The position numbers and the translations under genes were made by a program. The notes below the pieces were generated by a model. It saw only the letters and a list, made by a program, of their open reading frames with translations. It did no database searches and was not told the origin of the DNA. From Bacteroidales bacterium (GTDB lineage: Bacteria > Bacteroidota > Bacteroidia > Bacteroidales > UBA932), in assembly GCA_024689985.1 (NCBI GenBank), contig JAILCZ010000124.1, positions 1 through 38,032 of the forward strand: DNA of 38,032 bases, in the 5' to 3' direction. Positions 1-38,032 of the stretch are shown piece by piece; within the stretch, counting starts at the first letter, position 1, and each line of letters starts with the position of its first letter.

Positions 1-22
1 ATCTTCATACATTTTTAGTGGG

Positions 23-1306
23 ATGAAACACATTTCAATAATAGCGTCATTATTGATCTTAGCGATATCAGGCTGTACGGAAAGGACAAATGCCGACGAA
101 GAAAAGGACGACATCAACTGGACAGACCTCACGATAACTGAGAACGATGCAGTCATCGACTGGACCTCACTGGCGAACACATATATAAAATCGTATGAGG
201 ACACAGGACTGCCTGTGATATACATAGACACCCCCGACGGAAGCGACATCGACTCCAGTGATGAGAAAATCCCGACGGAAGGATGCTCGATAAAGATCGT
301 AGGAGCTGACGGAGTGACTCAGCTGGAGTACATCTGCCGTACCAAGGCAAGAGGAAACCAGTCCCTCACATTTCCGAAAAAGTCCTACAACATCAAATTC
401 GAGAATAAACAGTCGGTTCTCGGAATGCCCAAAGGCAAGAGATGGTGCCTGCTGGCGAACTGGGGAGACAAGACGGCACTGAGAAACGAAGTGGCCTTCC
501 AGCTGGCAAGGATGACGGATATGGCGTGGACGCCCAGAAGCGAATACGCCGAGCTCGTGCTCAACGGAGTACACCTCGGCCTCTATCAGGTAGTGGAGGC
601 GATAAGGAGGAACGGCAGCAGGGTGAACATCTCCGACGACGGAGTGATACTGGAACTGGACTCCTACTATGACGAGGACTACAAATTCTATTCGCCGAAG
701 AGAAGCCTGCCATACAACTTCAAGGATCCGGACGATCCGACGGATGAGATGTTCCAGGAAATCCAGGACTATGTCGCTGAATTCGAGGAATGTCTGTACG
801 ATGTGGACAGGCTGACCTCCGGCGGATATAAGGACTACATAGACGTTGACTCATTCATAGACTACATCCTGGTGAACGAAGTCTGCGGAAACGCCGAGAT
901 AAAATATCCGAAGAGCGTCTTTATGTATAAGGACAGAGACTCCCTGATGTACGCGGGACCTGTCTGGGACTTTGACTACGGCACATTCTCCAGCACCTAC
1001 TCCAACACCCTGCTGGCGATGAAGACGACATATTTCTCGTTCCTGATGAATGACGACGGCTACAGGTCAAGACTTAAGGAGCGCTGGAACACGCTGAAGA
1101 TGGAATTCGAGAAAGTGCTTCCGATGCTGGATGAAAAGGCCGACGAAATACATCCATCCCAGGTCATCAACGCCGAAATGTGGCCGATTGAACAGTGGGA
1201 CGTGAACGGAGAAGAACAAATGACATACGTGGAGGCGGTGGAAACGCTGAAACTCAACCTGATCCGAAAGATAGTCTGGCTGGATCTGTACATTAAACTG
1301 ATGTAA
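23..1306 (+). CDS. CotH kinase-family lipoprotein
   Basis: Lipoprotein signal (LILAISGC); CotH-like block 'ICRTKARGNQSLTFPKKSYNIKFENKQSVLGMPKGKRWCLLANWGDKTALRNEVAFQLAR' and 'YAGPVWDFDYGTF'. Confidence 0.85.
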   Translation: MKHISIIASLLILAISGCTERTNADEEKDDINWTDLTITENDAVIDWTSLANTYIKSYEDTGLPVIYIDTPDGSDIDSSDEKIPTEGCSIKIVGADGVTQLEYICRTKARGNQSLTFPKKSYNIKFENKQSVLGMPKGKRWCLLANWGDKTALRNEVAFQLARMTDMAWTPRSEYAELVLNGVHLGLYQVVEAIRRNGSRVNISDDGVILELDSYYDEDYKFYSPKRSLPYNFKDPDDPTDEMFQEIQDYVAEFEECLYDVDRLTSGGYKDYIDVDSFIDYILVNEVCGNAEIKYPKSVFMYKDRDSLMYAGPVWDFDYGTFSSTYSNTLLAMKTTYFSFLMNDDGYRSRLKERWNTLKMEFEKVLPMLDEKADEIHPSQVINAEMWPIEQWDVNGEEQMTYVEAVETLKLNLIRKIVWLDLYIKLM

Positions 1307-1310
1307 GAAA

Positions 1311-1895
1311 ATGAGAAGACTTCTGAACATAGCGCTTGTAATGACGGCGACGGTCATCGCAAGTCTGGCGACCAACTCCTGCGGAAAGAAGGTGGAATAC
1401 ACCTCCATTCTCGTGCAGGACTCAATCAGACATTACTACCCTATGATCCAGGGCCAGGAGCTCGAGATCGCATACAGAATAGCCAACATCGGAAAAGAAC
1501 CTCTCGTGCTGATAGACATCGTTCCGAGCTGCGGATGCATCTCGACCGACGGCAAGATCAACAACATCATACTTCCGGACAAGGAACTGACCCTCCAGTT
1601 CAGATACAACTCATCCAAGAGCGTCGGTCTGGTGGAGGAGAAGATCTATCTCTACGGCAACATCGAGCCTGACGGAGAAGCCGTCCTGAAATTCGACGTC
1701 AACGTAGTGGCCCCATACGGCAAGAGCCCGGACTACGAGGAACATTACTATGAGGAGAGCAAGCTGGAGAGGCTTATAAAAGGCACCACGGCAGGATACG
1801 AACAGGAGAGAGGCTACTGGATAGACTCAAACGAGTACCCTGAAAACTATTCGAGATACTACAACAAATATCCTTGGCGGGAAAGAAAGCACTGA
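1311..1895 (+). CDS. DUF1573-type lipoprotein
   Basis: Lipoprotein-like N-terminus (ATNSC); DUF1573-like 'YRIANIGKEPLVLIDIVPSCGCIS...' ; 4 nt after the CotH stop, so probably co-transcribed. Confidence 0.75.
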   Translation: MRRLLNIALVMTATVIASLATNSCGKKVEYTSILVQDSIRHYYPMIQGQELEIAYRIANIGKEPLVLIDIVPSCGCISTDGKINNIILPDKELTLQFRYNSSKSVGLVEEKIYLYGNIEPDGEAVLKFDVNVVAPYGKSPDYEEHYYEESKLERLIKGTTAGYEQERGYWIDSNEYPENYSRYYNKYPWRERKH

Positions 1896-1999
1896 TTTCT
1901 TCAAAAAAAATTCATTTCTTCTGGAACAACATTGGTGCAGATTTGCTAAATTTAAGTGCAAACAATTGCAAACCACACAATTAAAAACCCAGTAACATT

Positions 2000-3109
2000 A
2001 TGAAAATCGGTGTTCCAAAAGAAATCAAGCAGGGAGAAAATCGCGTCGGAATGACCCCTGCTGGCGTTGCTGAAATGATCAAGCACGGCCACACAGTTTA
2101 TGTACAGCACACAGCCGGAGATGGTAGTGGATTTCCAGATAAGGAATACGAGGCGGTAGGAGCGGAAATTCTTCCAACCATTGAAGATGTGTACGCGACG
2201 GCAGAAATGATCGTAAAGGTTAAGGAGCCAATCGAGCCTGAATACAAGCTCATCAGAAAAGACCAGCTTCTCTTTACTTATTTCCATTTCGCAAGTGAGC
2301 AGGACCTCACTACCGCAATGATTGACAGCGGTGCAGTTTGTCTTGCATACGAAACAGTCCAGAAAGCCGACAGGTCTCTTCCTCTTCTTACCCCAATGAG
2401 CGAGGTCGCAGGTCGTATGGCAGCCCTCAACGGAGCATATTTCCTCCAGAAGACAAAGGGCGGTAACGGAAAGCTCATCAACGGAGTTCCCGGTGTGCCT
2501 CCTACCAAGGTTCTCGTCCTCGGTGGCGGAATCGTAGGAGAGGCTGCAGCAAGAATGGCAGCCGGAATGGGCGCCGACGTTACTATCACAGATATATCAC
2601 TTCCACGACTCCGTCAGCTCGGAAACGAACTTCCAAACAATGTCCACACCCTCTACTCGAGCGATGCGAACATCAAGAAGGAGCTCCGCGACGTGGATGT
2701 AGTCATCGGATCGGTTCTCGTTCCTGGTGACAAGACTCCAAAACTCATCAGAAAGGATATGCTCAAGCTTATGCAGCCTGGCACAGTCCTCGTCGATGTC
2801 GCCATAGACCAGGGAGGATGCTTCGAGACATCTCATCCTACCACTCACGAAGACCCTGTTTACTTCGTGGACGGAATCCTCCACTACGCAGTTGCCAACA
2901 TCCCTGGTGCAGTTCCTTACACCTCTACGATGGCGCTTACCAACGCAACCCTCGTCTATGCCCTCGCACTTGCTGACAAGGGCTGGAAGAAGGCCTGCAA
3001 GGACGATCCTGCCCTCGCGAAGGGACTCAACATCGTGGGCGGAAAGGTTACTTTCAAGGCAGTCGCAGACGTCTGGGGACTTCCTTACGAACCGGTGAAT
3101 CTTGACTGA
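2000..3109 (+). CDS. ald: Alanine dehydrogenase
   Basis: N-terminus MKIGVPKEIKQGENRVGMTPAGVAEMIKHGH; 'VLVLGGGIVGEAAARMAAGMGADVTITD' Rossmann motif; 'NIPGAVPYTSTMALTNATL'. Confidence 0.95.
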   Translation: MKIGVPKEIKQGENRVGMTPAGVAEMIKHGHTVYVQHTAGDGSGFPDKEYEAVGAEILPTIEDVYATAEMIVKVKEPIEPEYKLIRKDQLLFTYFHFASEQDLTTAMIDSGAVCLAYETVQKADRSLPLLTPMSEVAGRMAALNGAYFLQKTKGGNGKLINGVPGVPPTKVLVLGGGIVGEAAARMAAGMGADVTITDISLPRLRQLGNELPNNVHTLYSSDANIKKELRDVDVVIGSVLVPGDKTPKLIRKDMLKLMQPGTVLVDVAIDQGGCFETSHPTTHEDPVYFVDGILHYAVANIPGAVPYTSTMALTNATLVYALALADKGWKKACKDDPALAKGLNIVGGKVTFKAVADVWGLPYEPVNLD

Positions 3110-3124
3110 CAACCCCTATAAACG

Positions 3125-3156
3125 AAACAGGGCGGCCCTTTCGGGTCGCCCTGTTT
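3125..3156. terminator. Bidirectional rho-independent-like terminator between convergent ald and efp
   Basis: AAACAGGGCGGCCC-TTTC-GGGTCGCCCTGTTT: 14-bp stem with one G-U pair, 4-nt loop, A/T flanks, between convergent genes. Confidence 0.85.
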
Positions 3157-3170
3157 GCATATAAGGTAAT

Positions 3171-3737
3171 TTATACACGCTGGCCGTATGAACGGTCTGT
3201 TGTGTTAACTGTGATGACGTCGTCCTGATTGATGAAAAGAGGAACCATAATCTTCGCACCAGTCTCGAGGGTAACTTCCTTGAGAGCTGAAGTAGAAGCG
3301 GTGTTGCCCTTGACTGCAGGCTCTGCGTAGGTAACCTGGAGGGTTACATATGTAGGGAGCTCGCAAGTAAGGCAGCGCTCGTTCTCACCTGCTACGAACA
3401 TCATTTCAACGTGCTGGCCTTCCTTCATGAGATCGGCATTCTCAACAACATCCTTAGGAAGGTTGATCTGCTCGTATGTCTCCTCGTGCATGAAGTTGTA
3501 ACCCTGCTCGTCCTCATAGAGGAACTGGTAAGGGCGACGCTCAACGTCGATGGTCTCGATCTTTGCACCTGCTGTGAAGGTGTTCTCAAGGATACGACCG
3601 TTTTCAAGATTGCGGAGTTTTGTCTTTACGAATGCAGGACCCTTTCCTGGCTTAACGTGCTGAAACCATACGATCATACAAGGCTTCTCGTTAAAATTAA
3701 GGTAAAGGCCATTTTTGAAATCTGCTGTTGTTGCCAT
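3171..3737 (-). CDS. efp: Elongation factor P
   Basis: 'HVKPGKGPAFVKTKLRNLENGRILENTFTAGAKIE' and C-terminal 'TGAKIMVPLFINQDDVITVNTTDRSY'. Confidence 0.95.
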   Translation of the reverse strand: MATTADFKNGLYLNFNEKPCMIVWFQHVKPGKGPAFVKTKLRNLENGRILENTFTAGAKIETIDVERRPYQFLYEDEQGYNFMHEETYEQINLPKDVVENADLMKEGQHVEMMFVAGENERCLTCELPTYVTLQVTYAEPAVKGNTASTSALKEVTLETGAKIMVPLFINQDDVITVNTTDRSYGQRV

Positions 3738-3809
3738 AAAAATTATCTGTTATAAAATATTATTCGATTGATTGCAAAGAGATTGCGGCGCAAATTTATG
3801 AATTTGCCG

Positions 3810-4703
3810 TCAACCTTCCAAAATTTTCTTCGCCACATCCTCCAGGAGCCACTTTGGAGTCGATGTCGCTCCGCATATTCCCACCCTGTCATTCTCGCGG
3901 AACCACTCCTTCTTCAGGTCGTCCGTAGAACCGATGTGGTAAGTTCTCTCATTCTCAGAGCGGCAGAGCTCACAGAGTACCTTTCCGTTGGAGCTGGCGT
4001 GGCCGGCAACGAAGATGATGATGTCGTGGCTGCGGGAGAAATCCCTGAGCTGGGCGTGTCTGGATGACACCTGGGAACAGATCGTATTGTGGACCGTAAG
4101 CAGGCTCTCGTCAGAAATATGCGACTTTATCACGTCGCAGACCTCCGCATAGCCGCTAGGGCTCTTTGTCGTCTGGGAAAAGACCTCGATAGGACCGGAA
4201 AAATCCAGTCTGCCTTCGGCAATCGCGTCTTCAAGCATAGTCTTGCTCTCCACTACGAGGGCATCGCCTCCGACCTGACCGACGAGGCCGAGGACCTCTG
4301 CGTGTCCGATCTTTCCGAAAATCACGAGGCTTCCGTGGCGTCCGTCCTCGTGAAGTCGCTGATAAGCCTCGCGGATGCTGACCTGAAGCTTCAGCACTAC
4401 GGGGCAGGTACAGTCTATAAGCTTGACGCCAAGCTTTGAAGCTGCCTCGTAAGTCTGTGGCGGCTCACCGTGGGCACGGATCAGCACTGTCTTGCCGGCG
4501 GCATCCTCCAGCCCCTTCTTGTCAATGGTGACAAGGCCCTTGGACCCGAGTCTTGCAAGCTCCGCCTCGTTGTGCACGATGGCACCGAGGGAGTACAAAG
4601 TGCACCCCTTCTGAGAATCAAGAAACTCCTCGGCCTTGCCGATAGCCCTGATCACACCTCCGCAAAAACCGGATTTGCCGTCTATTTCTACAGTAATCGC
4701 CAC
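3810..4703 (-). CDS. ispH: 4-hydroxy-3-methylbut-2-enyl diphosphate reductase
   Basis: 'GFCGGVIRAI', 'YSLGAIVHNEAE', 'DCTCPVVLKL', 'FSQTTKSP', 'GICGATSTPKWLLEDV'; all three Fe-S cysteine motifs present. Confidence 0.95.
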   Translation of the reverse strand: MAITVEIDGKSGFCGGVIRAIGKAEEFLDSQKGCTLYSLGAIVHNEAELARLGSKGLVTIDKKGLEDAAGKTVLIRAHGEPPQTYEAASKLGVKLIDCTCPVVLKLQVSIREAYQRLHEDGRHGSLVIFGKIGHAEVLGLVGQVGGDALVVESKTMLEDAIAEGRLDFSGPIEVFSQTTKSPSGYAEVCDVIKSHISDESLLTVHNTICSQVSSRHAQLRDFSRSHDIIIFVAGHASSNGKVLCELCRSENERTYHIGSTDDLKKEWFRENDRVGICGATSTPKWLLEDVAKKILEG

Positions 4704-4706
4704 TGT

Positions 4707-5405
4707 CTATTCCAGAATTCCGAATTTACCCTGAATTACGCCGCGGACCCAGGCGAGTTCTTCGGCGAACGTCATCGACGAGTTGTCGAGGACGAAGGCA
4801 TCAGGAGCCTGCACGAGAGGAGAAACCTCCCTGTGCGAATCTATGTAGTCCCTTTCCTGGAGATTCTTCATAACCTCAGCCATATCAGGGTTCTCGCCCT
4901 TTGCCTGGAGTTCGTCGAAACGGCGCTGTGAGCGCACCTCGACGCTGGCAGTCATAAAGAGCTTGATCTCAGCATCAGGGAAAACCGTCGTTCCGATGTC
5001 CCTTCCGTCCATCACTACCCTCTTGTCACGGCCGAATCCGCGGAGTTTCTCATCCACGAAGGCGCGGACAAAACCGACCGCGGCGATTGGGCTGACCTGT
5101 GAAGACACCTTCATCGTGCGGATCTCCTTCTCGATGTTCCTTCCTCCTGTAAAAAGCATACTCTTGCCGTCCACATTCTCAAAATGCAGATCAAGACTTT
5201 CCAGAGCCTTCTCAAGACCGGGCAGGTCGATGGCATTGTCAGCGGCGATGAGGCCGTTTTCCTGCGCGAAGAGAGTCACTCCCCTGTAGAGAGCGCCCGA
5301 ATCCAGATAAAGGAATGAAAATTCTTTGGCGAGCAGCTTGGCGAAAGAACTCTTGCCTGTAGAAGAGTATCCGTCAACCGCGATAATGATATCAGGTACT
5401 AGCAT
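4707..5405 (-). CDS. cmk: Cytidylate kinase
   Basis: 'IIIAVDGYSSTGKSSFAKLLAKEFSFLYLDSGALYRGVTLFA', 'MDGRDIGTTVFPDAEIKLFMTASVEVRSQRR'. Start placed at internal ATG (5405) rather than the ORF-track start at 5555. Confidence 0.93.
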   Translation of the reverse strand: MLVPDIIIAVDGYSSTGKSSFAKLLAKEFSFLYLDSGALYRGVTLFAQENGLIAADNAIDLPGLEKALESLDLHFENVDGKSMLFTGGRNIEKEIRTMKVSSQVSPIAAVGFVRAFVDEKLRGFGRDKRVVMDGRDIGTTVFPDAEIKLFMTASVEVRSQRRFDELQAKGENPDMAEVMKNLQERDYIDSHREVSPLVQAPDAFVLDNSSMTFAEELAWVRGVIQGKFGILE

Positions 5406-5499
5406 AGTCAGGGCAAAATTAGAAAAAATTGCCCAAAGAAGAGAATTTTGTCCGATATTTGCGGGGATAGGCTTTGACCCATTCAAAAGGAGATTTAAT

Positions 5500-6651
5500 A
5501 TGAAGATACTTGTAATCGACGATGAACGTGCGATCAGGAACTCCCTGAAGGACATCCTGAGTGACGAAGGCTATGAAGTGGAGGTTGCCGAAGACGGCAA
5601 CGTCGCCCTCGGAATGGTCGAAAAAGAGAGATACAACGTAATATTCTGCGATATCAAGATGCCTAATATGGACGGCATCGAATTCCTCGACCGTGCGATG
5701 AAGGAAGGTCTCGATTCGGCGATCATAATGATTTCCGGACACGGAGACATCGACACTGCCGTGGAGTGCATCCGAAAGGGAGCCTACGACTTCATCCAGA
5801 AGCCTCTCGACCTCAACCGAATCCTCATCACCCTCAAGAACGCGACCGAAAGGACCAACCTCGTGAAAGAGACGAAGGCCCTCAAGAAAAAAGTTTACGG
5901 TCAGCAGATGATCGGTGAATCAGAGGCGATCGGACACATAAAGGATATGATAGCGAAGGTGGCTCCGACAGACGCGAGAGTCCTCATCACGGGTCCGAAC
6001 GGCTCCGGAAAGGAGCTCGTGGCACGCAGCCTCCATCAGCAGAGCGAACGAAGCGCTATGCCTTACATCGAGGTAAACTGCGCGGCGATTCCTTCCGAAC
6101 TCATTGAAAGCGAGCTCTTCGGCCACGAAAAGGGAGCCTTCACCTCTGCGATCAAGCAGCACAAGGGCAAATTCGAGCAGGCCGACGGCGGCACCCTCTT
6201 CCTCGACGAGATCGGAGATATGTCACTTGCGGCCCAGGCCAAGGTCCTCCGCGTCCTCCAGGAGAGAAAGCTCTCCAGGGTGGGCAGCGACAAGGACATC
6301 GACGTGGACGTGAGAGTGCTCGCGGCGACGAACAAAGACCTGCGCAAGGAAATCGAAGAGGGCAACTTCCGTGAGGACCTATACCACCGTCTCAGCGTCA
6401 TCGTGATCAAGGTGCCAAGCCTCGACGAGAGGAAGTCCGACATCCCTATTCTCATCGAGCATTTCAGCAGACAGATAGCGGAAGAGACAGGAAAGCCGGT
6501 AAGGGCCTTCAATCCGGAAGCAGTGAAACTCCTCCAGGAGAAAAACTGGCCTGGCAATATCCGAGAGCTCCGCAACGTGGTTGAGCGCCTGCTCATCCTC
6601 GGAGACAACGAAATTTCAGTACAGAACGTACGCGATTATGTAACAGCTTAG
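5500..6651 (+). CDS. NtrC-type sigma-54-dependent response regulator (REC + AAA+, no apparent C-terminal HTH)
   Basis: REC domain MKILVIDDERAIRNSLKDILSDEGYEVEVAEDG...VIFCDIKMPNMDGIEF; AAA+ 'ITGPNGSGKELVARSLH', 'ESELFGHEKGAFTSA', 'GGTLFLDEIGDMSL', 'WPGNIRELRNVVERLLIL'. Start placed at ATG 5500 instead of 5326. Confidence 0.93.
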   Translation: MKILVIDDERAIRNSLKDILSDEGYEVEVAEDGNVALGMVEKERYNVIFCDIKMPNMDGIEFLDRAMKEGLDSAIIMISGHGDIDTAVECIRKGAYDFIQKPLDLNRILITLKNATERTNLVKETKALKKKVYGQQMIGESEAIGHIKDMIAKVAPTDARVLITGPNGSGKELVARSLHQQSERSAMPYIEVNCAAIPSELIESELFGHEKGAFTSAIKQHKGKFEQADGGTLFLDEIGDMSLAAQAKVLRVLQERKLSRVGSDKDIDVDVRVLAATNKDLRKEIEEGNFREDLYHRLSVIVIKVPSLDERKSDIPILIEHFSRQIAEETGKPVRAFNPEAVKLLQEKNWPGNIRELRNVVERLLILGDNEISVQNVRDYVTA

Positions 6652-6655
6652 AATT

Positions 6656-7513
6656 ATGAGAAAGATTTTTACAATAATGGCGGCAGTGGCCGCATCAATC
6701 CTCTTCATCCTTCCTGCAGACGCACAGATGAAGATCACCACGAAAAAAGCCAAGCTCAGCGACTTTGAGACCAAGACCACGAAGGTGGTCCTCACAGGCA
6801 ATTCAATAGATGACGAGACTCTCAAGGCAGAGATCAAGGCCGTATGGACAATCTCTCCGTATGAGTTCTGCACCCTCGAAGAATTCGAGAACATCAAGTC
6901 ATCCACCAACTACTACTTCCTTATGACGGTCCAGGGGCAGTTCAAGAAGGAAAGCGTTCCGGGAATTGACTTCCTCACCCTCGTCAAGGGAGGAGAAGGC
7001 TCAGAGAACGGAGTCGGCGAAATGTACGAAGTAGTCACAGTCCCTTACAAGGCAAGCACAGCTTCGTCCGGAAGGGAGACCGTTTATCTCGGTGCCCTCC
7101 TCGACATCATCCAGGACTACACCAGAAAGGCAATCAGCAGCGACTTCAAGGGCTACACTGGCCTTACACTCTACAACACCGCACTAGGCAAGACCAAGAC
7201 CAAGGACATTCTCTTCTCAGTAGATGACCTCAGCCCGAGCGTAGGCCAGGCCACTATCAAGGACGCTATGGGCAACGGTATGCTCATCGCAGAGGAAGAC
7301 GAGGTCGACTCAAAATTCGAGAACGGAGCTACGAACACCGTAGTCTCATACATCGTCTATCCTTCAGACGCAATGGTAGGTTCATACTGCTTCAAGATGC
7401 TCATCGACGCTGAGAACCACGACCTCTACTATTTCAAGAAACACAAGATTTCCGCAAAACAGGCTCCTGGTTTCCTTCTCTCTGACGTGAAGGTGATCAA
7501 AGCCGTCCGTTAA
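6656..7513 (+). CDS. Secreted conserved hypothetical protein
   Basis: 285-aa ORF with signal peptide (MRKIFTIMAAVAASILFILPADAQ), 4 nt after the response regulator; family not recognised. Confidence 0.75.
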   Translation: MRKIFTIMAAVAASILFILPADAQMKITTKKAKLSDFETKTTKVVLTGNSIDDETLKAEIKAVWTISPYEFCTLEEFENIKSSTNYYFLMTVQGQFKKESVPGIDFLTLVKGGEGSENGVGEMYEVVTVPYKASTASSGRETVYLGALLDIIQDYTRKAISSDFKGYTGLTLYNTALGKTKTKDILFSVDDLSPSVGQATIKDAMGNGMLIAEEDEVDSKFENGATNTVVSYIVYPSDAMVGSYCFKMLIDAENHDLYYFKKHKISAKQAPGFLLSDVKVIKAVR

Positions 7514-7516
7514 GAT

Positions 7517-8746
7517 ATGATTACCGGACAGACTCCCTGCGGACTCAAATACGCCGCGAAGAAGAGCGGCTCGGCAGTCGCATACTGTGCTCTGAGCATA
7601 AGGTGCGGAACAAGGAATGAGGGCGGTTTCCACAACGGAATCGCCCATTTCACCGAACATACCCTCTTCAAGGGAACGGCGAAGAAGAGTTCCGCGGTTA
7701 TCAACAGCTACCTCGACAAGCTGGGAGGAGAACTGAACGCATACACCACGAAGGAGGAAATCGTCCTTCACACGACGGTTCTCAAGGAAGACCTCAACAA
7801 GGCGGCGGAACTGCTCTTCGAAATCGCCACGAGCGCGACCTTCCCGAAAGAGCAGATAGAAATAGAGCGCGGAGTCGTAATCGACGAGATAAACTCCTAC
7901 AAGGACAGCCCGGCAGACGACATCTTCGACAAATTCGAGGAGAAGCTCTTCGAAGGCCAGTCCCTAGGCCGGAGCATCCTCGGCACTGCGGCATCTGTCA
8001 GGAAAATCACGAGCCCTGAGCTCAAGGACTTCGTATCAGCCAACTTCAGGCCGTCAAGAATGGTATTTTCGGTGGTCGCCGACATTGACGAGAATAAGCT
8101 CGCGGCAAAAGCCGAAAAGCTTGCGCTCAAGTACTTCGGAGAAGAAAACGCCGATGCCGGAGAAATCGCCGGCCAGGAAAAACAGCAGGCCAAGCTCTTC
8201 AGGACTGTCAAGGATATGCACAACCACGAAGCCAACGCCGTGATCGGAGGACCGGCCCCTTCCCTCTACCAGGAAGACGAAAGGCTGGCCGTGGTCCTGC
8301 TTTCGAACATACTTGCCGGACCGGCGTCCAATTCTCTGCTCAACAAGGTCCTGCGTGAGAAGAACGGCTGGGTTTACGGGGTGGAATGCACCTATACCCA
8401 GTATTCCGACACGGGGGTGATGGCGATAAGCCTGGGCTGCGACAAGGAGAATATGGACAACTGTCTGGCCGAAGTGGACAAAGTCCTGGACAGGCTCTGC
8501 ACTAAGCCGTTCTCGGCAGCCTTCCTCAAGGCTGCGAAGAGACAGTTACTGGGCCAGCTGGCGGTCAGCTCCGACAACGGGGAGACCCAGTGCCTCTCAA
8601 TGGCCAAGAGTATGCAGGCCTTCGGACGCGTGGCATCCGACGAAGAAAACCGCAAGGCAATCGGCAGCCTCAGCCCTGAACTGCTGCAGAGCGTAGCACA
8701 GAAAGTATTTGCAAAAGAAAAGCTCTCAAAGCTCATTTATCTTTAG
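7517..8746 (+). CDS. M16-family zinc metallopeptidase
   Basis: 'GGFHNGIAHFTEHTLFKGTAKKSSAVINSYLDKLGGELNAYTTKEEIVLHTTVL' (HxxEH inverted zinc motif) and downstream 'ERGVVIDEINSYKDSPADDIFD'. Confidence 0.92.
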   Translation: MITGQTPCGLKYAAKKSGSAVAYCALSIRCGTRNEGGFHNGIAHFTEHTLFKGTAKKSSAVINSYLDKLGGELNAYTTKEEIVLHTTVLKEDLNKAAELLFEIATSATFPKEQIEIERGVVIDEINSYKDSPADDIFDKFEEKLFEGQSLGRSILGTAASVRKITSPELKDFVSANFRPSRMVFSVVADIDENKLAAKAEKLALKYFGEENADAGEIAGQEKQQAKLFRTVKDMHNHEANAVIGGPAPSLYQEDERLAVVLLSNILAGPASNSLLNKVLREKNGWVYGVECTYTQYSDTGVMAISLGCDKENMDNCLAEVDKVLDRLCTKPFSAAFLKAAKRQLLGQLAVSSDNGETQCLSMAKSMQAFGRVASDEENRKAIGSLSPELLQSVAQKVFAKEKLSKLIYL

Positions 8747-8750
8747 ACCT

Positions 8751-9395
8751 ATGGAAACTCCGGAAGAAAAATACATCCGCGAGAATTCGACGCCTCAGAG
8801 CGAGGCTCTCGCCTGGATCCAGAAGCAGACGAACATCCGCACGAACTACCCGAGAATGCTCTCAGGAGCAAACCAGGGCCAGTTCCTCAAGATGCTCGCG
8901 CAGATGTCCGGAGCCAGGAACATCCTGGAAATCGGCACATTCACAGGCTACTCCGCAGTCTGCCTCGCCTCGGCCCTGCCTGAGGGAGAGGGACGAGTGG
9001 ACACCCTGGAAATCAACGACGAACTCGAAGACCTCATCCGCGAGGGCTGGGAAAAGGCCGGGGTGAGCGACAGAATCAGCCTCCACATAGGAGACGCCAA
9101 GGAAATCCTCAAGACACTGGACGGCCCATTCGACTTCGTATATCTCGACGCCAACAAGAGGGAGTACTGCGATTATTACGGCCTCCTCTTCGACAAACTG
9201 AGCCCCGGAGCAATCATAGTGGCCGACGATGTCCTCTGGGACGGAAAAGTCTATGAAGACCCTATGCCGCAGGACAAACAGACCGTCGGAATCGACAGCT
9301 TCAACAGGATGATAGCCGCCGACGACCGCGTTGAATCGGTCATTCTCCCGACCCGCCACGGCCTCAATATCGTGCGTGTCAAAGACAAGCAATAA
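8751..9395 (+). CDS. SAM-dependent O-methyltransferase (caffeoyl-CoA/catechol OMT-like)
   Basis: 'ILEIGTFTGYSAVCLASALPEGEGRVDTLEIN', 'FDFVYLDANKREYCDYYGLLFDKLSPGAIIVADDVLWDGKV'. Start placed at ATG 8751, just after the M16 stop. Confidence 0.9.
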   Translation: METPEEKYIRENSTPQSEALAWIQKQTNIRTNYPRMLSGANQGQFLKMLAQMSGARNILEIGTFTGYSAVCLASALPEGEGRVDTLEINDELEDLIREGWEKAGVSDRISLHIGDAKEILKTLDGPFDFVYLDANKREYCDYYGLLFDKLSPGAIIVADDVLWDGKVYEDPMPQDKQTVGIDSFNRMIAADDRVESVILPTRHGLNIVRVKDKQ

Positions 9396-9409
9396 TTAAA
9401 ATAAATCCG

Positions 9410-9417
9410 TACATTTG
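9410..9417 (+). promoter_or_regulatory. Candidate Bacteroidetes -7 element (TACATTTG) upstream of dnaX
   Basis: Exact match to TAnnTTTG; only 6 nt before dnaX ATG, and no clear -33 TTG at the right spacing, so weak. Confidence 0.3.
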
Positions 9418-9423
9418 TAATCT

Positions 9424-11235
9424 ATGGCGGAATATATAGTATCAGCAAGAAAATACCGTCCTGACTCATTTGAAACCCTTATCGGCCAGGACAATATCGC
9501 AAGGACCCTGAAGAACTCCATCCTCAGGGGACAACTGGCGCACGCATATCTTTTCTGCGGACCGAGAGGAGTCGGCAAGACGACCACGGCCCGCATCTTC
9601 GCGAAAGCCATAAACTGCTCCAATCCGAGCGAGGATATGGAGCCGTGCGGACAGTGCGAATCCTGCCTTTCATTCCAGGAAGGCCGTTCTTACTGCATCC
9701 ACGAGCTCGACGCCGCATCCAACAACGGAGTCGAAGACATAAAGGCCCTTATGGACCAGGTACAGATCCCTCCACAGGTCGGAAAGTACAGCGTCTATAT
9801 CATCGACGAGGTCCATATGCTCACGACGAACGCGTTCAACGCCTTCCTCAAGACCCTTGAGGAACCGCCTGCACACGCGATCTTCATTCTCGCCACCACG
9901 GAGAAGCACAAGATTCTCCCTACCATCCTCTCCCGCTGTCAGACCTACGATTTCAACAGGATCAGCATTCCTGACATCGTCCGCAACCTCAGAGACATCG
10001 CGGCGAAGGAAAACATCACCATCGACGACGAGTCCCTGCACATCATAGCGCAGAAGGCCGACGGCGCGATGCGTGACGCCCTTACGATCTTCGACCAGAC
10101 CGTGGCGTTCTGCGGTACCGACATCAAGTACGCCGACGTCATCCGCAACCTCAACGTCCTCGACTACGAATACACCTTCTCCCTCGTGGACGCCTTCCTC
10201 GCCGGAGACCACAGGACAGCCCTCCTCAAGTTCGACGAAATCCTCGCAAAGGGATTCAACGCAATCCACTTCATTTCGTCCCTCAGTTCACACCTTCGCA
10301 ACCTCGCCGTTGCAAAGACGGACGGACTGGAGTCCCTTCTCGAACTTCCGGATTCAATCAAGGAAAGATACCGTCTTCAGGCCCAGACCTGCACCCTCCA
10401 GTTCATCTACAGCGCCCTCGAAATCACGATGGCCTGCGAAAGCGGATACAAGGCTAGCCTGAACCCGAGACTCCATATCGAATTCACCCTGATGAAGCTC
10501 TGCTTCCTCAGCGGCGTACCGGCCACGACGGCCACGGCAGCGCCGAAACCTGTCGCATCAGCCCAGCCGGCCCCTCAGCCCGCTCCTGCACCAAAGCCGG
10601 AGCCTAAACCGGAGCCTAAACCGGAACCTAAGCCGGAGCCTAAACCGGAGCCAAAGCCGGAACCTAAACCGGAACCGGCTCCAGCACCAGCACCTGTTCC
10701 GGAACCAGCCCCAGCGCCAGCTCCGGAGCCAAAACAGGACGGCGAGTCTCCTCGAAAGAGGGTAAGACGTTCAGGCTCAGCCATCTCGATGTCAGCCATA
10801 ATGGAAGAGAAGCACGAGAAGGAAGCCGCAGTCAAGCCGACGGTCATCGACGAAAACGCGGAAGCCCCGTCAAACGAGAGCATTGCGGCAAAATGGGAAC
10901 TCCTGCCACAGGCATACAGCGCCCAGCCTCGTCTTGCGAACACCCTTGCGAACGCGAAGATCGCTATCACGGAAGACGGAGATGCCAAGGTCCTCACCTT
11001 CACGGTGATGAACGTGGCGCAGCGTGACTGGATCAAGGAAAAGATCATACACGACCTCGAAGGCCGTCTCCAGAAGGCCCTTGGCTCCACGAAGGTCCGC
11101 CTCGACGTGGATGTGGTAGTGGCCAAGGAAGTAGAAAAAAGAATTTACACACAGGTGGAAATGGCGCAGGACCTTATGTCCAAAAACGACGAGGTCTTGA
11201 AATTCGTCAAGGACTTCGACCTCGATACTAAGTAA
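9424..11235 (+). CDS. dnaX: DNA polymerase III subunit gamma/tau
   Basis: '[58 protein letters not shown]', '[47 protein letters not shown]'. Confidence 0.97.
10591..10737 (+). repeat. Degenerate 12-bp tandem repeat encoding (PEPK)n then PAPAP linker in DnaX
   Basis: Repeats of cc-gga/g-cct-aaa/g (PKPEPKPE...) followed by [18 protein letters not shown]. Confidence 0.9.
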
Positions 11236-11237
11236 AG

Positions 11238-12014
11238 ATGAAACTCAGAGCAGAAAACCTCGTCAAGAAATATGGCGTCCGCACAGTCGTCAAGGGCGTC
11301 TCAATGGAAGTTAACCAGGGAGAGATCGTAGGCTTCCTCGGCCCTAACGGAGCCGGAAAGACCACGAGTTTCTATATGATCACGGGACAGATCGTACCTA
11401 ACGGTGGTAAGATTTTCCTGGACGATGAGGAAATTACCAAGCTCCCTATGTACCAGAGGGCTCAGAGAGGCATCGGATACCTGCCTCAGGAGGCTTCTGT
11501 CTTCAGGAAGATGTCCGTTGAAGACAATATTATGTCAGTTATGGAGCTTTCCGATATGACCAAGGCGGAGCGCCAGGAAAGACTCGAAGACCTCATCAAC
11601 GAATTCAACCTCTCTAAGGTGCGCAAGAGCCTGGGAATACAGCTCTCGGGAGGTGAGCGCCGCCGCTGCGAAATTGCACGCGCCCTCGCCATCGACCCTA
11701 AGTTCATTCTTCTCGACGAACCGTTCGCCGGCGTCGATCCTATCGCCGTCGAAGACATCCAGTTCATCATCGCAAAGCTCAAGTACCGCAACATCGGCGT
11801 GATCATCACCGACCATAACGTCGGCGAGACTCTCGCCATCATCGACCGCGCCTACCTTCTCTACGAAGGTACCATCCTTCAGACAGGTACCCCGGAGACC
11901 CTCGCATCTGACGAGGACGTGCGCACTAAGTATCTCGGCTCCAACTTTACGCTAAAACGCTCCGCATCCGTCGAGCGTGCCCGAGCCGAATACGAAGCGA
12001 AGATGAAGAAATAA
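11238..12014 (+). CDS. lptB: LPS export ABC transporter ATP-binding protein
   Basis: '[50 protein letters not shown]', '[40 protein letters not shown]'; 2 nt after dnaX. Confidence 0.93.
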
Positions 12015-12026
12015 TTCTATTTCAGT

Positions 12027-14207
12027 TTATCCTACTATCGAACCGTTTGTAACGGTCTCCTGCGGAGTGACGAAGCGCATCTTGCCGTCGCCCTGCTGAG
12101 CCATCAGTATCATACCCTTAGACTCTATGCCGCGGAGCATACGAGGCTTGAGGTTGGCGAGGATGACGATCTGCTTGCCGACCATCTCTTCAGGAGAATA
12201 GTGTTCAGCGATACCCGAAACGATGGTACGGGTGTCGATTCCAGTGTCAATCGTAAGCTTGAGAAGCTTGTCAGTCTTAGGCACGCGCTCTGCGGCGAGG
12301 ACCGTAGCAGTGCGGATGTCCATCTTCTCGAAGTCCTCATAGGTGCATTCCTCCTTCTGAGGAACGACCTTCTTGGCAGCCTCTGCGGCAGCTGCGGCTT
12401 CCTTCTCTGCCTTGATCTTCTCAAGACGGTCGAGCTGAGCCTGGATGGCGTCATCCTCGATCTTTGCGAAGAGGAGCTCTGCTGCTCCGATCTCGTGTCC
12501 TTCAGGAAGGAGGTTCTCCTCACCGAGTCTTGCCCAAGTAAGGACGATGCCGCTCTGAGGAGCCTGAGGTGCGTCTGCATCGACAGTATGAAGGGCCTCG
12601 CACTCGCCAGGCTTGTATGTGTTGACAGTTTCCTGCTCACCCTTGCGGTGGTCAGTACCTGCATAGAGGGAAACGCCGAGCATATTGCGGAGTTTCTCTG
12701 CTGCGAACGGTGTGAACGGCTCGAATGCGACCGCAAGGTCAGCGCAGATCTGGAGGCAGACATTGAGGATCGTGGCCGTACGGGCCATATCGGTCTTTGC
12801 GACCTTCCAAGGCTCTGAATCAGAGATATACTTGTTTCCGAGGCGGGCGATTTCCATAGCGTCCTTGAGGGCCTCGCGGAAATGGTAGCCTTCGAGGTTA
12901 GCCTCGAGAGACTTCTTGATCTCAGGAACCTGGGCGAGGGTCTCCCTGTCGATAGGGAGCAGTTCGCCTGCAGCAGGGACCTTGCCGCCGAAATACTTGT
13001 GAGTAAGTACGATGGCGCGGTTCACGAAGTTTCCGAAGATCGCCACGAGCTCTGAATTGTTGCGTGTCTGGAAATCCTTCCAGCTGAAGTCGTTGTCCTT
13101 GGTCTCAGGAGCGTTTGCAGTGAGCACGTAACGGAGGACATCCTGCTTTCCAGGGAAGTCCACGAGGTATTCGTTTGCCCATACCGCCCAGTTGCGGGAA
13201 GTAGAGATCTTGCCGCCCTCGAGATTGAGGAACTCGTTCGCAGGAACGTTGTCAGGAAGGATGTATCCGTCGCCGTAAGCCTTCAGCATTGAAGGGAAGA
13301 CGATGCAGTGGAATACGATGTTGTCCTTTCCGATAAAGTGTACGAGCTTGGTATCCTCGCTCTTCCACCACTTCTCCCAGCTGTTAGGAAGAAGTTCCTG
13401 GCTGTTGCTTATATATCCGATAGGTGCGTCGAACCATACGTAGAGGACCTTTCCTTCAGCTCCTTCAACAGGAACAGGGACACCCCACTCGAGGTCGCGG
13501 CTGACGGCACGAGGCTGAAGACCTCCGTCGATCCAGCTCTTGCACTGACCGTAAACAGTGCTTCTCCACTCCTTGTGGCCTTCGAGTATCCACTGACGGA
13601 GCCACTCCTCATACTTGTCGAGAGGAAGATACCAGTGAGTCGTCTTTCTCTTCTCAGGCTGGGCACCGCTCAGGGTTGAACGAGGGTTCACGAGCTCATC
13701 AGGGCTGAGGGTGCTGCCGCACTTCTCGCACTGGTCGCCGTAAGCGTCAGGATTGCCGCACTTAGGGCAGGTTCCGACGATGTAACGGTCTGCGAGGAAG
13801 GTCTTTGCTTCCGGATCGTAATACTGCTCGCTCTCCTTCGTGATGAACTTCTCATTGTCGAAAAGACGGCGGAAGAATGACGAAGCGTTTGCCTCGTGCA
13901 CCTTCGAAGAAGTCCTGGAGTAGATGTCGAAGTTGATTCCGAGACCCGTGAAAGAGTCCTTGATCATCTTGTGGTACTTATCTACGATATCCTGTGGGCT
14001 GCAGCCCTGCTGGCGTGCCTTGATAGTGATAGGAACACCGTGCTCATCAGATCCGCAGATATAGAGTACGTCCTCTCCCTTCATCCTGAGATATCTCACA
14101 TAGATATCGGCAGGCACATACACACCCGCAAGATGTCCGATGTGCACCGGTCCGTTTGCATACGGAAGGGCGCAAGTCACCAATGTTCTTTTACTTTTGT
14201 TTGCCAT
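12027..14207 (-). CDS. metG: Methionyl-tRNA synthetase with C-terminal tRNA-binding domain
   Basis: '[50 protein letters not shown]', '[12 protein letters not shown]', C-terminal '[28 protein letters not shown]'. Start moved to ATG 14207. Confidence 0.96.
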
Positions 14208-14218
14208 ATATATAAATT

Positions 14219-16267
14219 TTAATCTTCTCTTTCTCTTCCGAGCTTCACCCGTACTGCGAGCCACTTTTCCTGCAGTTTCTTGAGCGTTACCAGATTCTCC
14301 ATCAGGTGTTCAGGATCAGAATTCAACTTTTCCTTCACTTCCTTGAGCTTGAATTCCAGCCTCTTCTCATTGTAGGCCATAATGCTCTTCGGCACCGAAT
14401 TCACGAGCCAGGAGCCCTTGGCCATCATCGACTTCTCGAACTTGTCCACCGTGATCTTGTACTTGCTGACAGACAGGTTTGCCGTCACCGTCCTCACGAT
14501 GTCGTCCTCGCAGTTCAGAAGGCTTTTCAGGATTGCATCCTGCTCATACCCCTTGTCGAAGTAGCCTTCCATATATTTGTCATAGACCTTCCTGTAACAT
14601 TCGTTGATGAAGGTCGTATTGTCTTCGCTGAACGCAGCGTCGATGTACTCCGCCACCGTCATACTCTGCTCGTCACCGGTAAGCTTCTTGGTGAGCTTCT
14701 CGAAAGGCATCATCTCGGTTCCGTCCGTGAGCAGGAAGGATACCAGCTCCCTCTCTGACGGACCGACCAGGGTATTGGTCTCATACTGCTGCATCGGGTC
14801 CTTGAGGACAGACGGAGCAGGTGCCGGAGCGGGCGCCGTCGCATTTCCGGAGGCGACAGCCTGATAACCCGGAACGGCATTCGAACCGACTGCACCGGGA
14901 GCCGGCTTGAACCCGGACTCGCGCCTCTGCCTCTCCTGGGCCTTGCGCTCATCCTCTATCAGGCGCCTGAGGGTAGTGTTCACTCTGTCAGCGATGATGT
15001 TCTGGTCCATATTCAGCTTATGGGCCGTAGTTTCTATGTAAACGGTACGCTTGATGGCGTCAGGGATGCCTGCAATCGTATCGGCGATTTCATTGATCAG
15101 CTCAGCCCTCCTTATCGGATCATCCTGCGACTCCTTGAGGAGCTGGTCCGTCATAAAGTCGATGAAATCCTGTTCATTCTCCGCGATGAAGGTCTCCACC
15201 TCCTCGAGGGTATGCTTGCGGGCATAGGAATCAGGATCGTCACCGTCAGGAATGAAGAGAAGCTTCACGTTCATTCCGGCCTTGAGTAGCATTCCGATTG
15301 CGCGGAGGGATGCGTGGACGCCGGCATTGTCGCCGTCATACATCACGGTCACGTTCTCCGTGAACCTGTGGATCAAGCTTATCTGGCCGTCAGTGAGGGA
15401 TGTACCGCTGGAAGCAACGACATTCTTGATGCCGAGCTGATGCATTGAGAGCACATCCAGATAACCCTCGACGAGGAAGCACTTGTCCTTGCGGGAAATC
15501 TCCTGCTTCGCGAACCAAAGGCCGTAGAGAGACTTGTTCTTCACATAGATCTCGCTTTCCTTCGAGTTCACGTACTTTGCCACGGTCTCGGACTTCTCCT
15601 TCAGGAGGGTCCTGGCACCGAAGGCTATGACGCGGCCGGTAACGGAATGTATCGGGAAGACCACGCGGTTGTAGAACCTGTCATTGACAGTTCCGTCCTC
15701 GAACTGGGCGCAAAGGCCCGTCTCAACCAGATATTCCGTCTTGTATCCTGCGGCTACGGCTGCATCCCTGAGGTTTGACTTACCCCTCGGAGCCCAGCCG
15801 AGACCATATTTTTCTATAGTTTCATCCTCGAGTCCCCTGGATTTGAAATAAGCGTAGCCGACAGCCCTTCCCTCCCCTTCCTTCAGGGCGTTGATGAAGA
15901 ACTTGTGGGCAAATTCGGAGACGATATAAAGGCTTTCGCTCTTCTGGCGGGCAGCAAGCTGCTCCGGAGTCTCTTCCTCCTCCTGGACCGGGATGTTATA
16001 TTTCTTTGCAAGGTAACGGAGGGCCTCCACATAGGTCATATGCTCGTATTCCATCACGAAGCTGACGGCCGAGCCGGCCTTTCCGCAACCGAAGCACTTG
16101 TAGATTCCCTTTGACGGAGTGACCACGAATGACGGGGTCTTCTCGCTGTGGAACGGACAACAGGCCTTCAAGCTCGAGCCTGCGCGCTTGAGCGTAACAA
16201 AGTCACCGACAACCTCCTCAATCCTGGCGGCGTCAATTATTCTGTCGACCGTTTCTTTTGGAATCAT
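14219..16267 (-). CDS. dnaG: DNA primase
   Basis: CHC2 zinc finger '[30 protein letters not shown]', Toprim '[30 protein letters not shown]...[12 protein letters not shown]'. Confidence 0.96.
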
Positions 16268-16917
16268 TAGTCTTCCTTGGTGTATTCTACCTCTTTGGCG
16301 TCTGAAATGCCAGATGTATCAAGTTTCGTAGGCTCCGAACGTTCCTCGTTAGCCTCTTCCCTCTGCCTTGTGAACTCTGCCTCGGCTGCATCCTTGGCCT
16401 TGTGGAGCCTATATGTCGATGCAAGCTCGGAGAATCCGTACATCACGAGAAGGATTCCGCAGAGAACCCTGATGAAGACCTCTCCTCCAGTACTGGTGAG
16501 AATCATAACCGCACCGAAGAACAGCAAAACCGGGACCAGAAGTCCGCCCCTTCCACTTCCGAGGAGTGCGGCCGACCCAAGCAGGGCCACGAACTGGATG
16601 ACGCAGAAGACAATCAGCAGGAAGGCGATGATCTTAGGGATGAAGGCTGCGATTCCCGCAGGATTCGAGAACAGGAGGATACCGATTATCACGTCGAGGA
16701 CGGCATTGGCCGACATCAGCGGAAGCGTGCCCTCTCCGCGCTTTGTCATAGCGAAAACGATAGACGCGATTCCGGCGGCGATGATTATCGCACCGATGAC
16801 CTTTGCGAGGGTCTCGAAGGCATCAACACGGCCAACGAACATAATCATTCCGATGGCGATTGCTGCAAGAGCCCTGAGGTAACTTGAAAACTTATTCTTA
16901 TAACCGAAGAGTATCAT
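16267..16917 (-). CDS. DUF308/HdeD-like membrane protein
   Basis: Several hydrophobic helices in HdeD-like pattern ('[39 protein letters not shown]'); stop overlaps dnaG start (TAATG). Confidence 0.7.
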
Positions 16918-17002
16918 TTCAATTTGTCTTATATTAAAAATGCAAAATTATGAATTTTTAGGTAATTTCGCAGACATAGCCATACACAACTCGAACAACC
17001 TT

Positions 17003-18670
17003 ATGAAAACAGACATCGAAATAGCCCGTGAGGCCAGACTTCTTCCCATCGGAGAGATCGCCGGAAAGCTCGGAATCGCTTCCGAACTGCTTGAACCATA
17101 CGGCAAATACATCGCAAAGGTACCATATACGGAGATCGACGAAGAGAAGGTCAGAAGGAGCAAACTGATCCTGGTCACAGCCATAACTCCTACCAAGGCC
17201 GGAATCGGCAAGACCACGGTGTCCGTAGGCCTCGCCCTCGGTATGGCTAAAATCGGAAAGAACGCAGTCCTCGCCCTCCGCGAGCCGTCCCTCGGACCTT
17301 GCTTCGGAATGAAGGGAGGTGCTGCTGGAGGCGGATACGCCCAGGTCGTCCCTATGGACAAGATCAACCTCCATTTCACAGGAGACTTCCACGCCATCAC
17401 CTCAGCCGACAATATGATCGCGGCCCTTCTGGACAACTACATCTTCCAGCACCGCAAGGAAGGCTTCGGAATGAAGGAAATCCTCTGGAAGAGAGTCCTC
17501 GACGTCAATGACCGCTCCCTCAGGAAGATCGTCACCGGTCTCGGACCATACTCCAACGGAGTGCCTCAGGAGGCTGGATTCGACATCACCCCTGCATCCG
17601 AGATTATGGCCATCCTCTGTCTCTCGAAGGACCTCGAAGACCTCCGCAGAAGGATTGACAACATCCTCCTCGGCTACACCCTCGAGAACAAACCGTTCAG
17701 AGTCAAGGATATGGGAGTGGGCGGATCGATCGTCGCCCTCCTCAAGGACGCCATCAACCCGAATCTCGTGCAGACTACGGAGAACACCCCTGCATTCATC
17801 CACGGCGGACCGTTCGCAAACATCGCCCACGGCTGCAACTCCATCATCGCTACAAAGACGGCTATGACATACGGAGACTACGTGATCACCGAGGCAGGCT
17901 TCGCCGCAGACCTCGGAGCGGAGAAATTCTACGACATCAAGTGCCGCAAGAGCGGGCTCCAGCCAGCCCTCACCATCATCGTGGCCACTCTTCAGGGCCT
18001 CAAGATGCACGGTGGCATCCCTGTCGAAAAAATCAAGGAACCGTCAGAGGAAGGCGTCCGTAACGGCTTCGCCAACCTCGACAAACATATAGCGAACATC
18101 CAGGGCTTCGGCCAGACGGTACTGGTCTGCTTCAACCGCTTCGCAGCCGACACGGACGAGGAAATCGCCCTCGTGAAGGAGCACTGCAAGGCTCTCGGAG
18201 TGCCATTCGCCCTGAACAACGCATTCAACGAAGGCGGCACCGGTGCCGTTGACCTCGCCAACCTCGTGGTCGAGACCATCGACAAGAAACCGTCCGCCCC
18301 TCTTAAGTTAACATACGCCGACAACCAGACCATCCAGGAGAAGATCGAGGCCGTTGCGAAGAAGATCTACGGAGCAGCATCCGTAAGTTTCTCATCCGAG
18401 GCCCTCAAGAAGATCGACGAGGCCGTCTCGAGCGGATACGCCGACTTCCCTGTCTGCATCGCCAAGACGCAGTACTCCTTCTCACAGGACCCTACGAAAT
18501 ACGGAGTCCCTACGGGATTCAACTTCGACATCAAGGACATCGTGATAAATGCCGGTGCCGAAATGATCGTGGCCATAGCGGGAGACATCATCCGAATGCC
18601 GGGCCTTCCGGCTATACCTCAGGCTATGAAGATAGACGTGGTCAACGGCGAAATTGAAGGTTTGAGTTAA
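17003..18670 (+). CDS. fhs: Formate--tetrahydrofolate ligase
   Basis: '[77 protein letters not shown]'. Start placed at ATG 17003, giving 555 aa, typical for the family. Confidence 0.96.
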
Positions 18671-19506
18671 TGAAGAACGTTTACGACAACCACAATCATT
18701 GTCAATTCTCGTTCGACGGAAAGAACACGACCGTCGAGCAGACCGCCAGGATGGCGGCATCAATAGGCCTTTCAGGAATGTGCTTTACGGACCATTGCGA
18801 CGTACACACTCCTCCTATGAAGGCAGCTTACGAAAATATGGTGCCGGAGACCTTCGACATTCCGGCTCAGCAGGCGGAAATCGACAGAGTCAACGCCCTT
18901 CTGCCTGGCTTCAGCATATTCAAGGGAATAGAGATCGGAGTACAGAAGCCTTACAGGGACGAAATCCGCAAGGTCATTGACGGCAACCGCTTCGACGAAA
19001 TCATTGCATCCTGCCACTACCTTGACGAAACTGACCCGTTCTGGGGCTCGTACTACCAGGGCAAGGACTGGAAGGAAGCCTACGGCCATTATCTCACGAC
19101 ACTCTACGAAGAGCTCGTATGGCTAGGCGACGACTTCGACATAATGGGCCACTACGACTACATCGTAAGATACGCCGACTATCCCGAGACCAGCATCCTC
19201 TACAAAGACTTCAGCGACATCCTCGATATGATTCTCAGGCTCCTCGCCCAGGAAGGCAAGGCCCTGGAAATCAACACGAAGACCTACCAGGAATACAATG
19301 GCAGGACTCCTGTCCTGGACGAAAACATCCTCAAAAGATACCGCGAACTCGGAGGAGAATTCATCAGCCTCGGCTCAGATTCGCACAAGGCCGACCACGT
19401 GGGCTTCAATTTCGAGAAGACGATAGCCTTCCTGCAAGCCCAGGGCTTCAGGTATCTGGTTCATTTTGAAAACAGGAAAGCCGTTCCTCTCAAGCCGGAA
19501 ATCTAA
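18670..19506 (+). CDS. PHP-domain histidinol-phosphatase-like protein
   Basis: 'YDNHNHCQFSFDGKNTTVEQ', 'TDHCDVHTP', 'IKGIEIGV'-like segment, 'GSDSHKADHVGFNFEKTI'; TAATG overlap with fhs. Confidence 0.85.
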   Translation: MKNVYDNHNHCQFSFDGKNTTVEQTARMAASIGLSGMCFTDHCDVHTPPMKAAYENMVPETFDIPAQQAEIDRVNALLPGFSIFKGIEIGVQKPYRDEIRKVIDGNRFDEIIASCHYLDETDPFWGSYYQGKDWKEAYGHYLTTLYEELVWLGDDFDIMGHYDYIVRYADYPETSILYKDFSDILDMILRLLAQEGKALEINTKTYQEYNGRTPVLDENILKRYRELGGEFISLGSDSHKADHVGFNFEKTIAFLQAQGFRYLVHFENRKAVPLKPEI

Positions 19507-21713
19507 TTCGCGACCTCAACGAGGAATTTGAGTCTTACAAGCCTTATCTCGATTTCGTCATAATCGGAACCGAGATCTTTTATTGCATCCTCAAGAGAAT
19601 CAGAAGAGGCTTCATCCTTGAAATAATCATAGATTTCATCCACCACGTCATCGTCCACCACCTGGCGGATGTAGTAGTTGATGTCCAGCTTCGTACCCGA
19701 AGCGACTATGGTTTCGATTTCGGAAAGCAGTTCTTCCATCGTCATACCCTTTGCATCCGCGATGTCGTCCAGGAAAAGCTTCCTGTCGATGCTCTGGATG
19801 ATATAAACCTTGTTAGGAGACTTGCTCACGGGAGCGTTCAGGACGAAGTCGTCCGGGCGGATGATGTCGTTCTCCTCCACATACTTGGCAATCAGGTCGA
19901 GGAAAGGCTTGCCGTATTTTCTGGCCTTGCCCTCGCCCACTCCCTGACAATTCTTGTAGAGTTCCTCTATCGTAAGAGGATAGGAAATCGTCATATCCTC
20001 CAGAGAAGGGTCTCCGAAGATGATCCAAGGCTGAACCTGAAGCTTGTGAGAGAGGCTCTTCCTCAGGTCCTTGAGCATCTGCAGAAGCACGGGATCCGCA
20101 CCTCCGCCGCCCTTCCCAGCTCCTGCAGGAATATCGTCCATATCGTCGTCATCCCCTCCGGACGAGAACTTCCTGTCCTCCACGAGATTGATTCTGTACG
20201 GATTGGCGTAGAACTTCTCTCCTTCCTCGGTGACATAGATGAAGCCGTATGACTCGATTTCCTTGTCAAGGATATGCAGGATTATGCCCTGATGTATGAC
20301 AGTAGCCCAGAATTTAGGGCTATGTGGCTTGCCGGCTCCGAATTCCTTCAGTTTGTCGTGATGATACGACTTGATGATGGAATTGGACTCGCCCGCAAGG
20401 ATGTTGGCAAGATGCTCTATCTTGAAATGCTCCGGAAGGGTATGGATCAGCCTGATCACCAGACACATATCCTCCCTGCCGTCGAACACAGGCTTCGGAT
20501 GGAGGCAGTTGTCGCAGTTACCGCAGTTGTCTTGGGTAAAATCTTCTCCGAAGTAATTGAGCAGCAGCTTTCTGCGGCACTGGCTCGACTCGGCGTATGC
20601 AGTAGTCTCGAGAAGGAGCTGCTTGCCGATTTCCTGCTCGGAAACAGGCTTGCCCTGCATAAACTTCTCGAATTTCTGGATGTCCTTATAACTATAATAT
20701 GTAATGCAGACTCCCTCCTGACCGTCTCGGCCGGCGCGGCCGGTCTCCTGGTAATAGCCCTCGAGGCTCTTAGGGATGTCGTAATGGATGACGAACCTTA
20801 CGTCAGGCTTGTCGATGCCCATTCCGAAAGCGATGGTGGCTACGATGACGTTCACCTCCTCCATCAGGAACTTGTCCTGGTTCTCCGCCCTGACCTTTGC
20901 CTCGAGGCCCGCGTGGTACGGAAGGGCCTTGATGCCGTTGATCTGCAGAAGGGCCGCAAGCTCCTCCACCTTCTTTCGGCTGAGACAATATATGATTCCG
21001 GACTTGCCAGGATTCTGCTTTATGTACTTTATGATATCCTTGTCCTGATCCACCTTGTCCCTTACCTCATAATAGAGGTTCGGACGGTTGAACGAAGACT
21101 TGAAGACCTTTGCGGAAGGCATCTTGAGGCTCTTGAGGATGTCGCTCTGCACCTTCGGAGTAGCCGTGGCCGTGAGTGCGATCATCGGCACCTTCTGTCC
21201 GATCTCTTCCACGATGTCCCTGATGCGCCTGTATTCAGGACGGAAATCGTGGCCCCATTCAGATATACAATGGGCCTCGTCTATGGCGAAGAAACTTATC
21301 TTGACCTTCTTCAGAAGATCCACGTTGTCCTGCTTGGTGAGTGTTTCAGGAGCCACATACAGGAGTTTCGTAGTACCGGAAATCAGATCTTCCGCCACCT
21401 CGGCAATCTGCTGCCTGTTGAGGGAAGAATTCAGGAAATGGGCAATTCCGTCATTGCCCGCGACGAATCCACGAATGGCATCGACCTGATTCTTCATCAG
21501 GGCAATTAGAGGCGATATGACAATCGCCGTTCCGGGCATAACCAGAGCCGGTAACTGATAGCAGAGCGACTTGCCACCACCCGTCGGCATAAGCACAAAC
21601 GCGTCGTTACCTGAGATCAGATGAGAAATTATCTGCTCCTGATCGCCCTTGAATGCGTCAAACCCAAAGAATTCCTTGAGTTTCGCGTGAAGCACTTCAG
21701 ATGTAATTTCCAT
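19503..21713 (-). CDS. recQ: ATP-dependent DNA helicase RecQ
   Basis: 'FDAFKGDQEQIISHLISGNDAFVLMPTGGGKSLCYQLPAL', 'FAIDEAHCISEWGHDFRPEYRR', 'QETGRAGRDGQEG', zinc cysteines 'CRRKLLLNYFGEDFTQDNCGNCDNC', C-terminal HRDC-like region. Start moved to ATG 21713. Confidence 0.96.
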   Translation of the reverse strand: MEITSEVLHAKLKEFFGFDAFKGDQEQIISHLISGNDAFVLMPTGGGKSLCYQLPALVMPGTAIVISPLIALMKNQVDAIRGFVAGNDGIAHFLNSSLNRQQIAEVAEDLISGTTKLLYVAPETLTKQDNVDLLKKVKISFFAIDEAHCISEWGHDFRPEYRRIRDIVEEIGQKVPMIALTATATPKVQSDILKSLKMPSAKVFKSSFNRPNLYYEVRDKVDQDKDIIKYIKQNPGKSGIIYCLSRKKVEELAALLQINGIKALPYHAGLEAKVRAENQDKFLMEEVNVIVATIAFGMGIDKPDVRFVIHYDIPKSLEGYYQETGRAGRDGQEGVCITYYSYKDIQKFEKFMQGKPVSEQEIGKQLLLETTAYAESSQCRRKLLLNYFGEDFTQDNCGNCDNCLHPKPVFDGREDMCLVIRLIHTLPEHFKIEHLANILAGESNSIIKSYHHDKLKEFGAGKPHSPKFWATVIHQGIILHILDKEIESYGFIYVTEEGEKFYANPYRINLVEDRKFSSGGDDDDMDDIPAGAGKGGGGADPVLLQMLKDLRKSLSHKLQVQPWIIFGDPSLEDMTISYPLTIEELYKNCQGVGEGKARKYGKPFLDLIAKYVEENDIIRPDDFVLNAPVSKSPNKVYIIQSIDRKLFLDDIADAKGMTMEELLSEIETIVASGTKLDINYYIRQVVDDDVVDEIYDYFKDEASSDSLEDAIKDLGSDYDEIEIRLVRLKFLVEVAN

Positions 21714-21861
21714 AGGCGCACACAGATTTGAATATGAATTTACTTGAAGTTTTTGACTAAAGCAATTTTTGTTGCCCGATTTCTCATTAAAATTGCGATA
21801 TTTGTAAGCCGCCGACACGGCTTGGACAAAACTGAAAACCAATAAAATCTAGTTTAAATAA

Positions 21862-22614
21862 ATGAAAACATTTAAAATTCTCGCTGCTGCTGCAGTTATC
21901 TGCTCAGCAATCGCTTGCTCCCCAAAGGAAGGCAGTGCAGAGGCACAGGCTCTTCTTCCAAGCAAGGCACAGGTAGACTCAGTAAGCTACCTTCTCGGTA
22001 TCAATTTCGGTAGCTTCCTCAAGGGATACAACTTCGGTGACGACCTCAACTACGCTGAGATCGAGAAGGGTATGAAGGACTTCCTCGCAGCAAAGGGTGA
22101 CTTCCGCGATTCAGCTTTCGCAAAGCAGTTCAAGATCAACCCTGAGGCTATGAACGATGCATTCAACTCATTCCTCGAGAAGAGAGGCGAATACACCAAG
22201 AAGGTAAATCTTGAGAAGTCAGAGGCTTTCCTCGAGCAGAACAAGCAGAAGGAAGGCGTACAGGTAACTGAGAGCGGTCTCCAGTACACAATCGTAGAGC
22301 CAGGCAACGATGTAAAGCCAGGTCCTAAGGATACCGTATTCGTACACTATAAGGGTAGCCTCATCGACGGCACCGTATTTGACCAGACTCCGGAAGGAGG
22401 CAAGGCTGTTCAGCTTCTTATGAACAGAGTCGTTTCCGGTTGGACAGAAGGTCTCCAGCTCGTCGGCGAAGGCGGTAAGATCAACCTCGTACTCCCTTCA
22501 GAGCTCGGCTATGGCGAAAGAGGAACAGGCAACATCGAACCTAACAGCGTTCTTCTCTTCGAAGTTCAGCTCGATTCTGTAAAGGCTTACGTAGAAAAAG
22601 CTCCTAAGAACTAA
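21862..22614 (+). CDS. FKBP-type peptidyl-prolyl cis-trans isomerase (lipoprotein)
   Basis: Lipoprotein signal (ICSAIAC); FKBP domain 'KPGPKDTVFVHYKGSLIDGTVFDQTPEGGKAVQLLMNRVVSGWTEGLQLVGEGGKINLVLPSELGYGERGTGNIEPNSVLLFEVQL'. Confidence 0.95.
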   Translation: MKTFKILAAAAVICSAIACSPKEGSAEAQALLPSKAQVDSVSYLLGINFGSFLKGYNFGDDLNYAEIEKGMKDFLAAKGDFRDSAFAKQFKINPEAMNDAFNSFLEKRGEYTKKVNLEKSEAFLEQNKQKEGVQVTESGLQYTIVEPGNDVKPGPKDTVFVHYKGSLIDGTVFDQTPEGGKAVQLLMNRVVSGWTEGLQLVGEGGKINLVLPSELGYGERGTGNIEPNSVLLFEVQLDSVKAYVEKAPKN

Positions 22615-22619
22615 TAAAA

Positions 22620-23015
22620 ATGGCAGCATTGGAAATTGAAGGAAAGATTCTCCAGAAGCTGAGCGTAGCCTCAGGCACGTCAGCAAGAGGAGCATGGGCA
22701 AAGCAGGATTTCATCCTCGAATATCAGGACGGCAACTTCCCTGCACAGATTTGCCTTACAGCGTGGGGTCAGGACAAGGTGGACGAACTTGCAAAATACA
22801 AGGAAGGCGACACCGTGAAGGCATCCTTCAACATCCGCGCAAGGGAATACAACGGAAGATGGTACAATGACATCCGCGTATGGCGCCTCAGCGCTGCGGG
22901 TGCACAGGCACCTTCCCCTGCGGCACGTCCGGCAGCACCGGCGCCAGCCCCTGCACCGTCAATCGACGACGCTCCGGCCGGCTTCAACGCATCAGCCGAC
23001 GATATGCCATTCTAG
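22620..23015 (+). CDS. DUF3127-type small protein with A/P-rich linker and SSB-like C-terminal tip
   Basis: 'EIEGKILQKLSVASGTSARGAWAKQDFILEYQDGNFPAQICLTAWGQDKVDELAKYKEGDTVKASFNIRAREYNGRWYNDIRVWRL' looks OB-fold-like; ends ...DDMPF. Confidence 0.8.
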   Translation: MAALEIEGKILQKLSVASGTSARGAWAKQDFILEYQDGNFPAQICLTAWGQDKVDELAKYKEGDTVKASFNIRAREYNGRWYNDIRVWRLSAAGAQAPSPAARPAAPAPAPAPSIDDAPAGFNASADDMPF

Positions 23016-23035
23016 GCAGATATTCAAATATCGAT

Positions 23036-23899
23036 TTATTGCAGCTCGGTCCAATGGATCGAGCTGTCTCTTTTCCACCAGGTCATCTGCTTCTTCGCAT
23101 AATTGCGGGTATGGCTCTGGATGGACATAACGGCTTCCTCAAGAGTGTTGATGCCGTCGAAATAAGAGAATAGTTCCTTGTAGCCCACGGTCTGAAGAGC
23201 CGTGAGGTCCCTGTAAGGAATCAGGGAGCGCACTTCCTCGACCAGACCTTCGTCCATCATATCGAGGACTCTCTGGTTTATCCTGGCATTCAGGACATCC
23301 CTCGACCTTGTAAGTCCGATTTTCTCGATTTCGAAGCTGCGGGTCTTCTCCCTGTGGGTCTTGTACCAGGACAGAGGCTTTCCTGTCTCGAGGAAGACCT
23401 CGAGGGCACGGATTACGCGCTGACCGTTCTGTATGTCTATGGAATAATATGTCTCCGGATCTGCCTGGCGGAGTTCCTCCGCAAGATAGGAGACGCCTTC
23501 ATTCTTCAGCCTGTCCAGAAGCGAAGCCCTAAGTTCAGGTGCCGCCGAAGGCAGGTCATCCAGCCCCTTGCACACGGCATCGATGTAGAACATAGTTCCT
23601 CCGGACATAACCAGTGTCTCGTGCCCCTCGGCAAAGAGCTTTTCAATGAGGGCCACTGCATCGAGCTCATACTGGCCGGCCGAATACGGCTCGGTCACGC
23701 TCTTGGTCTGGATAAAATAATGCTGCACGGCGGATAGCTGCGCAGCAGACGGTACTGCCGTACCGATTCTCATTTCCTTATATATCTGACGCGAGTCGCA
23801 GGAAATTATAGGCGAGTCATATTTCTTCGCAAGTTCGATGCTGTAGTCAGTCTTGCCTACAGCAGTCGGACCAAGTACTATGACAAGTTTGCCCGGCAT
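23036..23899 (-). CDS. miaA: tRNA dimethylallyltransferase
   Basis: 'MPGKLVIVLGPTAVGKTDYSIELAKKYDSPIISCDSRQIYKEMRIGTA', 'VMSGGTMFYIDAVCKGLDDLP'. Confidence 0.95.
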   Translation of the reverse strand: MPGKLVIVLGPTAVGKTDYSIELAKKYDSPIISCDSRQIYKEMRIGTAVPSAAQLSAVQHYFIQTKSVTEPYSAGQYELDAVALIEKLFAEGHETLVMSGGTMFYIDAVCKGLDDLPSAAPELRASLLDRLKNEGVSYLAEELRQADPETYYSIDIQNGQRVIRALEVFLETGKPLSWYKTHREKTRSFEIEKIGLTRSRDVLNARINQRVLDMMDEGLVEEVRSLIPYRDLTALQTVGYKELFSYFDGINTLEEAVMSIQSHTRNYAKKQMTWWKRDSSIHWTELQ

Positions 23900-23905
23900 A
23901 AAATG

Positions 23906-24499
23906 CTAGAGACCTTCGTTTTCGTCGTAAATCTCCTTGCCGTCCTCGTCATCGTCCTCATCCTCGTCGTCAAGGTCTTCGTCGTCATCATCTTCATCGT
24001 CGTCATCGTCATCATCCTCGGAGCCGAAGCCGGCAGCTGCCCAGCTGTTCTCTCCAGGGAGATGCTTCTGATCGTCCGGAAGATCCTCGTAAGCCACATA
24101 TCCGTTCTCGAATTCAATCGGGTTAGGACCCTTTGTATCCACGACAACAGGTATGGTGAGCTTGCCCTTCTTTTCCTCGGGCTCACCCTCGAAGGCGATG
24201 TTCACGCTCTTCTTATTGGTAACGTCATAGAAATACACGAAGTTGGTGATTCCCTTCTCGGCTGCCTCGGCGATGGTTATTTCGTCAACAGTTCCTGCTC
24301 CGAGGTCGAAAAGGCCATATCTTGCAACCACCTTTTCATCAGCGTCCAGCGCCTTGAAAAGGATGAGCTGATCCTGAGGGAATTCCATATCCGCACGCAT
24401 CTGCTTGTGGAAATCGTACAATGACATCGTTCCCTCCAGTTCGTACAGCCTGTAGAAGCCCTTTATACCGGTAAGCGTTACTCTTAATCTATATCTCAT
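23906..24499 (-). CDS. pRiA4b ORF-3-like protein with poly-Asp/Glu C-terminal tail
   Basis: N-terminal 'YRLRVTLTGIKGFYRLYELEGTMSLYDFHKQM' resembles the pRiA4b ORF-3-like fold; acidic tail DDDDDDDEDDDDEDLDDEDEDDDEDG. Confidence 0.6.
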   Translation of the reverse strand: MRYRLRVTLTGIKGFYRLYELEGTMSLYDFHKQMRADMEFPQDQLILFKALDADEKVVARYGLFDLGAGTVDEITIAEAAEKGITNFVYFYDVTNKKSVNIAFEGEPEEKKGKLTIPVVVDTKGPNPIEFENGYVAYEDLPDDQKHLPGENSWAAAGFGSEDDDDDDDEDDDDEDLDDEDEDDDEDGKEIYDENEGL

Positions 24500-24559
24500 A
24501 ATTCCGTTGATTGTCTCTTTGTTTTTTCGTCGTCAAAGTTACAAAAAAAACCAATCCGG

Positions 24560-24590
24560 TTGCAAAATATTGCCAGTTTCCCTAATTTTG
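24560..24590 (+). promoter_or_regulatory. Candidate Bacteroidetes promoter for the YigZ-family gene
   Basis: TTG (24560-24562), 20-nt spacer, TAATTTTG (24583-24590), matching -33 TTG / -7 TAnnTTTG; ATG 8 nt downstream. Confidence 0.55.
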
Positions 24591-24598
24591 CACCCGGT

Positions 24599-25225
24599 AT
24601 GGACACCCCGGGAAACATTCAGGATTCCTACAGGAGCATCGCCCTACATTCAGAGGGTCTCTTCAAGGACAATGGCAGCAAATTCATTGCCCATGCCTTT
24701 CCAGTCGAAACAGAAAACGAGATAAAACAGATCGTGGATTCCATCAAGAAGGAATACCACGACGCCCGTCATCACTGCTATGCCTGGAGGCTCGGCTACA
24801 AGGCTGACAGAATCCGTTCCAACGATGACGGAGAGCCTTCCGGATCAGCAGGCAGACCGATCCTCGGCCAGATAGAATCTATGGGCCTGAGCGACATCCT
24901 CGTGGTGGTCGTACGCTATTTCGGCGGAATAAAGCTGGGAATCCCGGGACTCATCCGAGCCTACAAGACATCCACTTCCGACGCCCTGCAGAATGCGGAG
25001 ATAGTCGAGAAGATAGCTGGCAAGATGTTTGCCCTGGAATTCGAATACCTGAGTATGAATGACGTGATGAAGGTTCTCAAAGACCTCGACCTCCCTCAGA
25101 AGAATCAGGAATTTTCGACGATCTGCAGGCTCGAGACCAGGGTGAGACTCTCACTTGAAGAAAAATTCAGGGAAAGGATCTCCGACATCTCAGGCTGCTT
25201 GCTCACAGAATTACAAACTCAATAG
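24599..25225 (+). CDS. YigZ/IMPACT family protein
   Basis: 'SKFIAHAFPVETENEIKQIVDSIKKEYHDARHHCYAWRLG', 'DDGEPSGSAGRPILGQIESMGLSDILVVVVRYFGGIKLGIPGLIRAYK'. Start placed at 24599. Confidence 0.92.
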   Translation: MDTPGNIQDSYRSIALHSEGLFKDNGSKFIAHAFPVETENEIKQIVDSIKKEYHDARHHCYAWRLGYKADRIRSNDDGEPSGSAGRPILGQIESMGLSDILVVVVRYFGGIKLGIPGLIRAYKTSTSDALQNAEIVEKIAGKMFALEFEYLSMNDVMKVLKDLDLPQKNQEFSTICRLETRVRLSLEEKFRERISDISGCLLTELQTQ

Positions 25226-25227
25226 AT

Positions 25228-26133
25228 ATGTCCAAGAATCTCATTTCAATCCAGGATTTCTCAAAAGAAGAACTTCTTCACATCCTCAGCGTGGCCAAGG
25301 AATTCGAAGCAAACAGAGAGCAGAATTTCCTTACAGGCAAGGTCATCGCCTGCCTCTTTTTCGAACCGTCCACAAGAACGAGACTGTCATTCGAGGCCGC
25401 AGTCAACAGGCTGGGCGCCAGAGTGATCGGCTTTCCTGATTCCCGCAATACCAGCGTCGCAAAGGGTGAGACTCTCGAGGACACAATCCATATCGTATCA
25501 AATTACGTAGATATGATCGTGATGCGCCACCCTATGGCAGGTGCGGCCGACATCGCGGCTAAGATTTCTCCCGTTCCGGTGGTCAACGCGGGCGACGGTG
25601 CCAACCAGCACCCTTCCCAGACCCTCCTGGATATGTATTCCATCCTCAAGACCCAGGGACGCCTCGAGAACCTGAAGATCAATATGGTCGGAGACCTCAA
25701 GTACGGACGCACGATCCACTCTCTCGTGGAGGCTATGTACTATTTCAATCCGACATTCATCTTCACCGCTCCTGAAGAACTCCAGATTCCGAAGAAGTAT
25801 CTCGACTTCCTCGATTCAAAGGGTGTGAAATACGAATTCGCTGAAAAAATCGAAGACCATCTCGACGACTGCGACATACTTTATATGACAAGAGTCCAGC
25901 AGGAGAGGTTCTCCGACATCGACGAATACAATAAAGTTAAAGATTTTTACAAACTCACGGCAGATATGCTCCAGAACGTCAAACCGACGATGAAGATTAT
26001 GCATCCTCTGCCAAGAATCGGCGAAATAGCCCTTGATGTGGACGATACTCCTTACGCATATTACTTCCAGCAGGCCGGAAACGGTATGTATGTGAGGATG
26101 GCAATAATTTCGTATTTATTGGGATATCGCTAA
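25228..26133 (+). CDS. pyrB: Aspartate carbamoyltransferase catalytic subunit
   Basis: 'CLFFEPSTRTRLSFEAAVNRLGARVIGF', 'VNAGDGANQHPSQTLLDMYSI', 'HPLPRIGEIALDVDDTPYAYYFQQAGNGMYVRMAI'. Confidence 0.96.
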   Translation: MSKNLISIQDFSKEELLHILSVAKEFEANREQNFLTGKVIACLFFEPSTRTRLSFEAAVNRLGARVIGFPDSRNTSVAKGETLEDTIHIVSNYVDMIVMRHPMAGAADIAAKISPVPVVNAGDGANQHPSQTLLDMYSILKTQGRLENLKINMVGDLKYGRTIHSLVEAMYYFNPTFIFTAPEELQIPKKYLDFLDSKGVKYEFAEKIEDHLDDCDILYMTRVQQERFSDIDEYNKVKDFYKLTADMLQNVKPTMKIMHPLPRIGEIALDVDDTPYAYYFQQAGNGMYVRMAIISYLLGYR

Positions 26134-26149
26134 AAAATCACTACCTTTA
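26119..26149 (+). promoter_or_regulatory. Candidate Bacteroidetes promoter for serC
   Basis: TTG (26119-26121), 20-nt spacer, TACCTTTA (26142-26149), 7/8 match to TAnnTTTG. Confidence 0.45.
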
Positions 26150-26188
26150 GCCACATTTTAAAAAATTTAATTATATAAAATCAAAAAA

Positions 26189-27259
26189 ATGAAAAAGGTT
26201 CACGTTTTCAACGCAGGTCCATGTCTGCTCCCACAGGAAGCTCTGGACAGATCAGTAGATGCAATCAAGAATTTCAAAGGGACGGGAGTCTCGGTTCTTT
26301 GTGTCTCGCACAGATCGAAGGAGTGGGAAGAAACGATGAACGAGACCCGCGCTCTCTGGAAAGAGTTGCTTAACATCCCTGAAGACTACGAAGTTCTCTT
26401 CCTCGGTGGCGGAGCTTCTCTTCAGTTCCTTATGGTAGCAATGAACCTCCTCGAAAAGAAGGCTGCATACCTCGAGACCGGTGTATGGGCAAAGAAGGCC
26501 CTCAAGGAAGCAAAGGCTTTCGGTGAAGCATACGCAGTTGCTTCATCAGCAGACAAGAACTACACCTACATCCCTGAGTTCACAATCCCTACGGATGTAG
26601 ATTATTTCCATATCACTACAAACAACACGATCTACGGTACTGAGATCAGAAAGGACATCGATTCTCCTGTTCCACTCGTAGCGGATATGTCTTCAGACAT
26701 CCTCAGCCGTCCTGTTGACGTCAGCAAGTACGCCCTCATCTATGCCGGCGCACAGAAGAACGCAGGCCCTGCAGGTGTCGCAGTCGTAATCGTCAAGAAG
26801 GACATCCTCGGCAAGGTAAGCCGCTACATCCCTACGATGCTCGACTACAAGACACACCTCGACAAGGAGTCTATGTTCAACACTCCTCCTGTATTCCCTA
26901 TCCTCGTTATGAACGAGACCCTCAAGTGGCTCAAGGGAATGGGCGGCGTCGCTGAGATCCAGAAGCGCAACCAGCAGAAGGCTGACATCCTCTACAACGA
27001 GATCGACCGCAACTCTCTCTTCACAGGCACAGCCGAGAAGAAGGACCGTTCAATTATGAACGTCTGCTTCGTTATGGCTCCTGGCAAGGAAGACCTCCAG
27101 GACGAGTTCTTCGCTTTCGCAAAGGAGAAGGGTATGGTCGGAATCAAGGGTCACCGTTCAGTCGGCGGCTTCCGTGCTTCAATCTACAACGCAAGCACAG
27201 TTGAAGACGTTCAGGCTCTCGCAGACTGTATGAAGGAGTTCGAAGCTCTCAAGAAGTAA
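26189..27259 (+). CDS. serC: Phosphoserine aminotransferase
   Basis: '[15 protein letters not shown]', '[15 protein letters not shown]', '[20 protein letters not shown]', '[24 protein letters not shown]'. Confidence 0.96.
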
Positions 27260-27301
27260 CTCGAAGCTCTCAAGAAGTAACTCGAAAACCTAAAGAAGTA
27301 A
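27240..27301 (+). repeat. Three tandem ~21-bp copies of the serC stop-codon region
   Basis: tcgaagctctcaagaagtaac (27240-27260), an identical copy (27261-27281), then tcgaaaacctaaagaagtaa (27282-27301, 4 mismatches in 20). Confidence 0.95.
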
Positions 27302-27327
27302 TCATTCGGTTAAAAAAAGTAGTTGAA

Positions 27328-28248
27328 ATGAAAATTCTCTTAGCAACACAGAAGCCATTCGCCGCAGCTGCGGTAAACGGCATCAAAGATATCGCAGAGA
27401 AGGCTGGCCTCGAGGTCGCTCTTCTCGAAAAGTATGAATCAGAGGCTGACCTCTGCGCAGCAGTTGCTGACGCAGACGCAATGATCATCCGCTCAGACAA
27501 AGTCACTCCTGCAGTCCTCGACGCAGCCAAGAAGCTCAAGATCGTCGTTCGCGCAGGCGCAGGCTACGATAACGTTGACCTCGCTGCGGCTACCGCACAC
27601 AATGTAGTCGTGGAGAACACTCCTGGCCAGAACTCAAACGCCGTGGCTGAGCTCGCTATCGCTATGATGATCTATATGTCACGCGGTCAGTTCACCCCTG
27701 CTGCCGGATGCGAGATCCTCGGAAAGAAGGTCGGCATCCAGGCTTTCGGTAATGTAGGACGCCTCGTCGGAAAGAAGGCCGAGGCCCTCGGAATGAAGGT
27801 TTACGCAATCGACCCGTTCCTCTCAGCTGAGAAGATCAAGGAAGGCGGCGCAGAGCCTGCTGAGTCTCTCGAGGCTCTCTATGCTGGCTGCGACTTCGTT
27901 TCAGTCCACATTCCTGCAACCCCTCAGACAATCGGTTCAATCGGATACGACCTCATTACGAAGATGCCTAAGGGAGCCACCCTAGTCAACACTGCCCGCA
28001 AGGAAGTCATCGACGAAGCCGGTCTCGAGAAGGCTCTTGAGGAGAGAACAGACCTCAAGTACATTACTGACGTCGCTCCTGACAACTACGCTGCCCTCAA
28101 GGAGAAGTTCGGTACAAGAATCTTCGCCACACCTAAGAAGATGGGCGCCCAGACAGCTGAGGCAAACATCAACGCAGGTCTCGCAGCAGCAAATCAGATC
28201 GTAGCCTTCTTCAAGGATGGCTGCACCAAATTCCAGGTAAACAAGTAG
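27328..28248 (+). CDS. serA: D-3-phosphoglycerate dehydrogenase-like NAD-binding protein
   Basis: 'VVRAGAGYDNVDLAAATAHNVVVENTPGQNSNAVAELAIAMM', 'VGIQAFGNVGRLVGKKAEALGMKVYAIDPFL'; directly after serC. Confidence 0.88.
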   Translation: MKILLATQKPFAAAAVNGIKDIAEKAGLEVALLEKYESEADLCAAVADADAMIIRSDKVTPAVLDAAKKLKIVVRAGAGYDNVDLAAATAHNVVVENTPGQNSNAVAELAIAMMIYMSRGQFTPAAGCEILGKKVGIQAFGNVGRLVGKKAEALGMKVYAIDPFLSAEKIKEGGAEPAESLEALYAGCDFVSVHIPATPQTIGSIGYDLITKMPKGATLVNTARKEVIDEAGLEKALEERTDLKYITDVAPDNYAALKEKFGTRIFATPKKMGAQTAEANINAGLAAANQIVAFFKDGCTKFQVNK

Positions 28249-28251
28249 GCT

Positions 28252-29517
28252 ATGGTAAAGGTTCGTCCATTTGCGGCAATCCGCCCGCCTAAGGGAATCG
28301 TCACCGAAGTGGCGGCCCCACCATATGATGTCCTCAATTCTGAAGAGGCCAAGAAGATGGCCGGAGAGAAATCTCTTCTGCACATCACCAAACCTGAGAT
28401 AGATTTCGATCCTATCCTCGAAGACCACGACCAGAGAGTCTATGACAAGGCTGTGGCCAACTTCAAGGAGTGGAAGGCAAAGAACTGGCTCGTACAGGAC
28501 CAGAAGCCTTGCTACTATGTCTATGCCCAGACGATGGACGGCCGTACCCAGTACGGAATCGTTCTCGCCGCAAACGTGGACGACTATCTTGAAGGCAGGA
28601 TCAAGAAGCACGAGCTTACCCGCAAGGATAAGGAAGACGACCGAATGATCCACGTCAGAATTCAGAACGCCAACATAGAGCCTGTGTTCTTCGCATTCCG
28701 CGACAACAAGACTCTCCTCGACATCGTCGCAAAGTACACCGCAGGTGCACCTGAGTACGACTTCAAGGACAACAACGACTTTGGCCATACCTTCTGGGTA
28801 ATCGATGACGACAAGGACATCGAGACCATCACCAAGACATTCAACACGGAAGTTGAAGCCTTCTATGTAGCTGACGGACACCACCGCACAGCGGCTGCTG
28901 CCAGAGTCGGCGCAGAGAAGAAGGCCGGCAATCCGAACCATACCGGAGAAGAGGAATACAACTACTTTATGGCAGTCTGCTTCCCTGAGAGCCAGCTCAA
29001 GATCATCGACTACAACCGCGTAGTCAAGGATCTCAACGGTCTCGACGAAGAGCAGTTCCTCGCAAAGCTCGCTGAAGACTTCGAGGTTTCATACATCGGA
29101 GACGACAACACTCGGCTCGGCAATGAGCAGAACTTCAAGCCTTCAGAGCTCCACACCTTCAGTATGTATCTTGACAAGAACTGGTACAGCCTCAAGGCTA
29201 AGCCGGGAAGATTCGATGACAACGACCCTATCGGAGTCCTCGACGTCACCATCCTCTCCAACCTCGTTCTTGACAGGATCCTCGGAATCAAAGACCTCCG
29301 TACTGACAAGAGAATCGACTTCGTCGGCGGTATCCGCGGAATCGGCGAACTCTCCAGGAGAGTTGACAGCGGCGAGATGAAGGTTGCCTTCGCCCTCTAC
29401 CCTGTTTCAATGGAGCAGCTCATCAACATCGCAGACAGCGGCAAGATCATGCCTCCAAAGACAACTTGGTTCGAGCCTAAGCTCGCCTCCGGTCTTGCCA
29501 TCCATTCTCTCGACTAA
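28252..29517 (+). CDS. DUF1015 family protein
   Basis: 'VRPFAAIRPPKGIVTEVAAPPYDVLNSEEAKKMA', 'FYVADGHHRTAAAARVG'; directly after serA. Confidence 0.9.
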   Translation: MVKVRPFAAIRPPKGIVTEVAAPPYDVLNSEEAKKMAGEKSLLHITKPEIDFDPILEDHDQRVYDKAVANFKEWKAKNWLVQDQKPCYYVYAQTMDGRTQYGIVLAANVDDYLEGRIKKHELTRKDKEDDRMIHVRIQNANIEPVFFAFRDNKTLLDIVAKYTAGAPEYDFKDNNDFGHTFWVIDDDKDIETITKTFNTEVEAFYVADGHHRTAAAARVGAEKKAGNPNHTGEEEYNYFMAVCFPESQLKIIDYNRVVKDLNGLDEEQFLAKLAEDFEVSYIGDDNTRLGNEQNFKPSELHTFSMYLDKNWYSLKAKPGRFDDNDPIGVLDVTILSNLVLDRILGIKDLRTDKRIDFVGGIRGIGELSRRVDSGEMKVAFALYPVSMEQLINIADSGKIMPPKTTWFEPKLASGLAIHSLD

Positions 29518-29546
29518 ACACCCATTAGACATTTAATAGAACAACT

Positions 29547-29581
29547 AAGAGCAGATTGATAAAATCAGTCTGCTCTTTTTG
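29547..29581 (+). terminator. Rho-independent-like terminator after serC-serA-DUF1015
   Basis: AAGAGCAGATTGATAAAATCAGTCTGCTCTTTTTG: AGAGCAGA/TCTGCTCT stem followed by T-run. Confidence 0.85.
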
Positions 29582-29766
29582 TATTCTCGTCGTTCTCGAT
29601 CTGTGTCATTACCGTATTCTTTGCTCTTGAAAATCATATATATTATATTTGAATATCGCGCGATTTTACTAAAACCTAATTACCAATGTTAACCAACTCA
29701 CTATTAAAGACGGAGGTACCCTGGTTTCTTCCTGTCAGGAAGATTTGCTTTCCGAGTCTTCCCTAA

Positions 29767-29898
29767 ATGAAGCTGGCGCCGCTGTCATTTAGAGAAGCAT
29801 GGCGGGATTTTGAAAAATCATATCCTGAATACAATAATAATTTAAATGAGTTATCGAATAATCTCTCACCTATAGAAAGGCTAAAACACATTAAATAA
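29767..29898 (+). pseudogene. Small ORF copy 1 (middle + C-terminal part; 43 aa), probably N-truncated
   Basis: MKLAPLSFREAWRDFEKSYPEYNNNLNELSNNLSPIERLKHIK*; 'FREAW..FEKSY.EY' shared with copy 3 (31411-31587), 'LSPI(E/D)R(L/I)KH' shared with copy 2 (30658-30711). Confidence 0.6.
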
Positions 29899-29910
29899 AC
29901 AAATACCATT

Positions 29911-30651
29911 ATGAAACGTATACTTTTTATTTCAATAATGAGTCTTGTCAGTTTTTCTGTGTACTCACAAATCAAGGATTACTATTCAATATATAATAGT
30001 CGTGATACCCTCATTGTTGATGATAATAAATACATCGTATACTCCTTTCAAAACCCACCATATAGATCCATAGCATTAACTAATATCAATAATAGTATTC
30101 TGTACTATAGTGACTATAATATACGACGGAAAGATCCGAATTGTGTACAATATCCACGTCCTATAGATTTATACGTTAAACATGATTTATGTGAAAGAAT
30201 ACTCAAAAAAGTATTTGACGACGATGATTGCCAAAAATTAGCCGGATATTGGATCCGCATAAATATTTATGTTGACCAGACAGGAAAAGTCCGAGAGGTT
30301 AATTTCTACTTCGTTTACTCCAAAAGCGATCATGCCATCCTATCAATTCCACCAGAAAAATTTGTTGCAATTGAACGCATCTTGAAAGAAGAATTACAAA
30401 TTATTTTTAACGAAGATGAAGATCCTTCTGCAGAACGGAAGAATAAACGCAAAGAATTCTTGTCGCGTTATGACTTCGATTACTTGCCAACAGAATTTGT
30501 AATACGCTTCAATGGAAATCTCGAAATCTTAAATCACTGTGACATCATCGATGAGAAGGCAAAGGAAGTAGAAATAATGGCAAAAGATACCTCTAGTGCT
30601 TTATTCAAATCCCTACAGCAAATGCCAACAAAGAGAATAAAACTAAACTAA
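29911..30651 (+). CDS. Secreted hypothetical protein, island paralog A
   Basis: Signal peptide MKRILFISIMSLVSFSVYSQ then IKDYYS; shared core '(I)LSI(P/S)PEK(F/L)VAIE..LKE.L.I....DEDPS..R...RKEF...DFDY.PT...RFNG.LEI' with paralog C. Confidence 0.8.
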   Translation: MKRILFISIMSLVSFSVYSQIKDYYSIYNSRDTLIVDDNKYIVYSFQNPPYRSIALTNINNSILYYSDYNIRRKDPNCVQYPRPIDLYVKHDLCERILKKVFDDDDCQKLAGYWIRINIYVDQTGKVREVNFYFVYSKSDHAILSIPPEKFVAIERILKEELQIIFNEDEDPSAERKNKRKEFLSRYDFDYLPTEFVIRFNGNLEILNHCDIIDEKAKEVEIMAKDTSSALFKSLQQMPTKRIKLN

Positions 30652-30657
30652 GAAAAG

Positions 30658-30711
30658 ATGACTCCGGATTTAAGTCCAATTGACAGAATTAAACATCTAT
30701 ATGAAAAATAA
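30658..30711 (+). pseudogene. Small ORF copy 2 (C-terminal part only; 17 aa)
   Basis: MTPDLSPIDRIKHLYEK*; matches C-terminus of copy 1 (LSPIERLKHIK); ATG 6 nt after the stop of paralog A. Confidence 0.5.
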
Positions 30712-30723
30712 ATCGATTGCATT

Positions 30724-31410
30724 ATGAAAAAGACAATAGTTATATCACTTCTTTGCCTAATAGGGTTTTGTATTAGTGCACAGACAAAAGATTATTATTC
30801 AGGGCTGAGACAACCCGATACAATATTTGTCAACAATACCAATTACAGGACATCAAGATATCCAAGTTTTCCCAATTTTGATGAGTATTGTAGGGTATAT
30901 GTAACAAATACCAACAACTATTCCCTTATAAGACAACTATATAAAGCGAGGAATAAAGAAACAGGAACGCAAGTCGGGGGTTATTATCAAGAAAAACTTT
31001 ATAGATATAACCTGTTCACCAAAACAACTGCCGCAAAAGCACTTTTAGAGCAGGTATTCAGCAACGAAGAACGCCTGTCTTTAACTAGCCAGGATAACTT
31101 CTTACGACTGGAACTGTTTGTTGACAAATACGGCAATGTATGTGGTGTTGGATTCTGTTTTGAATATACCGATGATGACAAGACAATTCTTGCCATTTCT
31201 CCTGAAAAACTTGCAGCCATTGAAAGTCTGTTAATTGAAAAACTGAAAATAGACCTCAAAGATGATAAAGAGGAAGTGAGCTCCTCTGAGCGAAGAATGC
31301 AATTGAAAAAGTTCATCTACGAAAAATGTGATTTTGTTTATTTAAGAACGTACCTATACGTATCTTTCAATGGGAATGATATAGTAGTAACACGCGAACA
31401 TAAAAAGTAG
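30724..31410 (+). CDS. Secreted hypothetical protein, island paralog B (shorter C-terminus)
   Basis: Signal peptide MKKTIVISLLCLIGFCISAQ then TKDYYSG; core 'YTDDDKTILAISPEKLAAIESLLIEKLKIDLKDDKEEVSSSERRMQLKKF...DFVYLRTYLYVSFNG'. Confidence 0.8.
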   Translation: MKKTIVISLLCLIGFCISAQTKDYYSGLRQPDTIFVNNTNYRTSRYPSFPNFDEYCRVYVTNTNNYSLIRQLYKARNKETGTQVGGYYQEKLYRYNLFTKTTAAKALLEQVFSNEERLSLTSQDNFLRLELFVDKYGNVCGVGFCFEYTDDDKTILAISPEKLAAIESLLIEKLKIDLKDDKEEVSSSERRMQLKKFIYEKCDFVYLRTYLYVSFNGNDIVVTREHKK

Positions 31411-31587
31411 ATGAAAGAATCATTAAGACATGTATATATATGGCTTCTGTCAATCCTCGGATTGGCGGAAGCTGTATATATAAAGTTATTTCACACATGT
31501 CAGGAAAATAGAATATTTAATTATTTTAGAGAAGCATGGCAAGCATTTGAAAAATCATATCAAGAGTACAGGGCTAGTTTAGGTTAA
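31411..31587 (+). CDS. Small ORF copy 3 (N-terminal + middle; 58 aa), possible single-pass membrane protein
   Basis: MKESLRHVYIWLLSILGLAEAVYIKLFHTCQENRIFNYFREAWQAFEKSYQEYRASLG*; ATG immediately follows the stop of paralog B; below the 60-aa size of the supplied track; hydrophobic segment VYIWLLSILGLAEAVYI. Confidence 0.6.
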   Translation: MKESLRHVYIWLLSILGLAEAVYIKLFHTCQENRIFNYFREAWQAFEKSYQEYRASLG

Positions 31588-31612
31588 AACATATAAAGTA
31601 ACAGATAGTTTT

Positions 31613-32356
31613 ATGAAAAGGACACTTTTGATTTCACTATCGTGTCTTCTCTGTATTTCCTTGTATTCACAGACAAGGAATTACTATGCAGGCCATAAGG
31701 ATTGTGACACTCTCACTATTGAAAATAGTAAGTACATAGTACACTCATTCTCATACGAGTCATTCACAAAAGAACATAAGCACATCACATTTCGTAGCAT
31801 CAACAATAGAATACGAGACTACGACGATTTTAACATACGAAGAAAAAAAGCTGGTTTTGTGATGCTTCCATGTACCACAGACACATACGTTAATCACGAA
31901 GCAGGGCGAGTTCTTCTCAAAGAGGTCTTTGATGCTCAAGATTGTCAAAGACTATCTGGATTAAAAAAAGGGTTTAACATAAGAATAAAAATAAACCCCT
32001 CTGGTCATATCTGCGAGGTTGAATTCAACTTAGACTACACTGATGACGACAAAAGAATCCTTTCTATTTCACCCGAGAAACTTGTCGCGATTGAAAAAAG
32101 ACTGAAAGAACAATTACACATTGATTTAAACAACGATGAAGATCCTTCTGAAAAAAGAAGGATCTGGCGTAAAGAGTTCTTTGAGCACTTTGATTTCGAT
32201 TATATGCCAACTACCTTATTTGTTCGTTTCAATGGGGATCTCGAAATCATGAATAAATGCGACATCGATGATGAGAGAGAGCCAAAACTGAAAGAATTAT
32301 TTGAAGTATACAATTCAAATATTCCACTCCATCTTTTGGACGATTTATTCTTCTAA
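31613..32356 (+). CDS. Secreted hypothetical protein, island paralog C
   Basis: Signal peptide MKRTLLISLSCLLCISLYSQ then TRNYYAG; aligns through to the C-terminal region with paralog A (SKYIVHSF / NKYIVYSF; FNIRRKKAG / YNIRRKDPN; NNDEDPSEKRRIWRKEFF / NEDEDPSAERKNKRKEFL; MNKCDIDDE / LNHCDIIDE). Confidence 0.8.
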   Translation: MKRTLLISLSCLLCISLYSQTRNYYAGHKDCDTLTIENSKYIVHSFSYESFTKEHKHITFRSINNRIRDYDDFNIRRKKAGFVMLPCTTDTYVNHEAGRVLLKEVFDAQDCQRLSGLKKGFNIRIKINPSGHICEVEFNLDYTDDDKRILSISPEKLVAIEKRLKEQLHIDLNNDEDPSEKRRIWRKEFFEHFDFDYMPTTLFVRFNGDLEIMNKCDIDDEREPKLKELFEVYNSNIPLHLLDDLFF

Positions 32357-32364
32357 GACGAGAT

Positions 32365-32421
32365 ATGAAAGAATCAATAAGCTATGTATGTGCTGCTTTT
32401 GAGGTTCAATATACTCTATGA
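32365..32421 (+). pseudogene. Small ORF copy 4 (N-terminal remnant; 18 aa)
   Basis: MKESISYVCAAFEVQYTL*; 'atgaaagaatcaataagctatgta' resembles 'atgaaagaatcattaagacatgta' of copy 3; ATG 8 nt after the stop of paralog C. Confidence 0.45.
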
Positions 32422-32496
32422 ATAGAAGGCTCCGAATCCATCCTGATAAAGCACAGAGTAAAGCAGATACTCGAAGAGCAATAACACACTAAAAAA

Positions 32497-32524
32497 GGCG
32501 TCCGTGAGTTTTTCACGGGCGCCC
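32497..32524. terminator. Terminator hairpin between the island and the convergent ROK gene
   Basis: GGCG-T-CCGTG-AGTTTTT-CACGG-G-CGCC preceded by A-run on the + strand (T-run for the - strand transcript). Confidence 0.75.
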
Positions 32525-32556
32525 TTAGCTGTTTATATCTGTTAAAAGAAACGTCT

Positions 32557-33519
32557 CTAGAGTTCCCAGGCAAGAGCGGATGCGCCAAGGATGGCGGCAT
32601 CTGACTCCTTGAGGGAAGAATATACAAGCTTTACCTTGTTCTTCCAGAATGGGAGGCAGTATGCGTTCATTGCCTTCTCGATAGGCTCTGTGAGGAATTC
32701 CTTCGAGCGAGCGAGACCACCGAAGAGGACGATAGCCTCAGGAGCTGAGAATGCGATGAAATCAGCAAAGCTCATACCGAGCATTGTTCCGGTGTAATCG
32801 AAGATCTTCTTTGCAAGGGCGTCGCCTTCCTTTGCAGCTTCGTAAACATCCTTTGAAGTGATGTTGTCAACGCCGCGAAGGAGTGAAGGCTCGTCTGACA
32901 TCTGAAGCCACTCGCGTGCAGTCTTGGCAACTCCGATTGCGGAGCAGTATGCCTCGAGACAGCCAGTCTTGCCACAGTTGCAGTGACGACCGTTGTAACG
33001 GACTGCGGTAGTGTGGCCGAGCTCGCCGGCGAAGCCATCGTGACCATAGACGATCTTGCCGTCGATGACGATGCCGCTGCCGACACCTGTACCGAGGGTG
33101 ATCATAATGAAATTCTTCATACCTCTAGCGGCTCCGTATGTCATCTCACCTACTGCAGCAGCGTTTGCGTCATTGGTAAGGGAAACAGGAATGCCGCCTA
33201 CAGCCTCAGAAAGCATTTTTGCGAAAGGAATTGATGTTCCTACAGCCCACGCGAGGTTCGGTGCGTAAGCAATCGTACCCTCGTAGTAGTTTCCGTTAGG
33301 AGCGCCAACACCGATTCCACGGATCTGGCCTTCCTTCTTAGCTTCACTTATAAGTTTGAGAGTGGCGTCAGCAAGGGCATCAACATAAGCCTTTGCATCT
33401 GCGCCGTATATATCTGAACGAATAACGGTCTGAGCCAAAACGGCTCCTCTGGCGTCAACGACGCCGAGTTTCGAGGTCTGACCTCCGATGTCGATTCCGA
33501 CAACACAATCAAGTGCCAT
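32557..33519 (-). CDS. ROK family sugar kinase (glucokinase-like)
   Basis: 'VVGIDIGGQTSKLGVVDARG', 'LTNDANAAAVGEMTYGAARGMKNFIMITLGTGVGSGIVIDG', 'GELGHTTAVRYNGRHCNCGKTGCLEAYCS'. Confidence 0.95.
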   Translation of the reverse strand: MALDCVVGIDIGGQTSKLGVVDARGAVLAQTVIRSDIYGADAKAYVDALADATLKLISEAKKEGQIRGIGVGAPNGNYYEGTIAYAPNLAWAVGTSIPFAKMLSEAVGGIPVSLTNDANAAAVGEMTYGAARGMKNFIMITLGTGVGSGIVIDGKIVYGHDGFAGELGHTTAVRYNGRHCNCGKTGCLEAYCSAIGVAKTAREWLQMSDEPSLLRGVDNITSKDVYEAAKEGDALAKKIFDYTGTMLGMSFADFIAFSAPEAIVLFGGLARSKEFLTEPIEKAMNAYCLPFWKNKVKLVYSSLKESDAAILGASALAWEL

Positions 33520-33554
33520 AGTCTATTAGTATTCTATATTATTATATTCTGAAA

Positions 33555-34799
33555 TTAGTCAACCTTGATGTCCTTGTTCACGTTCTTGCTACCTGCAACC
33601 GCATAGTAGATGAGGTATGTAAGGCAGGCAACGAGAAGCCAGTAGCTCTGGAGAGAGCCGACCTTGTCAGCGATGACATTCTGTACGAACGGAATGATAC
33701 CACCACCGCAGACGAGAGCCATAAAGATACCCGAAGCCGCAGCAGTGTATTTTCCGAGGCCTTCAGCAGCGAGGTTGAAAATTGAACCCCACATAATGGA
33801 TGTGCAGAGACCGCAGAGCATCATACAGATGAGGACTACAGGAACTGTTCCTGCCATAACTGTCTCAGGGATGAAGATGATGCCGAGGATGAGAACGATG
33901 GCAGCAGAGGCAGTTGCTGAAAGCATAGTCTTGCTGCTTACCTTCGCACCTATGGCACCGCCCACGAGACGGCCGATAAGCATACAGAACCAGTAGAGGC
34001 CGACGAGAGTACCTACGAGAGCCGGGCTGATCTGCTGTGAGAAATAAACGTTTGCAGTGTTAGGAATACCTACCTCGATACCCACATAGAAGAAGATGGC
34101 GATGGCGCCGAGAACGAAGTGACGGAATGAAAGAGGGCTGTGTGGGTCCTTGTTTGCATTTCCGGCCTTGCGTGCTGCCTTCTCCTCTGCAGTCTCCATA
34201 TGAGGCTCAGGGATGTTGGTAAGGAGGATGACGATGAATGCGACAGCGAAGATTGCCATTGCAAGGATCATTACAGGAGCAGCCTTTGCCACTGTAGCGC
34301 CCTTGAGGGAACCTCCGACGAGCCAACCTACGAATACAGGAGCGATGGTACCACCGATTGAGTTGCAGCTACCACCAAGCTGAATAAGCTGGTTGCCCTT
34401 GTTTCCGCCGCCACCGAGGGTGTTGAGCATAGGGTTTACGACGATGTTGAGCATACACATAGAGAATCCGGCTACGAAAGCGCCGGCTACATATACTGCG
34501 AAAGACTCAACATAACCTGAGAGGAACTGGATGCCGACTCCGACGAAACCGATAACGACAGCCATAAGAGATGTGAACTTATATCCCTTTCTCTTGAGAA
34601 TGAGACCGGCTGGAATACCCATACAAGCGTATGCGATGAAGTTGGCGAGGGAACCGAGCTGAGAAAGAGCCTTTGAAGCACCGAACTGCTCAGTAACGAT
34701 AGTTCCCATTGAACCGGCGAGGTTTGTGACGAACGCAATCATAAAGAAAAGCGCGAACATCACGATAATCGCAGGGAGGTTTGAATTTTTCTGTGACAT
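33555..34799 (-). CDS. MFS sugar transporter (FucP/GluP-like)
   Basis: Multi-TM MFS protein with 'GMCMLNIVVNPMLN'-type segment (CMLNIVVNPMLNTLGGGGNKGNQLIQLGGSCNSIGGTIAP'); immediately upstream of ROK kinase. Confidence 0.88.
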   Translation of the reverse strand: MSQKNSNLPAIIVMFALFFMIAFVTNLAGSMGTIVTEQFGASKALSQLGSLANFIAYACMGIPAGLILKRKGYKFTSLMAVVIGFVGVGIQFLSGYVESFAVYVAGAFVAGFSMCMLNIVVNPMLNTLGGGGNKGNQLIQLGGSCNSIGGTIAPVFVGWLVGGSLKGATVAKAAPVMILAMAIFAVAFIVILLTNIPEPHMETAEEKAARKAGNANKDPHSPLSFRHFVLGAIAIFFYVGIEVGIPNTANVYFSQQISPALVGTLVGLYWFCMLIGRLVGGAIGAKVSSKTMLSATASAAIVLILGIIFIPETVMAGTVPVVLICMMLCGLCTSIMWGSIFNLAAEGLGKYTAAASGIFMALVCGGGIIPFVQNVIADKVGSLQSYWLLVACLTYLIYYAVAGSKNVNKDIKVD

Positions 34800-35056
34800 T
34801 TTAATGATTATTATTTTTGTTGTGTTTTATCTATGCGGCGTAAAATCGTACCAATTTACGAAAAAAGAGTAATAAAAAGAAAAAAATCGCCCGCACACTT
34901 GTTTATGCAGACGATTGTATATAAAACGAACTTAACAAGGTACGCGTCTCACAGTCACCTGTTTGCCGTGCACCGAGGACGAATATACCAAGTTTTTAAC
35001 CTAATGACCAAATGGATTCAACCAAAAGACAACAATTTTCCCCAAAAGACGATTTT

Positions 35057-35968
35057 CTAACTATTTCTATATTCTGACGGAGTCATTCCAGTATGAGCCT
35101 TGAAAAACTTGTAGAAAACGGACTGATTCGAGAAATGAAGCCTATAGACAATCTGTTTAATGGAGATGTCCGAGTATTTGAGAAGGTTCTTCGCTTCGAG
35201 GACGACGAAGGAATCTATCCACTCCGGAGCAGAGCGGCCGCTGATGTTCTTGATGATCTTTGACAGATACTTCGGAGTGATGCAGAGCTTTTCCGCATAG
35301 AATGTCACGTTCCTCTCGGTATTGTGATACTCGGTGACGAGGCGCAGGAACTGATCCAGCACCATCTTGTTCCTGGCCGAAGGAGCCGACACGCTCTGCT
35401 TGGCGGCAGAAATAGCCTGTGCCCAGACAGAAGCCAGCAGATACAGAACCGAAGAAAGCAGGGATGCCACCGAATCCTTCTTGTTAGGAATGTCCGATGT
35501 AAGCAGGTCTGCCGCAAGGTCCAGATACTTGGCACTCACCCTGAGGCTGTCCCCTTTCAGGCGGATGCAGGGATTGTTGAACACAATCATACTCTCGTTG
35601 AAGAGATGATTGAAGTCCAGACGGAGGCTCGACATAAATTCGCGTGAGACCGCTATCATAAAGAAACGGAATTTCTCCAGGTCGGCGAGTTTCATCTCGG
35701 ATACCCTGATGATATTGCCAGGGACGCTGAAGATAAGGGTGTTTTCCTTTAATTCAAATGTATTGAGATTCAGGTCCAGGCTGAAATGTCCCTTCAGACA
35801 AAAAATGGCAATGTAACCGTCAAAACGACAGGGATATCTGAACATTTTCAGGCTCCTGTCATACCTGAAATCCGCGATGAAGAAGTCATCACCCAGACCC
35901 GCAACCGACTCGCCCGGGAAGAGGGCTTTCAGCTTGCTGATATTCAGGGTCTGCATCAAATCTTCCAT
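35057..35968 (-). CDS. AraC family transcriptional regulator
   Basis: C-terminal 'YAEKLCITPKYLSKIIKNISGRSAPEWIDSFVVLEAKNLLKYSDISIKQIVYRLHFSNQSVFYKFFKAHTGMTPSEYRNS'. Confidence 0.93.
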   Translation of the reverse strand: MEDLMQTLNISKLKALFPGESVAGLGDDFFIADFRYDRSLKMFRYPCRFDGYIAIFCLKGHFSLDLNLNTFELKENTLIFSVPGNIIRVSEMKLADLEKFRFFMIAVSREFMSSLRLDFNHLFNESMIVFNNPCIRLKGDSLRVSAKYLDLAADLLTSDIPNKKDSVASLLSSVLYLLASVWAQAISAAKQSVSAPSARNKMVLDQFLRLVTEYHNTERNVTFYAEKLCITPKYLSKIIKNISGRSAPEWIDSFVVLEAKNLLKYSDISIKQIVYRLHFSNQSVFYKFFKAHTGMTPSEYRNS

Positions 35969-36031
35969 AACTTTTAGTTTAAGGATTCTACGATTTTATA
36001 ATAAAATTCAATACTACCAAGGTAAAAATGG

Positions 36032-36064
36032 GCAAAAATTCGACCTTTTGCAAATTTTCGACCT
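36032..36064 (+). promoter_or_regulatory. Tandem 15-nt direct repeats in the AraC/tolC divergent intergenic region
   Basis: gcaaaaattcgacct (36032-36046) and gcaaattttcgacct (36050-36064), 13/15 identical, 18-nt period. Confidence 0.6.
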
Positions 36065-36120
36065 AAAAAGTATCAAAAATGACAATCCCGGGGGCAACAT
36101 CTTTGCAGTCAAATTCTGCC

Positions 36121-36158
36121 GGTACGAATAGTATCGTATACAAAGAATTATTCGTACC
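36121..36158. promoter_or_regulatory. Inverted repeat (candidate operator) upstream of the tolC-like gene
   Basis: ggtacgaata (36121-36130) - 18 nt - tattcgtacc (36149-36158): perfect 10-bp arms; right arm overlaps a TACCTTTA (36155-36162) resembling a -7 element. Confidence 0.65.
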
Positions 36159-36191
36159 TTTAATAGGAATTATGGAATAATTTATACCATT

Positions 36192-37718
36192 ATGAAGTCA
36201 CTAACTAAGATTCTGACCATCCTCGTAACACTGGCAGCGATGCCATCAGCAGCAAAGGCTCAGCAGACTCTGACCCTTGAAGACTGCCGAAAGATGGCCA
36301 TTGAGAACAACCAGGACGTCCAGCAGGCCCGCACGAAAGTCGAAATGGCGGGATATGACAGACAGATCGCTTTCTCCAATTATCTTCCGAACATATCGGC
36401 CACAGGTGCCTATATGTACAACTCGGAGAACATCAACCTCATCAGCGAAGATATGGGCACGATGCTGTCCAATCTAGGGACCGGAGTGCAGGGCAACCTA
36501 ACCCAGACTATGACCCAGCTGATGACGGCAATCCAGTCCAATCCTCAGGCGGCCCTCGAGTATGTGAACAGCCCTATGTGGCAGACCGTACTCGGAGCCC
36601 TGTCGCAGACAGACGTGTCCACTGCCCTCAATTCACTCGGTGCAGAGATGCAGAAGAGCTTCGAGGTGGACATAGAGAACGTGTTCATCGCAGGAGTATC
36701 CCTCCAGCAGCCAGTCTTTATGGGCGGCAAGATCATCGCGGCAAACAAGATCGCACGCCTCGCCGAAGAACTCGCCAAGGCTCAGTACGACACGAAATAT
36801 CAGCAGACAATAATTGACGTCGACCAGGCTTACTGGCAGGCGGTTTCGGTAGCGGCGAAGAAGAGACTCGCCGAATCCTACGCCGACCTCCTCCATAAGA
36901 TGGAGAAAGATGTCGAAATCACCATAGCTGAAGGAGTTGCGACTGAATCCGACGCCCTCAACATCAAGGTGAAAGCCAACGAGGCTGATATGCTCCTCAC
37001 CAAGGCCACAGGCGGACTGAAGCTCTCCAAGATGCTTCTCTGCAAGCTCGTAGGCCTCGACCTCAACTCCGATATCGTCCTCGCTGACGAAGCCCTGGAC
37101 GCCATCCCTGTCCCTCAGCTCGGAGCGGAGAAACCGATTGAAGACATCTGGGCAGACAGGTCCGAGACAAGGAGCCTCGACCTCGCCAGCCAGATCTACG
37201 ACGGCAAGGTAGCAGTGGCAAGGGCAGATATGATGCCTAAGGTTGCCCTGATGGCAAATTACCTTATGAGCAACCCTAACCCGTACAACGGATTCCAGAA
37301 GGAATGGGGCGGAATGTTCAACGCCGGCGTAGTGGTCAACATCCCTATATTCCACGGATTCAACGCCCTCAACAAGACCAGGAAGGCCAAGGCAGAGGCA
37401 ACGCTCTACCGCAGCCAGTATGAGAATGCGAAGAATCTCATCAATCTCCAGGTAAGCCAGCTCCGCGAACAGCAGGGCGAAGCAGTGGAGAAGCTCGTGA
37501 TGGCGGAGAACAACCTCAAGCACGCCGAGGAGAACCTCAGGGTAGCTACGCTTGGCTTCGAGAACGGAGTCGTCAGCACGACGGTAGCAATGGGAGCCCA
37601 GACAGCCTGGCTGAAGGCTCATTCAGAATACATTGACGCAGGCATAGAGTTGCAGATGACCAACAGCAACCTCAACAAAGCAGAGGGCAACCTCAAGTCA
37701 GACATTGATGAAAAATAA
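36192..37718 (+). CDS. TolC-family outer membrane efflux protein
   Basis: Signal peptide; 'QTLTLEDCRKMAIENNQDVQQARTKVEMAGYDRQIAFSNYLPNISATGAYMY', 'QQPVFMGGKIIAANKIARLAEELAKAQYD', 'VVNIPIFHGFNALNKTRKAKAEATLYRSQYENAKNLINLQV'. Confidence 0.94.
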   Translation: MKSLTKILTILVTLAAMPSAAKAQQTLTLEDCRKMAIENNQDVQQARTKVEMAGYDRQIAFSNYLPNISATGAYMYNSENINLISEDMGTMLSNLGTGVQGNLTQTMTQLMTAIQSNPQAALEYVNSPMWQTVLGALSQTDVSTALNSLGAEMQKSFEVDIENVFIAGVSLQQPVFMGGKIIAANKIARLAEELAKAQYDTKYQQTIIDVDQAYWQAVSVAAKKRLAESYADLLHKMEKDVEITIAEGVATESDALNIKVKANEADMLLTKATGGLKLSKMLLCKLVGLDLNSDIVLADEALDAIPVPQLGAEKPIEDIWADRSETRSLDLASQIYDGKVAVARADMMPKVALMANYLMSNPNPYNGFQKEWGGMFNAGVVVNIPIFHGFNALNKTRKAKAEATLYRSQYENAKNLINLQVSQLREQQGEAVEKLVMAENNLKHAEENLRVATLGFENGVVSTTVAMGAQTAWLKAHSEYIDAGIELQMTNSNLNKAEGNLKSDIDEK

Positions 37719-37730
37719 AAAATAACAGAT

Positions 37731-38032
37731 ATGAAACAGCAGCAGAATTACAATCTCGTTATCGGATTGCTTGCACTCATCGGAATCATCCTCACAATCG
37801 CAGTAATCGGTTACATCGTATCAAAGCCTAAACCGCTCGTCCTCCAGGGCGAGGCTGAAGCCAGCGAATACAGAGTTTCCGGTATGGTACCGGGCCGTGT
37901 CGAGACCCTCTTCGTAAAGCAGGGCGACAAGGTGCAGAAGGGCGACACCGTCGCTTACATCCGTTCATATCAGGTTCAGGCCAAGATGGCCCAGGCTACA
38001 TCCGTAAAGGCTGCAGCCCAGGCTCAGAGCGC
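37731..38032 (+). CDS. HlyD-family membrane fusion protein (3' truncated by window end)
   Basis: MKQQQNYNLVIGLLALIGIILTIAVIGYIVSKPKPLVLQGEAEASEYRVSGMVPGRVETLFVKQGDKVQKGDTVAYIRSYQVQAKMAQA... Confidence 0.88.
   Translation, partial: MKQQQNYNLVIGLLALIGIILTIAVIGYIVSKPKPLVLQGEAEASEYRVSGMVPGRVETLFVKQGDKVQKGDTVAYIRSYQVQAKMAQATSVKAAAQAQS

What the first reader, a model, noticed from the sequence alone, without database searches (positions are those of the whole stretch)
29767..32421. Tandem cassette of three secreted paralogs alternating with decaying copies of one small ORF
Seen: ORFs at 29911-30651, 30724-31410 and 31613-32356 are paralogs sharing a signal peptide, a '(K/R)(D/N)YY' mature start and a C-terminal core (LxISPEKLxAIE..L.E.L.IDL..DEDPSE.R...RKEF...DFDY.PT...VRFNG). 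After each stop, within 0-8 nt, comes a start codon of a small ORF (30658, 31411, 32365); a fourth small ORF precedes the first (29767). These line up as pieces of one small gene: copy 3 has N-terminus + middle (MKESLRHVYIWLLSILGL...FREAWQAFEKSYQEY), copy 1 middle + C-terminus (FREAWRDFEKSYPEY...LSPIERLKHIK), copy 2 only the C-terminus (LSPIDRIKHLYEK), copy 4 only the N-terminus (MKESISYV). Inference: an amplified two-gene module (secreted protein + small possible membrane protein) whose small partner has been truncated differently in each copy. I recognise no described family, and function is unknown.
Basis: partly seen in the sequence, partly recalled or inferred. Interest (0 to 1): 0.8.

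Follow-up and report, generated by a model that had tools for sequence, protein, structure and literature searches.

The report
Orphan immunity array with toxin tails
A Bacteroidales bacterium seems to have kept three divergent 'antidote' genes after losing the toxin genes they came with, and short stumps of the toxins' tail ends still sit in front of each antidote, showing how such antidote collections can arise.

Summary
The three secreted paralogs are real, on foreign low-GC DNA (GC3 0.31-0.36; flanking genes 0.54-0.69). They are divergent relatives of DUF5043 (Pfam PF16446, function unassigned): a profile built without them finds them at E 1e-20 to 5e-24, and the AlphaFold model of copy C matches only the solved DUF5043 protein 4QE0 (Foldseek E 3e-7). 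In at least eight independent Bacteroidales loci a DUF5043-like gene directly follows (gap -11 to +18 nt) a secreted protein ending in a gluzincin-like (H/E)ExxH...ExEA domain: the layout of toxin plus immunity gene.

Upstream pieces end 11-12 nt before each DUF5043-like start and share (R/K)(L/I)KH(I/L); their nearest match is the tail of one such toxin (SHLDRIKHIK). Downstream pieces (25 nt after B and C) run into a long hairpin; origin unknown. In a sister-species pair 97% identical at this module, one toxin gene lost 565 nt including the peptidase domain, leaving a short tail before a duplicated DUF5043-like gene: the window's layout in the making.

Best reading: an orphan polyimmunity array formed by toxin-domain deletion. 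Immunity activity is inferred, not shown.

The parts
29788..29898 (+).
   Evidence: Matches spacer 3 (0/1000 shuffles) and the L069 toxin C-terminus; stop-to-ATG gap 12 nt
29911..30651 (+). A: secreted DUF5043-like protein, 246 aa
   Evidence: Profile without window rows E 5e-24; Pfam 18 bits, below cut-off
30658..30711 (+). Spacer 2: toxin-tail remnant ...LSPIDRIKHLYEK*, 12 nt before B
30724..31410 (+). B: secreted DUF5043-like protein, 228 aa
   Evidence: Profile without window rows E 3e-20
31411..31435 (+).
   Evidence: 22/25 identical to 32365-32389 (88%)
31434..31481 (+).
   Evidence: -36.1 kcal/mol, z -7.3 for 31405-31500; terminator-like
31525..31601 (+). Spacer 3: toxin-tail remnant FREAWQAFEKSYQEY, then frameshift, then RLKHIK*, 11 nt before C
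31613..32356 (+). C: secreted DUF5043-like protein, 247 aa
   Evidence: Profile without window rows E 1e-20; AF2 model matches 4QE0
32365..32389 (+). Spacer 4: 25-nt downstream-type element after C
   Evidence: 0/1000 shuffles vs spacer 3

Best explanation
The locus is an orphan immunity ('polyimmunity') array. The ancestral unit was a secreted lipoprotein with a C-terminal gluzincin-like metallopeptidase toxin domain, followed within about 15 nt by its immunity gene, a Sec-secreted DUF5043-like protein. Three related units were acquired or duplicated here on foreign DNA. In each, the toxin gene was deleted except for its last 15-35 codons, while the immunity gene was kept. The three divergent proteins are proposed to sit in the periplasm and bind variants of the peptidase toxin delivered by neighbours. 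SHOWN: DUF5043 relationship, tandem array, atypical composition, adjacency of toxin-like gene and DUF5043-like gene in other genomes, and deletion of the peptidase domain leaving a tail in a sister species. STRONGLY INDICATED: the window's tails are homologous to a toxin tail. INFERRED: toxicity, inhibition by the DUF5043-like protein, periplasmic site of action, protective benefit.
For: (1) DUF5043 relationship: a profile without window sequences finds A, B and C at E 5e-24, 3e-20 and 1e-20; profile A4 (window rows included) hits 4QE0 at E 2.4e-30; fold match. (2) DUF5043-like genes directly follow a secreted protein with C-terminal (H/E)ExxH...ExEA in L013, L016, L063, L064, L065, L068/L076, L070/L078 and L083, at gaps -11 to +18 nt; L082 is a near-copy of L070. 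The domain profile reaches seven further proteins, one of them Rhs-like (L071). (3) Effector-domain model (pTM 0.80): nearly all top 21 PDB neighbours are gluzincins (M61, LTA4 hydrolase, thermolysin-like), with weak E-values of 0.07 and up. (4) Direct precedent: G116 vs G142, about 97% identical; 565 nt missing between 9-nt repeats GAGCGACGA, which removes the peptidase domain and leaves DGRNLDYILKCYNQFYD* before a duplicated DUF5043-like gene. (5) [DE]R[LI]KH[IL] occurs in 1.28 M six-frame residues of fetched loci only in the window spacers and in the L069 toxin tail; (R/K)(L/I)KH(I/L) occurs three times in the window, each tail ending 11-12 nt before a DUF5043-like ATG. (6) The orphan DUF5043 gene of G099 sits at the nagB site where G085 carries the complete module. 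(7) Array GC 34% vs 50-52% in the flanks.
Against: No complete toxin of the window's own subtype was found; the tail link rests on a short motif shared with one toxin-like protein (L069), whose own downstream gene is a different secreted protein. A general effector profile does not detect the tails, and for spacer 1 as a whole 9/500 shuffles score as high. Most effector domains have EExxH instead of HExxH, so catalysis is uncertain. Several DUF5043-like genes have no zincin-type gene directly upstream (L012, L014, L015, L066, L154, L155), and in L014 a different, cysteine-peptidase-like protein lies two genes upstream, so the pairing is not exclusive. No function of any family member is known to me or found here.
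Confidence: 0.72

Rival explanations
1. The DUF5043-like proteins are not immunity proteins but accessory partners (chaperone, activator, anchoring or substrate-capture protein) of the peptidase-domain lipoprotein, part of the same operon as the Wzy_C-like gene; the array is a redundant relic.
For: Same gene order would result; some DUF5043-like genes sit next to other kinds of proteins (L014, L015) and a Wzy_C/TPR gene often follows (L016, L063-L065, L070/L082, L155).
Against: Retention and duplication after loss of the peptidase domain (G116, G099, window) make little sense for an accessory of a lost partner, but are expected for immunity.
Confidence: 0.17
2. One reading: an amplified pair of secreted protein and a small, possibly membrane, protein gene that decays differently in each copy.
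For: Spacer 3 is an open frame of 58 codons joining both types of piece.
Against: No intact relative in 400 and 200 congeneric genomes; the N-terminal piece is mostly a hairpin and joins the rest only in spacer 3; the C-terminal piece matches a large protein's tail.
Confidence: 0.06
3. Plain tandem duplication of one secreted-protein gene of metabolic or adhesive function, the spacers being duplicated upstream sequence without any toxin history.
For: A 44-nt block around each start codon is repeated; tandem pairs without a nearby effector exist (L066).
Against: Spacer peptide similarity exceeds DNA similarity and ends at stop codons 11-12 nt before the ATGs, as in intact toxin/immunity loci; synonymous differences only in RLKHIK* between spacers 1 and 3; L069 tail match.
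Confidence: 0.05

Closest known systems
DUF5043 (Pfam PF16446; structure 4QE0, BACUNI_01052 of Bacteroides uniformis)
   Same: Same fold (Foldseek E 3e-7) and statistically clear homology (profile E 2.4e-30 to 4QE0).
   Different: Window proteins score below Pfam's cut-off (18 bits or none, against 25), are longer (228-247 aa) and carry extra C-terminal elements. No paper held mentions DUF5043; BACUNI_01052 appears in one paper, on structure-prediction testing.
Homogeneous polyimmunity loci of polymorphic toxin systems (Zhang et al. 2012, PMC3482391)
   Same: Tandem, co-oriented paralogs of one predicted immunity family with small gaps and no complete toxin.
   Different: That paper states such loci are never interrupted by toxin genes or cassettes; here each unit is preceded by a toxin-tail remnant. 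No recombinase found among the neighbours tested.
Vibrio cholerae T6SS orphan immunity arrays formed by sequential effector displacement (Kirchberger et al. 2017, PMC5361080)
   Same: Immunity genes retained after the ancestral effector or effector domain is lost; 3' effector ends can be shifted back with them.
   Different: Different phylum and toxin/immunity families, no T6SS cluster seen next to the array; the observed precedent is a deletion between short direct repeats, not displacement by an incoming module.
Bacteroidales rAID arrays (PMC12247911)
   Same: Bacteroidales, arrays of co-oriented orphan immunity genes.
   Different: No tyrosine recombinase among the neighbours tested; intergenic similarity here looks like toxin debris.
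Tox-MPTase1-5 and other zincin-like toxin domains of polymorphic toxins (PMC3482391)
   Same: C-terminal HExxH-type domain, in one relative at the end of an Rhs-like protein (L071).
   Different: No Pfam or NCBIfam toxin family is matched by the effector domain; most members have EExxH; lipoprotein carrier and adjacent DUF5043. The paper's table lists no immunity family for Tox-MPTase1-5.

Membership tests
DUF5043 (PF16446) | Pfam gathering score of 25 bits | tested here: not met
   A 18 bits, B and C no hit. Hence described as divergent relatives, not curated members.
DUF5043 (PF16446) | Homology to accepted members and shared fold | tested here: met
   Leave-out profiles E 3e-13 to 5e-24; 4QE0 by profile and fold; relatives L062 and L065 score 71-72 bits in Pfam
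Homogeneous polyimmunity locus | Tandem co-oriented paralogous predicted immunity genes with short intergenic distances | tested here: met
   Three genes, gaps 72 and 202 nt
Homogeneous polyimmunity locus | Not interrupted by toxin genes or cassettes | tested here: not met
   Toxin-tail remnants 11-12 nt before each gene
Homogeneous polyimmunity locus | Members neutralise toxins | not testable with these tools
   Inferred from adjacency and retention only
rAID | Associated tyrosine recombinase | tested here: not met
   Neighbours between 21.9 and 37.7 kb are housekeeping, sugar kinase, transporter, regulator and efflux genes; the rest of the window was not scanned for recombinases
rAID | Conserved intergenic motif | tested here: inconclusive
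   A 44-nt block recurs in the window, but the published motif was not compared
Polymorphic toxin system (for the related complete loci) | Secretion signal plus variable C-terminal toxin domain followed by immunity gene | tested here: met
   Lipobox-like N-termini, homologous N-terminal halves and divergent C-terminal domains in L068, L070, L083 and L065; toxicity itself untested
HExxH gluzincin peptidase (effector domain) | HExxH plus downstream glutamate on a zincin fold | tested here: inconclusive
   HExxH only in L065 and L071, EExxH elsewhere; Foldseek neighbours are mostly gluzincins but E >= 0.07

The most novel reading that the evidence does not exclude
DUF5043 is a family of exported immunity proteins against a so far undescribed class of Bacteroidota lipoprotein toxins with (H/E)ExxH...ExEA gluzincin-like domains, and polyimmunity arrays of this family form by in-place deletion of the toxin domain, leaving tail stumps that record how many toxin units were lost.
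Probability: 0.6. Interest if true: 0.65.

Novelty: new variant of a known kind. Interest (0 to 1): 0.55.

Why it matters
It gives a testable role to DUF5043, a family with a solved structure and no described function in the papers held. It names a predicted peptidase-toxin class as its partner. It also catches the origin of a polyimmunity array mid-way: one sister species has toxin plus immunity gene, the other has toxin tail plus duplicated immunity gene, and the window has three such units. How orphan immunity arrays arise in Bacteroidales becomes directly testable with these loci.

Tried and rejected
Small ORF as a gene family: searched with the 58-aa and 43-aa copies over 400 and 200 congeneric genomes; the hits inspected were SusC-like, PotC-type permease and other unrelated sequences. 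Spacer-3 'N-terminus' as the HExxH helix of the toxin: not supported (score 31 against shuffle mean 28.9, 145/500 as high). Spacer-3 'N-terminus' as the start of the Wzy_C gene that follows the module elsewhere: L155 alignment score 27, 445/2000 shuffles as high; dropped. Its similarity to PotC-type N-termini comes from loci fetched with that very query and is membrane-helix low complexity. Generic effector HMM against window frames: no detection of the tails. Relatives of C in plasmids and viral contigs and of A in phages: none; plasmids also none for the L065 effector. PADLOC: no hit. Rfam: none. tRNA in the window: none. Synteny: the genes after DUF1015 differ among relatives, so no informative empty site. 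First scan of genome contigs with C: no relative.

Full report
WHAT IS THERE. The three ORFs are as described and are paralogs: C vs A 47% identity, E 2.6e-58; C vs B 35%, E 4.2e-31. They lie on an AT-rich block (GC 34%, GC3 0.31-0.36) between genes of GC3 0.54-0.69. The block is flanked by pyrB/serC/serA-like and DUF1015 genes on one side and ROK kinase, MFS transporter and AraC-type regulator genes on the other, with a terminator-like site after DUF1015. There is no tRNA in the window and no recombinase among the neighbours tested. Atypical composition and patchy distribution point to horizontal acquisition (inference).

FAMILY OF THE SECRETED PROTEINS. Pfam gives only a sub-threshold DUF5043 hit for A (18 bits, cut-off 25). 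A profile of A, B, C and first relatives found more relatives in Bacteroidales, including six copies in one genome (G713) with three in tandem; two of these tested in Pfam score 71-72 bits as DUF5043. A profile built only from relatives outside the window finds A, B and C at E 5e-24, 3e-20 and 1e-20. The AlphaFold2 model of C (pLDDT 84.9, pTM 0.81) has one convincing PDB match, 4QE0, the DUF5043 protein BACUNI_01052 (Foldseek E 3.3e-7, probability 1.00), which profile A4 (window rows included) also finds by sequence (E 2.4e-30). So A-C are divergent relatives of DUF5043. The papers held contain no mention of DUF5043, and BACUNI_01052 appears in one structure-prediction paper.

WHAT PRECEDES DUF5043 ELSEWHERE. 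In L013, L016, L063, L064, L065, L068/L076, L070/L078 and L083, the gene immediately upstream of the DUF5043-like gene encodes a secreted protein (a lipoprotein where its start is held) whose C-terminal domain carries EExxH or HExxH and then ExEA; the gap to the DUF5043-like start is -11 to +18 nt. These domains are homologous: profile A2 (L013, L016, L063-L065) finds L068 at E 1.4e-11, L083 at 6e-9, L086 at 5e-7, L069 at 2e-6, L070 at 1e-4, L071 at 3e-4 and, weakly, L084 at 0.002. The two sub-alignments A2 and A3, which share one sequence (L013), align with HHalign probability 99.8%. Invariant are E and H of ExxH and E, E, A of ExEA. The AF2 model of the L069 domain (pTM 0.80, pLDDT 77) has as top PDB neighbours almost only gluzincin peptidases: M61, LTA4 hydrolase, thermolysin-like neutral protease, M1 aminopeptidases. 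The E-values are weak, 0.07 upwards, so this is a fold-class indication only. L071 carries the domain at the end of an Rhs-like protein, and the N-terminal halves of L068, L070, L083 and L065 are related to each other while their C-terminal domains diverge, as in polymorphic toxins. The pairing predicts that the DUF5043-like protein is the immunity protein; this is inference from gene order.

WHAT THE SMALL ORFS ARE. (a) Upstream-type pieces. (R/K)(L/I)KH(I/L) occurs exactly three times in the six-frame window, at these places, and RLKHIK* appears in 0 of 20,000 shuffles of spacer 3. Between spacers 1 and 3, RLKHIK* differs by synonymous changes only (sequence inspection). Among 1.28 million six-frame residues of all fetched loci, [DE]R[LI]KH[IL] otherwise occurs only in SNMSHLDRIKHIKKLLKK*, the C-terminus of the zincin-domain lipoprotein L069/L080 of the same genus. 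Local-alignment scores against that tail are 44 (spacer 1) and 37 (spacer 2), against a maximum of 40 for 9871 C-termini outside the window, one of which exceeds 37; 0/500 shuffles of spacer 2 and 9/500 of spacer 1 reach the observed score. The motif was noticed after looking at about a dozen tails, so these numbers are somewhat optimistic. (b) Downstream-type pieces. A 25-nt element follows B directly and C after 8 nt. In spacer 3 it runs into a 22-bp hairpin (31434-31481; z -7.3). Its origin is unexplained.

THE PROCESS CAUGHT ELSEWHERE. Two congeneric genomes share the same module next to the same rsmE-like gene at about 97% identity. G142 has the complete 532-aa effector followed by one DUF5043-like gene. 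In G116, 565 nt are missing between two copies of GAGCGACGA; this removes the peptidase domain and leaves DGRNLDYILKCYNQFYD* in front of the DUF5043-like gene, which is present twice in tandem. This is the window's arrangement (tail remnant, immunity gene, immunity gene) in a recent form. Likewise G099 has a lone DUF5043 gene between two nagB-like genes where G085 carries effector, DUF5043-like gene, Wzy_C/TPR gene and a transglutaminase-like lipoprotein gene. Other orphans are in G074, G131 and the G927 pair.

MECHANISM, WITH STATUS OF EACH STEP. Toxin lipoprotein exported (signal sequence: seen); peptidase domain reaches a neighbour and attacks an exported or envelope target (inferred); DUF5043-like protein, exported by its Sec signal, binds and blocks it (inferred from adjacency, retention and duplication); toxin gene deleted while immunity gene kept (shown in G116, indicated in the window); three diverged copies broaden protection (inferred). 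Confidence 0.72 in the array reading as a whole.

COMPARISON. It works like the homogeneous polyimmunity loci of Zhang et al. 2012 (PMC3482391) and like the orphan immunity arrays of Vibrio cholerae (PMC5361080), but Zhang et al. state that polyimmunity loci are never interrupted by toxin cassettes, whereas here toxin tails remain. It is not an rAID array by the recombinase criterion, as far as neighbours were tested (PMC12247911). Novelty: a new variant of a known kind, with a predicted function for a DUF and a predicted toxin class.

LIMITS. The genome is an 84%-complete assembly, so a matching toxin could be missing. Genome searches covered a sample of the genus and order, not all. No close relative of the window subtype of toxin was found. 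Activity is untested.

Noticed in passing
L082:2218-5383 (also L016, L063-L065, L155 in part): The effector/DUF5043 pair is often followed by an O-antigen-ligase-like (Wzy_C) TPR protein and, in L082/L078, a transglutaminase-like lipoprotein; a recurring operon whose role is unknown.
   Followed up: partly
L014:7812-10189: In G227 a DUF5043 gene lies two genes behind a secreted protein with a cysteine-peptidase-like C-terminus (DHWVVVIGYG), hinting that DUF5043 may accompany other toxin kinds.
   Followed up: no
L080:2906-5541: The L069/L080 zincin effector, the closest match to the window tails, is followed by a different 376-aa secreted protein with no Pfam hit: a possible second immunity family.
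   Followed up: no
window 31434-31481: 22-bp near-perfect hairpin with 4-nt loop between B and C, no Rfam match; terminator-like or a small palindromic element.
   Followed up: partly
window 29700-29791: Open stretch upstream of and overlapping spacer 1 in another frame, ending TIKDGGTLVSSCQEDLLSESSLNEAGAAVI*, possibly the end of another lost gene.
   Followed up: no
L012:7278-7904 vs L078: Orphan DUF5043 in G099 at the same nagB site that holds the full module in G085: a natural presence/absence pair for toxin loss.
   Followed up: partly
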